Positions 1 to 64,000 of a stretch of 64,000 nt of DNA are shown here, piece by piece. Made by a program: the position numbers and the translations under genes. Source of the DNA: Paludibacter sp. (GTDB lineage: Bacteria > Bacteroidota > Bacteroidia > Bacteroidales > Paludibacteraceae); the NCBI GenBank assembly GCA_028692715.1, contig JAQUWU010000014.1, positions 24,115-88,114 on the forward strand, read 5' to 3'. The notes beneath the pieces were generated by a model that did not search any database, was not told the origin of the DNA, and worked only from the letters and a program-made list of their open reading frames with translations. Every line of letters begins with the position of its first letter. Positions within the stretch are counted from its first letter, which is position 1.

Positions 1-37
1 TGAATGCTGTTTTTTTTAGGGTTAATTATGTAAGGAC

Positions 38-1705
38 TTACGCAACTTCCATTTCCGGTAAAAACAATTTCATATCTTCGTCTACGCTACCAATTGGTGC
101 AATTCCGAAGTTATTTACCAATACATTAGCTACATTTGGAGATAGAAAAGCTGGCAATGTTGGGCCTAAATGGATATTTTTTACACCTAAATGAAGCAAA
201 GCCAATAAAACAATCACTGCTTTTTGTTCGTACCATGCTATGTTGTAAGCAATTGGCAATTCATTAATATCATTTAACTCGAATACTTCTTTCAATTTTA
301 ATGCTATCATTACTAATGAGAAGCTATCATTACATTGTCCGGCATCGAGTACACGAGGAATTCCACCAATATCACCCAACGGTAATTTATTATAACGATA
401 TTTTGCACATCCAGCTGTCAGAATCACCGTGTCAGTTGGGAGTTTTTCTGCAAATTCAGTGTAATAATTACGGTCTTTCATACGTCCATCACAACCTGCC
501 ATCACAAAGAATTTACGGATAGCACCTGTTTTTACAGCATCAACCACCTTGTTGGCCAATGCAAAAACCTGTTCGTGTGCAAATCCACCTATTATTTCAC
601 CGGTTTCTATTTCTGTAGGGGCAGCAAATGTTTTAGCATGAGCAATCATTGCCGAGAAATCTTTCGGCTGTCCATCAGTACGGTCGGCAATATGTTTGAA
701 TTCTGGGAAACCTGATGCACCTGTTGTATAAACACGATCGACATAAGTTGCACTTTTACGTGGAGGAACAATACAATTTGTTGTAAATAGGACAACACCG
801 TTAAAAGTTTCGAAATCTGCAACCTGACTCCACCAGGCACCGCCATAGTTTCCTACAAAATGACTGTATTTTTTGAAAGCAGGATAGTAATGAGCTGGTA
901 ACATCTCGCTGTGTGTATAAACGTCAACGCCCGTTCCTTCAGTTTGTTTCAATAATTCTTCCATATCTTTCAAATCATGACCGCTTATCAAAATTCCCGG
1001 ATTATTACGGACGCCTAAATTAACTTTTGTTATTTCAGGATTTCCATAAGAAGTGGTATTAGCTTTATCAAGCAATGCCATTACAGTAACACCTGCTTTA
1101 CCGGTTTCTAATACTAATGCTGTTAATTCATCTGCTGAAAGTGAATCATCAGTTGTTGCCACCAACGCTTTTTGAACAAAGGCATGAACCGAATTATCAT
1201 CGTAGCCCAAATTATTTGCATGTTCTAAATAAGCTGCAATTCCTTTTAATCCATAAATCACCAGTTCGCGTAAAGATCGAACATCTTCGTTTTCGGTGGC
1301 AAGAACACCAACTAAAGCGGCTTTTTCTTCCATTTCGGCAACGGTTAGAGCTGTCCATGTAAGAATATCAAGATTCTCGTCGGAAATGGCAATTCCATTT
1401 TCCAATACACTCTTTTTTAATGTACTACGCAATTTAAAGCCATTGCGAATAGCGTCAATGAATCTTTTATCATCAAAGTTCGCATTAGTAATAGTCATAA
1501 ATAAACCATCATATACAAATCTATTCGCTTCAGCATTTTCAATATTTTTTTCGCGCAATAGCGTAGTATAATATGAAATCCCTTTTAATTGGTAAATAAT
1601 TAAATCTTGTAAAGCCGACACTTCGGGCGTTTTTCCACAAACTCCTTTAATCTCGCAACCTGTACCTTTTGCTGCCTCCTGGCATTGAAAACAAAACATG
1701 TCCAT
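38..1705 (-). CDS. hcp: Hybrid cluster protein (hydroxylamine reductase family), class I
   Basis: A cytoplasmic Fe-S enzyme of 555 residues. The family reduces hydroxylamine in vitro and acts as a nitric oxide reductase / protein S-nitrosylase in nitrosative stress; which reaction matters here is not visible. The N-terminal cluster ligands are C5, C8, C17 and C23, i.e. CX2CX8CX5C, the spacing of class I (anaerobe) enzymes. The expected hybrid-cluster ligands are all present: H243 (SGHDL), E267, C311 (TTNC), C405 (AGCDG), C433 (AGCAKY), C458 (GQCND), E493 and K495 (YEQK). Length is normal for the family. It is the last gene of a probable minus-strand group with a 4Fe-4S protein and a cupin, behind a divergent Crp/Fnr-type regulator. 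The gap of about 120 bases before it is filled by an inverted-repeat element. Confidence 0.96.
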
Positions 1706-1722
1706 AATTTTTATTGATTTTT

Positions 1723-1824
1723 TAACCCCTAACCCCTAAAGGGGAAAAAAAGTTGTTAGTATAATTGATAATTAAAAATTTATTTTAAAAACGCAAATAA
1801 AAAAAATTCCTCTTTAGGGGGTAG
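1723..1824. repeat. Intergenic element bounded by CCCCTAAAGGGG-type inverted repeats
   Basis: The left edge carries AACCCCTAACCCCTAAAGGG (from 1724) and the right edge carries the inverse form CCTCTTTAGGGGGTA (1809-1823). Between them is plain AT-rich sequence. It fills almost the whole gap between hcp and the upstream ferredoxin-type gene. A very similar element sits one gene upstream at 2741-2842, and half-copies occur near 17434, 43303, 44773 and 51441. The inverted edges are directly visible; that it is a mobile (MITE-like) element is inference. Confidence 0.6.
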
Positions 1825-1828
1825 AGAT

Positions 1829-2734
1829 TTACACCCATTCCTCTTTAAGTATTTCACCTTTAATGCCTACCACAATGAGTTTTACAGGAACTTTTCTGCC
1901 GGCTTCGGCTATAGCTTTTTGAGCCAATCTGAGCATTCCACCACAACATGGCACTTCCATAACGACCACCGTGAGTGTGTTAATTTGCGAATTGAGGATC
2001 ATGCTCTTTAATTTATCTAAATATACATCCTGATTTGTATCTAATTTTGGACAAGCAATTGCCAATGATTTACCGGTAAGAAGTCTGTCATGAAAATCGG
2101 CAATACTATAAGCCACACAATCGGCCGCAAAAACCACATCAGCATTTTTAAAATAGGCTGCTTCAGGATTTAATAAATGCAATTGCACAGGCCATTGACG
2201 CAGTTGTGACGTTGCAGGAGCAGCTTGCTCTTGAGTATTTACCATTTTGAAAGAAGGAGTTGCAGCAGGAGAAAAACTCATTTCACGACTTCCGGGACAA
2301 CCGCCACCTGAATGATTGTGTTGTAATGGAGCAACTGCCGGTTTTGTAGCGCAACTGGCACCACTATGGTTATGAACTTGTGCAAAATCAACATTTATTC
2401 CTTTATTTTTTAAATAACCTACAGCTTGTTTCAAATAATCAGTTTCACCGTGATCTTTCAAATGTTTCAAGTGAGCAATTATTGTTTTCTCACCTTTTGG
2501 AATTATACGTTCGAGAGTTGCAATTTCGTCATAAGGTTCAGCTTCACGCTCCTCCAGGGTTATTGCTCCTACCGGACAATCGCCAATACAAGCACCAAGT
2601 CCGTCGCAAAATAACTCACTGACCATACGTGCTTTGCCATCTATCATCTGAAGTGCTCCTTCATGACAACCTGTTACACAAGCTTCGCAACCATTACAAA
2701 GTTCTTCGTCTATTTTTATTATTGTTCGTTTCAT
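1829..2734 (-). CDS. 4Fe-4S dicluster ferredoxin-type protein linked to hcp
   Basis: A protein of 301 residues with an N-terminal ferredoxin module. The first motif is C13, C16, C19, C23 (CX2CX2CX3C); the second is C43, C49 and C53 followed by Pro. Residues about 110-150 form a linker with two HNHSG repeats and nearby cysteines, which could bind metal. The C-terminal half (about 180-301) is a separate alpha/beta domain with CXA, ACP and PCCGG cysteine motifs. Proteins of this architecture are commonly found next to hcp in anaerobes and are presumed to pass electrons to Hcp; that partnership is inferred from position. It lies between hcp and a cupin gene, all on the minus strand. The start ATG at 2734 precedes the ferredoxin motif by the usual distance. 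Confidence 0.85.
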   Translation of the reverse strand: MKRTIIKIDEELCNGCEACVTGCHEGALQMIDGKARMVSELFCDGLGACIGDCPVGAITLEEREAEPYDEIATLERIIPKGEKTIIAHLKHLKDHGETDYLKQAVGYLKNKGINVDFAQVHNHSGASCATKPAVAPLQHNHSGGGCPGSREMSFSPAATPSFKMVNTQEQAAPATSQLRQWPVQLHLLNPEAAYFKNADVVFAADCVAYSIADFHDRLLTGKSLAIACPKLDTNQDVYLDKLKSMILNSQINTLTVVVMEVPCCGGMLRLAQKAIAEAGRKVPVKLIVVGIKGEILKEEWV

Positions 2735-2740
2735 ATTATT

Positions 2741-2842
2741 TACCCCTAACCCCTAAAGGGGAACTTAGTTAGCAATGTTTTTACATTTATTATAATTTTT
2801 GATTCTTAACTCTTAAAGTCCCCTTTAGGGGATTTAGGGGTA
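2741..2842. repeat. Second CCCCTAAAGGGG-type inverted-repeat element in the hcp group
   Basis: The left edge reads TACCCCTAACCCCTAAAGGG (2741-2760). The right edge, read on the minus strand, is TACCCCTAAATCCCCTAAAG and so on (2842 backwards), so about 26 bases are inverted with one or two changes. The interior is AT-rich and non-coding. The element occupies nearly all of the space between the cupin and the ferredoxin-type gene. Each GGGG/CCCC arm also folds on itself, so the transcript would carry hairpins between the genes. Confidence 0.65.
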
Positions 2843-2844
2843 AA

Positions 2845-3198
2845 TTATTTAATCATTGTCAACAGCATTTTAAGCTGCTCTTTTGCTATTACTGCATGAC
2901 GGATATTAGCCGGCATAATTATACTCTCTCCAACTTTTAGTTCGTGTAATTTTCCATCAATAATTATTTCGCCAACGCCATCCAAAACCTGAACAATAGC
3001 ATCAAAAGGTGCAGTATGTTCACTTAAGAATTCGCCTTTATCAAATGCAAATAATGTTATGTTTCCTTTTTCATTACGTATAATGATTTTGCTCACTACA
3101 GAGCCTTCGGCATATTGAACTTTTTCAATCATATTAAACTTTTCAGCAGTTGGAAATGATTTTTTTTCGGCTTTTGGTGCCATTTTAAATTCACTCAT
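2845..3198 (-). CDS. Small cupin-domain protein
   Basis: A protein of 117 residues, essentially one cupin beta-barrel. The cupin core covers roughly residues 45-112, with the typical Gly-rich turns (VLDGVGE, LKVGESI) and a C-terminal histidine motif IRHAVIA. The first conserved metal-binding His cluster appears only as SEHTAPFDA, so metal binding is uncertain. It is the first gene after the inferred promoter at 3277-3304 and probably leads the transcript through the ferredoxin-type gene to hcp. Cupins are often found beside hcp in Bacteroidota and Clostridia; their role there is not established. The alternative is a stand-alone sensor or isomerase-type cupin. Confidence 0.8.
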   Translation of the reverse strand: MSEFKMAPKAEKKSFPTAEKFNMIEKVQYAEGSVVSKIIIRNEKGNITLFAFDKGEFLSEHTAPFDAIVQVLDGVGEIIIDGKLHELKVGESIIMPANIRHAVIAKEQLKMLLTMIK

Positions 3199-3276
3199 AA
3201 TTTTATATTGTTTTAGTTTACTCTATTAATATGGTATAATTTAGTAATTTTGCAATTCCATTTCTGATTGACACTG

Positions 3277-3304
3277 CAAAAGTATAGAACTAGAAACAAT
3301 CAAA
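3277..3304 (-). promoter_or_regulatory. Bacteroidota-type promoter of the cupin/ferredoxin/hcp group
   Basis: On the minus strand TTTG (3304-3301) is followed after 16 bases by TACTTTTG (3284-3277), matching the TTTG...TAnnTTTG pattern of the Bacteroidota primary sigma factor. Transcription would start near 3270, about 70 bases before the cupin ATG. The -33 box overlaps the edge of the palindrome at 3302-3325. Confidence 0.6.
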
Positions 3305-3325
3305 GTGTAACAATTGTTACACTTT
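3302..3325. promoter_or_regulatory. Perfect 24-bp palindrome, likely operator of the adjacent Crp/Fnr-type regulator
   Basis: The half-site AAAGTGTAACAA is followed directly by its exact inverse TTGTTACACTTT. The inner TGTAAC...GTTACA resembles sites of Crp/Fnr-superfamily regulators, including those controlling hcp genes. Its centre is about 43 bases upstream of the inferred hcp-side start point, close to the class II activator position of -41.5. It also lies 28 bases before the regulator's own ATG, so autoregulation is likely. Binding itself is inferred. Confidence 0.75.
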
Positions 3326-3353
3326 AAAATTAAATTCAATTTATTTCAAGAAA

Positions 3354-4016
3354 ATGAATAAAATAGATCCCGAATGGAATAACTTTCATAAAATTAACGA
3401 GGATGATAGCGGTTTTCCGGCTGATTTGAAATATAATATTAGAATTTACAAGAAAAATGAACTGATTTTCAGACAAGGTGACTTGTGTGATGCTTTGAAT
3501 ATATTGATGAGTGGTTCTGTGAAAACGGAGATGATCACTGAAAATGGTAATTTAATGGGTATCGAAATCATAAAAGCACCTCGTCCATTAGCACCTGCAT
3601 TTTTATTTTCTAATAATAATCGATTTCCAGTAGATGTTACAACTCTTGAAGATGCTGAAGTTTTAATCATTCCAAAAGCTGAAGTTATTCGACTGATGAG
3701 TATACAGCCGGACTTTATGCAACAATTTTTAACTCACAATGCTAATCGGACTCAATTTCTGACCAACAGACTACAGTTACTCTCCATTAAAACGTTGAAA
3801 GGAAAAATAGCTCACTTTCTGCTCGAACAAGCAGCAGAGCATGGTAATACATTCACTATAAACCGTAATCAGACTGAACTGGCTGATTTTTTTGGAGTAG
3901 CCAGACCTTCATTAGCACGAAGCTTGTCTGAAATGATTCAGGAAGGAGTTATCATTATCAATAAAAAAGAATATATAGTACTTAATAATAAGAGTTTAAG
4001 AGATTTATTAGTATAA
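3354..4016 (+). CDS. Crp/Fnr-family transcriptional regulator
   Basis: A regulator of 220 residues. Residues about 25-120 form a cyclic-nucleotide-binding-type sensory barrel (RIYKKNELIFRQGD, GSVKTEM), followed by the long dimer helix and a winged helix-turn-helix at about 165-195 (NQTELADFFGVARPSLARS). There are no Fnr-type clustered cysteines, so the signal is not an Fnr-style Fe-S cluster; haem or nitric oxide sensing is possible but cannot be read from the sequence. It is divergent from the hcp group with a shared perfect palindrome between them. I infer that it activates the hcp group under nitrosative stress and controls its own gene. Confidence 0.9.
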   Translation: MNKIDPEWNNFHKINEDDSGFPADLKYNIRIYKKNELIFRQGDLCDALNILMSGSVKTEMITENGNLMGIEIIKAPRPLAPAFLFSNNNRFPVDVTTLEDAEVLIIPKAEVIRLMSIQPDFMQQFLTHNANRTQFLTNRLQLLSIKTLKGKIAHFLLEQAAEHGNTFTINRNQTELADFFGVARPSLARSLSEMIQEGVIIINKKEYIVLNNKSLRDLLV

Positions 4017-4051
4017 GGTAAACACTTGTTAATTCACTAACTATCTGCTTT

Positions 4052-4091
4052 CAGTATTATTAAAGATAGAATTAATCTTTTCATAATACTG
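4052..4091 (+). terminator. Possible terminator after the Crp/Fnr gene
   Basis: CAGTATTAT and ATAATACTG form an inverted repeat with a second short inner pairing (AAGAT/ATCTT), 35 bases after the stop codon. There is no clean T-run behind it, so the call is tentative. Confidence 0.35.
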
Positions 4092-4242
4092 ATTAATAAT
4101 TTATCTCACTAATCAGACAATCGGTCAAAAATAAATCAATTTGTAGTTAAAATCACTTATTTATAGCTTTCATTAAAATATCTTATCCATTTGTCATTAA
4201 AATCTATTATTTAATAAATATAAGATAAAAAACGATTTAAAA

Positions 4243-4273
4243 TTTGTATTATTGAAATATAATTGTAAATTTG
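4243..4273 (+). promoter_or_regulatory. Promoter of rho with a long leader
   Basis: TTTG (4243-4246), 19 bases, then TAAATTTG (4266-4273) is a textbook Bacteroidota promoter. It gives a leader of about 115 bases before the rho ATG. Together with the hairpin at 4052-4091 this accounts for most of the 380-base gap 4017-4396; nothing else is evident there. Long rho leaders allow autogenous attenuation in other bacteria, which is only a possibility here. Confidence 0.75.
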
Positions 4274-4396
4274 CAAAGATTTCTAATCACAAAAGCATTC
4301 CCGCTTTTATTTCATCAATCTAAAAAAAATTCATTCACCATTTAACGTTGTTTTTCCAGGAGGAAAATACCCCAAAAAACGTTTATTCATCATTTT

Positions 4397-6265
4397 ATGA
4401 GCAATTACACTATTTTGCAATTGAATGCGAAAGATTTGTCCGAACTTAAGGACATCGCAACAGAATTAGGTTTAAAAGTAACTAATTCAACTAAAAAAGA
4501 AACTCTGGTCTATGACATTCTGGACCAACAAGCTGTTGTAAATGCGCAACGCAAAACCAGCACCCTTGAAAATCAGTCGGCGGAACGAAAAAAACGACTT
4601 CGCGTACCGATTAAAAAGAATTCCGAACAAAAAGTATCATCCTCTGATAGTTCATCAACAACTCCCGTTGAAGATAAACCTATAAAAACAGAAGAAAAAA
4701 AAGTAATTAAAGAACCTGTAAAAAGGGAAATAATTAAAGTTGAAAAGGTAACCGAAGTAAAAGAAGTTGTGGCAGAGGAAAAACCTCAAGCAGCAGAAAA
4801 GAAAACAACAAGGAAACCTGCAAAAGCTAAGGCTAAGCCTAAAGTGGTTAGTCCTGCTACGGCAGTAAAACCCGAAGAGGAAAAAGCTGAAGTAAAAACT
4901 ACCGAAGTTCCAGTACCGGTTCCAACAAAAGTATTTGTTTTAGAAAACAAACAAAAAAAAGAAACTAAAGTTGAGGATGTTAAAAGTACTCCTGAAACTG
5001 TTTCAGAAGTGGCAACGGAGATTGTTCCTGAAGTCGTAAAAGTAAATGAACCTCGGGATTTAAAACCAAAAATCAACAATCACCAGAACAATACGAATCG
5101 TAATAAATTTAATAGTCATAAAGACAATAATGAAAAGCAGTTTGATTTTGACGGCATCCTGGATGGAACAGGAACGCTGGAAATGATGGCTGATGGGTAT
5201 GGTTTTCTTCGTTCTGCAGATTACAATTATCTTGCTTCACCTGACGACATTTATGTTTCTCAGTCCCAAATTAAACTTTTTGGATTAAAAACCGGAGATA
5301 CGGTATCGGGCGCTATTCGTCCACCAAAAGAAGGTGAAAAATACTTTCCTTTAATCAAAGTAGGTAAAATCAATGGTCGTTCACCTGAATATGTACGTGA
5401 CCGTGTTCCATTTGAACACCTCACTCCTCTTTTCCCTGACACAAAATTTAATTTGTGTAGTGGAAAAAACGATACATTATCAACTCGAATTGTTGATTTA
5501 TTTTCACCAATTGGTAAAGGTCAGCGTGGATTAATTGTGGCACAACCTAAAACCGGTAAAACCGTATTATTGAAAGAGATTGCCAATGCAATTGCTGCTA
5601 ATCATCCTGAAGTGTATATGATTGTTTTACTGATAGATGAACGTCCTGAAGAAGTAACAGACATGGCTCGTAGCGTACGTGCTGAAGTTGTTTCGTCTAC
5701 TTTTGACGAACCGGCAGAACGCCATGTGAAAGTTGCCAGTATGGTTCACGAAAAAGCAAAACGAATGGTTGAATGTGGTCAGGATGTTGTAATTCTATTA
5801 GACTCAATTACCCGTTTGGCACGTGCTTATAATACTGTTTCACCAGCTTCAGGAAAAATTCTTTCAGGGGGTGTGGATGCTAACGCACTACACAAGCCAA
5901 AACGATTCTTCGGAGCGGCTCGTAATATCGAAAATGGTGGTAGTTTGACCATTATTGCTACTGCATTAACTGAAACAGGTTCCAAAATGGATGAAGTTAT
6001 CTTCGAAGAATTTAAAGGGACAGGTAATATGGAACTTCAACTCGATCGTAAACTATCCAACAAACGTATTTTCCCTGCTGTTGATATTATGGCTTCGAGT
6101 ACACGTCGTGACGATTTATTACTGGATAAAGATACATTGAACCGTATGTGGATTTTGCGCCGTCATTTGGCTGACATGAACTCTATGGAAGCAATGGAAT
6201 TCCTGAAAGAAAGAATGGAAAGAACTGAAAATAATGATGAATTTCTCGTTTCGATGAACGGATAA
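4397..6265 (+). CDS. rho: Transcription termination factor Rho with extended charged insertion
   Basis: An RNA-dependent hexameric ATPase/helicase of 622 residues, against about 420 in E. coli. Residues 1-45 are the Rho N-terminal helical domain. Residues about 50-240 are a Lys/Glu/Val/Pro-rich low-complexity insertion, followed by an Asn-rich stretch ([12 protein letters not shown]). The cold-shock-like RNA-binding domain follows at about 250-325 ([10 protein letters not shown]). The ATPase core has Walker A at about 380-390 (PKTGKT) and Walker B at about 465 ([11 protein letters not shown]). Long N-terminal insertions are known in Rho of Bacteroidota, where they can help RNA binding or phase separation. 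It has a strong promoter and its own terminator, so it is monocistronic. Confidence 0.97.
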
Positions 6266-6291
6266 TTAGTATTTAGTTTATAGTGAATTGA

Positions 6292-6322
6292 AAATCGTCT
6301 GAGAAATCGGACGATTTTTTTT
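6292..6322 (+). terminator. Rho-gene intrinsic terminator
   Basis: AAATCGTC and GACGATTT form a stem with an inner GA/TC extension, followed by a run of eight T residues. It lies 27 bases after the rho stop codon. Confidence 0.85.
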
Positions 6323-6463
6323 ATCAAATTGTTTTCTAATAAGAAACAAGTAATTATCATTTTAAATATGAGTAGTTATTTTATTTTGACTTTTATATTG
6401 TACAATAATTTACTAAATAAAATGTTTTACATTTGTATTTATAATTATAATAAAAAATTAATA

Positions 6464-7411
6464 TGAGAAATTTAAAAAAAACAGGCTTTTTCCTTTTAAC
6501 TATCGTTTTCATTTTCTTTACTTCCTGCGAAAAAAATGAAGTTGTAAATTTAACGATCGATAAATCAGACCTTAACCTTAAAAGTTGTAAATTTAACGAT
6601 CGATAAATCAGACCTTAACCTTAAAATTGGCGAAGTTGATTCTGTTGTAGTTTCAATTGAAGTTTCAGGTGACGTAAGCAAATTACCAATTAATTATACA
6701 AGTAGTAATTCGTCCATTGTCCTTATAGAAGAAAGCACTGTCACTGAATCTCAGTCGAAAACGACAACAAAAAGCACTGGAGTTAGTACAAAAACCTTTC
6801 GTATAACAGGAAATAATGTTGGAACTACCACCATAACTTTTCAATCCGGTGAAAAAACATATAGTTGTAGCATTACAGTAGATGATCAAATACTTCCCGT
6901 AATGACGCAAGGAGAATTATGGTATTTTGGAGATGCTTATGAAACAGGAATTTCTAACAATTTCACTTTATATTTAGGTACTGCAGGCATTAATATGGAT
7001 GATTTGTCAGGTTCAGGAGAAGTTATTTTTCTCGAACTTAATACTGATCCTACGGTAACTGATAATCTACCGACAGGCACTTACGAAATGACCGATCTTG
7101 ATTCAAATAAGTTCTTACCTTTCACATTGGTACCTGCATTTGTAATGAATGATAATCTTTGGGGAAGTTGGTATTTTGGTAATACAAGTAACGATATTGT
7201 AACCGGATCGGCTGTTGTAACGGTTGATAATAACATATATAACATCGAGTATACCCTAATTGATTATTATGGTAATACAATATCAGGTACATTTCATAAC
7301 CCAATTACATTTATTGATGCAACTGCTAATAATGCTCCTGCAAATATAAAAAGCCTCAATAACATAAGAAAAGAGAGACATATTGTAAAGCTTTCAAGAA
7401 GAATAAAATAA
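6464..7411 (+). pseudogene. Secreted lipoprotein gene broken by an A-run change and a 43-bp duplication
   Basis: The ATG at 6464 begins MRNLKK and hits a stop at 6497-6499. If the A7 run at 6475-6481 had eight bases, the frame would run into an ideal lipoprotein signal (TGFFLLTIVFIFFTSC, Cys at the lipobox end). That frame then meets a stop inside the 43-bp tandem duplication at 6541-6626. After the second copy the frame is open to 7411, giving an Ig-like beta-rich region (about 6584-6900) and a domain starting at MTQGELWYFGDAY. With one A restored and one repeat copy removed the product would be 301 residues. The net shift (-1 plus 43) is a multiple of three, so the start ATG and the downstream ORF are in register. 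I do not recognise the family. It has its own terminator. Confidence 0.8.
6541..6626 (+). repeat. Perfect 43-bp direct tandem duplication
   Basis: Bases 6541-6583 and 6584-6626 are identical. Each copy encodes VVNLTIDKSDLNLK in the lipoprotein frame. Because 43 is not a multiple of three the second copy shifts the frame. It contains the palindromic ATCGAT/CGATCG motif. Confidence 0.97.
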
Positions 7412-7426
7412 TTCTCCTCTACTAAA

Positions 7427-7462
7427 AAAAAGTGGCATTTATTATTAAATGTCACTTTTTTT
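7427..7462 (+). terminator. Terminator after the lipoprotein gene
   Basis: AAAGTGGCATTTA and TAAATGTCACTTT pair with one mismatch around a short loop, followed by a T-run. It sits just before the fabG promoter. Confidence 0.85.
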
Positions 7463-7495
7463 TACACAAAACCGACCATAACATGCAGGTTTTTC

Positions 7496-7524
7496 TTTGA
7501 TTTTAGAAAAAAGAACTATCTTTG
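7496..7524 (+). promoter_or_regulatory. fabG promoter
   Basis: TTTG (7496-7499), 17 bases, then TATCTTTG (7517-7524). The start point would be near 7531, about 40 bases before the ATG. Confidence 0.7.
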
Positions 7525-7570
7525 CAGCCGTATTTTTAAAAGTTCATTCATAAAAAAACATACAATAAAC

Positions 7571-8317
7571 ATGAAATTATTAGAAGGAAAAGTAGCTATT
7601 GTAACTGGTGCTGCCCGTGGAATCGGTAAAGCCATTGCATTGAAATTGGCCAGCGAAGGTGCTGACATTGCATTTACCGATTTAGTAATCGATGAAAATG
7701 CCATGAATACTCAGAAAGAAATTGAAGCGTTGGGCGTTAAAGCAAAAGGATTTGCTTCGAATGCCGCTAATTTCGAAGAAACACATACTGTAGTAGCTGA
7801 AATTGTTAAAGAATTTGGACGTATCGATGTATTGGTAAACAATGCAGGAATTACTAAAGATGGCTTAATGATGCGCATGAGCGAAGGCCAGTGGGATGCA
7901 GTTATTAATGTAAATTTAAAATCTGCCTTTAACTTTATCCACGCCTGTACTCCCATAATGATGAAACAAAAATCGGGAAGCATTATCAATATGAGTTCAG
8001 TGGTGGGTGTTTCAGGAAATGCTGGACAAGCAAACTATTCTGCCTCTAAAGCCGGACTGATTGGTTTAGCAAAATCGGTGGCTAAAGAATTAGGTTCCCG
8101 CGGAATCCGTGCAAATGCTATTGCTCCCGGATTTATCGAAACTGAAATGACACAAGCTCTAACAGATGAACAACGGGCAAAATGGAACGAAGTAATTCCA
8201 TTGCGACGTGGTGGTAGCCCCAATGAAGTAGCTAAAGTTACTCTATTCCTTGCCTCTGATTTATCCAGTTATGTAAGCGGACAGGTTATTGCTGTTTGTG
8301 GCGGAATGAACACTTAA
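7571..8317 (+). CDS. fabG: 3-oxoacyl-[acyl-carrier-protein] reductase
   Basis: A short-chain dehydrogenase of 248 residues that reduces 3-oxoacyl-ACP with NADPH in fatty acid elongation. Visible motifs are the cofactor loop TGAARGIG (12-19), NNAG (90-93), the catalytic Ser at 142/143 and YSASK with Y156 and K160. The C-terminal segment (SSYVSGQVIAVCGGMNT) is typical FabG. It stands alone with its own promoter and terminator, not in a fab cluster. A general SDR of another substrate is possible, but the sequence through the active-site and substrate regions looks like housekeeping FabG. Confidence 0.93.
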   Translation: MKLLEGKVAIVTGAARGIGKAIALKLASEGADIAFTDLVIDENAMNTQKEIEALGVKAKGFASNAANFEETHTVVAEIVKEFGRIDVLVNNAGITKDGLMMRMSEGQWDAVINVNLKSAFNFIHACTPIMMKQKSGSIINMSSVVGVSGNAGQANYSASKAGLIGLAKSVAKELGSRGIRANAIAPGFIETEMTQALTDEQRAKWNEVIPLRRGGSPNEVAKVTLFLASDLSSYVSGQVIAVCGGMNT

Positions 8318-8345
8318 TCAGTTGATAATTAATATTTAATAGTAT

Positions 8346-8383
8346 AAGAAACGTTTCAAAGAAATTTGGAGCGTTTCTTTTTG
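8346..8383 (+). terminator. fabG terminator
   Basis: AAGAAACG and CGTTTCTT pair across an 18-base loop that can itself form TTTC/GAAA, followed by T5. Confidence 0.7.
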
Positions 8384-8594
8384 AGCGAAAAACACACAAA
8401 GTTGCAACTTCAATAGCTATAGTCTATTAAAATTATACTTTGATAAACTTGAATGAAGTATTTGGGAAGATAGAATTCGGGAGTACTTTAATCCAATTAA
8501 ACAAAAAGAATAAATGGTACATTATGTTATTCCTATGCATAAATAAAGATGATAATACTAAACTATTTTTTATCATCCCTTAAATGCAAAAGGA

Positions 8595-9698
8595 TTAATT
8601 AATTATTTCTTGAATTTTAAAAACATCGTATTCTTTCTGCATATATGGATAATCCCAACAACCCATCCGGTGAATCAAATTACCTCCAAATCCTTTTTTA
8701 TAAACATGCACTCCATGTAAAGGATGCGATTTATTCAAATTTGGTGCTGAGCCAAACATATCATATTCAGTACAACCATAATTCTTTGCAATTTTAATTG
8801 ATTCCCATTGAAGGGCATAGCTTGCCAACATATCTTTATTAGAGGAAGATGAAGCTCCATATAAATAAGTACCGCGGTTTTTAGAAAGCACCAAAAACAT
8901 TGAAGCGAGATATTCATCGTCATTTTTTGCCATTAGCATTTTTATATTTACCCCGTTTTTGCTGGAATCCTGGTTTCGAAGAATCGAAGCAAAGAAATTT
9001 TCATTCTGTAATGGCATATTATGTCGTACAGCTGTTTCGAAATATAATTTGTACCAGTCCCCAATATGTTCAACACCATATTCCTGAATTGAAATCCCTT
9101 GCTTATTAGTTCTTTTGATATTATAACGGGTGTTGTATCGCATATTGCTAAGCAAATCCTTTTCATCCTTAGTTAAATCCAAAAGAAAAGTATTTTTTGG
9201 CAATATATCACCGGGACTTTTTCTGAGATTCCAGTTATTCGTTTTGTAATTTACTCTGAATTCCTGAATCTGGTTTTCTGGTGGTCCTAGCCAATTTCCT
9301 GAATTATCAAAACAATCTTGTTCTTTTGCCCATTGATTCTCCCACTTTAAATCATACCTGATAAAAATACATTTTGGAGGAAGATATGGTCTGATAATTT
9401 CGGAAAGCTCTTCCAAAAACAATCCCTGATTTTCAAAAACAGGCTCAATCTTTGGTCCATACGGTATATAGGCATAACAATATTCACTATTCAGGTTTTT
9501 TAACAGAACTAATAAATCATCAGAAACATTCAACAATGTTTTTTCCGAATTAAACAATACATCTTTGGATACAGAAAGTTCAAATCCGTATGGTTTAAAC
9601 CCTTGATTTTTTTTCACTCTCCCCCAAAACGATGTTTGAGGTAAAATGTTTGTTGGTCTTATATCATTAAGTTCTTTTTTTTCTAATTTGAAATTCAT
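8595..9698 (-). CDS. FemAB/GNAT-type peptidyltransferase-like protein
   Basis: A cytoplasmic protein of 367 residues in the FemA/FemB (peptidoglycan bridge-forming acyltransferase) family, built from two GNAT folds. The first fold starts at about 18 (QTSFWGRVKKNQGF), and the second spans about 180-345 with SNMRYNTRYNIKR and a YGCTEYDMFG motif near the C-terminus. In Firmicutes this family adds amino acids from aminoacyl-tRNA to lipid II. Gram-negative bacteria generally lack interpeptide bridges, so here the acceptor is unknown, perhaps an envelope glycan or lipid. There is no signal peptide. It is monocistronic, with no recognised promoter, and lies beside the IS982-type element. Confidence 0.85.
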   Translation of the reverse strand: MNFKLEKKELNDIRPTNILPQTSFWGRVKKNQGFKPYGFELSVSKDVLFNSEKTLLNVSDDLLVLLKNLNSEYCYAYIPYGPKIEPVFENQGLFLEELSEIIRPYLPPKCIFIRYDLKWENQWAKEQDCFDNSGNWLGPPENQIQEFRVNYKTNNWNLRKSPGDILPKNTFLLDLTKDEKDLLSNMRYNTRYNIKRTNKQGISIQEYGVEHIGDWYKLYFETAVRHNMPLQNENFFASILRNQDSSKNGVNIKMLMAKNDDEYLASMFLVLSKNRGTYLYGASSSSNKDMLASYALQWESIKIAKNYGCTEYDMFGSAPNLNKSHPLHGVHVYKKGFGGNLIHRMGCWDYPYMQKEYDVFKIQEIIN

Positions 9699-10008
9699 TT
9701 TTAAAATTAGTCTGTTCTTATTTCTGTAATTTAATTATTCTGGATATTAAGTGTATTGTAAAACAAGAACCCAACAACAGGAAATTTAGTTATCCTGTTA
9801 GAAAAATTTAACAATATGTATTTTTGCTACAATTAAACAAGTAAAGATTCAGAAATGAAACTGAATCATATAGGTTCGAAAATTTGAGGGCGCAAGTTAT
9901 AAAAAAATGATTTAATTTGAAAATGGAAGTTATTGAAAATTTATATTTGTTTGAATTAAATCTACAATGTAATGTTGAAAAGCAATTCTAAAAAAAGAGT
10001 AAAATCTG

Positions 10009-10078
10009 AATTCTGCATGCAAGTGCAAATAACACTAAAACTGCTAATAAACACAAATTTATAAATAATGCGAATCAG
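10009..10078. repeat. Degraded half-copy of the AAATAACAC-type intergenic element; gap 9699-10081
   Basis: The stretch resembles the left half of the element at 57140-57321: GTGCAAATAACACT here against GCGCAAATAACACT there, preceded by a decayed CTGCATGCAAG hairpin and followed by ATTTATAAATAAT. No matching right half is visible, as if the copy was truncated next to the transposase gene. The rest of the 383-base gap 9699-10008 is AT-rich and shows no gene or clear promoter. Confidence 0.4.
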
Positions 10079-10081
10079 TAT

Positions 10082-10993
10082 TTAAAAAATTAGATAAATG
10101 AAAGCCATTGACATTTTGCCAAACAAATGAATAAGTAATCCGGCAGTTGATCTGACTTTCATCGCTCTTTGAATTTTTGTTTTTTCATTTAACCAGTTGA
10201 AGAAAGACTCAATAGGTTGTCTGACTTTAGAAACGGCACATGAGAATAAATCATTAAATGCTCTATCTCTTTGTTTTATTTCTTCTGTCTGCCCCTTAAT
10301 TCCTTTTATAGGAGTTAGCATTTCAATATCTTGATTTTTTCTTCTTTTGTCGTTAAAGTATTCTTTATCAGAATAAGCCTTGTCACCAAGAATTACTTTT
10401 GAGAAGATATTATCACCCCAAGCCTGTTTGAAAGCGGTCAAATCGTTGTCTTCAGCTGGAGTAATAATCATACTTTCAGGAAAAGGAATTGTACCTGGTC
10501 TAACACTTGCCATTGTATGGATTTTACATCCATAATAGTACATGTTTTTAGTCGAACAAAAACCTTTTGATGTAATCTCAGAAGCCACTTTTCCAGTTCT
10601 GTTTCTACCACCGCTGGTAATAATAGGCATTGAATCGACTATTGAAAATAGATTACTGCAATTTTCAGGTTTAAATGAACTAATAAGTTTGCATACAAGT
10701 GTCTGAAAAGCACCTGTCAATAAATTTAATCGATATGAAAATGTTTGATACGATGGCAATTTTGGAAACCATGACAAAAGATAATCTTTTGTAAATGAGT
10801 ATATTTCATTGATTTGAAAATACCTTTGCTCGTGTCCAGCAAAAAGATAAATTGTCATAATTTCCTGATCTGTAAACTCAGGTTTTGAATTATTGCTGAA
10901 TCGTTGACAATTAATCTTTAGCTCTTTTTCATATAAATCACAAATATAGAAATATATAACTGTTAATTTATGTTCTTTTTCTCTGGAAATCAT
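10082..10993 (-). mobile_element. IS982-family transposase, apparently intact
   Basis: A DDE transposase of 303 residues with the domain order of IS982. The N-terminal half includes a helical region with a TDQEIMTIYLF motif. The catalytic residues are visible as Asp in SIVDSMPI (about 118), Asp in ILGDKAYSD (about 200) and Glu in QPIESFFNW (about 263). The frame is uninterrupted and of full length, so it may be active. I could not define the terminal inverted repeats or a target duplication in the flanks, so only the coding region is given. The ATG at 10993 is followed by ISREKEHKL, as in related transposases. Confidence 0.9.
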
Positions 10994-11414
10994 ATTTAGA
11001 GTATTACTGCAAATTTTCCTCTAAGACAATGATTTTCAGGGAATTAAACAAGTTATTTAACACTTATTTTCTTGAATATAAACACTTTAAACTAACAATG
11101 AATTATGGAGTCTCTACTCCTGATTCACATAAATAAATAGTTTCATCACATCCCCAAAACTGGGATAAATCCACCAAATACTTGGAGCAACTTTTATGCT
11201 AAACTCTTGACTAATATTTAAAAATATTGTACAAAATCACGAATAACATTGCTTAAAAAATCATATTTTACAATATTAAAATTTATTTTCAGCTAAATAT
11301 GACAAAAAAAGCAGTAATTGTTTGATATATTGAAAAAAAATACAGAAATTTGGAGAATTAATAATTTTTATTAATGAATCGCATTTAATTATTATTTGAA
11401 ATATCAGTAACATT
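10994..11414. other. Gap between transposase and DUF3276 gene
   Basis: This 421-base AT-rich stretch shows no open frame of note. It must contain the right end of the insertion sequence and the DUF3276 promoter, but I could not locate either with confidence. Confidence 0.5.
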
Positions 11415-11822
11415 ATGGAAGTAGAGAAAAGAAAAATTGAGATTGAGAAGAAAGATAATGAAATTATTTATTCAAAGGCAATAAAAGCGGGAAAGAGAAT
11501 TTATTATCTTGATGTAAAGAAAAGTAGAAATGATGACATGTTTTTAGCGATTACTGAAAGCAAGAAAAAAGTAATGGGTTACGATGAAGATGCTCAGGTT
11601 ACTTACGAAAAACATAAAATTTTCCTCTACAAAGAAGATTTTGATAAATTTTTAGAAGGTATGCAGGATGTGGTTGGTTTTATTAAACGTGAACAGGGTG
11701 AAACACCACAGCGCGAATACAAACCAATAGAAAAGACCGATAAAGACTTAATTGTAGAAGATGAAGTATCAGAAGTTGAAGATACAAAATCAAAAAGTTT
11801 TTTCGATAAATTTAAATTTTAA
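11415..11822 (+). CDS. DUF3276 / PUR-alpha-like nucleic-acid-binding protein
   Basis: A protein of 135 residues with a PUR repeat at about residues 10-95 (IIYSKAIKAGKRIYYLDVKKS, then a beta-beta-beta-alpha unit ending in FLYKEDFDKFLEGMQDVVGFI), and an acidic tail ending in SFFDKFKF. Single-PUR proteins of this group occur in Bacteroidota and spirochaetes, where the Borrelia homologue binds DNA and RNA. The role here is presumed to be nucleic-acid binding. The gene ends at a strong hairpin and is followed by threonine aldolase in the same direction. Confidence 0.88.
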   Translation: MEVEKRKIEIEKKDNEIIYSKAIKAGKRIYYLDVKKSRNDDMFLAITESKKKVMGYDEDAQVTYEKHKIFLYKEDFDKFLEGMQDVVGFIKREQGETPQREYKPIEKTDKDLIVEDEVSEVEDTKSKSFFDKFKF

Positions 11823-11833
11823 TAGGACTTAAG

Positions 11834-11888
11834 AATCATTAATCAAAAGCCAGGACAAGATATTTGTCTTGGCTTTTGATTAATGATT
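11834..11888 (+). terminator. Long, nearly perfect terminator hairpin
   Basis: AATCATTAATCAAAAGCCA pairs with TGGCTTTTGATTAATGATT and the stem continues through GGACA/TGTCT-type pairing, giving about 24 paired bases with a 7-base loop. TTTT and A/T flanks suit termination in both directions. It separates DUF3276 from the threonine aldolase gene. Confidence 0.85.
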
Positions 11889-11911
11889 TTAGTTAAAAAT
11901 ATTGTTCAAAT

Positions 11912-12940
11912 ATGAAATCTTTTGCCAGTGATAATTACTCAGGAATACATCCTGAAATTCTTGATGCCATTCAAGAGGCAAATCAAAATCACCAAATATC
12001 CTACGGTGACGATGAAATAACTTCTGAGACACAAAAACTTTTCGAAAAACAGTTTGGAAAAACAGATGTTTTATATGCATTTAACGGCACAGGCGCTAAC
12101 GTTATTGCTCTGAAATGCTGCACCTTACCTTTTCAATCGGTTATTTGTTCGGAATATGCACACATACTAGTTGACGAATGTGGTGCTCCTACGCAAAACA
12201 TTGGTTGCTCGCTCCTACCCGTTCCTACAAATGATGGAAAACTCACTCCAGAAATGATAAAACCATTTTTGAATCGAATAGGAAATGTGCATAACACACA
12301 ACCAAAGGTTATTTCTATTAGTCAGAGTACTGAATTAGGTACGGTTTACTCGATTAACGAGCTAAAATCTCTTTGCAATTTTGCACATTTGCACAATATG
12401 TATGTTCATTTAGATGGTGCACGCATTTCAAATGCGGTTGCTGCTCTGGGAGTTAGTATGAAAGAAGCAACCGTTGATTGTGGCATCGACATAATGAGTT
12501 TCGGCGGGACCAAAAACGGGTTAATGATGGGTGAAGCCGTTTTGATTTTTAATGAAAATTTAAAAGAAAACGCACCCTATTTTCAAAAACAAACGGCTCA
12601 ATTATTTTCAAAAAACCGTTTTATAGCTGCTCAGTTCAAGGCTTTGCTTAGCAATAATTTATGGTTGCGTATGGCGACTGAATCAAATAAAATGGCGCAA
12701 CTTCTGGCCTCTAAAGTGAAGGACTTGCCCGGTGTACTTATAAACCGAAAAGTAGATGCAAATGCCGTTTTTGTTATTATCCCTGAAGAAGTTATCGAAC
12801 CATTGCGAAAATTATATCCTTTCTACGAATGGGATGCTCAAACTCACGAGCAACGTTGGATGTGTTCGTTTGATACTACAGCCGAAGAAGTTGATGAATT
12901 TGTGGGTAAATTAAAAGAATTATTGAATGTGAAAAATTAG
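11912..12940 (+). CDS. ltaE: Low-specificity L-threonine aldolase
   Basis: A PLP-dependent fold-type I lyase of 342 residues that cleaves L-threonine or L-allo-threonine to glycine and acetaldehyde. The motif HLDGAR places the PLP-ring Asp at 168, and FGGTKNG places the Schiff-base Lys at 201. The N-terminal SDNYSGIHPEI and YGDDE segments are typical. Length fits the family. It stands alone between a strong upstream hairpin and a repeat region downstream. A related beta-eliminating lyase is the alternative but less likely given the GGTKNG site. Confidence 0.92.
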   Translation: MKSFASDNYSGIHPEILDAIQEANQNHQISYGDDEITSETQKLFEKQFGKTDVLYAFNGTGANVIALKCCTLPFQSVICSEYAHILVDECGAPTQNIGCSLLPVPTNDGKLTPEMIKPFLNRIGNVHNTQPKVISISQSTELGTVYSINELKSLCNFAHLHNMYVHLDGARISNAVAALGVSMKEATVDCGIDIMSFGGTKNGLMMGEAVLIFNENLKENAPYFQKQTAQLFSKNRFIAAQFKALLSNNLWLRMATESNKMAQLLASKVKDLPGVLINRKVDANAVFVIIPEEVIEPLRKLYPFYEWDAQTHEQRWMCSFDTTAEEVDEFVGKLKELLNVKN

Positions 12941-13040
12941 AATAATTAGCCACAAAATGTCCTATTTAAAAATTGAAACAAAGATTTTTGATGATTTCTT
13001 AAATCAAAACTAGCTGACTACAATAAAAAGGATAACCACA

Positions 13041-13420
13041 AATTACACGAATTTTCCTAAGTACATAACAAAATTTCATAAACATCTGATTAATTACACA
13101 TTACTTGTGCTAACGCTGGATTGACCTCGTCCGGTGAACCGAAAAACAAGTGAAGTTGGCGCAAGAAACTGTCCTGTTTGAGCGACAGAGGAGCGAGTTT
13201 GGACGGTTTCAGCCAACTAAGCGAAGGTTTTTCGAGTGAAGCGGGCGCAGTCTTGAACTTTTTGCTTCCTTTTTGTTTCAAGACAAAAAGGAAGTCAGGG
13301 TTTAAGGGGCGGAAGCCCCTGTTGTAAATGATTGTTACACAGCGCATGATGAATTATAATAATTTTTGTCATGTACTAATCGAATTTTCACTAAAATTCA
13401 TATTTAAAATTTGTGTAATT
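13041..13420. repeat. GC-richer repeat element with terminal inverted repeats and internal hairpins
   Basis: The ends are AATTACACGAATTTT (13041-13055) and its near-inverse AAAATTTGTGTAATT (13406-13420), 14 of 15 matching. The interior (about 13090-13345) is noticeably richer in G and C than its surroundings. It carries a perfect 12-bp stem, CTTCCTTTTTGT with ACAAAAAGGAAG (13265-13294), and a tight stem AGGGGC/GCCCCT (13305-13320). A minus-strand frame of 85 codons crosses it, but its peptide looks like translated repeat rather than a protein. It fills most of the 582-base gap 12941-13522. Confidence 0.6.
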
Positions 13421-13522
13421 CGTAATTAAAAATGAGTTCTATATTTTGTTAAATAAATTATTAAGTTTAATTTTTATAGGAGCTTTTGCGGATAACTCCC
13501 AAATAAATATGGTGTTATCAAC

Positions 13523-15349
13523 TTATTTCTCAAATAATTTCTTTTGTAAATCAGGTCTTTTCATTTTCTGCAAATCACGCATAATGGCATTTCGATATTC
13601 CGATTTATACCAAAAGAAGAATTTCCGTTGTTCCAACTTCTCATCCTTGTTTTTGGCTGTAAAAATTGGTTCGAGCGTATAAGGATGATATCCTGAATAA
13701 TAAATCTCAGTGGACAGTGTCATTGGCGTGGGAGTAAAATCCTGCACCTGTTCTAACCTAAAATCATATTTTTTCGTCAAAGCGGCCAAATCTGCCATAT
13801 CCTCGTTATGGCAACCGGGATGGCTGGAAATAAAGTAAGGTATCAATTGCTGATTGAGACCCGCTTCACGATTTATCCTATCGAATTGAGCCTTAAACCT
13901 CCCAAAATAATCGAAACTAGGTTTTCGCATGATATTCAAAACAGTTTCAGAAGTATGTTCCGGTGCAATTTTCAACCTTCCTGAAACGTGATTTGTAATT
14001 AGTTCGCGCATGTATTCAGCATGACTTTTATTTGATTCGTAATTGTCAGTATCGCTTAACAACAAATCATACCTTATACCACTACCTATAAATGATTTTT
14101 TAATTCCCGGAATTTTATCTACAGAGCGGTAAATATCCAACAATGGAGAATGATCAGTATTCAAATTAAAGCAAACTTTAGGAAAAATACAGGAAGGCTT
14201 TCTACATTTCCGGCAAACTTCCATATCAATTCCCTTCATTTTATACATATTGGCAGATGGACCTCCCAAATCGCTCAAATATCCTTTAAAATCGGGCATT
14301 TCAGTAATTTGTTTCACTTCATTCAGAATGGATTCTTTAGAACGTGAAATAATATGTTTACCCTGATGAGCTGAAATGGTACAAAAAGTACAACCTCCAA
14401 AACAGCCTCTGTGCAGATTCACCGAAAATTTAATCATTTCATAAGCCGAAATCGTTTTCCCTTTATATTTTGGATGAGGCAAACGGGTATAAGGCAAATC
14501 GTACGAACGATCTAATTCCGATTCTGAAAGTGGTTCATAAGGGGGATTTACAATTACCAGCTTATTTCCTGTTTCCTGAATCAAACGAGCAGCATGATAT
14601 TTATTCGATTCAATTTCAATATGTTTAAAATTGGAAGCATATTTCTTTTTGTCAACCAGACATTCTTCGTGCGAAACGAGTTTGGTATTTTTCCATTCCC
14701 TGAAGGGCAATACTTCTGTTGCTAAAAAAGACGTTTGAGGTATAAATTTTATTTCAGAAATAGTTTTACCACTTTGAAGTTGTTTAACTAATTCAACTAC
14801 CGGCTTCTCTCCCATTCCATACACGAGTAAATCGGCTTTTGAATCAATAAGTATACTGGGCATTAACTTGTCCGACCAATAATCGTAATGTGTAAACCGT
14901 CTGAGCGAAGCTTCGATACCGCCAATCACCAATGGTACATCGGGATAAAGTTTTTTAATGATGTTTGAATAGGTAATTGTAGTATAATCAGGACGCATAC
15001 CTGGTTTAGAATCAGGCGTATATGCATCGTCAGATCGCAATCGTTTATTGGCAGTATAATGATTTACCATTGAATCCATATTGCCGGCAGATATTGCGAA
15101 AAAAAGTCTCGGACGCCCCATTTTCTTGAAATCGCGCAAATCATCACGCCAATTTGGTTGAGGAACAATAGCTACTTTCAATCCTTGTGCTTCCAGCGTA
15201 CGTCCGATAACAGCTGCCGCAAAAGCAGGATGATCAACATAGGCATCTCCACTGAAAAGAACAACATCTACTTCATTCCATCCTCTGATTTCGAGTTCTT
15301 TTTTAGTGGTAGGTAAAAAATCGGTGAGTTGATATATTTTGTTTTGCAT
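13523..15349 (-). CDS. ygiQ: YgiQ-family radical SAM protein
   Basis: A protein of 608 residues. The N-terminal third is the YgiQ domain with a vitamin-B12-binding-like alpha/beta fold (GWNEVDVVLFSGDAYVDHP). The radical SAM core starts at about 315 with HRGCFGGCTFC, the CX3CX2C site for the 4Fe-4S cluster. A further cysteine group follows at about 378-392 (CRKCRKPSCIFPKVC) and may hold an auxiliary cluster. The C-terminal part ends in the conserved YHPYTLEP and RKFFFWYK segments. The reaction catalysed by YgiQ proteins is not established. It is divergent from the DUF362 gene. Confidence 0.93.
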   Translation of the reverse strand: MQNKIYQLTDFLPTTKKELEIRGWNEVDVVLFSGDAYVDHPAFAAAVIGRTLEAQGLKVAIVPQPNWRDDLRDFKKMGRPRLFFAISAGNMDSMVNHYTANKRLRSDDAYTPDSKPGMRPDYTTITYSNIIKKLYPDVPLVIGGIEASLRRFTHYDYWSDKLMPSILIDSKADLLVYGMGEKPVVELVKQLQSGKTISEIKFIPQTSFLATEVLPFREWKNTKLVSHEECLVDKKKYASNFKHIEIESNKYHAARLIQETGNKLVIVNPPYEPLSESELDRSYDLPYTRLPHPKYKGKTISAYEMIKFSVNLHRGCFGGCTFCTISAHQGKHIISRSKESILNEVKQITEMPDFKGYLSDLGGPSANMYKMKGIDMEVCRKCRKPSCIFPKVCFNLNTDHSPLLDIYRSVDKIPGIKKSFIGSGIRYDLLLSDTDNYESNKSHAEYMRELITNHVSGRLKIAPEHTSETVLNIMRKPSFDYFGRFKAQFDRINREAGLNQQLIPYFISSHPGCHNEDMADLAALTKKYDFRLEQVQDFTPTPMTLSTEIYYSGYHPYTLEPIFTAKNKDEKLEQRKFFFWYKSEYRNAIMRDLQKMKRPDLQKKLFEK

Positions 15350-15428
15350 TTTATTTAACCAAAGTGAACAATTAAAATACCCGGTTTTTCATCATCCGAA
15401 TATTTTGCTAAAGATTTAAAATCAACAA

Positions 15429-15505
15429 CAAAGATACAAACAATAAAGTTCTTGTCTGTAAAATTCCATTTCATATTTCTCTTTAAGAAAAAAACCTTAC
15501 TTTTG
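15429..15505. promoter_or_regulatory. Divergent -7 boxes between ygiQ and the DUF362 gene
   Basis: On the minus strand TATCTTTG (15436-15429) faces ygiQ; on the plus strand TACTTTTG (15498-15505) faces the DUF362 gene, 35 bases before its chosen ATG. The -33 boxes are not clear for either. Confidence 0.5.
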
Positions 15506-15539
15506 AAAATTGATTTTATGTTTGATAAAAAACAACAAA

Positions 15540-16685
15540 ATGAAGAGTAAAGTAGCCATTGTTCGATGTAATTCATACCTACAGGAAGAAGTAAATGAAG
15601 CAGTAAAAAAGGGATTAGATTTATTGGGTGGTGCAAGAGTATTTGCAAATAAAGACGAAAGTATTTTATTGAAAGTAAACCTTTTAGTAGGTGAAGTACC
15701 CGAAAAATGTGTAACAACTCATCCCTCTGTATTTCGTGCAGTTGCCGAGCAATTTAAAGAAGTTGGCGCCCAACTGAGTTATGGTGATTCTCCGGGTTTC
15801 GGGGCAACACACGCCGCTGCAAAAAAAGCCGGAATTGCTGAAGTAGCAGAAGAAATGAATATAACATTAGGTGATTTCAAAGAAGGTAAAGAAGTGTTTT
15901 TTGAAAAAGGGATACAAAATAAAAAATTTTTTATTGCTAATGCAGTACTTGATACTGACGGACTTGTTAGTTTAGCAAAAATGAAAACTCACGCACTAGA
16001 GCGTTTTACAGGAGCTATAAAAAATCAATTTGGTTGTGTGGTGGGTATGCGTAAAGGGGAATTTCATGTAAAATTGCCCGATGCAACTGATTTCGCCAGA
16101 ATGTTAGTAGACTTGAATAGTTTTATACAACCGAAACTATATATTATGGATGGAGTTATGGCCATGGAAGGCAACGGACCACGTGGAGGCACACCACGCC
16201 AAATGAACGTTTTGTTATTCTCCACCGACCCGGTAGCATTAGATGCAACAGCTAGCCGAATGATAAACCTTGATCCGCTTTATGTTCCTACAACACTTGT
16301 CGGTGCCGAAAACGGTTCTGGGAAATATAAAGAAGATGATATAGAAATAGTCGGAGATAAATTAAATGACTTTATATGCAAAGATTTTAATGTCGTGCGT
16401 GCTCCTGTTAAAACGATAAAAAAGAACAAAGTTAATACATTTTTAAACAATCAATTGGTTTCAAAACCGGTAATAATTGAGGAAAAATGTACTCATTGTG
16501 GCACTTGCGTACAAAGTTGTCCGGTGGAAGGCAAAGCTATAAACTGGTTCGATGGTGATAAAACAAAAGTTCCGACCTATGACTACAAAAAATGTATTCG
16601 TTGTTATTGTTGTCAGGAAATGTGTCCCGAAAGTGCAATAATACTGAAAGCCCCCTTGATTATCAAGGTGGGAAAGATATTTTAA
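15540..16685 (+). CDS. DUF362 domain protein with C-terminal 2x4Fe-4S ferredoxin
   Basis: A protein of 381 residues from the ATG at 15540 (MKSKVAIVRC). An in-frame ATG 30 bases upstream is rejected because it lies too close to the -7 box at 15498-15505. Residues about 5-295 are the DUF362 domain (HPSVFRAVAEQF, AKMKTHALERFTGAIKN, GNGPRGGTPRQM). The C-terminal ferredoxin has CTHCGTCVQSCP and CIRCYCCQEMCP. DUF362 proteins are redox proteins of unknown reaction, probably cytoplasmic here because there is no signal peptide. It is followed about 100 bases later by a small membrane protein in the same direction. Confidence 0.88.
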   Translation: MKSKVAIVRCNSYLQEEVNEAVKKGLDLLGGARVFANKDESILLKVNLLVGEVPEKCVTTHPSVFRAVAEQFKEVGAQLSYGDSPGFGATHAAAKKAGIAEVAEEMNITLGDFKEGKEVFFEKGIQNKKFFIANAVLDTDGLVSLAKMKTHALERFTGAIKNQFGCVVGMRKGEFHVKLPDATDFARMLVDLNSFIQPKLYIMDGVMAMEGNGPRGGTPRQMNVLLFSTDPVALDATASRMINLDPLYVPTTLVGAENGSGKYKEDDIEIVGDKLNDFICKDFNVVRAPVKTIKKNKVNTFLNNQLVSKPVIIEEKCTHCGTCVQSCPVEGKAINWFDGDKTKVPTYDYKKCIRCYCCQEMCPESAIILKAPLIIKVGKIF

Positions 16686-16786
16686 AAATATAACTCGATT
16701 ATAGATTAATACGGCACAGAATGAATTATGAATCAGTTGGATTAGCTGGTTAATAAAAATGCTGAAATAGAAAAAAAAAACAGATT

Positions 16787-17248
16787 ATGGAACTAATTGA
16801 ATTAAACAAAAGACCTGATATTGAGATAAATTCAAAATTAGACAGAAGATATCAACAATTTGAGAAACTCCTGAGTGAAATTTTCAAACATGAAATTCCT
16901 GATGAAATTACAGGTTTAATTAATGAATATGTTCATAACATTAATTCAATAGTAGACTCTGAAAATGAACTTCGTAAGTTATTAAGAAAATCACAATCCA
17001 AAATTTTAAAGCTAATTGAAAAAGAACTAAATCTGGTAACCAAAAATCATTATCGCAATGCATGGTTGGCAATTGGTTTATCAATTGGAATTGCTATTGG
17101 TAGTGCCATTGGAACAAAAATTGGGGGAATGTCCCTTTTAGGCATCGGCATGACTGTTGGTATGGCACTTGGTATTGTCTGGGGAAATTCAATGGATAAA
17201 AAAGCAAAAGAAAGTGGTTTACAATTAGATATTGAAATAAGACATTAA
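16787..17248 (+). CDS. Small membrane protein with glycine-zipper helices
   Basis: A hypothetical protein of 153 residues. Residues 1-80 are charged and probably helical; residues about 86-140 are two hydrophobic helices rich in spaced glycines (GLSIGIAIGSAIGTKIGG, GIGMTVGMALGIVWG), the pattern of glycine-zipper membrane segments. A short charged tail follows. The function is not recognised. A small hydrophobic frame (17270-17353) follows at once. Confidence 0.65.
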   Translation: MELIELNKRPDIEINSKLDRRYQQFEKLLSEIFKHEIPDEITGLINEYVHNINSIVDSENELRKLLRKSQSKILKLIEKELNLVTKNHYRNAWLAIGLSIGIAIGSAIGTKIGGMSLLGIGMTVGMALGIVWGNSMDKKAKESGLQLDIEIRH

Positions 17249-17269
17249 AAGATAAAAATTGTTCATAAT

Positions 17270-17353
17270 ATGAATATTAAAATTGAATTAACGATTTTTG
17301 TTGCATTTATAGTAATTCTGATATTTTTTATTCAATACTTACAATTAATATAG
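17270..17353 (+). CDS. Possible 27-residue single-helix membrane peptide
   Basis: A short frame, MNIKIELTIFVAFI then VILIFF and a TAG stop, predicts one membrane helix with a positively charged N-terminus. It starts 21 bases after the glycine-zipper gene in the same direction. No clear ribosome-binding site is visible, as is common in this phylum, so it may be chance. Confidence 0.3.
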   Translation: MNIKIELTIFVAFIVILIFFIQYLQLI

Positions 17354-17433
17354 CGAAATTAAACAAACGATGTCCCCTTGACTTTATATATAATGAAAAG
17401 CTGGATAAAGCAGATAATTAAATAAATAAACCG

Positions 17434-17456
17434 ACCCCCAACCCCTAAATGGGGGC
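17434..17456. repeat. Half-copy of the CCCCTAAAGGGG-type repeat
   Basis: ACCCCCAACCCCTAAATGGG followed by GGC lies directly before the methyltransferase-like gene. It matches the arms of the elements at 1723-1824 and 2741-2842, but no inverse partner is visible nearby. Confidence 0.5.
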
Positions 17457-17471
17457 TAATAATAAAATACC

Positions 17472-18383
17472 ATGAATAAGCCTAACCAAGACATTAAACA
17501 ATTTATCGAAAAACAACTGACCTCAAACAGCGGAAAAAACTTATTGGCAAGCAATGAAATAAGCTCATTGAAATTCATTGACGTAAATGAAATGTTGGTA
17601 CGTTCCATAAAAGAAATGGACGCAAAAACGGAGCAGGAAATGGTCGATTTTGCTGCAGATGAGGCACTTCAGGAATTTTGTCGGATTAATCAGTATTTCT
17701 CGTTTAATTCTCAATCGGTAGAAGAATTGAAATCTATTTATAGACAGCTTAATTCAACCATTCGTATGCTAAAAGACGATGCTTCAACCGCCGAACTTGA
17801 GTTTGTTAGTCAGCAACATTATAACAATTTGTGTGATTGGTTGGTGAAAACAAATGCCTTTGCCGGAAAAATGTACGATAAAAATCAGGAATTTGCTCAA
17901 CCTGTTGCATGCTCTGAATATCCACCAAGTTTACAATTAAATATTCTTCAACTTGACATAAAAACAATGCTTCAGCCCGTGTTAGATATTGGTTGCGGTA
18001 GAGAAATGAATTTGGTAAATTATTTGCGTGATAATGGAATAGAAGCATATGGGATCGATCGTTTTGAAAATAAAAGTCCATTTTATCAAAAAACCGATTG
18101 GCTTGAATATCAGTTCGAATCAAATAAATGGGGAACCATTATCAGTAATCTCGGATTTTCCAATCATTTTACACACCATAATGCAAGGATAGATGGAAAA
18201 TATAGAGATTATGCTATAAAGTATATGGAAATACTGGACTCCTTACAGCTAAATGGAAGTTTTCATTATTCCCCCGATCTTCCCTTTATCGAAGTTTATA
18301 TTGACAAATCGAAATATCGCTGTATTAATTTATCCATTGAAGGATATGCCTATAAAGCAAGTCAAATTACAAAGATTGGCTAA
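17472..18383 (+). CDS. SAM-dependent methyltransferase-like protein
   Basis: A protein of 303 residues. The N-terminal 155 residues are helical and unrecognised (RSIKEMDAKTEQEMVDFAADEAL). The C-terminal half carries a class I methyltransferase-type SAM motif at about 172-180 (VLDIGCGREMNLV) and an acidic motif II (GIDRF). A motif equivalent to IV is seen as ISNLGFSNHF. The substrate is unknown. It may be a degenerate methyltransferase, since the domain after motif II is short. It lies upstream of proS, which has its own promoter. Confidence 0.6.
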   Translation: MNKPNQDIKQFIEKQLTSNSGKNLLASNEISSLKFIDVNEMLVRSIKEMDAKTEQEMVDFAADEALQEFCRINQYFSFNSQSVEELKSIYRQLNSTIRMLKDDASTAELEFVSQQHYNNLCDWLVKTNAFAGKMYDKNQEFAQPVACSEYPPSLQLNILQLDIKTMLQPVLDIGCGREMNLVNYLRDNGIEAYGIDRFENKSPFYQKTDWLEYQFESNKWGTIISNLGFSNHFTHHNARIDGKYRDYAIKYMEILDSLQLNGSFHYSPDLPFIEVYIDKSKYRCINLSIEGYAYKASQITKIG

Positions 18384-18404
18384 GAATATTTCCTGAAAAA
18401 TGAT

Positions 18405-18412
18405 TACCTTTG
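18405..18412 (+). promoter_or_regulatory. proS -7 box
   Basis: TACCTTTG matches the Bacteroidota -7 consensus and lies about 90 bases upstream of the proS ATG, just after the preceding stop codon. A -33 box at proper spacing is not clear. Confidence 0.5.
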
Positions 18413-18503
18413 CACTCCTTAATGATAATTTGTTCAACTGGAAATTAGTTCTTTAGTTAACGGATTATTTTGTAAACGTAAATGATAAATTGAAAATTAG
18501 GAA

Positions 18504-19976
18504 ATGGCAAAAGAATTAACTTCGCGTAGCGAAAACTACTCACAATGGTATAACGACCTTGTATTAAAAGCAGATTTGGCTGAAAGCTCAGCCGTTCGTG
18601 GTTGTATGGTAATAAAACCTTATGGATATGCCATTTGGGAGAAAATACAGGCTGAATTGGACAGAATGTTCAAAGAAACCGGTCACCAAAATGCTTATTT
18701 TCCTTTATTTATACCAAAATCGTTCCTAAGCAAAGAGGCTGAACATGTTGAGGGTTTTGCAAAAGAATGTGCTGTGGTAACACATCATCGTCTTAAAGCA
18801 GATCCTAACGGAAATGGACTAATTGTTGATCCTGATGCTAAACTCGAAGAAGAACTGATTGTTCGACCAACTTCCGAAACCATTATCTGGAGCACATTTA
18901 AAAACTGGATACAATCTTATCGCGATCTTCCATTACTAATAAACCAATGGGCAAATGTCGTTCGCTGGGAAATGCGCACCCGTTTATTCCTTCGTACTGC
19001 AGAGTTCTTGTGGCAAGAAGGTCACACCGCACATGCTACTCGCGAAGAAGCTGTTGAAGAAGCACGTAAAATGCTGGAAATCTATGCCGATTTTGCTGAA
19101 CGTTATATGGCTATGCCTGTATTAAAAGGCGTAAAATCAGCTAACGAACGTTTTGCCGGAGCGTTGGACACCTATTGTATTGAAGCATTAATGCAAGACG
19201 GAAAAGCATTGCAAGCAGGGACTTCTCACTTTCTTGGTCAAAATTTTGCTAAGGCATTTGATGTCACTTTTGTGGATAAAACCAACAAAATTGATTATGT
19301 CTGGGCAACTTCATGGGGCGTTTCAACTCGTTTAATGGGTGCTTTAATTATGACACATTCCGACGATAACGGATTAGTGCTCCCTCCTAACCTAGCTCCT
19401 TTTCAGGTAGTTATTGTTCCGATTTATAAAAACGACGAACAATTGGCAGCCATTTCTGAAAAAGTAAACGAAATAACTCCAAAACTAAAAGCATTGGGTA
19501 TTTCTGTAAAATTCGACAACAACGATAATAAAAAACCGGGATGGAAATTTGCCGAATACGAATTAAAAGGCGTTCCTGTACGTTTGGCAATGGGTGCACG
19601 TGATCTCGAAAACGGAACTGTGGAAATTGCCCGTCGTGATACATTAACAAAAGAAACGGTTGCAATTGAAGGAGTTGAAACATATATTAATCAGTTATTG
19701 AAAGATATTCAGGCAAATATTTTCCAAAAAGCATTTGATTTTCGCACGTCAGTAACTCGTGATGTTAATTCATACGATGAATTTAAAATTGAAATTGAAA
19801 AGGGTGGATTTTTGATGTGTCATTGGGATGGAACGCCTGAAACTGAAGAAAAAATTAAAGAAGATACAAAAGCCACTATACGTTGTATTCCATTGGAAGG
19901 AGATAAAACTCCGGGAGTTTGTATGGTTACAGGGAAACCATCAGCACAACGCGTTGTTTTTGCAAGAGCCTATTAA
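18504..19976 (+). CDS. proS: Prolyl-tRNA synthetase, archaeal/eukaryotic-like (short) type
   Basis: A class II aminoacyl-tRNA synthetase of 490 residues that charges tRNA-Pro. The motif 2 region is [16 protein letters not shown] (residues about 166-181) and the motif 1 region begins near [15 protein letters not shown]. The anticodon-binding domain starts at about 300 ([13 protein letters not shown]) and the C-terminal zinc-type domain ends in the conserved VFARAY. There is no editing insertion between motifs 2 and 3, which identifies the short ProS type usual in Bacteroidota. It is followed by a strong terminator. Confidence 0.97.
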
Positions 19977-19996
19977 TTTTTTTTTAATATAATAAC

Positions 19997-20035
19997 AGAA
20001 GGCTGGATCATCGAATTGATCCAGCCTTCTTGTTT
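19997..20035 (+). terminator. proS terminator
   Basis: AGAAGGCTGGATCA pairs perfectly with TGATCCAGCCTTCT around a six-base loop, followed by TGTTTT. The remainder of the 430-base gap 19977-20406 has no gene that I can support. Confidence 0.9.
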
Positions 20036-20352
20036 TAATAATACCTATTACTATATATCAATAATTTTCACAGACTGTATTTATATAGTGACCCAAAGCA
20101 ATTTTATAAATGTACTAATTTTAATGCCGATGCAAAACGGATAAATTGAACATTGAGACTAACTTGGCTGCAGTAGACAGTGTTGAAATTGAACTTCTAT
20201 GTATAAGAACTTACATCCTGCTAAATAAGTAATGAGAATAATATAATGTCTCATTAATAAACTCGTAATATGCTGCTTATCTTCTTTTTGTTAAATTGTA
20301 AATGCTACATTATTTAATGGTAAATACTTACACTGTTCAGTGCACAACAAAA

Positions 20353-20384
20353 AAAACGACCCGAAATAATTTTCGGGTCGTTTT
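20353..20384 (-). terminator. Terminator of the T9SS-secreted protein gene
   Basis: AAAACGACCCGAAA pairs perfectly with TTTCGGGTCGTTTT around TAAT. Read on the minus strand it is followed by a T-run (the A-run 20349-20356), and it lies 23 bases after the stop codon of the gene at 20407. Confidence 0.9.
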
Positions 20385-20406
20385 AAATTTAATTAAATAT
20401 CTTGAA

Positions 20407-21435
20407 CTATCTCAAAATACTAACTTTTAAAGTGTTTGAATTAGTTTTTACGATATAAATACCTTTAGTAAAATTACTCATATTAATTTCTTTATCACTT
20501 GAAGTAGAAATTAGTTTTCCGGCAACATTAAAGATATTCACAACTGAACTGTTAGTGTTATAAACAGATTTACCATCAAATGAAAGAGCTGAAAAATCAT
20601 TCGGTGCATTAACTGCTGAAGCATTAGGTAAAGTTGCTTTAGTACTTGGAACAGTTAAACCTGCCAAAATATAAACAGCATTTCTCCAAATAGTTAAACC
20701 ATCATCTGTGATATTTTTACCTCCATTTGCCGAAATTGCTCCAAAATTCATACTAATTGCAATCATTCTTGAGATAAGAGTTTCAGTATCAATAGTTGAA
20801 CCAGCAGGAATGTCATTTATAGAAACTGCTGCATTTGTAACACCCGATGGTTGTGCTAATAATGTGGATGCACCAGAAATCACATTACCTGTAGTATAAT
20901 TTAGGTATTTAATACTATTTGTAAGTCCAAGTTCACCTAAATCTGTTGTAGGATCAACTAACACAGTAATTTCATTGGCTGTAATAGTACATGCTTTAAA
21001 TAAATCGTTTGTTGTAGCACCATCCTGAACTGTAAGTTTTGGGGTAGCACCTTCAACAGCAGCAGCGGGACTCGTTGTAATAGCTTTACCAGTTTTTAAA
21101 GCATACGTTTTATTGTAAATAAAAGGTTTAGGAATACTATTAATACCTAACGAACCTGTAGTCTTAAGAATTGCATCACCTGAATTAAAACTTTCTTGTA
21201 CAATAATTACATCATAATCTGCTAAATCAGTAATTACGTCTGAAGATTCAACAACTTTTACGGTTACATCCAAATTCGTATCTGCTTTCAACATTTGAAT
21301 AATAGCATCATTGCTAGGCGATGTTGCAGTTGTAGTCATTGTTAATTTGTTCATAGTTACATAAGCAACTTTTTTTACTGCTTGTACGTTTATAACACAT
21401 ACAACTGCCAAAAGGATAAGTAATGTTTTTTTCAT
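20407..21435 (-). CDS. Secreted protein with T9SS C-terminal sorting domain
   Basis: A protein of 342 residues with a clear signal peptide (KTLLILLAVVCVINVQA). Residues about 22-260 form an alpha/beta domain (KKVAYVTMNKL, YDVIIVQESF) like ThuA or glutamine-amidotransferase folds, but no catalytic triad can be assigned. The last 75 residues are a type A sorting domain (VVNIFNVAGKLIS, then FTKGIYIVKTN and the VSILR end) that directs export through the type IX system and anchoring to the cell surface. It shares its terminal design with the protein at 61696. Monocistronic. Confidence 0.82.
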   Translation of the reverse strand: MKKTLLILLAVVCVINVQAVKKVAYVTMNKLTMTTTATSPSNDAIIQMLKADTNLDVTVKVVESSDVITDLADYDVIIVQESFNSGDAILKTTGSLGINSIPKPFIYNKTYALKTGKAITTSPAAAVEGATPKLTVQDGATTNDLFKACTITANEITVLVDPTTDLGELGLTNSIKYLNYTTGNVISGASTLLAQPSGVTNAAVSINDIPAGSTIDTETLISRMIAISMNFGAISANGGKNITDDGLTIWRNAVYILAGLTVPSTKATLPNASAVNAPNDFSALSFDGKSVYNTNSSVVNIFNVAGKLISTSSDKEINMSNFTKGIYIVKTNSNTLKVSILR

Positions 21436-21733
21436 AATAAATAAATTTTAATAAATGAATAATAGATTTATAATTAAAATAATACAATTAAGCTTTCTTC
21501 TGTTTTCTTAATGTATTATCATTTCACAAACACAATTATAAAAAAACTTTAAGCAAACTAAAAATGCTCATTTTTAGCTACAATATCATTTTTTACACAT
21601 ATTATACCAATTTTTACACACTGCAAAAAAAACATCCCTTTAATAAACATAAATATTAATTTCGAATATATGTATTGATTATATGACACTTAGGTTTTTC
21701 ATATTATTTCAGTACTATTATTTAGCTCGATTA

Positions 21734-22701
21734 TTATTCAAAATTTGCATTTATATCATTTTCTTTAAGAATTTCTTTGAAACGATCAACTTTATCAAGT
21801 TTTTTCATTTCAGGATATATCATATTAATAAGTTTTATCGCATCTGTTTTATAAGGAGACTTTTGTTTAAGGTATAAGTTATAAGCTTTACAGATATTAT
21901 CCAGCCCTTTTTCATATTCAAATAAATCAAAGGCTTGTATTCTGCCCAACCCATAAAACACTTCAGGATTAAAACTATCCAATTGAGAAAGTGTATTGTA
22001 AGCATCAATGGCATTATTATATTCTTTTTTATATTCGTATGCAATAGCGATATTTTGCAGGGGCATAATTCCCAGTGGGTCAAGTTCAATTGATTTTTTG
22101 TAAGCAGTAATAGCAGCATCAAAGTTTTCCAGTCTGCGCTGACAGAGACCTATATTATCCCAAGCAAATGTAAAAACGGAATCTATTTTAACCGCTTTTT
22201 CGAAATATTTCAACGCTGTTTTATAGTTTTCCTTTTTAAAGTATTTCAATCCTTTTGAATATTCTTTTATTGATTTAGGATTGTCTGAAACGGAATTTGG
22301 ATTTTCTATATCATTGGAACCCAGTTTCTTTTTTAACGCTTCACAATTTTCCATCAAAAAACTTTCAATTTTATTATAATAGGTCAAATAGTCAGAAGAA
22401 TTTTTGTTTGTATTTATAGTAATATTAATGGTGTCCTTCTTTGAACTTTCTTTGTTATCGGATAAGTTTATGTTCATTAGTTGACTTCCCAACTGATAAG
22501 CACCTGCCTGATCATCAATACATTTATGAACTTCTTTTGTAAACTCGGATTTGGATTTATTTCTTGAATCGATAGTATCAATACAGTTACAGGCGTTGTC
22601 TGATAATTCCTTCAAAATACATCTGTCTTGGTAATTTTTTTATGAGCCAATGCTATTGTAGGCAAACAGAAAATGAATATAAAAACGAATAATTTCTTCA
22701 T
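21734..22701 (-). pseudogene. TPR-repeat protein with signal peptide, frame broken at a T7 run
   Basis: The signal peptide is read from the ATG at 22701 (MKKLFVFIFIFCLPTIALAH), then the frame stops at 22614-22612. The rest is open only in another frame, which can start at a TTG at 22615. Adding one base to the T7 run at 22635-22641 (A7 on the coding strand) joins them as AHKKNYQDRCILKELSDN, a natural continuation. The total length of 968 bases is one short of a multiple of three. The mature part has CNCID near its start and three to four TPR units at about residues 125-260 of the joined protein (AWDNIGLCQRRLENFDAAITAY and its neighbours). Probably periplasmic. The function is unknown. Confidence 0.75.
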
Positions 22702-22730
22702 AAAAATTATAGTTGATATTTGATAGTTTT

Positions 22731-23171
22731 TTAAATTGATGACGCTAAAACCTTACGCATTTTAAAATGAGCTATATTTATTTCAAAAAATTGTTCGCTG
22801 ATTATCTTATACCCTAGTTTTTGGTAAAATTCTACAGCTGTACTTCGGGCATGTAACTCAATAATCTTAAAATTATTGCTTAAAGCCCAATTCTCTGAAA
22901 AATTTACCATTTTACTGCCAACTTTCTTCGACCTACTATTTTGATCTACAGCTACTTGTCGCATTTTTAAGGTTTCATCACCGATAAATGAAAGTATTAA
23001 TACGCCAATCAGAATTTCATCTTGAAAAGCACCAATATGAACATCAGAGACTTCCTTATCCAGATTTTCGTCGTATAGATTCATTCCTAAAGGTTTTCGG
23101 AGTACCCTGTCGCGTAATTCTAATTCCAATCGATAATCTTCTGAATTATACGATATTATTTTTACTTCCAT
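22731..23171 (-). CDS. GNAT-family N-acetyltransferase
   Basis: A protein of 146 residues with the acetyl-CoA-binding core MRQVAVDQNSRSKKVGSKMV (about 71-90; the Q/RxxGxG/A loop appears as RSKKVGSK), preceded by the beta hairpin IGVLILSFI and followed by LHARSTAVEFYQKLGY. This matches the small ElaA/YjcF-like GNAT group. The substrate is unknown. It lies between the TPR gene and the metal-efflux group, separated from the latter by repeats. Confidence 0.85.
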   Translation of the reverse strand: MEVKIISYNSEDYRLELELRDRVLRKPLGMNLYDENLDKEVSDVHIGAFQDEILIGVLILSFIGDETLKMRQVAVDQNSRSKKVGSKMVNFSENWALSNNFKIIELHARSTAVEFYQKLGYKIISEQFFEINIAHFKMRKVLASSI

Positions 23172-23217
23172 TTTAAAATTTTATATAAAAGTTTTTTGTA
23201 CATGACAAAAAATAAAA

Positions 23218-23307
23218 CCTGCTTGCAGCAGGCAGGTTCCATTTCCTTTTTTTAATTTTGAAATACGACTTCCGAATAGCTATCGGGATTAAATTCTATT
23301 ACTTAAT
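23218..23307 (-). repeat. Inverted copy of the repeat block found at 60441-60530
   Basis: Read on the minus strand, 23307-23268 matches 60441-60480 at 37 of 40 positions, including the palindrome GATAGCTATTCGG. It is followed in both places by a spacer and then GGAACCTGCCTGCTGCA-GCAGG. The CCTGC...GCAGG part is itself a hairpin. Here it lies between the GNAT gene and the efflux adaptor gene. Confidence 0.7.
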
Positions 23308-23339
23308 TAACAATTATAATGACATAATTAATATGCTAA

Positions 23340-24461
23340 CTATTCGATATTGATATTATACGCCCCTTTAATTAACACTTTAGGAACATCCACTTTATTC
23401 AGGATTTCTACATTTCCATTCATTAGGCGACCTTTTTCGATCTTTATTTTATTTAAATAATAATTTTTATCATCTTCTTTTGCAAGGGATAAGATATAAC
23501 TGTTTCCCTCTGATTTTAATATTGCTTCTTCTGAAATAGCACTAACAATATCCGACTTTGTGTGAATCTCTATTTCGGCATAAGCATTATTTACAAAATT
23601 TGCACTTTTCATATCATTTATTGTAGCAAAACATTGAACTGTTTTTGATACATCATCCACCGTTTTTCCAATTGTGTTTAAAGTGGCATTATAAGTTTGG
23701 TTTGTGTTATCGGATAATTTGAAAATAACTTTTTGTCCCGGACTCAATTTGGTTATATCTTTTTCGAATACGGATAATTTTAACTGAAGTTGTTGAACAT
23801 CTATCACTTCTGCCAAATTAGTTTGCTGATCGGCATGTTGCCCAATCGACACATTAATCTGGGAGACAAAGCCGGATATTGGCGATTTAACCTGAAAAGA
23901 TTGTTTAAACTCTGCAGTTTCAATTGTTGATGCATCTAAGCCAATATATTGAAGTTTCATTTTAAGAGCAGAATACTTAGCATTCAGGCTTTTATATTCA
24001 CTTTCGGCAGAAATCAATTCCTTTTCAGATCCGATATTTTCTTTGTACAGCGACTTAATTCTTTCGTATTCGGATTTTACCCGTTTTAGTTGACTGGCTG
24101 TTTCTGCAAAATCGCGTTGAAGTTCAATAAATTCATTTCCGGTAAGTTCGAAAAGCGCCTGACCTTTTGTAACTCTTTGTCCTGCAGATATATAAATTTT
24201 TTGCACTAAACCGGACACAGAAGGACTAATTTGAGCTACGCCTGTGGATTTAGAAACAATACTTCCATTGCACTTGATAACTTCATCGAAAGCAATTTTC
24301 TGAATTTCGCCAAATGACATTTTATTTGATTCGTATTGTGTGCGGGAAATTTCTATATAATGACCTTCGGTTTGCGAATTTTCATCACTTTTGGTATTTT
24401 TTCCGCAGGAAGTCATTAGCACCGCGGTTATAATGATAGAAATGAATAATTTTGAGTTCAT
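23340..24461 (-). CDS. RND efflux periplasmic adaptor (CusB/HlyD family) lipoprotein
   Basis: A protein of 373 residues with a lipoprotein signal (IIITAVLMTSC, Cys at about 19). Next come a lipoyl-like half (SPSVSGLVQKIYISAGQRVTKGQALFEL, about 83-110), a helical hairpin (about 112-165), the second lipoyl half (VKSPISGFVSQINVSIGQHAD) and a beta-barrel domain with SPGQKVIFKLSD. Adaptors of this type bridge the inner-membrane RND pump and the outer-membrane channel. It lies 12 bases downstream of the CusA-TolC gene, so they form one transcript. The pump's metal type is suggested by its CusA/CzcA relatedness, not proven. Confidence 0.88.
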   Translation of the reverse strand: MNSKLFISIIITAVLMTSCGKNTKSDENSQTEGHYIEISRTQYESNKMSFGEIQKIAFDEVIKCNGSIVSKSTGVAQISPSVSGLVQKIYISAGQRVTKGQALFELTGNEFIELQRDFAETASQLKRVKSEYERIKSLYKENIGSEKELISAESEYKSLNAKYSALKMKLQYIGLDASTIETAEFKQSFQVKSPISGFVSQINVSIGQHADQQTNLAEVIDVQQLQLKLSVFEKDITKLSPGQKVIFKLSDNTNQTYNATLNTIGKTVDDVSKTVQCFATINDMKSANFVNNAYAEIEIHTKSDIVSAISEEAILKSEGNSYILSLAKEDDKNYYLNKIKIEKGRLMNGNVEILNKVDVPKVLIKGAYNINIE

Positions 24462-24473
24462 ATACCTGTTTTA

Positions 24474-27400
24474 TTAATTTGATAAATATATTTGATCTAG
24501 TAATATTTTATTGTATTCTAATACGTTATTTAGATAATCAAGTTTAATTTGCATAGCATTTTCGTAGCTGTAAACAAATTTAAAAAGATCAATTTCTCCA
24601 CGTTGAAAACTAGTAACAGTAGCTCTCAAGATTTCATCGTAAAGCTGCTTGCCCGAACGATTATAATTATCAATAAGTTCTTTATATTTAAAGGCTTCCA
24701 GTTTATAACCTTCAAATTTCATATTGAGTAAATTCAGTTCATTTTGAGTGAGTAATTGTTGTGCATTGAGAGCTAATTTAGCCGATTTAATTCGCGCTTT
24801 ATCACCCCAGAAAAATAAGGGAACTGCGACACCAACCTCAAAACCGTTGTAAAATTTAGCATTTGAGTAGCTGTTAGTTCCTCTAAAATAATTCAATGAA
24901 ATATCCGGCAAAAGCTTGTTTCGCTCAATATTCAATGCTGCTTCGCCCGATTTATCATTTAATTTCAGAAGACCAACAAACGGAGTTGAACTTGCATTAA
25001 TAACATCAATATTTGCAATGTCAATGTCAGTAGCTACATCAAATGAATCTTCTGAATTCATAAGCGTTTTGAGCTTTTGGTACGATTGTTCGATACTATA
25101 TTTCACACTCTTTAAACTAACGCTAATCTGTTGTCGTTTTGCCTTAATATTCAATAGGTCGAGTTGACTGAAATCGCCCAGATTTCGTTTTATTTCAGCA
25201 TTTGACTGTAATTTATCATATAAACTGTCAATAGCTTCATAAATTCTTTCTTTATTGCTAAAATGTTGAAGTTCATAATAGATGAATGAAATATTTTTTT
25301 TCAAATTTTGTTTTTGGATTTCCAGGTTCATTTCAGCTTTTGAAACGTCTATTTTTTTTGCTTTATATTCAGCACCATACAAAGTCGGAAAACTAAAATT
25401 CTGATTCACACTCCAAACCTTAAGCGGATATCCATTTTCAGCTATATTGTTTTCGTCGACACCGTAACTTACGCCCATTTTATCAAATGCAAAAGCAGTT
25501 GTTTTCAACACTTTACTCTCCTCTACTTTCAAAGAATACGCTTTAATTTCTTTATTATTTATCAGTGCAATTTGAATCACTTCGTTTAAATTCAATTTAT
25601 TTTGCTGAGCAAAAACTGAGGTCAATGGAAAAAGCAATAAGAATAATAACAGCAATGTATTTGAGCGAATTATTTTAAAAGGGAAAAATTTGACTCCTTT
25701 TATATTATTAAATATCACATACATAAGTGGCAATGCAATCATGGTAAGCATGGTGGAAGTAACCAGTCCGCCAATGACAACTGTTGCCAACGGACGTTGA
25801 ACCTCTGCTCCTGCCCCAGTAGAAATAGCCATAGGTAAAAATCCCATTGCAGCAGCAGCGGCTGTAAGCATAACCGGACGTAAGCGGTCTTTTGTTCCGG
25901 TCATTATCAATTCTTTCATATTTGTCATACCACCATGCTGTAATTCTTTCAAATGTTCAATTAACACAATGCCATTAAGTACTGCAATACCAAAAAGGGC
26001 AATAAAACCAACACCAGCAGAAACACTAAATGGTAATCCTCTAATCCATAAAAACACGACTCCACCAACTGTTGCTAAAGGAATGGCCGTAAAAATCAAG
26101 ATGGCATCTTTCAAGGATTTAAAAGCGAAATGTAGAAAGATAAAAATCAATAAAAGGGCTATTGGTACAGCAAGCATCAGTCTGTTGGTAGCATTTTGAA
26201 GATTTTCGAACTGTCCACCATAAGTTATATAATTCCCAGGTTTTAACGTTATATTCTTAGAAATAACCGATTGAATATCTTCCACAACCGATTGTAAATC
26301 ACGGTTTCGGGCATTAACACTAACTACTACTCTACGTTGAGTATTTTCCCTTGAAATTTTTGCAGGACCAACAGCATATTGAATATCGGCAAGTTCTTCG
26401 AAAGGAACCTGTTGCCCATTTTTTAGTGGTACATAAAGTTGTTTAATGTCTTCGATATCGGTTCTGCTTTGTTTTTGAAATCGCATCACCATATCAAATC
26501 TTTTTTCACCTTCGAAAACAACGCCTGCTACCTCACCTCCAAAAGCGGTTGATAAATAATTATTTAACGTTTTAATATCCAATCCATAATGAGCTACTTT
26601 CTGACGATTATACTCAATTTTTATTTGTGGAAGTCCGGCCGTTTTTTCAAGAATCACATCTCCGGCTCCCGGAACATCCGAAATTAAGTTTTTAATTTCA
26701 AGGGCTTTCTGATTAATATAATCAAGATTGTCACCAAATATTTTAATCGCAATATCCGAACGAACACCTGTTATTAATTCATTGAAACGCATTTCGATGG
26801 GTTGTGTAAATTCATATTCGACACCAGGAATTACCGATAAGGCTTCTTTAAACTTTTCGGCTAATTCATCCTTCGATTTTGCATTTACCCATGTATCACG
26901 TGGCTTTAGTTTAATAATCATATCAATTTCTTCCATCGACATGGGGTCGGTTGGGACTTCAGCAGCTCCTATTCTACATACTATTTGATCTACTTCAGGG
27001 AATTTATCGATGAGGATATTTTCCATTTGAGTAGTCATTTCAACCGTTTTACTGAGAGAGGTACCGGTTTTTAGTACAGGTTGAATTACAAAATCACCTT
27101 CGTCGAGTGTTGGAACAAATTCACCACCAATACGAGTAAACAAAAACACAGTAAAAACTAAAGATACTACTGCAGCTCCCAATACAATGCGCTTATTATT
27201 ATACGACCATTTTATAACAGGAGAATAACTGTTATAGGCCACCTTCATTATCCAATCGGAAATATTTCGTTTCGTTTTCTTTTCGGGTTTTAAAAAGAGA
27301 GATGCTGCTACAGGCAACCAAGTCAACCCTAAAATCATAGCTCCAACAATTGCAAATGAAAAAGAAAGTGCCATTGGGCGGAACATTTTACCTTCAACTC

Positions 27401-28815
27401 CGCTTAAGGATAAAATAGGAATAAATACAATAAGAATAATAACCTGACCAAAAATTGCAGATTTCATCATTTTAGATGCACCCTGAAAAGAGATTCGATC
27501 CATTAATGTTTGCTTAACTTCTCTCGGTGAACCTAAAATTTCATTTTTCTGAACAGTTATCCGCAAAGCTATAAATTCGACTATAATAACCGCCCCATCT
27601 ATTATTATCCCAAAGTCGAGTGCTCCCAAACTCATTAAATTTGCATCAATTCCAAAAAAGTACATCATTGTTATGGTGAATAATAATGCCAACGGAATCA
27701 TTGAAGCTATCACTAATGCAGACCTTAGATTTCCAAGTAATAAAATGACCGTTAGCATCACTATTATTGCTCCCAAAATAAGATTTTCGGCAACAGTAAA
27801 CGATGTTTTGGATATGAGTTCACTACGTTCCAGAATTGGATTAATGTAAACTCCTTCGGGTAGATTTTTCTGTATTTCGGTAACACGTTTTTTTACTTCG
27901 TCAATAACTTCTTTTGAATTAGCGTTTTTAAGCATCATTATTTGCCCTAACACTGTTTCGCCTTTTCCATTGGAAGTTATTGCACCAAACCTATTAGCGT
28001 AACCAAATTTCACATCCGCAATATCTTTAAGCAATATAGGAACGTCAGAATTAGTAGCAACAACAATATTTTCGATATCAGAAAGGGATTTTACCTGACC
28101 ATCGCCACGGATAAAATAACTTTGATTCGTTTTTTCAATGTATGCACCGCCAGAAATACTGTTGTTTGACTCAATAGCATTAAAAACATCCATCAACGTG
28201 AGATTCATTCCTTTAAGACGAGTAGGGTTTATGGCTATTTCGTATTGTTTCAAATAGCCCCCCCCAACTGTTAATTTCTACAACACCATTAATGCCAGAT
28301 AACCTACGTTTTACCACCCAATCCTGAATGGTTCTTAAATCCATGGCTGAATACTTGCCTTCGTAACCCGGTTTAATATCTAGCGTATACTGATAAATTT
28401 CACCTAAACCAGTCGTTATAGGTCCCATTTCGGGCACACCAAAACCTTCAGGAATATTGGCAGAAGCACTTTTTATTTTTTCGGCGATCAATTGGCGTGG
28501 CAAGTATGTGCCAATATTCTCTTTAAAAACGACTGTCACTACTGAAAGTCCAAATTTTGAAATTGATCGAATTTCTTCCACTCCGGGTAAATTCGCCATT
28601 TCCATTTCAACGGGTGCTGTAATAAACTGTTCGATTTCCTGTGTGGATAAATTTCCGGAAGTAGTAATTACCTGAACCTGATTATTTGTTATGTCGGGTA
28701 CGGCACCTACAGGAATCTTATATACTGAATATAAGCCAAATCCAGCTATTGTTAAAGTAAAAAGAATTACTATAAGTTTATTTTTAATGCTAAAATCCAA
28801 TATTTTATCTAACAT
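24474..28815 (-). pseudogene. CusA/CzcA-type RND metal efflux pump fused to a TolC-like channel, frame broken at a C8 run
   Basis: The N-terminal part (28815 to about 28258) starts MLDKILDFSIKNK and leads into NSWGG. The frame then shifts at a run of eight C (28258-28265; G8 on the coding strand). With seven bases it reads SWGGYLKQYEIAI, exactly as in intact pumps. The total length of 4342 bases is one over a multiple of three, and the repaired protein would be 1446 residues. Residues to about 1050 are the pump with its membrane helices; after FFPFKIIRSNTLLLL an internal signal-like segment (LLFPLTSVFAQQ) starts an outer-membrane efflux (TolC-type) domain of about 390 residues. Pump-channel fusions of this kind are known in Bacteroidota. 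Export of Cu/Ag or Zn/Co/Cd is inferred from the family. Confidence 0.85.
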
Positions 28816-29640
28816 ATATTCACTGTTTTATAGAATTTCAAATACAAATATACATTTATTCCAACAATACCGGCTTATACATTCGCTAAAAATAGTGTAA
28901 TTAGTTCTGATGACCATTGGTTTGTAATTGAATGCGGATTTCATTTTTCAAAGAGTTAAGTTAAATTAGACGATGTATTTAGAAGCAATTACGGATTATC
29001 ATAAGGACTCTTCTGTAATTGATCCATTCATCAACTGTAGGACGTGATAGCGTTCTAAAGTAGTTATAGAGCTTCCGACAGACATTATTTAAATTAGTTC
29101 ACCGGCATTTATTTAACTAAAAATAAAAGATGTATTAATTTCTGTGAAGATATATGATTAATATTTACATTGGGAATAAATTTATACTAAATCACCAACA
29201 AAATATCAACAAATAAGTATATATGTTAATTTAAAATAATAGAAAAAACATAAATCGAAGCAATAAAAGATAAAACCCGATACAAGAATAAATCTCGTAT
29301 CGGGTTATCATAGTTAAGGTTATAGAAAGACTGGATAATTTGCAAGAGTTCAATTAGTCACTATTACTATACTAAAGAAGATTACTAAATGATTAACTAT
29401 TTAAGCTTGTGAATTCGTTTTTTTGTAGAATACAACAATTTAAAATCCTTGTCTAAACTTGCTGCAAAAGTAGATGTTTGAAAACGTATTTTTGTACACG
29501 ATTATAATATACTACACATTTTACTGTTCGAAAACGAATGCAATAAAAAAGGCATAATACTCTTATTTAAAATTCATTAAATGATAATTGTAACAAAACA
29601 ACTGCAAAACTTAACACTTTTAGAAAATTTTAAAGTTCTA
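28816..29640. other. 825-base intergenic region with one strong hairpin
   Basis: The longest gene-free gap of the window. The only clear structure is a hairpin at 29275-29306: AACCCGATAC with GTATCGGGTT, extended by AGA/TCT around an ATAA loop. No open frame with coding character and no T-run flanking the hairpin was seen. It should hold the promoter of the efflux operon (minus strand), which I could not place. A small RNA ending at the hairpin is possible but unsupported. Confidence 0.4.
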
Positions 29641-30762
29641 TTAAAAAGTTTTTTGTTTTTGTCGGTATTGAGAGGGAGTAAGTTGAGTGTATTTTTTAAA
29701 AGCTTTGTTAAAACTACTTTTTGATCCAAAACCACATTCGAAGCCAAGCGCTTCTATTGTTAATTTTTCGGAATGATCTGATTCTAAAAGTTTTTTCGAT
29801 TCTTCAATTCGGTACTCGTTTATATAATCCGAAAAGTTTTTTTTCAATTTATTGTTTAATACATTGGATATTTGGTGAATACTAATTTCTGTTTGATCGG
29901 ATATAAATTGAAGATTACAATCTTCATTCAGAAAGGGTTTTTGTAACTCCATATATTCTGTAAGTGTATTCAAATAAGTATCAGCTAAATAATTATCTAT
30001 TTTTAGTGTTGGCTCACCATTTTTAAATTTGCTTACAGTTTCCGTCGAAAAGATTCCGTTACTCCATGTCGATTTTGAAAAAATATACAGGAATTGAATA
30101 TTCATAGCTAACTCGCCAATGATAATATTTGCTCTTTCGTTTGCAAAATAAAAACATAATGGTGCAGATATCAGTACAAAAGCAATATTCATTATCAAAA
30201 ATAATTTCATCCAACTAATATCCAGTGACACATTATCTATCACAACTTTAGGACTTATCTTCAGTTGTTTTTTAACCATAAAATAACAAATTATAAGATA
30301 GATCGGAATCTGAGTATAAAGTACTATATTTAAAACGTTGGTTTCCAATGTCCCTGTTGAAAAATCTTTAATAAACCATGCAATTCTCTCCGATTGTGAC
30401 AAAGACAATATATATATATTAAAAATAATAAAGGGAATAGTAGGAATTAAATGAAGTAGCATCTTCCATTGAAAAAATACCGGCGACCGATTCAAGATAG
30501 CAAGTATATATAAATACAAACTTGGCGCCATTAATAACAAAAATATACCATCAATCGGTATATAATGATTCAAGGCAGAATAATTCCCATCAATAAGAGC
30601 AGAATAACGGAAAGACACCAAAAATGAATAGATACTCATCAACAGAAATAAAGTAGCTATGATAGTATTTGCTTTTCTGGTAGGTGATTTTTTTATCAAT
30701 AACATGATGTACAATAGCAGAAAATTTAAAGCTGAAGCTATTGTAATATATTTTAGTAACAT
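29641..30762 (-). CDS. Membrane-anchored AraC-family transcriptional regulator
   Basis: A protein of 373 residues. Residues about 1-230 contain seven hydrophobic segments (LNFLLLYIMLLI, IATLFLLMSIYSFL, IFLLLMAPSLYLYILAI and others). Residues about 265-373 are an AraC double helix-turn-helix (ISIHQISNVLNNKLKKNF, LTIEALGFECGFGSKSSFNKAFKK, LTPSQYRQ). Seven-helix AraC proteins are frequent in Bacteroidota and presumably sense a membrane or periplasmic signal. The nearest possible target is the efflux operon downstream on the same strand, which is inference from position only. Confidence 0.88.
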   Translation of the reverse strand: MLLKYITIASALNFLLLYIMLLIKKSPTRKANTIIATLFLLMSIYSFLVSFRYSALIDGNYSALNHYIPIDGIFLLLMAPSLYLYILAILNRSPVFFQWKMLLHLIPTIPFIIFNIYILSLSQSERIAWFIKDFSTGTLETNVLNIVLYTQIPIYLIICYFMVKKQLKISPKVVIDNVSLDISWMKLFLIMNIAFVLISAPLCFYFANERANIIIGELAMNIQFLYIFSKSTWSNGIFSTETVSKFKNGEPTLKIDNYLADTYLNTLTEYMELQKPFLNEDCNLQFISDQTEISIHQISNVLNNKLKKNFSDYINEYRIEESKKLLESDHSEKLTIEALGFECGFGSKSSFNKAFKKYTQLTPSQYRQKQKTF

Positions 30763-30892
30763 TTTTAAGTTTTTCTATAGTTATATGCAAAGAAAACAAA
30801 AAATAACTAGAATAATCACTTATCAATTAACTTTAACATATCATTTCGTTATTCACAAAAATAAAAAGTAAAGCGACAAAAGATGTTTTTTG

Positions 30893-30900
30893 TATCTTTG
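30893..30900 (+). promoter_or_regulatory. lipA -7 box
   Basis: TATCTTTG lies 21 bases before the lipA ATG. It fits the Bacteroidota -7 motif and implies a very short leader. No convincing -33 box. Confidence 0.5.
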
Positions 30901-30921
30901 TAACTTCAAACAAAAAAATCT

Positions 30922-31767
30922 ATGACATATATAAAAAAGCCCGAGTGGCTCAAAACAAAAATGCAGGCAAATGCTCAGTTTACACATGTTAGCAAAGTAG
31001 TGTCTGAGCATAACTTACATACAATTTGCTCCAGTGGTCGTTGTCCTAACATGAGTGAATGCTGGAATAAAGGAACAGCAACTTTTATGATTCTAGGTGA
31101 AATTTGTACGCGCTCGTGCAAATTTTGCAACACTTTATCAGGTCATCCACTCCCACCCGACCCCAACGAGCCAGAAAAACTGGCTGAATCTATAAAATTA
31201 ATGAATCTGAAACATGCTGTAGTTACGTCGGTTGACAGGGATGATTTACCTGACGGAGGTGCTGCTCATTGGGGAGCGTCAATTCGGGCAATAAAAAAAG
31301 TGAATCCGGACACTACAATAGAAGTCCTGATACCTGATTTCGATGGAAAAACCGAATTAATTGACTTGATAATTGCCGAAAAGCCCAATATCATTTCTCA
31401 CAATTTAGAAACTGTTCGCCGTCTTACGCCACAGATTAGGACTAAAGCAAAGTATGATAACAGCTTGAAAGTGCTTGAATATATCGCATCACAAAATGTA
31501 GTTGCAAAAACAGGTATTATGCTTGGATTAGGCGAAACCGAAGAAGAAATTTTGCAGCTTATGGATGATGCATTAGCAACTGGGTGTTCCATAATTACAA
31601 TAGGTCAATATATGCAACCTTCACGCAAGAATATTGCTGTAAGTGAATATATTACACCAGAAAAATTTGAAGAATACAAACAAATCGGATTAAAAAAAGG
31701 ATTCCGTCATGTAGAAAGTGCTCCATTGGTACGCTCTTCCTATTGTGCAGAGAAACATGTGTTGTAA
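30922..31767 (+). CDS. lipA: Lipoyl synthase
   Basis: A radical SAM enzyme of 281 residues that inserts two sulfurs into protein-bound octanoyl groups to make the lipoyl cofactor of 2-oxoacid dehydrogenases and the glycine cleavage system. The auxiliary cluster ligands are C36, C41 and C47 (CSSGRCPNMSEC); the radical SAM cluster ligands are C62, C66 and C69 (CTRSCKFC); the C-terminal RSSY supplies the third auxiliary-cluster ligand (Ser). Length is normal. There is no lipB or lplA beside it. Confidence 0.97.
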   Translation: MTYIKKPEWLKTKMQANAQFTHVSKVVSEHNLHTICSSGRCPNMSECWNKGTATFMILGEICTRSCKFCNTLSGHPLPPDPNEPEKLAESIKLMNLKHAVVTSVDRDDLPDGGAAHWGASIRAIKKVNPDTTIEVLIPDFDGKTELIDLIIAEKPNIISHNLETVRRLTPQIRTKAKYDNSLKVLEYIASQNVVAKTGIMLGLGETEEEILQLMDDALATGCSIITIGQYMQPSRKNIAVSEYITPEKFEEYKQIGLKKGFRHVESAPLVRSSYCAEKHVL

Positions 31768-31772
31768 AAAAA

Positions 31773-31790
31773 ACTCCCCAAAAGGGGAGT
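31773..31790 (-). terminator. Hairpin with T-run on the minus strand
   Basis: ACTCCCC and GGGGAGT form a stem around AAAA. On the minus strand it is followed by eight T, so it is better placed to stop transcripts coming from the homocysteine methyltransferase side than lipA transcripts. The arms also resemble the CCCCTAAAGGGG repeat family. Confidence 0.55.
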
Positions 31791-31806
31791 AAAGTTTGGC
31801 AACTAC

Positions 31807-32006
31807 TCAGGGCACACAGAAAACACCGAATTTACAGAACATATTTTTTTTATTGAGTATTATATATGCTATTTTATAATACTAAGTTTATTGTTTCTAT
31901 TGGGTTTCTTGAAAAATTCTAAATTGTTTAAGTTTATAAAAGTAACACCTAACAGTGTTTTCACAGGAAAACCAGTTGTTCCGTTTTTTCCGGTTAATCC
32001 GTGTGC
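31807..32006. repeat. Intergenic element with GCACAC terminal inverted repeats
   Basis: The left end GCACACAGAAAACACCGAA (31812 on) pairs imperfectly with the right end, which read inverted from 32006 is GCACACGGATTAACCGGAA; about 18 of 28 positions match. The left 46 bases (31807-31852) recur at 61317-61362 with few changes. It fills most of the 307-base gap between lipA and the homocysteine methyltransferase gene. Confidence 0.5.
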
Positions 32007-32074
32007 TAATTAGTAACAAAATTTGAGCAATTTTTAAATTAATAATTATTTGCTTTTATGTTATATGAACGGAT

Positions 32075-32956
32075 TTATTTAAGCACTTCCACCAATTTCT
32101 GAATATGCTCAGGCGTAGTTCCACAGCATCCTCCAATGATATTTGCCCCGGCTTTAGCCAATCGTGGGGCAAATCCAGCCATCATTTCAGGCGATTCAGG
32201 AAAGACAGTACAAGTCCCCTGTAAAACGGGTAAACCTGCATTAGCATGAATCAAGATCGGTATATCTCGATCAACAGAACGAATTTCTTCAGTAATAGTA
32301 ATCATTCCTTCAATACCATTGCTACAATTTGCACCTAAAATATGAACCCCGGCTATTTTAAGTTCTTCAACCATTTCCGAAGGCGAGACACCCATCATGG
32401 TTCGATAATCACCTGAAATCAAGTGATCAAAGGTCATGGTACATATAACTTCGCAGGGTGTGTTTTCGCGAGCTGCACGTACAGCAATCGATGCTTCATC
32501 GAGTGCTGTCATCGTTTCTATAACCAAGGCATCTGCACCACCATCGTAAAGTGCCACAGCTTGTTCTTTAAAAGCTTCGTAAAGTTCATCTTCAGTCACA
32601 TCGCCCATAATCAACATTCTTCCAGTTGGACCAATAGAACCCAACACATATTTATCATCTCCGGCTGCCTGTCGTGAAATTTCGGCTGCTTTGCGGTTAA
32701 TTTCATATACACGATTTTCTAAGCCAAAGCCTTTGAGCTTAAACCGACTTCCACCAAAACTATTTGTTTCAATTGTATCAGCTCCTGCATCAATATAACC
32801 TTTTGCAATATCGAGAACTTCTTCGGGATGATTGATATTCCACAATTCAGGACATTCACCTGCTTGTAATCCCTTTGCTTGTAAAAACGTGCCCCAAGCT
32901 CCATCAGAAACTAAGGTTTTTCCCTTAGAAATAAGTTGTAATAATGTAGGTTTCAT
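32075..32956 (-). CDS. Homocysteine S-methyltransferase family protein
   Basis: A (beta/alpha)8-barrel protein of 293 residues. The zinc-binding cysteines are seen in GANCSNG (about 208-214) and GGCCGTT (about 274-280). The N-terminus contains SDGAWGT and the barrel motif ETNSFGG. It resembles the homocysteine-binding N-terminal module of MetH, and of BHMT-type enzymes, on its own without the folate and B12 modules. The methyl donor is unknown; it could work with a separate corrinoid protein. The gene ends at 32075 and lies just downstream of the PPOX gene (34 bases), so the two may be cotranscribed. Confidence 0.85.
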   Translation of the reverse strand: MKPTLLQLISKGKTLVSDGAWGTFLQAKGLQAGECPELWNINHPEEVLDIAKGYIDAGADTIETNSFGGSRFKLKGFGLENRVYEINRKAAEISRQAAGDDKYVLGSIGPTGRMLIMGDVTEDELYEAFKEQAVALYDGGADALVIETMTALDEASIAVRAARENTPCEVICTMTFDHLISGDYRTMMGVSPSEMVEELKIAGVHILGANCSNGIEGMITITEEIRSVDRDIPILIHANAGLPVLQGTCTVFPESPEMMAGFAPRLAKAGANIIGGCCGTTPEHIQKLVEVLK

Positions 32957-32990
32957 AAACGATTAACACCTTTTAATATTTCACTAAGCT

Positions 32991-33455
32991 TTACCAGTCA
33001 CCCGATTGTTTACCGGTTACCGATTCTATTTCAAGTTTCAATAAAGTCATTTTCGAAAGTGAGTCTTCATCATATTTCAAATCACCCTTTGCACCGTATT
33101 TTTGCATGATTAAATTAAGACCGTTTATTTTAGACGTTCTATCATTCTCAATTGTAATCACTCCTCTACCCATAGCCGATCTATACTTAAGAGTCCAGTT
33201 ACAGGCTTTTTCATCTTCAATTATTTCGGTGTAATATTCTATTTCAAAACTTACCCGGTTATTTTGATTAATCAAATCCATTTTTCGTCCATGATGAGCA
33301 GAATGAACATAAATGCAGCCATCGGAGTAAGCAAAATTTAAAGGAACTATATAAGCTTCATCATTATCAACAAAACCAAATCTACAGATTCTGGATTTAG
33401 TCAAAATTTCTTTTATTACATTTTCGTCTTCTATTTCTTTGTCTAGTCTTCTCAT
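32991..33455 (-). CDS. Pyridoxamine 5'-phosphate oxidase-like (NimA-type) flavoprotein
   Basis: A split-barrel flavoprotein of 154 residues. RICRFGFVDNDEAYIVPLNF and YVHSAHHGRKMDLI are typical of the NimA / 5-nitroimidazole resistance-like subgroup, with the His-His pair near the flavin site. Most members are general FMN- or F420-binding reductases. A nitroimidazole resistance role cannot be claimed from sequence. First gene of a possible two-gene unit with the homocysteine methyltransferase. Confidence 0.82.
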   Translation of the reverse strand: MRRLDKEIEDENVIKEILTKSRICRFGFVDNDEAYIVPLNFAYSDGCIYVHSAHHGRKMDLINQNNRVSFEIEYYTEIIEDEKACNWTLKYRSAMGRGVITIENDRTSKINGLNLIMQKYGAKGDLKYDEDSLSKMTLLKLEIESVTGKQSGDW

Positions 33456-33619
33456 AAATCTAATTTTTTAAAATTGTCTAATAAGGAACAAACAATGAAG
33501 TTACAAAAAAGTTTTAATCAGTTAATTTATTAGTATCTTCAACTCGAAAATAGAAGATATAAGTATTTACCATTAAACAATGGAAGTAAATTGAACAAAT
33601 TAATGTACCATTAAATATT

Positions 33620-33810
33620 AATAGAACGCTGATTTTCGCTGATTTATCGGAAAATGAAGGATAAAACAAAACGGATTTTTCTTGCCTTCGGCAAGATGAT
33701 TAAGACGCAACTATCTGTAAATCATTCCGATTTATCGGAATTCAAATCCGTTTTTTCAAATCCACTCTATCAGTGAAAATTGCGCCTGCCTGTCGCAGGC
33801 AGGTTCTATT
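33620..33810. repeat. 191-bp inverted-repeat element with internal hairpins (copy A)
   Basis: It is bounded by AATAGAAC (33620-33627) and GTTCTATT (33803-33810). Inside each end lies a second inverted pair, GATTTTCGCTGAT and ATCAGTGAAAAT. Three hairpins follow: CTTGCC/GGCAAG (33681-33695), TTCCGA/TCGGAA (33725-33740) and CCTGCCTG/CAGGCAGG (about 33785-33803). A diverged copy lies inverted at 60507-60695 with the same order of parts. It is the main content of the 504-base gap 33456-33959; the rest shows nothing. Confidence 0.8.
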
Positions 33811-33959
33811 CTTAAATATTTTCATGCAAAATACGACATTATTTGTTTTCAATTACTTAGCATTTACAATTTAACAAAAAGAAGCTAAACAGTACATTAC
33901 AGGTTAGTTAATGCGACATTATATTATTCTCATTACTTATTTTTAATGATTATGATTAT

Positions 33960-35234
33960 TTATCTTCCTCGCAATAAATTAATATCTCCTTTTAAAACCC
34001 ATTCACCAACTCTTTTTTTAGTCACTTTATTTGGTTCTGAATTTACATCATAATCAGAACCATAGGCCTTAATTACATAAAAATACGGTCCGGGAGTTGC
34101 TTCTTTTCCATTAATTTTACCATCCCATCCTTTTGTAGGATCAGTCCAATGAAACACCAATCTTCCCCAACGACTATAAACCCAGCAATCAAATTTAATG
34201 ATAGATTTAAAAGCAACCCGAAATTCGTCGTTGTATTCATCTCCATTTGGTGTAAATACATTTGGGACTTCAAGTTTTGATTCGGAAACAGTTATAATTA
34301 TAGAATCGGTATAGGAACAGTATTCGTTTGTGACCACCAGTTTTACAGTATAAGTTCCATATACATCAAAGGTATAGCGTAGATCTTTGTCTGTGCGGTT
34401 GATAATCATTTCAGAACTCTTATAAATGCTCCAATTGTAATACTTGGCTACAGGCTCATTCGCATGACTCAGAAATTGAATTTCCATAGGTGCAGAACCA
34501 CTAATTTGGGAAGCTGTTGATGGTCTTTCGGCTTCGTTAGTTTCGGCTCTGGTTGTTACAACTGAAGTTAAATTAGTCTTTATGGCAACTGCAGAATATT
34601 TATTAAGTCCGGTAAACGTAACATTTTCTAATCCTAATTCTGAAGCTATATTATCCTCCACAATTGTGTAATAAGTATCGCATAGTGGAGCCGGAAAAGA
34701 TATCGATGTAACAGGATAAGTCAACGTAATTGTTGTATCCATATTAATTGTACTCCAGGAATCACTCCATGTAAGTGTTTGATATCTTACTTTAAAATTT
34801 CTCGGGAGATAGTGAGGAGTAGCTGAAGGAGTTTTATAAGTTAATGGATTTAGATTAAATGAAACATTCAAATTTTCGCATTGATCGGTTGGATTAAACT
34901 CTGCTTCAATAGAATTAAAGGCATGGATATATTTCTGATAATCAATCACCCAAATTGTATCAACAGAAATACCATCTTCTTCAATAATATAACCTTTGGC
35001 ATCATCCAGTTGATACAATGCCGTTGAGTATTTGTTGGTATTAATATCTTGATATTCATAAAAACGGACATTTGTTCCGCTGTATTCAATACTTGAATTT
35101 GAACTGATACTGTCAAAAATAATTACTTTAACTGAATCTTTTTTTAAAGTCAAATAGTTGCCTGACACCTTCAATTGAGCAAAAATACCAATTGTAAAGA
35201 ACAAAAAGCAAACTGTTAAAAGATTTTTTTTCAT
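33960..35234 (-). CDS. Secreted protein with PKD-like domain and gliding-motility C-terminal (CHU_C, T9SS type B) domain
   Basis: The chosen ATG at 35234 (MKKNLLTVCFLFFTIGIFAQ) gives a proper signal peptide and 424 residues; an upstream in-frame ATG would add 23 residues before it and overlap the promoter. Residues about 225-320 form a PKD/Ig-like fold (YTFDVYGTYTVKLVVTN). The C-terminal 85 residues are the CHU_C domain (PNVFTPNGDEYNDEF, VYSRWGRLVFH, PYFYVIKAYG), a type B sorting signal of the type IX secretion system. It is probably surface-exposed. A divergent promoter region separates it from the LysM gene. Confidence 0.88.
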   Translation of the reverse strand: MKKNLLTVCFLFFTIGIFAQLKVSGNYLTLKKDSVKVIIFDSISSNSSIEYSGTNVRFYEYQDINTNKYSTALYQLDDAKGYIIEEDGISVDTIWVIDYQKYIHAFNSIEAEFNPTDQCENLNVSFNLNPLTYKTPSATPHYLPRNFKVRYQTLTWSDSWSTINMDTTITLTYPVTSISFPAPLCDTYYTIVEDNIASELGLENVTFTGLNKYSAVAIKTNLTSVVTTRAETNEAERPSTASQISGSAPMEIQFLSHANEPVAKYYNWSIYKSSEMIINRTDKDLRYTFDVYGTYTVKLVVTNEYCSYTDSIIITVSESKLEVPNVFTPNGDEYNDEFRVAFKSIIKFDCWVYSRWGRLVFHWTDPTKGWDGKINGKEATPGPYFYVIKAYGSDYDVNSEPNKVTKKRVGEWVLKGDINLLRGR

Positions 35235-35274
35235 AAAATGTTGAAATATATTTATGATTGTTTTTATGTTTTTG

Positions 35275-35361
35275 CAAATGTACATCTTTCTTATCAATAA
35301 CAAAAAAAAACGTGAATTATTACCCCGACGAATTCGTTAAGGTATATTTTTTGTACTTTTG
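35275..35361. promoter_or_regulatory. Divergent promoters for the CHU_C and LysM genes
   Basis: On the minus strand TTTG (35304-35301), 18 bases and TACATTTG (35282-35275) serve the CHU_C gene. On the plus strand TACTTTTG (35354-35361) lies 38 bases before the LysM ATG; its -33 box is weak. Confidence 0.65.
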
Positions 35362-35398
35362 CAATTGTTGCAAAAAATCATTTAAGAATATTCGACTT

Positions 35399-37210
35399 AT
35401 GAAGAAACAGTTATTTCATTTGATATTGGCAAGTTGCTTACTGATAACAAATTTTATCCTTGCACAAAAAAATGATTACCCCACAAAAAAAGTAAACGGA
35501 ACAGATTATTATATCTATACAGTTGAAGCCAGCGAAGGTCTTTATGCCATCGGACGAAAGTTTGATGTCACATTGGATGAAATTACAATTGCAAATCCTG
35601 AAGTAAAGGATGGGCTAAAACTGGGACAAACAATACTTATTCCCATTCATAAAAATCAAACTTCAAAATCTGAAAATACTGACAATCTGAAATTCATAGA
35701 ACATAAAGTAGAAAAAAAACAAACTCTCTTTGCCATTAGTCGTCTTTACAATATAAGTCAGGAGGATATTATTAAATACAATCCAGATGTTGAAGAAGGA
35801 TTACAAACCGGTTCAGTTCTCAAAATACCTGTAGCAAAAACCAACAAAAAAACTGAAATTCAACAAGTTGAGAAAACAATAACTGAACCAATAAAAAGCC
35901 CTGAAAAATTAAAATTAAAAAGACATATCGTTCTAGCAAAGGAAACTTTGTATTCGATAAGTAAGCTGTACAACGTTGAAATTGACAAAATAGTAGAATT
36001 AAATCCGGGTGTTGATAAAAATCTTAACATTGGAACGGAGTTGATAATACCGGATGAAGAAAACAATATTAAACATGTTGCTACAACTCAAGATAAAACC
36101 GTAAATAAACCTACCGCGAGTATAAGTTTTGATAATATTTTTAAAATAATTGAATCAGCTTTTAATTCGGAGGACTCTAAGACACTCAGAATAGCTTTTT
36201 TACTGCCTTTTATGCTCGACTCTCCCAAATATGATGCTAGTACGGACAGATTCGTAAATTTTTATGCCGGTTCATTATTAGCATTAAAAGAAGCTAAAGA
36301 AAATGGGGCTTCTTTTCAGGTTTATACTTACGATACTGGTAAAACCGAAGATAAATTAATGTCGGTACTCTCAAATGATGAATTAAAATCAATGGACATG
36401 ATTATTGGACCGGCTTATAGTAATCAAGTGTCAATGATGGCTAATTTTGCTAAAAACAATAAAATCAAGACATTGATTCCATTTTCCTCCAAAATTGCCG
36501 AAATTGATCAAAATCCTTATCTTTTTCAATTTAATCCCGGAACTGACAGTGAATTAAAATTCAGCACAGAACTGTTAAATGGGAAATATAAAAAATTGAA
36601 TTTAGTTTTTGTTGAAATACCTGATATCAATTACTTTGACGATGGTAAATTATTTACAGAGAAGCTGAAAAAAAATCTGTCTAACAATAAAAGAGAATTC
36701 TCAATGTTAAATATTAATAGTTCTGACAATGTTGATTTTTCAAAGGTAATTAAAAAAGGAGTTAAGAATTTGATTATTTTCAACACGGATAAATTTGCCT
36801 ATGTAAGTCCTTATATGGCAGCATTGAAAGACATCTCTATCAACAATGATGTTACTCTTTTTGAACAATACAGTTGGAAAGATCAACCTGAAAAAATAGC
36901 GCAGGGAATACGAATTTCGCCATTTGCATCAACTATGGATCAAGCGCAACTTAGCTCTTTTAATCAGAAATTTTCAAACATTTACAACTGGAATGTGTCA
37001 ATTGACACCCCCAGATATGATATTCTTGGATATGACATAACATCATATTTCATTTTATTCTTAAAAGAATATGGCAATAAATTACCTGAAAAATTATCGT
37101 TAAAAAACAATTCCAACTGGATTCAATCACAACCTGAATTTCAGCGAACTTCGGAACATTCAGGATTTATCAATCAACAACTCTACTTGACAGAAGACAA
37201 AAAATATTGA
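35399..37210 (+). CDS. LysM-repeat protein with periplasmic-binding-protein-like domain
   Basis: 603 residues from the ATG at 35399, which gives the signal peptide KKQLFHLILASCLLITNFILA; an earlier in-frame ATG at 35258 lies upstream of the promoter and is rejected. Three LysM modules are visible at about 30-80 (YTVEASEGLYAIGRKFDV), 105-150 (HKVEKKQTLFAISRLYNI) and 175-225 (HIVLAKETLYSISKLYNV). Residues about 260-590 form a type I periplasmic-binding fold (YAGSLLALKEAKENGA, MIIGPAYSNQV). Such proteins bind peptidoglycan via LysM; the ligand of the second domain is unknown. Only 6 bases separate it from the next gene, an outer-membrane barrel, so the pair likely works together in the envelope. 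Confidence 0.85.
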   Translation: MKKQLFHLILASCLLITNFILAQKNDYPTKKVNGTDYYIYTVEASEGLYAIGRKFDVTLDEITIANPEVKDGLKLGQTILIPIHKNQTSKSENTDNLKFIEHKVEKKQTLFAISRLYNISQEDIIKYNPDVEEGLQTGSVLKIPVAKTNKKTEIQQVEKTITEPIKSPEKLKLKRHIVLAKETLYSISKLYNVEIDKIVELNPGVDKNLNIGTELIIPDEENNIKHVATTQDKTVNKPTASISFDNIFKIIESAFNSEDSKTLRIAFLLPFMLDSPKYDASTDRFVNFYAGSLLALKEAKENGASFQVYTYDTGKTEDKLMSVLSNDELKSMDMIIGPAYSNQVSMMANFAKNNKIKTLIPFSSKIAEIDQNPYLFQFNPGTDSELKFSTELLNGKYKKLNLVFVEIPDINYFDDGKLFTEKLKKNLSNNKREFSMLNINSSDNVDFSKVIKKGVKNLIIFNTDKFAYVSPYMAALKDISINNDVTLFEQYSWKDQPEKIAQGIRISPFASTMDQAQLSSFNQKFSNIYNWNVSIDTPRYDILGYDITSYFILFLKEYGNKLPEKLSLKNNSNWIQSQPEFQRTSEHSGFINQQLYLTEDKKY

Positions 37211-37216
37211 TTTTTT

Positions 37217-37843
37217 ATGAAAAATTATCTGATCATTTTATTTGCATGCTTATCAACGTCCTTATTTTCACAAGTACGACTTGATCATCCCGAAATTTAT
37301 ATAGGCACAAGTCATGGAGTTATAGGTTCAATGGTGAGGTTTGATCCGGCAGTTTCTCAAAGCTACCTACTTGGTTATAATGGTGGATTAGTTTTTCGGT
37401 ATATTGCAGAAAAAAATGTGGGAATGCAGCTCGAACTAAACTATTCTCAACGTGGTTGGTCAGAAAGCACTTTAAATTACGAACGACAACTTAATTATAT
37501 CGAAATGCCTTTTATGACTCATATCTATGTTGGACATAAATCGCGCGTCTTTCTTAATTTAGGGCCAAAAATATCTTATCTTATATCTGAAAAAATCAAC
37601 ATAAATTCTACTGTCAATTCTACTGAAGTACAACATACTACAGCAGTTCAAAATCCATTTGATTATGGTTTATGTTCAGGACTGGGTTTACTCTTCAATA
37701 TCAAGGGGAATATTATACAACTTGAAACAAGAGCAAACTTTGGTTTAAGTGACATTTTTTCAAACAAAAAAATAGATTATTTCGACACATCAAACAATAT
37801 TAATTTGTCTGTAAATCTGGCATGGATGTTACAAATCAAATAA
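37217..37843 (+). CDS. Outer-membrane beta-barrel protein (PorT-like)
   Basis: A protein of 208 residues with a signal peptide (NYLIILFACLSTSLFSQ). The remainder alternates polar and hydrophobic residues as expected for an eight-strand barrel (MQLELNYSQRGW, IEMPFMTHIYVG, FLNLGPKISYLI, LSVNLAWMLQIK). The general fold is that of the porin-family/PorT-like barrel domain. Some PorT-type proteins belong to type IX secretion, but this one cannot be assigned to that role on sequence alone. Cotranscribed with the LysM gene. Confidence 0.75.
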   Translation: MKNYLIILFACLSTSLFSQVRLDHPEIYIGTSHGVIGSMVRFDPAVSQSYLLGYNGGLVFRYIAEKNVGMQLELNYSQRGWSESTLNYERQLNYIEMPFMTHIYVGHKSRVFLNLGPKISYLISEKININSTVNSTEVQHTTAVQNPFDYGLCSGLGLLFNIKGNIIQLETRANFGLSDIFSNKKIDYFDTSNNINLSVNLAWMLQIK

Positions 37844-38002
37844 TTAACAGTTGTGCATTTTTATTTCCGTCAAAAGTTCGACAATTTCCACCTATTTTTG
37901 ATCACTATTGACATACCACTTTCTATTGAAAATTATATCTTTATAGAGTTAAAACATTCTTTTTTTGTTAAAATGTATCTAATTAAGCTTTGCATGCAAT
38001 AA

Positions 38003-38038
38003 ATTGGTCGACCAATCAAATATATTTTTGTACCTTTG
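38003..38038 (+). promoter_or_regulatory. GntR-type palindromic operator overlapping the kduI promoter
   Basis: ATTGGTCGACCAAT (38003-38016) is a perfect 14-bp palindrome with the TTGGT..ACCAA core of GntR-family hexuronate regulators such as ExuR/UxuR. The -7 box TACCTTTG follows at 38031-38038, so the operator sits exactly where the -33 box should be, an arrangement for repression. The regulator gene is not in this window. Confidence 0.7.
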
Positions 38039-38068
38039 CATATACAAAACAAAATAAAATCATTTATT

Positions 38069-38911
38069 ATGAAGACAAACTATGAGATTCGTTACGCATC
38101 ACATCCCGAAGATGCAAAGAATTATGACACTAACAGATTACGCAAAGAATATCTGGTTGAAAAAATATTTACAGCGAATGAAGTAAATATGGTATACACC
38201 CTTTACGATCGTTTAGTAGTTGGTGGTGCAATGCCAGTGAATGAAGTACTTACACTCGAAACGATTGATCCGCTCAAATCTGATTTTTTCCTTACACGTC
38301 GTGAATTTGGGACATTTAATGTAGGCGGAGCCGGTAAAATAACTGTGGATGGAATTGTATTTGAATTAGGTTACAAAGAATCCTTATACCTTGGATCAGG
38401 CGACAGAACTGTTACATTCGAAAGTATAGACGCTGCAAACCCTGCAAAATTCTATTTTAATTCAGCTACAGCTCACAAAAATTGTCCTGATAAAAAAATT
38501 ACTAAAGCTAATGCTTTGTTAATGGAATTAGGTTCATTGGAAGCATCTAATCATCGGAATATCAACAAAATGTTAGTTTCACAGGTATTGGAAACATGTC
38601 AGTTGCAAATGGGTATGACCGAACTTGCTCCGGGTAGTGTTTGGAATACAATGCCAGCTCATACACACAGTCGTCGTATGGAAGCTTATTTCTATTTCGA
38701 AGTACCAGAAGGAAATGCTGTTTGTCACTTTATGGGCGAACCAACCGAAACCAGACATATCTGGATGAAAGGCGACGAAGCTGTTATTTCTCCTGAATGG
38801 TCTATTCACTCAGCCGCAGCAACGAGCAATTATACCTTTATTTGGGGTATGGCAGGTGAAAACCTTGATTATGGCGATCAGAATTTCTTTAAAAATACAG
38901 ATCTAAAATAA
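38069..38911 (+). CDS. kduI: 5-dehydro-4-deoxy-D-glucuronate isomerase
   Basis: A cupin-fold isomerase of 280 residues that converts 5-keto-4-deoxyuronate (from unsaturated uronic acid released by pectate or glycosaminoglycan lyases) to 2,5-diketo-3-deoxygluconate. Recognisable segments are HPEDAKNYDTNRLRKEY, RREFGTFNVGGAG, the metal-binding HTHSRRMEAYFYFE (about 202-215) and WSIHSAAATSNY. The start at 38069 gives MKTNYEIRY, as in homologues; the upstream ATG at 38036 overlaps the -7 box. It heads an operon with kduD and a DUF4861 gene under a GntR-type operator. Confidence 0.96.
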   Translation: MKTNYEIRYASHPEDAKNYDTNRLRKEYLVEKIFTANEVNMVYTLYDRLVVGGAMPVNEVLTLETIDPLKSDFFLTRREFGTFNVGGAGKITVDGIVFELGYKESLYLGSGDRTVTFESIDAANPAKFYFNSATAHKNCPDKKITKANALLMELGSLEASNHRNINKMLVSQVLETCQLQMGMTELAPGSVWNTMPAHTHSRRMEAYFYFEVPEGNAVCHFMGEPTETRHIWMKGDEAVISPEWSIHSAAATSNYTFIWGMAGENLDYGDQNFFKNTDLK

Positions 38912-38982
38912 TTCTGAATAGTTGATTGGTTAATATCTTTCAAACTTTATGAACTTTACAAACTTTATAAACTCAATAAATT

Positions 38983-39762
38983 ATGAATCCATTTGAATTA
39001 AAAGGAAAAATTGCTCTGATAACCGGAGCATCTTATGGTATTGGTTACGCTATTGCTACAGGTTATGCAAAAGCAGGTGCAACGATTGTTTTTAATGATA
39101 TCAATCAGGAATTAGTTGACAAAGGACTTGCTGCATATACTGCCGATGGAATTAAAGCTCACGGATATGTTGCCGATGTTACCAACGAAGATCAGATTAA
39201 CGCATTGGTTGCTAAAATAGAAAAGGAAGTCGGTGTCATTGATATTTTAGTGAATAATGCCGGTATTATTAAACGTATTCCTATGCACGAAATGAGTGCA
39301 AAAGATTTCCGTCAGGTAATCGATATTGATTTAAACGGTCCTTTTATTGTTGCAAAAGCAGTCCTACCCGGAATGATGAAAAAAAGAGCCGGAAAAATCA
39401 TCAATATATGTTCAATGATGAGCGAATTAGGTCGTGAAACAGTATCAGCTTATGCAGCTGCAAAAGGCGGTTTAAAAATGTTAACAAGAAACATTGCTTC
39501 TGAATATGGTGAATTCAATATTCAATGTAATGGCCTCGGACCAGGTTATATTGCCACTCCCCAAACCGCTCCATTGCGCGAAGAAGGACATCCTTTCAAC
39601 TCATTTATTATCGCAAAAACTCCTGCTGCACGCTGGGGAACTCCTGAAGATTTAATGGGACCTGCTATATTCTTAGCATCTAATGCCTCTGACTTTGTAA
39701 ACGGTCACGTTTTATATGTAGATGGTGGTATATTAGCTTATATCGGGAAACAACCAAAATAA
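38983..39762 (+). CDS. kduD: 2-dehydro-3-deoxy-D-gluconate 5-dehydrogenase (or gluconate 5-dehydrogenase), SDR family
   Basis: A short-chain dehydrogenase of 259 residues with cofactor loop TGASYGIG (15-22), NNAG (about 92-95), Ser in NICSMMSE and YAAAKGG as the YxxxK site (about 158-162). It would reduce the KduI product to 2-keto-3-deoxygluconate, which KdgK and KdgA then break down; those two genes are not in this window. Sequence alone does not separate KduD from gluconate 5-dehydrogenase, but the position directly after kduI favours KduD. It is 71 bases downstream of kduI. Confidence 0.88.
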   Translation: MNPFELKGKIALITGASYGIGYAIATGYAKAGATIVFNDINQELVDKGLAAYTADGIKAHGYVADVTNEDQINALVAKIEKEVGVIDILVNNAGIIKRIPMHEMSAKDFRQVIDIDLNGPFIVAKAVLPGMMKKRAGKIINICSMMSELGRETVSAYAAAKGGLKMLTRNIASEYGEFNIQCNGLGPGYIATPQTAPLREEGHPFNSFIIAKTPAARWGTPEDLMGPAIFLASNASDFVNGHVLYVDGGILAYIGKQPK

Positions 39763-39792
39763 TTGATAATTGAAAATTCACAATTAATAATT

Positions 39793-40926
39793 ATGAAAAA
39801 AACTGGATTTTTATTATTTGCTTCACTCCTATTCATTTCAGGTGTTTATGCAAAGAAATCTATTGTCATTTCAAACTCATTGAATTTCGATAGAAATGCA
39901 GAAATGGTAGAAATAAAAACCTGTGCACTGAAAGCTGATTTTAAAACAAAATCTTATGTTTTAAAAAATGAAAAGAATCAGGAAGTCCCTTATCAGCTAA
40001 TATCAACTGATAAAAATAAACAAATCCTGATTTTACAGGCAGATGTAAAAGCAAATAGTTCTTCAACTTACACGTTGACAGAAGGGAAACCAGCAGTAGT
40101 AAATGCAAAAACTTTTGCGGGTTTCATTCCTGAACGTCTCGATGACTTTGCATGGGAAAATGATATCGCAGCATATCGTATGTTCGGACCTGCATTAGCT
40201 GTCGAAAAACCAAGCAATGGTGTTGACTTTTGGGCAAAAAGAACTGATAAATTAGTAGTAAAACAACGGTATAAAGACGAGTTAGAAAATGGTATTACTT
40301 ACCATGTTGATAACGGAAACGGACTTGATTTTTATAAGGTAGCTCACACTTTTGGTTGTGGTGGTATTGCACCCTATGCATCTGACAAATTATGGGTTGG
40401 TGACTATTATAACCATTACAAGGTGTATGAAAATGGACCATTACGTTCTGTTTTTTCATTGATTTATGACTCAGTAAAGGTTGACAATGAGTTTTATAAA
40501 GAAATCTTTACTGTTACGGTTGATGCCGGTTCAATAATGAACAAAGCCGAAGTGAAATATATTGGTAAAGGCAATAATATAAGCAGTTTAGCGACTGGAA
40601 TTTTCTTACACGATGTGAAAGATAATTTAAAAACAGATCTTGCGAATGGCACTATTGCCTATGCAGAGAACGCTGTTTCGAACGCAGGATTGCCTTCGGG
40701 ACGCAATTATGTCGGCGTTTTCGCACCACAGAAAAATGTAATTGAATCAAAAGAAATGGATAACAACGCTTTATTACTTTCAAGCTATAAAACCGGTAAG
40801 ATTTTCACTTATTATTTTGGAGGTGGCTGGAGTAAATGGCATTTTCCAACAGATAATGATTGGTTTGAAGCGGTTAAAAATTTCAGCCTTGCTAAGAATA
40901 ATCCGCTTAAAGTAAAAATAAAATAA
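39793..40926 (+). CDS. Secreted DUF4861 protein of the uronate operon
   Basis: 377 residues from the ATG at 39793, which begins a signal peptide (KKTGFLLFASLLFISGVYA); the in-frame ATG at 39763 would bury it. The body is beta-rich with WAKRTDKLVVKQRYKDEL, GNGLDFYKVAHTFGCGG and the C-terminal YYFGGGWSKWHFPTDNDWF, which I recognise as DUF4861. Members sit in pectin and related polysaccharide loci of Bacteroidota and may be periplasmic carbohydrate-active enzymes; the reaction is not known to me. It is 30 bases after kduD and followed by a terminator, so it ends the operon. Confidence 0.8.
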   Translation: MKKTGFLLFASLLFISGVYAKKSIVISNSLNFDRNAEMVEIKTCALKADFKTKSYVLKNEKNQEVPYQLISTDKNKQILILQADVKANSSSTYTLTEGKPAVVNAKTFAGFIPERLDDFAWENDIAAYRMFGPALAVEKPSNGVDFWAKRTDKLVVKQRYKDELENGITYHVDNGNGLDFYKVAHTFGCGGIAPYASDKLWVGDYYNHYKVYENGPLRSVFSLIYDSVKVDNEFYKEIFTVTVDAGSIMNKAEVKYIGKGNNISSLATGIFLHDVKDNLKTDLANGTIAYAENAVSNAGLPSGRNYVGVFAPQKNVIESKEMDNNALLLSSYKTGKIFTYYFGGGWSKWHFPTDNDWFEAVKNFSLAKNNPLKVKIK

Positions 40927-40947
40927 TTACTTTTGAATTAACAATTA

Positions 40948-40984
40948 AAATCCCTGTTTTCATTAGAATTCAGGGATTTTTTTC
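40948..40984 (+). terminator. Terminator of the kduI-kduD-DUF4861 operon
   Basis: AAATCCCTG pairs with CAGGGATTT across a 14-base loop and is followed by a T-run. Confidence 0.85.
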
Positions 40985-41035
40985 ATTCACTCAAAATGCT
41001 TAATTTTGTAACTAAAATTTCTTATTTTAAAAGAT

Positions 41036-41719
41036 ATGATTATACTGCAAATTGAAACTTCCACCAATGTTTGTTCCGTAGCATTAAGCGAAAACGGTCA
41101 ATGTATTTTTTCAAAATCTAATTCTGATGGTATGAATCATGCCGCCTTATTAAGCGTTTTTATAGCTGAAGCAATGGAAGTTTTAAAGCCAGAGGCTAAA
41201 AAGTTAGATGCAGTAGCTGTTAGCTCAGGTCCGGGTTCGTATACAGGTTTACGTATAGGCGTTTCTACTGCAAAAGGCCTGTGTTATGGCTTCGAAATTC
41301 CGTTAATTGCAATTAGCACATTGGAAGTATTAACAGCTGAAGCATTGAAACAGGTCGAAAATAGAAAAATTGCCCTTTTTTGTCCAATGATAGATGCACG
41401 CAGAATGGAAGTATATGCTGCTTTTTATGACGGAAAGGGGGAAATAAAACGGGAAATTTCAGCTGATATCATTACTTTAGATTCATACGATGAAATACTT
41501 GTAAATCAACCTGTTTACTTCTTCGGCAATGGGGCAGAAAAATGCAAAACAACCATTAACCACCCAAACGCACATTTCATTGATAATTTAGTTCCGTTGG
41601 CAGTGAACATGATTCCTTTTGCTGAAAAAGCTTTTGTAGAAAAGAAGTTTGTGGATGTAGCCTATTTCGAACCTTTCTACCTCAAAGAATTCCAAACAAC
41701 TACACCTAAAAGACAATAA
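41036..41719 (+). CDS. tsaB: tRNA threonylcarbamoyladenosine biosynthesis protein TsaB
   Basis: An ASKHA-fold protein of 227 residues that partners TsaD and TsaE in making t6A37 of ANN-decoding tRNAs. Typical motifs are IETSTNVCSVAL (6-17), MNHAALLSVFI and SSGPGSYTGLRIGVSTAKGL (about 62-81), then CPMIDARRMEVYAAFY. Length is normal. A -7 box TAATTTTG (41001-41008) lies 28 bases before the ATG. The gene is followed by an inverted-repeat element and then by a convergent hydrolase gene. Confidence 0.95.
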   Translation: MIILQIETSTNVCSVALSENGQCIFSKSNSDGMNHAALLSVFIAEAMEVLKPEAKKLDAVAVSSGPGSYTGLRIGVSTAKGLCYGFEIPLIAISTLEVLTAEALKQVENRKIALFCPMIDARRMEVYAAFYDGKGEIKREISADIITLDSYDEILVNQPVYFFGNGAEKCKTTINHPNAHFIDNLVPLAVNMIPFAEKAFVEKKFVDVAYFEPFYLKEFQTTTPKRQ

Positions 41720-41730
41720 GAGTTTTAAAG

Positions 41731-41853
41731 AATAGAACACAAATAACGCAGATTACCGCAAACAAACACAATTTTGGATTGTCAAATATCAGACAGATAA
41801 AGAAATCTAATTTTGCGAAAATTTGTGATTATTAGCGTCATTTACGTTCTATT
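41731..41853. repeat. 123-bp element with AATAGAAC terminal inverted repeats (copy C)
   Basis: The ends are AATAGAAC (41731-41738) and GTTCTATT (41846-41853), identical to the ends of the element at 33620-33810. The inverted similarity continues inward for about 30 bases: ACAAATAACGCAGATTACCG on the left against GTAAATGACGCTAATAATCA on the right (inverted). It lies between the convergent tsaB and beta-CASP genes. Confidence 0.75.
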
Positions 41854-41876
41854 TCTTATGTTCAAAGCTCCTCCTT

Positions 41877-43280
41877 CTACAACTCAAATTCCTGCCCTGC
41901 TTCTGGAATTTCAATATCATGAAAACCAACCGTTTTCAATTCTTCCATGTATTTTTGTTGTACTTCGTAGTCGCCATGCACTAAAAAGGTTTTCTTGATT
42001 TCTTTTGTATCCTGACAGCTCAGGAACGATTTCATTTCATTATAATCACCATGACCTGAAAAAGCTTCAATTTTTTCAATACTGGCATTAACCTCATGCA
42101 TGTCACCGAAAATAGAAATAAAACGCAATCCCGGCTCCTGAATACGAGCACCCAACGAACTTGGAGTACAATATCCCACCATCAAAATGGTATTTCGCCA
42201 ATTTGAAATATTATTGGCAATATGATGTTTTACCCTTCCGGCTTCGGCCATTCCCGACGAAGAAATAATGATACAGGGTTTTTCGTAAGCATTCAAGGCT
42301 TTTGATTCATCTACATTTTTAATATAATGCAATGAATTAAAACCAAACGGATCAGGATCAAATTTCAATACTTTTTTAACATCATCATTCATTCCATCTA
42401 CATGCAAACGGAAAATATCGGTTGCGTTTACCGAAAGAGGACTATCAACAAATACATCAATTTTTGGCAATAATCTTTTGTTATACAGATTATTGAGAAC
42501 GAAAACAATTTCTTGAGTACGACCTATCGAAAACGATGGAATGATTAATTTTCCACCTTTTGTAACACAGGTTTGTTCCACTATTCGTAATAAATCTTCT
42601 TCTGATTCTTTATCGGTCGAATGCAAACGATCACCATAAGTAGATTCGGTAATCAGATAATCACATTGAGGAAATGCAGTTGGCGGATGTATAATTCTGT
42701 TATGCGGACGACCAATATCACCGGTATAAGCCAAATGTACTTTTTTACCATCCTCTAAAAGTTCAAGGTTAACTACTGCCCCACCCAGCATATGTCCGGT
42801 ATGAGTGAATTTTACATTAATTTTATCGTTAATATAAAACCTTCTGTCGAATGCTACACCAATAAACAATTCCATACATTTTTCTGTATCTTCTTGAGTA
42901 TATATTGGTTGCACAGGCGATAAGCCTTGTTTTATTCTTTTTTTATTAAACCATTTATTATCTAATTCCTGAATATGACCACTATCGGCCAACATAATAG
43001 AGCAAAGATCTCGTGTGGCATTCGTACAAATTACAGAACCCCGAAATCCTTCACGATACAGAAAAGGAATTAGACCAGAATGATCAATATGAGCATGAGA
43101 AAGAATAATATAATCAATTGTTGCCGGATCGAACATGAGATTCCTGTTCAATGAGTCTGTTTCCAAACCTTTACCCTGAAACATACCACAATCCAGTAAA
43201 ATTTTTTTACCTTCATTGGTGGTTACCAAATGCTTACTACCGGTTACCTGACGGGCGGCGCCGATGAATTTTATTTTCAT
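41877..43280 (-). CDS. Beta-CASP metallo-beta-lactamase-fold hydrolase (RNA-processing type)
   Basis: A protein of 467 residues. The metallo-beta-lactamase motif is SHAHIDHSG (61-69) with further metal ligands in HTGHMLGGA and YTGDIG. The beta-CASP insertion covers about 205-375 (PSFSIGRTQEIVFVLN, IISSSGMAEAGRVKHHI), and the C-terminal RNA-metabolising motif includes FSGHGDYNEM and LVHGD. Relatives cut or trim RNA (RNase J/CPSF73-like group). No signal peptide, so cytoplasmic. Its promoter is probably TAGTTTTG at 43380-43373 on the minus strand. Confidence 0.92.
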   Translation of the reverse strand: MKIKFIGAARQVTGSKHLVTTNEGKKILLDCGMFQGKGLETDSLNRNLMFDPATIDYIILSHAHIDHSGLIPFLYREGFRGSVICTNATRDLCSIMLADSGHIQELDNKWFNKKRIKQGLSPVQPIYTQEDTEKCMELFIGVAFDRRFYINDKINVKFTHTGHMLGGAVVNLELLEDGKKVHLAYTGDIGRPHNRIIHPPTAFPQCDYLITESTYGDRLHSTDKESEEDLLRIVEQTCVTKGGKLIIPSFSIGRTQEIVFVLNNLYNKRLLPKIDVFVDSPLSVNATDIFRLHVDGMNDDVKKVLKFDPDPFGFNSLHYIKNVDESKALNAYEKPCIIISSSGMAEAGRVKHHIANNISNWRNTILMVGYCTPSSLGARIQEPGLRFISIFGDMHEVNASIEKIEAFSGHGDYNEMKSFLSCQDTKEIKKTFLVHGDYEVQQKYMEELKTVGFHDIEIPEAGQEFEL

Positions 43281-43302
43281 ACGATACTGATTTTTTTTAA
43301 AC

Positions 43303-43325
43303 CCCTAACCCCTAAGGGGAAAAGA
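43303..43325. repeat. Half-copy of the CCCCTAAAGGGG-type repeat upstream of the beta-CASP gene
   Basis: ACCCCTAACCCCTAAGGGGA lies 22 bases before the ATG of the beta-CASP gene and continues into AAAAGAAGTTAGTATTGATT, as in the copy at 1723-1824. No inverse right arm is seen in the 313-base gap 43281-43593, whose other content is two promoters. Confidence 0.55.
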
Positions 43326-43545
43326 AGTTAGTATTGATTAATTTATGTTTTTTCAAAAGAATAAAGAATTCCAAAACTACACAATCCATTTCACAAATCC
43401 AACGTATTTATTAAAATTTTGGAATAAATAATTTGACAGTACATATTTTTAGAATATACAATACATTATTATTCAAATACAACATTTGCATTACTAAAAA
43501 TGATAAAATGATAGACTAAATAAAGCTAATTTTGCCATCTCTGCA

Positions 43546-43575
43546 TTGCAAAATGGAAAAATATAGTTACTTTTG
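43546..43575 (+). promoter_or_regulatory. Promoter of the AAA ATPase gene
   Basis: TTG (43546-43548), 19 bases, then TACTTTTG (43568-43575). The predicted start point is only about 12 bases before the GTG codon at 43594. Confidence 0.65.
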
Positions 43576-43593
43576 TGACAAATTAAAAGTACA

Positions 43594-44772
43594 GTGGAGT
43601 CGTTTTATAAAACCCATAAATATTTAGTTGAACATGTACAATCTCCGGTAAGACGGATGTTGATGGATGAAATAGATTGGAGCCAGCGTTTAATCGCAAT
43701 AAAAGGCAGCCGTGGAGTTGGGAAAACAACCTTTTTACTCCAGTTTGCCAAAGAAAAATTCGGTACCGACCGTTGCTGTTTATACATCAATTTCAACAAT
43801 TTTTATTTCACCGAACATACCTTAGTTGAATTTGCAGCTGATTTTTGTGCTCAGGGAGGAAAAACCTTGTTGCTCGATCAGACCTTTAAATATGAGAACT
43901 GGTCAAAAGAATTAAGAGAATGCTATGACCGTTTTCCCGAATTGCAAATCATTTTCTCAGGTTCTTCGGTAATGCGTTTAATCGAAGAAAATGATGATTT
44001 AAAAGATATTGTATCTTCGTATAATTTGAGAGGATTCTCGTTCAGGGAATTTTTAAACTTACAAACAGGAAAAAACTTTCAAGCATATAATTTAACTGAT
44101 ATTTTAGAAAATCACGCAGAGATAGCTCAGAAGATATGCAAACAGGTAAAACCGCTTGATTATTTTCAGGCATACTTACATCATGGTTATTATCCTTTTT
44201 TTCTGGAGAATAGAAATTTTCTTGAAAATTTACTGAAAACCATGAATATGATGTTGGAGGTTGATATTTTGCTTATCAGACAAATTGAGTTGAAATATCT
44301 GTCGAAAATCAGAAAGTTACTTTATTTATTGATGAACAGTACACCTGGAGCTCCCAATATAAGTCAATTGAGCAAAGAAATTGAGACTTCACGGGCAACC
44401 ATTATGAATTACATTAAGTACCTGAAAGATGCACGTTTATTAAATACTTTGTATACCGAAGGAGATGAATATCCGAAAAAACCAAATCAGGTGTATGTCC
44501 ATAATACCAATCTGATGTATGCGGTAAGTCCGGAGAGTGTAGATCAACTAGCTGAACGTAAAACTTTTTTTTACAACGCATTGCATGCCAGGCACAAAGT
44601 AAATATGTGTAAATTCAATCTGGATTTCTGTATTGATCAGCAATATCATTTCAAATGCAGCAATAAACCGGAAACCGGAAAATCGTATTCTAAAGTGATT
44701 TACGCAGCCGATGAAATTGAAGTAGGGAGTAAAAATGTAATTCCGTTGTGGCTATTCGGATTCCTATATTAA
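43594..44772 (+). CDS. AAA-family ATPase with DUF4143-like C-terminus
   Basis: A protein of 392 residues from a GTG start at 43594; the nearest ATG alternative (MLMDEIDW, residue 23) would begin shortly before the ATPase core. Walker A is GSRGVGKTT (about 39-47), Walker B-like ELQIIFSGSSVMRL follows at about 117-130, then a winged-helix segment (NISQLSKEIETSRATIMNYIKYL) and a C-terminal part with NTNLMYA. This is the AAA_14/DUF4143 architecture, common in Bacteroidota genomes and of unknown biological role. It starts close to its promoter, so the leader is very short. Confidence 0.85.
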   Translation: MESFYKTHKYLVEHVQSPVRRMLMDEIDWSQRLIAIKGSRGVGKTTFLLQFAKEKFGTDRCCLYINFNNFYFTEHTLVEFAADFCAQGGKTLLLDQTFKYENWSKELRECYDRFPELQIIFSGSSVMRLIEENDDLKDIVSSYNLRGFSFREFLNLQTGKNFQAYNLTDILENHAEIAQKICKQVKPLDYFQAYLHHGYYPFFLENRNFLENLLKTMNMMLEVDILLIRQIELKYLSKIRKLLYLLMNSTPGAPNISQLSKEIETSRATIMNYIKYLKDARLLNTLYTEGDEYPKKPNQVYVHNTNLMYAVSPESVDQLAERKTFFYNALHARHKVNMCKFNLDFCIDQQYHFKCSNKPETGKSYSKVIYAADEIEVGSKNVIPLWLFGFLY

Positions 44773-44900
44773 AACCCCAAGCCCATTAAGGGGTTTTATT
44801 TATTAAATGAGATTCAAAACCTTAAAATAATTTAAAATAAACCAATACTAACTTTTACTCCTCGCAATTTATCCCGACTTATCGGGAGGGATTGGGGATA
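44773..44900. repeat. CCCCAAgCCC-type inverted-repeat element upstream of the pyruvate oxidoreductase gene
   Basis: The left arm AACCCCAAGCCCATTAAGGG (from 44774) has an inverse counterpart GGGAGGGATTGGGG on the right (44884-44897), which reads CCCCAATCCCTCCC inverted. The right arm also contains the palindrome TCCCGACTTATCGGGA. It is related to the CCCCTAAAGGGG family. The rest of the gap to 45041 holds a short GC-richer stretch (44941-45030) that is open in frame with the next gene but does not look like protein. Confidence 0.5.
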
Positions 44901-45041
44901 ATTAAATATAAAACAAAAACAAATAATTAATACAAACATCTCTTGCTCCCGTTACACTATTTTTCCCTTTTTCTTTCTCCATTTGAAGAAAGTACCCAAA
45001 GGGCGATAGAGGTCGGGGTCGGGGGTCTAAATTATCAAAAA

Positions 45042-48000
45042 ATGGCTAAATCTAAAAAATTTTTAACCTGTGATGGTAATCAGGCTGCTGCACATATAGC
45101 ATATATGTTCAGCGAAGTAGCTTCTATTTATCCTATCACACCATCGTCAACTATGGCAGAATATGTTGACGAATGGGCTGCGGGTGGTCGCAAAAACATT
45201 TGGGGCGAGAAAGTTCAGGTTCAGGAAATGCAATCTGAAGGTGGTGCTGCAGCTGCAATGCACGGTGCTTTACAAGCAGGTGCTTTATCTACAACTTTCA
45301 CTGCTTCTCAGGGTTTATTGCTAATGGTTCCTAACATGTATAAAGTTGCCGGCGAATTGCTTCCCGGAGTTTATCATGTTTCAGCTCGTGCTTTAGCTTC
45401 ACATGCTTTATCAATCTTTGGTGACCATCAGGATGTAATGGCTGTTCGTCAGACTGGATGTGCCATGTTTGCCACAGGTTCGGTTCAGGAAGTAATGGAT
45501 TTGGCTGCTATTGCTCACCTTGCTGCTATTAAAACACGCGTGCCATTCGTACACTTCTTCGATGGCTTCCGTACTTCACACGAAATTCAAAAAATTGAAC
45601 AAATTGATCAGGAAGATTTAATTCCATTAATCGATCAGGAAGCATTGACCGAATTCCGTCAACGTGCATTAAATCCGGAACATCCGGTTGCTCGCGGAAC
45701 AGCACAGAATCCCGATGTCTATTTCCAGGCACGCGAAGCTTGTAATCCTTTCTACGATGCTATTCCCGCTGTTGTAGAAGAATATCTTGAAAAATTAGCT
45801 ACCGTTACAGGCCGTAAATATGGTTTATTTGATTATTACGGAGCTCCCGATGCTGATCGTGTTGTTATTGCAATGGGATCTTCAACCGAAGCTATTCGTG
45901 AAGGCATTGACCATTTGAATGCAAACGGCGAAAAAGTTGGATTAATTTCGGTTCACCTTTATCGTCCATTCTCTGCAAAACATTTCTTAGCAGTACTTCC
46001 TAAAACAGCTAAACGTATTTGTGTACTTGACAGAACAAAGGAACCCGGAGCTACCGGCGAACCATTGTATCTTGATGTTAAAGATGTTCTTTATGGAACT
46101 GAAAACCAACCAACAGTTGTTGGAGGTCGTTATGGTTTATCATCAAAAGATTTTACACCTTCTCAGGTATTAGCCATTTACGAAAACCTGGCAATGAATG
46201 AACCTAAAAATCATTTCACTGTAGGTATTGTAGATGATATTACCTTTACTTCACTTCCATTGAAAGAAGAAATTTCATTAGGTGGCGAAGGAATTTTCGA
46301 AGCTAAATTCTATGGTTTAGGTGCTGATGGTACTGTAGGAGCTAATAAAAACTCTATAAAAATTATTGGTGACAATACCGATAAATACTGTCAGGCATAT
46401 TTCGCTTACGATTCAAAGAAATCGGGTGGATTTACCTGTTCACACCTTCGTTTTGGTAATACGCCTATTCGTTCTACTTATTTGGTAACGACTCCTGATT
46501 TTGTGGCTTGTCACGTTCAGGCTTATCTGAATTTATACGATGTAACAAAAGGGTTAAAGAAAAACGGAACTTTTCTGTTGAATACCATTTGGAATGCAGA
46601 AGAAGTACAACGCAATTTACCCAATAAAGTAAAAAAATATCTTGCAAAAAATAATATCAGTTTATATATTATTAACGCAACATATATTGCTGAAGAAATT
46701 GGTTTAGGAAATCGTACTAACACTATTCTTCAATCGGCATTCTTCAAAATTGCTAACGTAGTTCCTTTCGAATTAGCTGTTGAAAAGATGAAATATGCTA
46801 TCAACAAATCGTATGGTAAAAAAGGCGAGGATGTTGTAAAGAAAAATTATGCAGCTGTTGATCGTGGTGGCGAATATACTAAAGTTGATGTGTTACCTGA
46901 ATGGGCTGACCTTTCGGTGAATGTTGAAGCTACTACTGATATTGTTCCGGCATTTATCAATGATGTCGTTCGTCCAATCAATGCTCAGGCAGGTGATGAT
47001 CTTCCTGTATCTGCATTCAAAGGTCGTGAAGACGGAACATGGGATCAGGGAACTTCTAAATATGAAAAACGCGGTATTGCTTCCTTTGTTCCTGTTTGGA
47101 ACTCAGAGAACTGCATTCAATGTAATCAATGTGCTTATGTTTGTCCTCACGCTGTAATCCGTCCGTTTATTTTGGATGAAGCTGAACAAGCAAAAGCTCC
47201 TTTTACCGATATGTTGAAAACAAACGGGAAACAATTTGCAGGAACTACTTTCCGTATCCAGGTAGATGTACTTGACTGTACCGGCTGTGGTAATTGCGCA
47301 GAAGTTTGTCCGGGTAACAGAGGCAACAAAGCATTGAGCATGACTCATATCGATTCACAATATCCAAATCAGGCTAACTGGGAATTTTGCTCAACGGAAG
47401 TTAAATCAAAACAACATTTGGTAGATACTAAAGCAAACGTAAAAAATTCGCAATTGGCTACGCCATTGTTTGAATTCTCGGGTGCTTGTGCCGGTTGTGG
47501 TGAAACTCCTTATGTAAAACTGGTTACTCAACTTTTTGGTGATCGTCAGTTGGTGGCTAATGCTACCGGTTGTAGTTCTATTTATTCAAACTCTGCTCCT
47601 TCTACCCCTTATACCACCAACGATGAAGGTCGTGGACCAGCTTGGGCTAACTCTTTATTCGAAGATAATGCTGAGTATGGTTTGGGAATGGTGTTTGCTT
47701 ACGATAATATGCGCGAGCGTCTGGTTCGCCTAATGACTGAAGCACTTGCTGCCGATTGTTGTTCGGAAGAATTAAAAGCATTGTTTACCGAATGGCTTGA
47801 AAAACGCGACGATGCCAACGAAACTATCGTGCTGGAACGCAAAATCACTCCTTTGGTAAAACAGGGAACCTGTTCACAATGTAAAGATATTGCAGGTATT
47901 ACACAATACCTTGTAAAACAATCGCAATGGATTATTGGTGGTGATGGATGGGCTTATGATATCGGCTTCGGTGGATTAGACCATGTAATTGCTTCAGGTA

Positions 48001-48575
48001 AAAATGTAAATATCCTTGTGTTGGATACCGAAATTTATTCGAATACAGGTGGACAAGCTTCCAAATCAACTCCGGTAGGGGCTGTAGCTAAATTTGCTGC
48101 TTCAGGTAAACGTGTTCGCAAAAAAGACTTGGGTATGATTGCTGCCACTTACGGTTATGTATATGTTGCTCAAATTGCCATGGGTGCCAATCAGGGACAA
48201 ACCCTGAAAGCTCTTCGCGAAGCGGAAGCTTATGATGGACCATCTATCGTAATTGCTTATTCTCCTTGTATCAGTCATGGATTGAAAGCAGGAATGGGAA
48301 TGGCGCAAAACGAACAAAAACGTGCTGTAGAATGTGGTTACTGGCATTTATATCGTTATAATCCAACACTTGCAGAAGAAGGCAAAAATCCTATGATAGT
48401 AGATTCGAAAGAACCGGAATGGGATAAATTCCAGGAATTCCTACAAGGTGAAGTACGTTACACTTCGTTAATGAAACAATTCCCTGCAGAAGCAAAAGAA
48501 TTATTTGTTGCGGCTCAGGAAAATGCTAAATGGCGTTACGATGGTTATAAACGGATGGCTGATCAACAGTTTTAA
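45042..48575 (+). CDS. nifJ: Pyruvate:ferredoxin (flavodoxin) oxidoreductase, one-chain type
   Basis: A protein of 1177 residues catalysing oxidative decarboxylation of pyruvate to acetyl-CoA with reduction of ferredoxin or flavodoxin; the central anaerobic pyruvate route. The start at 45042 (MAKSKKFLTCDGNQ) matches homologues; the frame is open 33 codons further upstream, but that part is repeat-like. Domain I has YPITPSS (about 30); the ferredoxin domain has CIQCNQCAYVCPH and CTGCGNCAEVCPG (about 690-770). The proximal cluster cysteines are in CAGCGETP and CSQCKD, and the TPP site is GDGWAYDIGFGG with NTGGQ. Length and domain order are standard. A clear terminator follows. Confidence 0.97.
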   Translation: MAKSKKFLTCDGNQAAAHIAYMFSEVASIYPITPSSTMAEYVDEWAAGGRKNIWGEKVQVQEMQSEGGAAAAMHGALQAGALSTTFTASQGLLLMVPNMYKVAGELLPGVYHVSARALASHALSIFGDHQDVMAVRQTGCAMFATGSVQEVMDLAAIAHLAAIKTRVPFVHFFDGFRTSHEIQKIEQIDQEDLIPLIDQEALTEFRQRALNPEHPVARGTAQNPDVYFQAREACNPFYDAIPAVVEEYLEKLATVTGRKYGLFDYYGAPDADRVVIAMGSSTEAIREGIDHLNANGEKVGLISVHLYRPFSAKHFLAVLPKTAKRICVLDRTKEPGATGEPLYLDVKDVLYGTENQPTVVGGRYGLSSKDFTPSQVLAIYENLAMNEPKNHFTVGIVDDITFTSLPLKEEISLGGEGIFEAKFYGLGADGTVGANKNSIKIIGDNTDKYCQAYFAYDSKKSGGFTCSHLRFGNTPIRSTYLVTTPDFVACHVQAYLNLYDVTKGLKKNGTFLLNTIWNAEEVQRNLPNKVKKYLAKNNISLYIINATYIAEEIGLGNRTNTILQSAFFKIANVVPFELAVEKMKYAINKSYGKKGEDVVKKNYAAVDRGGEYTKVDVLPEWADLSVNVEATTDIVPAFINDVVRPINAQAGDDLPVSAFKGREDGTWDQGTSKYEKRGIASFVPVWNSENCIQCNQCAYVCPHAVIRPFILDEAEQAKAPFTDMLKTNGKQFAGTTFRIQVDVLDCTGCGNCAEVCPGNRGNKALSMTHIDSQYPNQANWEFCSTEVKSKQHLVDTKANVKNSQLATPLFEFSGACAGCGETPYVKLVTQLFGDRQLVANATGCSSIYSNSAPSTPYTTNDEGRGPAWANSLFEDNAEYGLGMVFAYDNMRERLVRLMTEALAADCCSEELKALFTEWLEKRDDANETIVLERKITPLVKQGTCSQCKDIAGITQYLVKQSQWIIGGDGWAYDIGFGGLDHVIASGKNVNILVLDTEIYSNTGGQASKSTPVGAVAKFAASGKRVRKKDLGMIAATYGYVYVAQIAMGANQGQTLKALREAEAYDGPSIVIAYSPCISHGLKAGMGMAQNEQKRAVECGYWHLYRYNPTLAEEGKNPMIVDSKEPEWDKFQEFLQGEVRYTSLMKQFPAEAKELFVAAQENAKWRYDGYKRMADQQF

Positions 48576-48605
48576 TGTAAAATTAAGAATTAATAATTAA
48601 TAATT

Positions 48606-48640
48606 AAGACCGTTCCTGAATTGGAGCGGTCTTTTTTTTG
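48606..48640 (+). terminator. Terminator of the pyruvate oxidoreductase gene
   Basis: AAGACCG...CGGTCTT with an inner TCC/GGA pairing, followed by T8. Confidence 0.9.
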
Positions 48641-48664
48641 TATATATTAGTCTCGAAAAACAAT

Positions 48665-48697
48665 TTTGCTCTATTTAAAAATAAAACCTTATTTTTG
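48665..48697 (+). promoter_or_regulatory. Promoter of the SGNH hydrolase gene
   Basis: TTTG (48665-48668), 21 bases, then TATTTTTG (48690-48697), 26 bases before the ATG at 48723. Confidence 0.6.
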
Positions 48698-48722
48698 TAA
48701 TATCAAAAAAATAATTTTGAAT

Positions 48723-49586
48723 ATGAAAAAAATAATTTTGAGTTTATGTGGACTTTTTATAGTCTCACTATTTTGTGGATATGCGCAAGATAGTACCCCA
48801 ACCGATTTACCCAAAGTAAAAGTAACTGAAAGTGAGAAAACGCTCAACACACAATGGCAAGGCAAGCGCGTGGCTTTTCTTGGCGATTCGATGACAGATA
48901 AACGCCGTGTAGGGACTACTTGTGTATATTGGGAGTATCTGACGGAATTGATGGGAATCGAACCCTTTGTTTATGGAATCAATGGAAATCAATGGGATGG
49001 TATTTATAAACAAGCGGTTAAACTAAAAGAAGAAAAAGGCAGTGATGTAGATGCAATATTGATTTTTGCCGGGACAAATGATTATAACAGCTCATTGGCA
49101 TTAGGTGAATTTTTTGATGAATCGATGAAAAAAGCGTATCGCAACGGGTCAGACATGATGCTTAAATACAGAACTCCGATTATGAATGACACTACATTTT
49201 GCGGGCGTATTAATAAAGCAATGTCCTTTCTCAAAAACAATTTTCCACAGCAACAAATCATTCTTCTAACTCCAATCCACAGGGGCTATGCTAAGTTTAA
49301 CGAAAAGAATGTGCAACCGGATGAAAATTTCTCAAACAAAAAAGGATTGTTTATCGACTCTTACGTTGACGCCCTGAAACAAGCATCTACCAACTGGGCA
49401 GTTCCACTTATTGATCTCTATTCTATCAGTGGTCTTTATCCTTTAGCCGATGCTCAAATTCAATATTTCCATAATGCAAAAACAGACAAATTGCATCCCA
49501 ATGCAGCGGGTGATTATCGTCTGGCAAAAACAATACAATATCAGTTATTATCACTGCCATCTACTTTTACAACACCAGCAAATTAA
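48723..49586 (+). CDS. Secreted SGNH/GDSL-type hydrolase
   Basis: 287 residues from the ATG at 48723, which starts a signal peptide (KKIILSLCGLFIVSLFCGYAQ); the in-frame ATG at 48666 overlaps the promoter. The SGNH blocks are visible: FLGDSMTD (block I Ser, about residue 55), a Gly in GINGNQW (block II), AGTNDYN (block III Asn) and DKLHPN (block V Asp and His). The family comprises esterases, lipases and carbohydrate deacetylases. A secreted carbohydrate esterase is plausible, as the next gene encodes a symporter. No cognate polysaccharide genes are adjacent. Confidence 0.88.
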   Translation: MKKIILSLCGLFIVSLFCGYAQDSTPTDLPKVKVTESEKTLNTQWQGKRVAFLGDSMTDKRRVGTTCVYWEYLTELMGIEPFVYGINGNQWDGIYKQAVKLKEEKGSDVDAILIFAGTNDYNSSLALGEFFDESMKKAYRNGSDMMLKYRTPIMNDTTFCGRINKAMSFLKNNFPQQQIILLTPIHRGYAKFNEKNVQPDENFSNKKGLFIDSYVDALKQASTNWAVPLIDLYSISGLYPLADAQIQYFHNAKTDKLHPNAAGDYRLAKTIQYQLLSLPSTFTTPAN

Positions 49587-49792
49587 AAAAAAGGTGACCT
49601 TGTCACAACGCACTATACTTTCTTTTAACCAGTTGTCCTAAATACAATTTATTGACAACGAATCAAATGCTGAAAGATAAACTTCAGTAATACCAACTGC
49701 AACTTAAAACAAACCTAAGGTAGTATTACTATACTACTATGGTATGACATTGCTTCAAACAAATTATATCAATGAAAAATTGAACCCTATTG

Positions 49793-49820
49793 TTTGTGCA
49801 AACGGTATAACATATTTTTG
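49793..49820 (+). promoter_or_regulatory. Possible promoter of the SSS symporter gene
   Basis: TTTG (49793-49796), 16 bases, then TATTTTTG (49813-49820). It would give a leader of about 100 bases. Nothing else is evident in the 343-base gap 49587-49929. Confidence 0.45.
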
Positions 49821-49929
49821 TTGTGATGTTTAGTAAAAAAACAATGGATAAAAGGATCACTACTAAACTTCAATTTAGAGATAAATTGTAGACATCAAAA
49901 ACAATTATTACACATAAAATACATCATTC

Positions 49930-51351
49930 ATGCATATAATTGACATTCTCATTTTTATAATATACATGATATCAATGCTCGGGGTTGGTATCTACTTTCT
50001 AAAACGTAACAAATCACAAGAGGACTATTATGTTGGAGGTAGAAAAATGACTTCGGTTCATATCGGATTATCGGTTGTGGCAACGGATGTAGGAGGTGGA
50101 TTTTCAATTGGATTAGGCGGATTGGGCTTTTTAATTGGCCTCTCGGGCAGTTGGATGCTTTTTACTGGACTTATTGGTGCTTGGGTAAGTGCTATCTTTC
50201 TCATTCCAAGAATATACCCTCTGGCAAAAAAGCATAACTTTTTAAGTTTTCCACAAATTCTAAATCATTATTACGACAATAAAGTAGCTCTTATCGCAGG
50301 CATTATTTCGTTGATTGGTTATATTGGTTTTACCAGCTCTCAGGTATTAGCCGGTGCTAAATTAGCAGCTGCCACATTTCCTTCCATTACCATTTTAGAT
50401 GCAGTTTTATTAATGGGAGTCATTGTAATTGGTTACACGGTGCTTGGCGGACTTAAAGCGGTTATTTATACCGATACCATTCAATGGATTATCCTTATGG
50501 TAGGGTTAATATTTATCGGAATCCCCTTAGGTTTCATCAAAGTTGGAGGTTGGGATGCTGTACAAACTTATTTACCCGACAACTTTCTAAGTCTTACCAA
50601 TATCAGTTTTGTTCAATTTATAAACTGGCTCATTACCATCGTCCCCATTTGGTTTGTAGGCATGACCTTGTATCAACGAATTTATGCTTCGAAAGATGAA
50701 AAGACCGCAAAAAAAGCCTGGTTTCTGGCCGGACTGTTTGAATGGCCGATAATGGCTTTTATGGGAATTACCTTAGGATTGTTGGGCAGAGTAGCTTTTG
50801 AACAAGGAATGTTTACTGAGTTTGGTTATGCTCCGGGCAGTCCCATAGATGAAGAAATAGGGTTGCCGCTACTACTTACACATATTTTCCCGGTCGGATT
50901 AATGGGCTTGCTAATGTCATCCTATTTTTCGGCAATAATGTCAACGGCCGATAGTTGTTTAATGGCAGCATCGGGTAATTTTACGACTGATATTTTAAAA
51001 CTCTCCGCTAAAAACTCTCGAGCTATCAGATATTCACAATTAGCAACACTGGTTATCGGAGTACTGGCCATTCTTCTGGCTACAAAAATGCAAAATGTAC
51101 TTGAATTAATGTTATATTCTTATGCTTTTATGGTTTCCGGATTATTTGTACCGGTTTTAGGGACTATGTTTTTGAAAAAACCGTCCTCAAAAGCGGCATT
51201 GTATTCAATGCTTTTTGGGGGAGGAACTACTTTGCTCCTTATATTATCCGAAATAAAATTACCATTAGGTTTAGATGCAAATATCTTTGGCATAACACTT
51301 TCGGCACTTATTTTTATTTTTATTCAAGTATTTCAAAAAAAGAAATCGTAG
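49930..51351 (+). CDS. Sodium:solute symporter (SSS family)
   Basis: An inner-membrane transporter of 473 residues with about 13 hydrophobic segments. The first is IIDILIFIIYMISMLGVGIY, followed by the family signatures QEDYYVGGRKM (about 31-41) and SVVATDVGGGFSIGLGGLGF. A further family element is FSAIMSTADSCLMAASGNF (about 337-355), the region that includes Na+ ligands in this family. The substrate is unknown; members carry sugars, amino acids, iodide, proline or organic acids. The gene before it encodes a secreted SGNH hydrolase, so an acetylated or esterified nutrient is possible. Confidence 0.9.
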   Translation: MHIIDILIFIIYMISMLGVGIYFLKRNKSQEDYYVGGRKMTSVHIGLSVVATDVGGGFSIGLGGLGFLIGLSGSWMLFTGLIGAWVSAIFLIPRIYPLAKKHNFLSFPQILNHYYDNKVALIAGIISLIGYIGFTSSQVLAGAKLAAATFPSITILDAVLLMGVIVIGYTVLGGLKAVIYTDTIQWIILMVGLIFIGIPLGFIKVGGWDAVQTYLPDNFLSLTNISFVQFINWLITIVPIWFVGMTLYQRIYASKDEKTAKKAWFLAGLFEWPIMAFMGITLGLLGRVAFEQGMFTEFGYAPGSPIDEEIGLPLLLTHIFPVGLMGLLMSSYFSAIMSTADSCLMAASGNFTTDILKLSAKNSRAIRYSQLATLVIGVLAILLATKMQNVLELMLYSYAFMVSGLFVPVLGTMFLKKPSSKAALYSMLFGGGTTLLLILSEIKLPLGLDANIFGITLSALIFIFIQVFQKKKS

Positions 51352-51440
51352 CATTTTAAAAATTGACAATTCCTCATTAACCATTAATATTAAAGTATAG
51401 AAAGACGGCTCCACTCCGGGCAGTTTTTTTATGCTACTCA

Positions 51441-51474
51441 GCCCCCCAACCCCCTAAAGGGGGAGTCCTGGGGC
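51441..51474. repeat. Cruciform-like CCCCCTAAAGGGGG repeat
   Basis: CCCCCTAAAGGGGG (51450-51463) is a tight inverted repeat inside a wider GCCCC/GGGGC pair. It belongs to the CCCCTAAAGGGG family. The surrounding 413-base gap 51352-51764 also has a T7 run after a weak hairpin near 51405-51428 and the promoter of the next gene. Confidence 0.55.
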
Positions 51475-51663
51475 ATTAATCAAAGTTAACTCTTAAATAA
51501 ATTATTGTTGTTGTTTGCTTTATGGAAAATTTCCTACATGTTTATGATAAAATTGCTATTCAAAAACAACTGTATCAGTGCTAGTAGTTACGCAGTTTTT
51601 TTTATGCCTCCGCCCTTCATAATTAAGTACTTTTATAATGGTTTACAAATAATTAGTTTATTT

Positions 51664-51695
51664 TTTGGTGTTGTTAAATAGAGTTTGTAAATTTG
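51664..51695 (+). promoter_or_regulatory. Promoter of the nuclease gene
   Basis: TTTG (51664-51667), 20 bases, then TAAATTTG (51688-51695), a strong match to the Bacteroidota consensus, about 70 bases before the ATG. Confidence 0.7.
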
Positions 51696-51764
51696 CGGGA
51701 TGTGAAATTCATTTTCATATAACTAAAATTCAAAACTTTAGGATTTACATTAAAATCTAATAAT

Positions 51765-53615
51765 ATGAAACTCGAAAAAATACTTGACAATTTAAATTCA
51801 TTTGAAAAGAATTCATTTTTAAAAATTATTGATGGGATCATTGCTAAATCTCCAAAAAATAGAAAAGAAGTTGATAAAATACTTAGTGAATCAAGTCGTG
51901 ATCTAAAAAATATAGATAACATCAATATTTCAAAAGTATTTAATTTTATTGAAATTGAATTTACAGAGTATTTAAAATCAGAATTTGCAAATACAATGTC
52001 ACAATTTGATATCCTTACAGATATCATTTCTAGAGATGGTAATTGTATTATGAAACAAGAATGGTTTGCAAGATTATATGAAAATGAATTAACGAACTTT
52101 GACAAAAAACTTAAAGCATTTGAAAAATCAATTATTGATGAGAAGTCAGAAATAGAGAAATCAAGAAGAAGAGATTATTTAATCTATAAGGCATGTTTGT
52201 ATACTGCATATAATAATGACAGAGATAATAATCTGGAAAATAAAATCACCTCAGATGAACAATCAATACTTTTTACCCTTTCACAACAGTTATGCTTGTC
52301 ACAAGAAGAAATGAAGCTTATCAACTATTTGATAATCCCTGTAAAAAAATTACAAATCGATACTGTAATTAATGAATTAAAATGTTTGGGAGTCCTATTT
52401 TATTCTAAAAAAACAAATACAATTTACATTGCCGATGAAGTTGTAAAAGTACTACGTAAAATAAGAGGGAAAGAAATAGCTAACAAGTATTTCAGACGTG
52501 TTTTAAAACTCCTTCGGGAACCTCAGTTAAATTTAATCTGCAAACGACATAATATTGACTGGCGACTTCCAATTGACAAAAAAATAAAAGAAATAATAAC
52601 TGAAGGTATATCATTTTCGGGAGTTCTTATTGATGATATGCATAAAGAAGGCACCAAAATAACCGAGAAGAAAAAAGCAATATATGATTTATGCGACCTT
52701 GGATTAAAAATTAATCCACCTCTCAAAGGGCAAACCATTGAGGAAAAAATCAATAATTTGATCAAATACTTTGATGATATAGAACGTGATGAAAAAATTG
52801 GTATTTCTGTTGATGGATATGAAAAATTATTGACTGAAACTGGAGAAGTATTAACGGAATTAAACAAGCAGATAAAAATCGAATTCGAATTACAGGAAGA
52901 AAATGTATTAAGTACTAGTATCTTACTTGACTACAACATCAAGCCACGGGATATTCTGGAAATAATATCAAGCACTGATCTTGAAAATTTCTGCAAAATA
53001 AAAAATATAAAAACCAGAGGTGATATCATTTCAAATATACTTGATGTCTACAAGGATGCTGAAAATTTATATCTTGAAAATTACGAACATATAGGAAATC
53101 GAGATTTCAATGAATTAAAAGAAAACGGAATTGTAATTAAAGAAAGTGAACTGGGAATAAAGTTTGAAGATCTTACAAAAACTATTTTTACTAAATTAGG
53201 ATTCAATGTTGATGAGAAATTACGTAAAAAATTAAATACTGCTAATGATAAAATTGACATACTTATCAATCTTGGTAATAACGAATTGATTTTAGTAGAA
53301 TGTAAAACAGTCAAGGAAAGCGGTTTTAATAAATTTAGTTCAGTTTCACGACAAATGAAATCATATTTTAAATTGATTGAGCATAATAATTTCAAAGTAT
53401 CAAAATCACTGCTTATAGCTCCTGAATTTTCGGATGATTTTATTAATGAATGTGGGTTAGATTATGAAATAAATTTATCCTTGATTAAAGCCTCAACTCT
53501 AATCAATATTCTTTCCGGTTTTAAAAATTCAAAACACAAGCAATTCCCTCTTAATTTATTAATGAAAGATGTTTTGATTCAAGAAGAACGAATCTTAAAA
53601 GCTATTTGTAAATAA
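51765..53615 (+). CDS. Large protein with C-terminal PD-(D/E)XK (restriction-endonuclease-like) domain
   Basis: A Lys/Glu-rich protein of 616 residues. The C-terminal domain, about 465-600, has the restriction-endonuclease fold signature: Glu in GIKFEDLTKTIF, Asp in NDKIDILI and E-x-K in LVECKTVKE. A Gln-containing helix follows (SRQMKSYFKLI), as in Mrr-type and McrBC-associated nucleases. About 390-430 (RDILEIISSTDLENFCKIKN and on) resembles a SAP-like DNA-binding helix pair. The N-terminal 380 residues are helical and unrecognised. It has its own promoter and stands alone among palindromic repeats in an accessory stretch. A single-gene defence or DNA-repair nuclease is inference. No methylase or partner helicase is adjacent. 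Confidence 0.7.
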   Translation: MKLEKILDNLNSFEKNSFLKIIDGIIAKSPKNRKEVDKILSESSRDLKNIDNINISKVFNFIEIEFTEYLKSEFANTMSQFDILTDIISRDGNCIMKQEWFARLYENELTNFDKKLKAFEKSIIDEKSEIEKSRRRDYLIYKACLYTAYNNDRDNNLENKITSDEQSILFTLSQQLCLSQEEMKLINYLIIPVKKLQIDTVINELKCLGVLFYSKKTNTIYIADEVVKVLRKIRGKEIANKYFRRVLKLLREPQLNLICKRHNIDWRLPIDKKIKEIITEGISFSGVLIDDMHKEGTKITEKKKAIYDLCDLGLKINPPLKGQTIEEKINNLIKYFDDIERDEKIGISVDGYEKLLTETGEVLTELNKQIKIEFELQEENVLSTSILLDYNIKPRDILEIISSTDLENFCKIKNIKTRGDIISNILDVYKDAENLYLENYEHIGNRDFNELKENGIVIKESELGIKFEDLTKTIFTKLGFNVDEKLRKKLNTANDKIDILINLGNNELILVECKTVKESGFNKFSSVSRQMKSYFKLIEHNNFKVSKSLLIAPEFSDDFINECGLDYEINLSLIKASTLINILSGFKNSKHKQFPLNLLMKDVLIQEERILKAICK

Positions 53616-53639
53616 TCGATTCAAAATTCAATGAATATC

Positions 53640-53800
53640 AACCTCCCCCCTCGTTTGCAACGAAGTGTAAATGGCTGAGCGTTTGTAACCCCCTGTTAGC
53701 GAGGATTGTAAGCCGTACCTTTAGAAAAGAGAAGATAGCCTTATTTTTGAGAGTTGAAGATGGCACAGATTGTATACTTGCGTCAGCAGGAGCTGTAATT
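53640..53800. repeat. Palindromic repeat block plus a ~90-bp motif shared with 57358-57447
   Basis: The block begins with CCCTCGTTTGCAACGAAG, a decayed form of the CCCTCGT/ACGAGGG hairpins at 54519 and 55794. It continues with GTTAGCGAGGATTGTAAGCC (53695 on) and the stretch TAGAAAAGAGAAGATAGCCT, which recurs near-identically at 57378-57402. The copies are in the same orientation. They bracket the gene cluster 53.9-57.1 kb. The look is that of REP-type elements, but no REP-associated transposase gene is in the window. Confidence 0.6.
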
Positions 53801-53893
53801 CAGTAAAAAATTGATGAAGAAGTTAGAAAGTTTTATGAGATTTATTATACACAAGTGTCTTAGATTTTAATTAACGCTTAAATTAATAGTATT

Positions 53894-54505
53894 ATGATAC
53901 ATATTTCATTAACTGATTTTATCGATTATGTTTCAAAAGTTGGGTCATCTAAATTTACCTTAGTAAATAAAATTTATTTAAGAGATGAATATCAGCCAGC
54001 TTTTGATTTCTGGAAAATATTAAGAGAAGGTATTATTGAAATTCATAAAAAAAATGAAGATAAAGATAATTTAGATAGTATTTTAATTGGTTTAACTGAT
54101 AAAAAGAAGATTACTCGCTATCCTGATTTAGTAAATAAATATAAAACGTTTCTAGGTAAAAAAGTAATTAGTTGGTTTGATCCTCCTACACACGATTGGC
54201 AAAAAGATGATTTAACAATAAAGTTAAATCCAGAATTAGGACTTGAAATTAATGGAGTCCAATATGTAATTAAACTATATTTTAAATCTGAAAGCCTATC
54301 TCAAATGAAAGCAGATATTATCCTACTTCTCATGAATACAAAATTAAAGAAAGGAGTATATAAGAATGTAAATTTTGCTGTATTAGATGTCGGGAATAAA
54401 AAACTATTTGAGAAAACTAAATTAAATGAAACACATATTGCTCTTTTAGAAGGTGAAGCATTAAGTTTTATAAATATTTGGAATTCCTTAGATAATGAAG
54501 AATAA
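53894..54505 (+). CDS. Hypothetical protein, family not recognised
   Basis: A protein of 203 residues without signal peptide or membrane helix. It begins MIHISLTDFIDYVSKVG and has a middle segment rich in Trp, Asp and Lys (ISWFDPPTHDWQKDDL) and a predicted alpha/beta C-terminal half (VNFAVLDVGNKKLFEK). No catalytic motif is evident. The even codon use and conserved-looking hydrophobic pattern argue that it is a real gene. It precedes the ATP-grasp gene by about 70 bases, separated by a CCCTCGT hairpin. Confidence 0.6.
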   Translation: MIHISLTDFIDYVSKVGSSKFTLVNKIYLRDEYQPAFDFWKILREGIIEIHKKNEDKDNLDSILIGLTDKKKITRYPDLVNKYKTFLGKKVISWFDPPTHDWQKDDLTIKLNPELGLEINGVQYVIKLYFKSESLSQMKADIILLLMNTKLKKGVYKNVNFAVLDVGNKKLFEKTKLNETHIALLEGEALSFINIWNSLDNEE

Positions 54506-54518
54506 TTAAATTCTCTCC

Positions 54519-54537
54519 CCCTCGTTACAAACGAGGG
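54519..54537 (+). terminator. CCCTCGT/ACGAGGG hairpin between genes
   Basis: A perfect 7-bp GC-rich stem with loop TACAA, 13 bases after the stop codon of the preceding gene. No T-run follows. The same palindrome occurs at 55794-55823 and, decayed, at 53645, so it is a repeat as well as a possible terminator. Confidence 0.5.
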
Positions 54538-54578
54538 ACAGAAGAAATTAAACACACACAATAAAACCGTAAAAAGAA

Positions 54579-55748
54579 ATGTTGATTATTGACAAACCCT
54601 ATATTTCCAATTTCTTAATAGAAACAATTAAGAAAAATAAGTTTTCGGTACTTGAAAATGAATTCTCAAGTATTTATAGAAAGGAAATCGGTCCTTACTT
54701 ATTAAATAATGAAGAATTTATTTCAAAATTTCGAGCATCTAAAAATCCTAAACTTTATACCAGCTCTGAAAATTCAATCGGTTGGATTTCGAATAATCTT
54801 GAATACGCTAATTTGCCTGAAAAAATCAACTTATTCAAAAATAAAACGAAGTTTAGAGAGCTTACTGCTTTGATGTATCCCGATTTTTATTTTCAGGAGA
54901 CTAAAATTGCGAACATTGACAAAATTAATTTTGATGAGTTACCACTCCCATTTATTATTAAACCATCAACCGGTTTTTTTAGTATGGGAGTATATAAAGT
55001 AAATAATAAGACTGAATGGGAACAAACGAAAAAGAATATTTTAGTTGAAATAAAAAAGACAGAGTCTCTTTATCCAACAGAAGTATTAGATACAAATAAT
55101 TTTATAATTGAAGAATGCATTGAAGGTGAAGAGTTTGCTTTTGATGCATACTTTGATGAGCTTGGTAAGCCCGTCCTTTTAAACGCCTTCAAACACTATT
55201 TTGCATCCAGCAATGATGTGAGTGATAGAGTGTATTATACTTCAAAAGAAATAATTGAGGCATATTATCTCATTTTCACCGATTTTATGATCAAAATAGC
55301 TGAATTAGCAAAAGTGAAGAATTTCCCGGTTCATGTTGAAGTCAGGATAAATAAAGAAGGGCAGCTAATTCCGATTGAGATTAATCCCTTAAGATTTGGT
55401 GGTTGGTGTACAACTGCTGATTTGACTTTTCATGCCTTTGGGTTTAATCCATACGAATATTTTTTTAAGTCTCAAAAGCCTGACTGGAAAACGATACTGG
55501 CTCAAACAAATGATAGTTTATACAGTATTATTGTTTTGGATAATTCAACAGGACAGGACGCTAAAACAATTAAATCATTTGACTATGACCGTCTTTCTTT
55601 AGGATTTTCTACTATACTCGAAATCAGAAAAGTCAATTATAAAGAGTATCCTGTTTTTGGATTTCTTTTTGTAGAAACTAGATTTAATGCATTTTCAGAA
55701 CTTGAAAAAATTTCAAGATCAAAATTGACCGAATATATAAATGTTTAA
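54579..55748 (+). CDS. ATP-grasp domain protein
   Basis: A protein of 389 residues. The ATP-grasp core is at about 100-330: FIIKPSTGFFSMGVYKVNN (nucleotide-binding loop), FIIEECIEGEEFAFDAYFD (Glu-rich hinge strand) and HVEVRINKEGQLIPIEINPLRFGG, in which E and N bind metal. The closest general type is the carboxylate-amine ligase group seen in carbamoyl-phosphate synthase-like and peptide ligases. The substrate is unknown. It lies in an accessory stretch without obvious pathway partners; the hypothetical gene before it may be cotranscribed. Confidence 0.82.
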   Translation: MLIIDKPYISNFLIETIKKNKFSVLENEFSSIYRKEIGPYLLNNEEFISKFRASKNPKLYTSSENSIGWISNNLEYANLPEKINLFKNKTKFRELTALMYPDFYFQETKIANIDKINFDELPLPFIIKPSTGFFSMGVYKVNNKTEWEQTKKNILVEIKKTESLYPTEVLDTNNFIIEECIEGEEFAFDAYFDELGKPVLLNAFKHYFASSNDVSDRVYYTSKEIIEAYYLIFTDFMIKIAELAKVKNFPVHVEVRINKEGQLIPIEINPLRFGGWCTTADLTFHAFGFNPYEYFFKSQKPDWKTILAQTNDSLYSIIVLDNSTGQDAKTIKSFDYDRLSLGFSTILEIRKVNYKEYPVFGFLFVETRFNAFSELEKISRSKLTEYINV

Positions 55749-55793
55749 TTGCTATATGGTAATTCTTCATATATCCGATTTATTAAGACCAAC

Positions 55794-55823
55794 CTCTCCC
55801 TCGTTTGCAGACGAGGGGGAGAG
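55794..55823 (+). terminator. CTCTCCCTCGT/ACGAGGGGGAGAG hairpin after the ATP-grasp gene
   Basis: A long GC-rich inverted repeat with a two-base bulge and loop TTGCAG, 45 bases after the stop codon. It is the longest of three related palindromes in this region. The following 150 bases to the lipoprotein gene show nothing else. Confidence 0.5.
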
Positions 55824-55971
55824 TGACAAATCACGAAACGATTAAACAATGTGGTATCAAGAATTACATAATAATAACATAATCAAATGGAGACACCTGA
55901 AAATCTAATCAAAGAGTAGGGAGCGGATGCCAAAAAGCTTAAGAGTAGGCAAAAAAAAATCAATTATTTTC

Positions 55972-56181
55972 ATGAAAAAAGTTTTTTATTTCGTCGCGGT
56001 TGTTGCGTTAATTTCTTTATCTAGTTGTTCTACTGAGTGTACATGTACTATGAGCGCTACAGGTGAAGGATCGGAGTATATCCCAACTACTACAACTACA
56101 TTTACTGCAAAATCAAAATGTAGTGAAGGAAATACAACCACAACTTCTGGAGATCTTACAATTACAACGGTTTGTAAGTAA
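55972..56181 (+). CDS. Small cysteine-containing lipoprotein
   Basis: 69 residues from the ATG at 55972 (MKKVFYFVAVVALISLSSC), with a lipobox Cys at 19. The in-frame ATG at 55927 would put the signal peptide inside the chain and is rejected. The mature part is only about 50 residues, very rich in Thr (TTTTTFTAKSK, NTTTTSGDLTITTV), with four more cysteines: a CTC pair near the start, one in the middle and one at the penultimate position. These could form disulfides. It is followed immediately by a perfect 17-bp hairpin and then a MauE-thioredoxin fusion gene, which may act on its thiols. Confidence 0.65.
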   Translation: MKKVFYFVAVVALISLSSCSTECTCTMSATGEGSEYIPTTTTTFTAKSKCSEGNTTTTSGDLTITTVCK

Positions 56182-56186
56182 AAAAG

Positions 56187-56224
56187 GAAACAATAGAAAC
56201 TATGAAAATAGTTTCTATTGTTTC
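56187..56224 (+). promoter_or_regulatory. Perfect 17-bp hairpin with GAAA loop between lipoprotein and MauE-thioredoxin genes
   Basis: GAAACAATAGAAACTAT (56187-56203) and ATAGTTTCTATTGTTTC (56208-56224) pair without mismatch around GAAA. It starts 5 bases after the lipoprotein stop codon and ends 13 bases before the chosen ATG of the next gene. No T-run follows, so it may be a partial terminator or an mRNA-stabilising hairpin that sets unequal expression of the two genes. Confidence 0.75.
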
Positions 56225-56237
56225 AAATATTATTAAA

Positions 56238-57134
56238 ATGAAAGTAGAAAAAAATATATTTATTCAATATTTATTAGGTATTGTTTTTATTGCATCGGGA
56301 ATTACAAAACTTTTGTCCATTGATGACTTTCAGGTTTTTATATACAGTATGAATATTATTAACCTAAACTTATCTATGATTCTGACACGAATAATCATCG
56401 GGGTTGAATTATCAATCGGTTTATTATACTTAATCAGAATCTATCCAAAGTCTATTTCCTATATAACTTTGGGCCTAATGATAATTTTCACAATATTTAC
56501 AATTTACCTCGAAATAAGTGGCTCAACGGAAGATTGTCATTGTTTTGGAAATATTTTAAAATTCTCAAATACAACAACCATTCTTAAGAATATCATTATC
56601 ATCTTTATGGTTATATATTCGCTTATATATAGTAAACCAAAAAAAATCAAATACAATATTTATATTTTGGTGTGCAGTTTAATCTTAGGTTTTGGAGCAT
56701 CAATAGTAGTACGTCCACCTAACTTGATGTTTACAAAAGAAATTCATGCAGATAATTATTATTACAAACCAAGCATGGATAAATTTATTGCAAATAATAG
56801 CTTAACAAATAGAAAGCTAATAATCTGTTTCTTAAGTCCTAAATGTAAATATTGCCAATTAACGGCAAAGAGAATTTCGATAATTTCTGAAAAAACAAAT
56901 AATTCAGATAATATTCTTTATGTCTTTTGGAAGACAGACAATGACACGGTTGATTTTTTCAAAGAAACCAAAACTCGTACATTTGAGTCCCAAAATATGA
57001 ATGTTATTGAATTTTTAAAGTTGACAAATGGAACCATGCCATTAATCATTTTGTACAACAAAGGAGCTATTGAGAAAGCTTTTAGATATAAAGATTTTGA
57101 CGAGTCTCAGGTAATCAAATTCTTGCAGATATAA
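56238..57134 (+). CDS. MauE/DoxX-type membrane protein fused to a thioredoxin-like domain
   Basis: 298 residues from the ATG at 56238; an in-frame ATG at 56202 lies inside the preceding hairpin and is rejected. Residues about 1-165 have four to five membrane helices (YLLGIVFIASGITKLLS, IIIGVELSIGLLYLI, ITLGLMIIFTIFTIYLE), including the MauE-typical GSTEDCHCFGN loop with a CHC pair. After another helix (LVCSLILGFGASIVV) a periplasmic thioredoxin-like domain follows with KCKYCQLTAKR, a CXXC site, at about 218-228, and TMPLIILYN as the cis-Pro region. Such fusions move reducing or oxidising equivalents across the membrane. Partner proteins are inferred: the small lipoprotein next door is the obvious candidate. 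Confidence 0.82.
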   Translation: MKVEKNIFIQYLLGIVFIASGITKLLSIDDFQVFIYSMNIINLNLSMILTRIIIGVELSIGLLYLIRIYPKSISYITLGLMIIFTIFTIYLEISGSTEDCHCFGNILKFSNTTTILKNIIIIFMVIYSLIYSKPKKIKYNIYILVCSLILGFGASIVVRPPNLMFTKEIHADNYYYKPSMDKFIANNSLTNRKLIICFLSPKCKYCQLTAKRISIISEKTNNSDNILYVFWKTDNDTVDFFKETKTRTFESQNMNVIEFLKLTNGTMPLIILYNKGAIEKAFRYKDFDESQVIKFLQI

Positions 57135-57139
57135 TATAA

Positions 57140-57321
57140 GAGTCCACTCCGAAAAAGAGTAGAACCTGCCTACAGCAGGTAGGCGCAAATAACACTGAAA
57201 ATCGCAAATAATCGCAAATCTATAAATATTTATAAATCAATAGAATATCTGAATTTTATTTTGTGTTAACTTGCGTTATTTGCGTTATTTGTGTTCAAAA
57301 ATTACTTTTCGGAGTACACTC
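57140..57321. repeat. 182-bp element with 16-bp terminal inverted repeats (GAGTCCACTCCGAAAA family)
   Basis: The left end GAGTCCACTCCGAAAA (57140-57155) and the right end TTTTCGGAGTACACTC (57306-57321) are inverted with 14 of 16 matching. Inside are the hairpin CCTGCCTACAGCAGGTAGG, the segment GCGCAAATAACACT and, near the right end, TTGCGTTATTTGTGTT, an inverse of the AAATAAC segment. The left terminal repeat recurs alone at 63877-63892. A degraded left half is at 10009-10078. Confidence 0.75.
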
Positions 57322-57357
57322 ATATAATAAAAGAAAATTGTTTATCCCTCCTCCCCC

Positions 57358-57447
57358 GTTAGCGCGGATTGTAAACCGTATCTTTAGAAAAGAGAAGATA
57401 GCCTTATTTTAAGATTTAAAGATGACACAATTCGTAAACCTGTACCA
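57358..57447. repeat. Second copy of the GTTAGCG..GATAGCCTTATT repeat
   Basis: It aligns with 53695-53785: GTTAGCGCGGATTGTAAACC here against GTTAGCGAGGATTGTAAGCC there, then identical TTTAGAAAAGAGAAGATAGC and CTTATTTT. Similarity then fades. Same orientation as the first copy. Confidence 0.7.
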
Positions 57448-57547
57448 GTGGGCGTACAGTTATATTGTTTAGTCTTTTCGACAATCCACTTACCCTTTTC
57501 GAAAGTCTATTTACGGGTCAGTTTATTGAATAGACCCTGAATAGACC

Positions 57548-57763
57548 CTAATAATCATCTGCTTTAAACCCTGTATCATCTGCTTTAAACCCTGTATCAT
57601 CTGCTTTACTCTTCATATCACATGATATGGCATCCATATCAGTTGCTTTACTCTTCATATCACATGATATAGCATCCATATCAGTTGCTTTACTCTTCAT
57701 ATCACATGATATAGCATCCATATCAGTTGCTTTTTGTTTCATATCACATTTTTTTACAAACAC
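57548..57763 (-). repeat. Tandem-repeat array (42-bp and 21-bp units), possibly translated on the minus strand
   Basis: Two unit types lie head to tail. Three to four copies of a 42-bp unit encode CDMKSKATDMDAIS on the minus strand; they are followed by two to three copies of a 21-bp unit encoding ADDTGFK. Both lengths are multiples of three and the frame is open from 57763 to 57548 (71 codons, MFVKKCDMKQKATD...). The units differ by single bases. It may be a small repetitive protein or just a minisatellite. The DNA unit contains ATATCACATGATAT, a near-palindrome. Nearby, TAGACCCTGAATAGACCCTA is a further short direct repeat (57530-57549). Confidence 0.65.
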
Positions 57764-57795
57764 ATGGTCGACTGAATAATTTCAATCGACCATGT
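57762..57795. terminator. Hairpin between the tandem array and the HsmA-like gene
   Basis: ACATGGTCGACTGAA and TTCAATCGACCATGT pair with one mismatch around a short loop. It lies 24 bases beyond the stop codon of the minus-strand gene at 57819 and probably terminates the TonB-receptor operon, although a clean T-run is lacking on that strand. Confidence 0.55.
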
Positions 57796-57818
57796 TTCTG
57801 TATTTTGTGTCAAAAAGA

Positions 57819-58205
57819 TCAGATATGTCTGAATGCCACTAAAAGTCCTCCGGTAATAAAAGCCATTACCCACCAAATAAATGTTATCTGCGAATAAATA
57901 CTTAAGCTTTTACTTACTTTGGTTTCAGCACCATTCTTTAAATTAAATCTCCACAATAAATACGTTTCTATTAGCATTCCTAATAACGAGGAATAACCAA
58001 TAAATCCATGAAAGGAAAACAGACCCTTTGTTGACCCCATAATCATTAATGTGGTAGCCGACACATCGAATATTATACCTAGAGTATAGAATAATAATAC
58101 CTTGGAATTTACAACTTTCTTCTTTTGTTCTTTCACAAATCCTATTGTATAAAACAAAAGGGCAAAAAGAACAACAAAAGAACCTATCATTGCATAAGTT
58201 TTCAT
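57819..58205 (-). CDS. Four-helix membrane protein, HsmA/TIGR03987-like
   Basis: A protein of 128 residues with four membrane helices (AMIGSFVVLFALLFYTIGFV, VLLFYTLGIIFDVSATTLMIM, FHGFIGYSSLLGMLIETYLLW, ITFIWWVMAFITGGLLVAF). Conserved-looking polar residues lie inside helices (D in IIFDVSAT, H in FSFHGFIGY). The pattern resembles the HsmA (TIGR03987) family, whose role is unclear to me. It is 13 bases downstream of the TonB-dependent receptor gene, so it is cotranscribed and may take part in the same uptake. Confidence 0.65.
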   Translation of the reverse strand: MKTYAMIGSFVVLFALLFYTIGFVKEQKKKVVNSKVLLFYTLGIIFDVSATTLMIMGSTKGLFSFHGFIGYSSLLGMLIETYLLWRFNLKNGAETKVSKSLSIYSQITFIWWVMAFITGGLLVAFRHI

Positions 58206-58218
58206 ATTATTTTAGCTT

Positions 58219-60360
58219 TTAAAATTCACATTTAATTGTTGCACCGAGTTCCATTGGTTTTCCTGCCTGTCCAAAGTTTCCGCCGGAATAAAAGTAAAAT
58301 GCATTGTATTCGGTATTGAACAGATTCTTAGCCCATAGTTCAAGTCCAAAAGCGCCTTTAGTTACAGCCACTTTAGTATTTATCAACGAATAAAAATTTT
58401 GTGAAATATCATTTGCTTCCGTCCAATAAATCTTACCAATTCCTGTATATTGTACCGTTGCCATTAACCCATCGATTATAGAATGTTTAAACGAATGCTG
58501 GTAAGTTCCACTCAAACTCAAGGTGTTTTGTGGAGCATAAGGCACGTATTTACCTTTGTAATCAACCGGTGTGTAAACAGGGGTTCCGATATTACTATAT
58601 GATTTCAGGGTGTCGGTATAATTTTTAAACGTTGCGTTTGAATAACCGTAATTCATCAGGACACTAAATCCACTTCCCAGATTGGCATCCATCGACAATT
58701 CAAGTCCTTTACTTTCAACCTGACCGGCATTTGTTATAACGCGGCCACTGGTACTCGAAAAGATCTTGGCTAATTGCATATTATCTACGTTGATATAAAA
58801 AAGCGATATACTTGTTTTCAAATGGTCATTAAAAGTAAGGCATTGACCGCCCAATTCGTAATTCCAACTGTATTCGGGTTTATACAATATCGTATTCCGG
58901 ACATCAGGGTTCTGATTGCCACCCATCATCCTATTTGTCAATAAGTCCGAAAACATTTGAACATTAAAACCACCCGTTTTATAACCGCGTGAAGCGGTTG
59001 CATATACAAATTGGCGATCAGTCCAGGCATATTTCAAGGACATTTTTGGCAAAAATTCCGTAAATGATACTGATTCATTACCCTGGAACTTAACTGTGGG
59101 AACCTGATCTATATAAGTATTATAATCAAGATCTACATTTTCATAATCCAATCTCAAACCGGCAGTAAGAGACAGACCATCCACCAAAAGATTATTATAC
59201 GTTGATTGATGAAAAACGGCCACACCTTTATTATTGGTATTATAAAATCCGGGGATAGTTAAATGATAATTTTTCATATCAAGCGGACTATTCATATCTA
59301 TCGTTTGTATAAAACCTGTTGCCCCAAAACTCCACTGATAATCATTTTTTGTATTCGATTTAAGATTGATTTCTTCATTAAAAGCATTTTGTTTCTGAAT
59401 TTGCTCTAATGCCATATTATTTGCAGTGCTATAATCTAAATCCATTCTCATATCATCGGAATAATACTGATGAGAAGTGGTAGAACTCAATACAACATTT
59501 TTTGTTTTATATTGCAAAAACAAACTGTTTGTGATTACAGTCCTTGTGTAGGAGCTTGTATCATTGAAGTTCGGCTGAGCCACTGTATTAGTCGCTAAAT
59601 CATATTTCCCATAAGGAAAAGCTCCCTGATCAACATGGTCCAGATTAAATGCATACTGTGCATTGAATTTCGGGTTGATTTTCCAGTCCAATTTTACTCG
59701 TCCACCTTCGGAAGTTAAATCATCAGCAGCTTTCCCTGTATATGCATTCGTAAAAAAGCCATTGTCATGGTTATAATATCCACTAGCCGATATACCGAAA
59801 TTGTCACTCAACTTGGCGTAATGGGCCAGTTTTGCATTCACTGAGCCATAGTTTCCACCCGTAAGTGAAAGCTTTGTCCCCTGATAATTCAATGGAGAAA
59901 GTGTATAAATGTTTACGATACCCCCTTCGGCATTCCGTCCATAAAGCGTGCCTTGTGAACCCCGCAACACTTCAATTTGGCAGATATCATAAAAGTCAAA
60001 ATCAAAAGTTGATTTTTCGAAATAAGGTACATTGTCGACATATAAACCCATTGACTGACCACTATTGCGGGAACCTATACCACGGATATACGAAGTTGTT
60101 GACATTGCTGATCCATAATCGGGGATAAAAAAATTAGGGACAATAGAACTCAAGTCACGAATATTCTCAATTTGATATTTATTTATCTGAAAAGTTGAAA
60201 TTTTTGTTGAAGAGATGGGTGTTTGCTGGGGAGAAGTCTCTTTTAAGGAATTCACCTCAATTTCACCTAATTGTACGTTTCTTATTGAATCGGGTTTGTT
60301 TTCCGCTATACTTGTAAGCGTTGCGAATATAAATGCTATTAATATATATTTTTTATTCAT
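58219..60360 (-). CDS. TonB-dependent outer-membrane receptor
   Basis: 713 residues from the ATG at 60360 (MNKKYILIAFIFATLTSIAE), the start that exposes the signal peptide; the frame is open 24 codons further upstream. The plug domain (about 45-150) has NIRDLSSIVPNFFIPDYGS and EVLRGSQGTLYGRNAEGG. The 22-strand barrel follows and ends in KPMELGATIKCEF with the terminal Phe expected for BAM-dependent insertion. There is no N-terminal carboxypeptidase-like domain and no SusD partner, so it is of the iron-siderophore/cobalamin receptor type rather than a glycan SusC. The ligand is unknown. Operon: small proline-tailed protein, receptor, HsmA-like protein. Confidence 0.92.
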   Translation of the reverse strand: MNKKYILIAFIFATLTSIAENKPDSIRNVQLGEIEVNSLKETSPQQTPISSTKISTFQINKYQIENIRDLSSIVPNFFIPDYGSAMSTTSYIRGIGSRNSGQSMGLYVDNVPYFEKSTFDFDFYDICQIEVLRGSQGTLYGRNAEGGIVNIYTLSPLNYQGTKLSLTGGNYGSVNAKLAHYAKLSDNFGISASGYYNHDNGFFTNAYTGKAADDLTSEGGRVKLDWKINPKFNAQYAFNLDHVDQGAFPYGKYDLATNTVAQPNFNDTSSYTRTVITNSLFLQYKTKNVVLSSTTSHQYYSDDMRMDLDYSTANNMALEQIQKQNAFNEEINLKSNTKNDYQWSFGATGFIQTIDMNSPLDMKNYHLTIPGFYNTNNKGVAVFHQSTYNNLLVDGLSLTAGLRLDYENVDLDYNTYIDQVPTVKFQGNESVSFTEFLPKMSLKYAWTDRQFVYATASRGYKTGGFNVQMFSDLLTNRMMGGNQNPDVRNTILYKPEYSWNYELGGQCLTFNDHLKTSISLFYINVDNMQLAKIFSSTSGRVITNAGQVESKGLELSMDANLGSGFSVLMNYGYSNATFKNYTDTLKSYSNIGTPVYTPVDYKGKYVPYAPQNTLSLSGTYQHSFKHSIIDGLMATVQYTGIGKIYWTEANDISQNFYSLINTKVAVTKGAFGLELWAKNLFNTEYNAFYFYSGGNFGQAGKPMELGATIKCEF

Positions 60361-60440
60361 TTTTTTTGTTTTATAGATAGTTCTGCCATAATTCAGCACC
60401 AAAACTCGTATGGAGGATGAAATGTCCGGCAATAAATATG

Positions 60441-60695
60441 ATTAAGTAATAGAATTCAATCTCGATAGCTATTCGGGAGTGGTATTCTTTTTATTGAAAA
60501 CAAAGAAATGGAACCTGCCTGCTGCAGGCAGGCACAGATTTTCGCTAATTAGGCGGATTTGAAAAAAGGATTTTAATTTCGACAAGTCGAAATGATTTTC
60601 AGACACTTATATATTAATCTTCTCGCCGAAGGCGAGAGAAATCCTATTTAAAATCCGTTATCTTCAGCTAGATCAGCGAAAATCAGCGTGCTATT
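60441..60695. repeat. Repeat block and 189-bp inverted-repeat element (copy B)
   Basis: 60441-60480 is the mirror copy of 23268-23307. From 60507 (AATGGAAC) to 60695 (ending GTGCTATT) lies a diverged, inverted copy of the element at 33620-33810. The order is: CCTGCCTGC/GCAGGCAGG hairpin, GATTTTCGCT, the hairpin TTTCGA/TCGAAA (60577-60592), the hairpin CTCGCC/GGCGAG (60622-60636), then AGCGAAAATC. Stem bases differ from copy A in compensating pairs. It occupies most of the 428-base gap between the receptor gene and the small upstream gene. Confidence 0.8.
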
Positions 60696-60788
60696 TATTA
60701 CAAATAAAATAGTAAAATTTATTATTCCATTTACTTAAGTTTCAGATAAATATATTTTATCTGAAATCATAAAAAGAACCTAAAATAT

Positions 60789-61139
60789 TTAGCAAAAAAA
60801 AGGAGGAGGAGGACGTGAGAATTGCTCAAAAGTTAAACCATCCGAAAGCTTAAAAACAGATTGTATAAATGTCTTTTGGACTTTTACAGATTTTATTCCC
60901 GGAGATTTCAGTAATCCGGGAAAAGCCAACTCTTCATACTTAAAGTCATGATGAGTTGTAATAAAAGTACTATTATTAATCTTTTGATTGGTAGAAATCT
61001 GTAAAACGACGGCGGAATATACTTCTGGAGTTGATGGTTCGGTTTGTATTCCGGGAGCAAACAGGCATAAAAGATAGCCTATCACCATGAGAATATCAGG
61101 GATAAATGAGGCAAGTAATGCGTTTTGAAATATCAACAT
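60789..61139 (-). CDS. Small membrane-anchored hypothetical protein with proline-rich end
   Basis: A protein of 116 residues with an N-terminal hydrophobic helix (ASFIPDILMVIGYLLCLFA), then a soluble part (EVYSAVVLQISTNQKI), and an unusual end FSRPPPPFFC. The family is not recognised. The frame is supported by a -7 box about 90 bases upstream on the minus strand and by its position leading the TonB-receptor operon. A helper or regulator of that receptor is possible but unproven. Confidence 0.5.
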   Translation of the reverse strand: MLIFQNALLASFIPDILMVIGYLLCLFAPGIQTEPSTPEVYSAVVLQISTNQKINNSTFITTHHDFKYEELAFPGLLKSPGIKSVKVQKTFIQSVFKLSDGLTFEQFSRPPPPFFC

Positions 61140-61227
61140 TTGAAAAGAATTTTTATCCGAGAAATTATATTAAATAATATCTGAATAGATTACACTTTAT
61201 TTTTTAATAAAATATTTTAATAAAACA

Positions 61228-61235
61228 CAAATGTA
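61228..61235 (-). promoter_or_regulatory. -7 box of the small protein / TonB receptor operon
   Basis: TACATTTG on the minus strand, about 90 bases before the ATG at 61139. No clear -33 box. Confidence 0.45.
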
Positions 61236-61316
61236 CATATAATTGTCCAGCTTAATCTAAATAATTAAAGACTTTTATTCATAATCTGTAAAAGTGTGCT
61301 ACTTATGTTTTGTATC

Positions 61317-61362
61317 TCAGGGCACACTGAAAGCACAAAATTTACAAAATATGTCTTTTATT
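61317..61362. repeat. Half-copy of the GCACAC element
   Basis: CTCAGGGCACACTGAAAGCA and the following 26 bases match 31807-31852 with about eight differences. No right end was found. It is the only recognisable item, besides the -7 box and the terminator at 61633, in the 556-base gap 61140-61695. Confidence 0.55.
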
Positions 61363-61632
61363 AGCCATTATATAAGTGATTCATAAAATTTATTGATATG
61401 TTTTCCCTAACACTATCTGAAATGGTATAATTCAATTAATAAAGAATAAGAATAGAACCCCTACTTGCTGTAGGATAGTTCGTCTCATTGTTCATTATCT
61501 ATTTTGTATCAACATTAACAACCGGACATAAAATAGCTTTAGGATATTTCATAAATACAATTGGTAGTATAGAACACTTTTTTATCCGTTTTAAATCAGA
61601 CAAATAAACGGACTCCAAAAATATCCATTTAA

Positions 61633-61663
61633 AAAGCGCGACGTTATCACAACGCCGCGCTTT
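61633..61663 (-). terminator. Terminator of the large T9SS cargo gene
   Basis: AAAGCGCG and CGCGCTTT with an inner CGTT/AACG pairing form a strong stem 32 bases after the stop codon of the minus-strand gene at 61696. The preceding TTTAAAA supplies a short T tract on that strand. Confidence 0.75.
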
Positions 61664-61695
61664 CTTTCAACTATATAAATAATTCAATTTGAGAA

Positions 61696-63561
61696 CTATT
61701 TCACTAACGCAATTTTCAATACAGCATCATTGCTTCTTACTATATAAGTACCTTTCGCAATTCCGGTCATTTGAATATCTTTAGTAGAAGTTTTTACAAT
61801 TCTACCGGTAATATCATATACATTCAATTTTATGTTATTGGCATTATGAATAGTTGTACCATCAAAGCTGACACCTTTAAGTTGTGTTACTTTTAAGTCG
61901 CTACCAAAAGAAGCAGTAATTTCGAGATAACCTAAAGTAATACCTCCACTTGAAGAAGGATTATCAATTTTTATTGTTACTGGTTCATTTAAATTTGCTG
62001 CGTAAGTTAATGTAACCAAGGTATTGCTTCCAATTGAGCCAGAAGTGGCAACTAATGAACCATTGATATACATATCAAACACTCTGGTTCCCGTTGCTGA
62101 AAGCTTTGCTGTAACGCTTTCACATTTTGAAACCATAAATTCTATTGCAGTACTTGAACTAAGTCTTATAACAGATGCAGCTGCTGCAGTAGTTTCTGTT
62201 TCGTTATCATACCAAAGTGCCTTATCACTCCCTGTATATGGTTCTTCAAATGAGATAGCATTTGTTGGAGAACTCATCCATAAAGGAATTGTATAACCTG
62301 TAGGGAAATTAGTAATCAACGGATAAGAACCACTATATCTCATATCAATAAGTTCAACTGAAACAGTATAGATTTTTTGAGTACCATCTTCAGCAGTAAC
62401 GGTATATTGTACAGGACTTGAGAAATTCTGCGAACCAGATGGTGTAACATTTGCAAAAGTAGAAACGGCAATAACCGGAGTTAGAGCTGTAACATCAGTT
62501 GTATTATGTAGTTGGACCAAGATATCAGTTCCTGAAATAACCCCTAATCTATTATTAATCATTAATGAAGTTATATCACATGCGGAACTTGCAGGTGTTC
62601 TGGTAAAATTTATTGTATATACTTTTGAAGTATTATCCTGAGCAGTGACGGTAACTGTAGCAGAGCCGGGAATTGCAGACGCTTGTACGAGTACCTGATT
62701 TGAAGTAACAGCATTTACAGTAGAGCTAATTACAGGTAATCCAACATAAGCATAAGGTAAAGCAACATCATACGTTAACGTAGCAGGATTAAATGCTGCA
62801 ACAGTTGCACCATCCACTTGTAAATCGCTTAATGTGGCATCCGTATTAGCAACAGCCGAAGCAGTAAGGGTTACAGTGTAATTCACAGTAGTTGTACCAA
62901 TTGCACTATAAGTAACAGCACCCGCTGAGAAATCCTGAGCTCCTGTCGGTGAATATGAAGTAGCAACTCCACCAATTGTTACAATTGGTTCAATTGAAGT
63001 CAGATTTGTTCCAAATGGAAGTTCTGCTGTAATAGTTTTTGCTGTTTGATCAATTGTAGCATCTATTCCTGCTGCAGAAAAAGCAGAAATTAATGGGCTT
63101 GCAGGAGGTGTAAAAATCACGCTTGCCAAATATACAGAACCACTAACTCCAGCAATTGATAATGTTATGTCACCGGTATTACCTGTCTCGAATGTTTGGC
63201 TCGTACAACCATCTGGCCATGAGGCAGTTTGAATAGAAGTGGCACCATTAATAGAATATGTATAATATCTAACTGTTGAATTTCCATCTGCATTAATAGT
63301 AAAAGATTTGCATCCACTTATAGTAAAGTTGACAAATCTGTCTGTAGCCGACAAGTTAGGCATTTTTCCTGTATAACACTTCGTTCTATCACTATAACTA
63401 GCTTTAATATACGTTACCCAGTCAGCAGCAGCAATATTAACATCAGTCGTTTGAAATTCCTCAACTGCTGTTATCGGATGATAATTTATAGCTGCCAAGT
63501 TCCATGAGGTAAGTAATAACAGAGCTGTTATTGCCATTAATTTAGTAAAAAGTTTTTTCAT
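61696..63561 (-). CDS. Large secreted beta-sandwich protein with T9SS sorting domain
   Basis: A protein of 621 residues with a signal peptide (LFTKLMAITALLLLTSWNLA). Residues about 30-150 form a beta domain (FVNFTISGCKSFTINADGN). Then come about three repeated Ig/cadherin-like modules with the recurring pattern SGSQNFSSPVQYTVTAEDGT and TVTAQDNTSKVYTINFTR. A second copy of the first domain type follows at about 420-555 (IEFMVSKCESVTAKLSATG). The end is a type A sorting domain (IKLNVYDITGRIVK, IAKGTYIVRS, LKIALVK). It is probably a cell-surface or released protein; the ligand is unknown. The paired outer domains and repeated middle modules suggest a carbohydrate-binding or adhesive role. Confidence 0.85.
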   Translation of the reverse strand: MKKLFTKLMAITALLLLTSWNLAAINYHPITAVEEFQTTDVNIAAADWVTYIKASYSDRTKCYTGKMPNLSATDRFVNFTISGCKSFTINADGNSTVRYYTYSINGATSIQTASWPDGCTSQTFETGNTGDITLSIAGVSGSVYLASVIFTPPASPLISAFSAAGIDATIDQTAKTITAELPFGTNLTSIEPIVTIGGVATSYSPTGAQDFSAGAVTYSAIGTTTVNYTVTLTASAVANTDATLSDLQVDGATVAAFNPATLTYDVALPYAYVGLPVISSTVNAVTSNQVLVQASAIPGSATVTVTAQDNTSKVYTINFTRTPASSACDITSLMINNRLGVISGTDILVQLHNTTDVTALTPVIAVSTFANVTPSGSQNFSSPVQYTVTAEDGTQKIYTVSVELIDMRYSGSYPLITNFPTGYTIPLWMSSPTNAISFEEPYTGSDKALWYDNETETTAAAASVIRLSSSTAIEFMVSKCESVTAKLSATGTRVFDMYINGSLVATSGSIGSNTLVTLTYAANLNEPVTIKIDNPSSSGGITLGYLEITASFGSDLKVTQLKGVSFDGTTIHNANNIKLNVYDITGRIVKTSTKDIQMTGIAKGTYIVRSNDAVLKIALVK

Positions 63562-63610
63562 AAGATTTTAAATTTAAAGGGTTGTTAATTTCGATGTATT
63601 TTTGTTGCAG

Positions 63611-63618
63611 CAAATATA
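63611..63618 (-). promoter_or_regulatory. -7 box of the large T9SS cargo gene
   Basis: TATATTTG on the minus strand, about 50 bases before the ATG at 63561. The rest of the 439-base region 63562-64000 shows no gene. Confidence 0.5.
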
Positions 63619-63876
63619 GAGCGTTATGTGTATTTATATGTGTAAAATTTGATATATGAGGGAGAAAATTTGACCTTTTTTAAATTTGACTTATCTGTTT
63701 AATATACTGACATATACAACAGGAAGATCAGGTGTTGTTTTTTAATCCATCTTTCAGCTAGACAACCCAAAGTGGTTAAAAACAAGTTATATATTTAGTA
63801 AAATGACTACTATAGGGGTTAAAATACATTTTAGCAGGATAGATTTTGGCGTAAAAGTTTAAAAATCAGATTAAAG

Positions 63877-63892
63877 AGTCCACTCCGAAAAG
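63877..63892. repeat. Solo GAGTCCACTCCGAAAA terminal repeat near the window end
   Basis: Identical over 16 bases to the left terminus of the element at 57140-57321. It is followed by a small GTCT/AGAC hairpin and then AT-rich sequence. It may be the left end of an element that continues past the window, or a remnant. Confidence 0.5.
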
Positions 63893-64000
63893 TCTGAGTA
63901 GACAGTTTAATTGATTAATAATTTGTTTAGAAAAAAGTCATATAATAGGTTGTATTAACCTAAAAAAGTTCTTTGAAATATTGCGTATATCATTATTATT

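Follow-up and report, generated by a model that had tools for sequence, protein, structure and literature searches.

What kind of element is the non-coding sequence that stands twice, in opposite orientations, in the 64,000-nucleotide stretch of Paludibacter sp. DNA analysed here (the window)? The sequence-only reading had presented copy A (33620-33810) and copy B (60507-60695) as an undescribed element with matching ends, and had taken the paired base changes in two internal hairpins as a sign that the folded form is selected, either as RNA or as single-stranded DNA during movement. The likeness of the two copies was borne out: they align on opposite strands with 77.9% identity over 195 alignment columns (E 1.7e-38), lie between ORFs and are overlapped by no ORF of at least 80 aa. 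The paired changes are present as named, hairpin 1 reading CTTGCC/GGCAAG in copy A and CTCGCC/GGCGAG in copy B, and hairpin 2 reading TTCCGA/TCGGAA and TTTCGA/TCGAAA, respectively. When folds were compared with those of dinucleotide shuffles, copy A gave a z of -6.06 (1 of 200 shuffles equally good) and copy B a z of -5.23 (0 of 200). The similarity at the ends is likewise real, but the ends that had been named are inner ones, the complete units reaching 33585-33857 and 60443-60737. An ORF at 32991-33455, with its 5' end toward copy A, resembles the NimABCDEF family only distantly, scoring 71.7 bits against a curated cut-off of 260. The parts of the two copies, and of a related fragment, are as follows.

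33583-33859, plus strand: copy A, a probable IS630-type MITE; the element itself occupies 33585-33857 (273 bp), with flanking dinucleotides GA on the left and TA on the right
33585-33619, plus strand: left outer arm and TIR of copy A (AGTAAATTGAACAAATTAATGT...)
33620-33810, plus strand: core of copy A, the element of the earlier reading, a gene-less stem-loop
33680-33696, plus strand: hairpin 1 of copy A (TCTTGCC-TTC-GGCAAGA)
33697-33724, plus strand: linker from hairpin 1 to hairpin 2 of copy A, the site of the GxxExxY gene in gene-bearing relatives
33725-33740, plus strand: hairpin 2 of copy A (TTCCGA-TTTA-TCGGAA)
33785-33803, plus strand: CCTGCCTGTCGCAGGCAGG palindrome of copy A, present in the longer subtype and missing from the symmetric subtype
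33811-33857, plus strand: right outer arm and TIR of copy A (...ACATTATTTGTTTTCAATTACT)
60443-60737, minus strand: copy B, a probable MITE of a related subfamily, TA included at both ends
60507-60695, minus strand: core of copy B, the element of the earlier reading
60621-60637, minus strand: hairpin 1 of copy B (TCTCGCC-TTC-GGCGAGA)
60577-60592, minus strand: hairpin 2 of copy B (TTTCGA-CTTG-TCGAAA)
60514-60532, minus strand: CCTGCCTG palindrome of copy B
23214-23305, plus strand: right end of a B-type MITE, present as a fragment with palindrome, right arm and TIR

The earlier reading had counted two copies and had proposed a nucleotide search for more in the genome and its relatives. The host genome (4.85 Mb in 122 contigs) turned out to hold 66 left ends, as recognised by a 23-base end pattern with at most 3 mismatches, against none for the reversed pattern; 40 places scored at 97-100% identity, these being the best 40 of 135 first-look candidates. 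Comparison of the first 30 loci, minus one in which the anchor was not found (L011), showed that in all 29 conservation extends past the core by about 40 bp on the left and 49 bp on the right. The conserved element starts with TAAGTAAATGGAACAAATTAATGT and ends, on the opposite strand, with TAAGTAATTGAAAACAAATAATGTCG, so that the two ends form imperfect TIRs. A broader TIR pattern occurs at 111 places in this genome versus 0 for the control, and at 14 versus 3 in another genome (G016). The 42 two-ended copies examined measure from 120 to 279 bp. Nineteen of them, about 250-265 bp long, make up a symmetric subtype whose members share a mean pairwise identity of 97.9% (108 equal-length pairs); most of the others are 268-279 bp long and contain the CCTGCCTG palindrome as copy A does, and deleted forms of 120 bp (two copies) and 190 bp (one copy) are also found. 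Copies A and B thus show the traits of IS630-type MITEs in being small, numerous and devoid of a transposase gene.

The target-site duplication could be read from a nested insertion. Copy A lies inside a second mini-transposon, designated type D, of which the window also has an intact example:

33560-33939, plus strand: type D MITE, broken up by copy A
20226-20330, plus strand: uninterrupted type D MITE that serves as empty site for copy A and likewise for an A-type copy at another locus (L027)

Once copy A and one dinucleotide are removed, the type D flanks align with the type D element of L027, itself broken by an A-type copy at a different position. The intact element represents the empty site of both insertions, and both occurred at TA. 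Of 43 copies in this genome, 41 have TA on the left, one (copy A) GA and one TT; on the right, 37 have TA and 6 have TC, the latter spread across subtypes. The nested insertion with its empty site and the dinucleotide counts both show a TA duplication, as in IS630-type MITEs.

The imperfect TIRs, the TA duplication, the near-identical copies and the existence of IS630 loci with TIRs of the same pattern identify copies A and B as apparent non-autonomous MITEs of the IS630/Tc1-mariner type, probably moved by an IS630-type transposase. The genome has a single locus matching PF13358 (L031), in which an HTH ORF overlaps a DDE_3 ORF; the MITE-type pattern is found at both of its ends, the match to the MITE TIRs being moderate only. 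PF13358 matches occur in 18 of 48 genus genomes. At 5 of 30 such loci examined (L031, L120, L122, L123 and L128) a TIR pair is present with a spacing of 1.07-1.11 kb, the background of the pattern being 0.13 per kb in mononucleotide shuffles; the other 25 (fragments, contig ends and members of other groups) have no pair. From the ends, the duplication and the relatives, one would expect such a transposase, acting in trans, to cut out the double-stranded element and paste it at TA. The actual mover may be lost or unsampled. IS1595 was also considered as the mover and rejected: PF12762 is represented in this genome by one locus with two internal stops, and no 8-bp duplication was seen by eye at the MITE ends. 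In one genome, IS1595 transposase pieces lie within a MITE-like frame (L104, 1500-2630), and in another an IS1595-like start adjoins a MITE at the end of L085, as the sequence was read; both are read as insertions into MITEs.

Extending the search beyond this genome, with the best 7 candidates scored per genome, gave full-element matches in 35 of 100 related genomes: 31 of the 48 from the genus, counting the present one, and four, all weak, from outside it. In a collection of named genomes 46 stretches matched; 45 of the 46 titles name a Bacteroidota group, 20 of them Paludibacter, and one a Magasanikbacteria bin. No match to copy A was found in plasmid and phage collections. The 51 core matches in the named genomes have IS630-type ends on both sides in 10 cases, on one side in 6 and on neither in 35, counts that are pattern-based and include some matches at contig ends. 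Because 35 of 51 cores carry no IS630-type end by this pattern, the MITE is seemingly only one among the settings of the core. At L092, a MITE before the core at position 693 has IS630-type ends that, by eye, enclose a different word-stem (CTTTGTGGC...GCCACAAA); IS630-type frames therefore hold more than one type of stem.

Another setting of the core is provided by genes of the GxxExxY nuclease family (PF13366, PDDEXK_3), matched in 39 of 48 genus genomes. We collected 75 GxxExxY loci, mostly from the top of the match list, 73 of which have at least 150 bp on both sides. The D and E-x-K residues of the PD-(D/E)XK type are invariant in all 75. Within 300-bp flanks, an inverted repeat surrounds the gene with E<=0.01 at 61 of the 73 loci, with E<=1e-4 at 46 and with E<=1e-6 at 27, leaving 12 without one at E<=0.01. 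The corresponding figures were 38, 1 and 0 for 600 random places and 10, 0 and 0 for 88 ORFs of 300-700 bp, both controls being drawn from this genome only. The stem arms at the GxxExxY loci are built of tandem words of about 8-11 nt (GCTGATTTTC, CGCAAAGACG, CACATAGG, GCAAATTA and others). Over 53 loci, similarity of words correlates with similarity of proteins (r 0.55, 0 of 5000 permutations); the correlation falls to r 0.27 (0 of 5000) for pairs below 70% identity and to r 0.13 (1 of 5000) for pairs below 50%, and co-descent of gene and stem accounts for part of it.

A profile of 19 gene-less cores, built with the L116 rows left out, matches 12 of the 75 GxxExxY loci versus 1 of 60 leuD or PF05635 loci. 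At six of the 75 the two halves of the profile flank the gene (L217, L228, L234, L243, L247 and L249), and no IS630 end was recognised by pattern at these six; at six more a full core stands beside the gene (L116, L218, L221, L244, L245 and L267). The split loci L217, L243, L247 and L249 share one order of parts (arms, hairpin 1, GATT, gene, AATC, hairpin 2, arms), with the gene occupying the site of the gene-less linker; a named record of the same place as L217 (L163) likewise has an intact GxxExxY gene between core arms. L116, in this genome, combines one GxxExxY gene with three cores around it. The window copies have the arms and hairpins of the gene-bearing stems, the GxxExxY gene being absent from the loop. 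Since a linker of about 28 nt stands where the relatives hold the gene, the window copies are gene-less forms and not full members of the GxxExxY stem-loop group. With good though not complete confidence, we read them as gene-less GxxExxY-type stems packaged in IS630 MITEs and probably sharing the double-stranded mobility of the IS630 type. Gene-less stems would have been caught inside a MITE and amplified along with it; the gene may have been lost from such stems or gained by them. The core links the GxxExxY family, whose function is unknown, to a nucleic-acid structure whose sequence tracks the protein clade, and it offers a ready test substrate.

The paired hairpin changes were followed across 22 cores, to which the structure was assigned by hand; RNAalifold, run on the same alignment, recovered nothing beyond hairpin 2 and short local stems. 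With this structure, 86.8% of 740 cells are paired. Paired cells, doubly changed cells and the covariation score all exceed every one of 500 shuffles and every slid control, and the numbers of doubly changed pairs and of pair types do not stand above the shuffles (257 and 337 of 500, respectively, match the observed values). An arm-swap test was applied to the 19 divergent cores, three near-duplicate rows (L028 and two from L116) being left out. Hairpins 1 and 2 pair much better when each keeps its own arms, a mean pairing energy as good as the observed one turning up in none of 20,000 permutations; the long stems do not, as 7918, 1282 and 1424 of 20,000 permutations are equally good. Hairpin 2 has double-sided changes in four of its six pairs, and 94.7% of its cells pair. 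Much of the variation in hairpin 1 consists of one whole hairpin replacing another, the types being CTTGCC-TTC-GGCAAG, CCCCGATAAATCGGGG, GTCATGCAAGCATGAC and CGCCTTCGGCG. Together, the arm-swap and exchange results argue that the hairpins are maintained as hairpins and that the long stem is conserved but not covarying. The covariation read earlier from two copies accordingly holds for the two small hairpins and is not supported for the long stems. That the folded form is selected fits the hairpin result over 19 cores but does not follow from it: covariation can also come from copying between the arms of a palindrome and is not proof of selection. If the fold is kept for a function, it most likely acts in RNA, through RNase III-type processing or termination as in the intervening sequences of 23S rRNA, or as the stem recognised by the GxxExxY protein.

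Whether the small palindromes form a dispersed family of their own was examined in the window and 12 stretches of 20 kb, together 304 kb. Five places have the CCTGCCTG type, and four of these lie within recognised elements; the CCCGATAGCTATCGGG and GTCATGC types were not found in the 304 kb; two short CCGAT types, at 7 and 4 places, occur outside recognised elements as well and are too short to judge. The window also has, at 19997-20030, a hairpin with a perfectly paired stem of 14 bp and a loop of 6 bases (AGAAGGCTGGATCA...).

Arm copying is central to the alternative that survives best, in which the copies are plain IS630-derived MITEs with a palindromic interior that arose by itself; the likeness to GxxExxY stems would then be convergence of short words, and the hairpin covariation the product of copying between arms at replication, with no selection. 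The lack of significant arm-specific covariation in the long stems agrees with such an origin, as do the wholesale swapping of palindromes and the make-up of the arms, whose short repeated words converge easily. We nevertheless consider it unlikely, for the gene-bearing stems share not only words but also the order of parts, and the core is found split by the gene at one set of six loci and adjoining it at another. Less probable still is a dedicated structured RNA, a regulator or terminator spread on the MITE and retained because it serves the host where it has inserted. The strong folds and the covarying hairpins suit an RNA, and a terminator-like stem with a T tail lies at 33784-33804 (2 found versus 0.2 expected); however, the neighbours of the copies are many and varied (29 tandem, 8 divergent and 4 convergent ORF pairs at the 41 copies with an ORF on both sides), and Rfam returned no family at gathering score in the 64-kb window and nothing above threshold around copy A, where the matches were all sub-threshold. 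A search of eight related loci gave one Rfam match, DUF805b in L088, outside the core. Movement as single-stranded DNA, which the earlier reading had entertained and which an IS200/IS605 or REP/RAYT-type hairpin element would use, is scarcely credible in spite of the CCTGCCTG palindrome close to one end of the core, as elements of those groups are not known to have TIRs or target duplications, and the TIRs at both ends and the TA duplication seen here point to a DDE transposase acting on double-stranded DNA.

As to novelty, the MITE part of the gene-less GxxExxY-type stem in its IS630 frame is of a known kind. The interest lies in the core: no description of gene-less or of GxxExxY stem-loop elements was found in the literature searched, a scope outside which subscription journals and preprints fell. 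Correia-type elements belong with IS630. Those of Neisseria resemble the window copies in being short and non-coding, with TIRs, a TA duplication and possibly more than 100 copies, and stem-loop transcripts of MITEs are reported; they differ in their TIRs, and the part of the source consulted mentions no interior of the GxxExxY stem type (PMC10969869). BrickBuilt of Porphyromonas gingivalis is also a Bacteroidales MITE, with internal repeats predicted to form long stem-loops and with MITE239 nested in one copy; its TIRs, in contrast, are like those of the IS5 family, its repeats are 23-nt tandem ones, and no gene-bearing counterpart is mentioned in the sections consulted (PMC4596501). MITECca01 of Cardinium is likewise a MITE from the Bacteroidota, measures about 240 bp and has parental IS copies; it belongs instead to the IS982 family, and the excerpt used does not mention an internal stem element (PMC9769881). 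Intervening sequences of 23S rRNA with an S23/four-helix-bundle ORF share the long stem, the small ORF in the loop and the sporadic presence, at least in the passages drawn upon; the window copies, unlike them, lie between protein genes and have no ORF, and their gene-bearing relatives encode PF13366, not PF05635 (PMC4990558). Copies A and B contain no PF05635 ORF in the loop and, standing between ORFs in a window free of Rfam matches at gathering score, are not located in a 23S rRNA helix.

Stems of this general build also occur between genes of operons. Of 30 leuC-leuD junctions in the genus (L275-L304), 12 are nearly empty (18-34 bp), 11 hold a GxxExxY element, four a PF05635-type element with TGCCAAT words (two assigned by Pfam and two by 91-93% identity), and three are longer but gene-less (129-169 bp, stem-like by eye). 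Judged from these counts, the junction is a hotspot in different members of the genus. PF05635 itself is matched in 45 of 48 genus genomes, and inverted repeats flank 23 of 30 PF05635 loci at E<=1e-4. The same holds for 3 of 8 plasmid GxxExxY loci from other groups. On a Sphingomonas plasmid (L340, 883-1311), fabD and fabG are separated by a GxxExxY gene whose stem is made of CGCGAAGG words. The leuC-leuD, PF05635 and plasmid data support, without proving it, the idea that such stems are gained and lost at intergenic sites, whether or not they carry a gene. A broader proposal, which we put forward tentatively and hold at slightly under even chances, is that stems of tandem 8-11-nt words, whether the loop is empty or holds a gene for a GxxExxY nuclease or a four-helix-bundle IVP, form one unrecognised class of mobile stem-loops that moves between operon genes, as at leuC-leuD and at fabD/fabG on the Sphingomonas plasmid; each GxxExxY clade would recognise its own words, and the stem in the window would have escaped its gene by way of an IS630 MITE. 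The core also suggests a broader intergenic class of stem-loops, of which the 23S rRNA intervening sequences may be the most familiar example.

Other features were noticed in the window. At 57140-57325 a CCTGCCTA palindrome and GCAAAT words are enclosed by an inverted frame (ACTCCGAAAAG...CTTTTCGGAGT), which looks like a further word-stem, framed differently, and at 57560-57760, by eye, a unit of about 50 bp is repeated in tandem and in direct orientation (CATATCACATGATATAGCATCCATATCAGTTGCTTTACTCTT...). An ORF of 1259 aa (24474-28253) combines an RND transporter of the CusA/CzcA type and, near its end, a weak match of the TolC type. The Rho factor at 4397-6265 is 622 aa long against a profile of 413 positions, which leaves about 200 extra residues.
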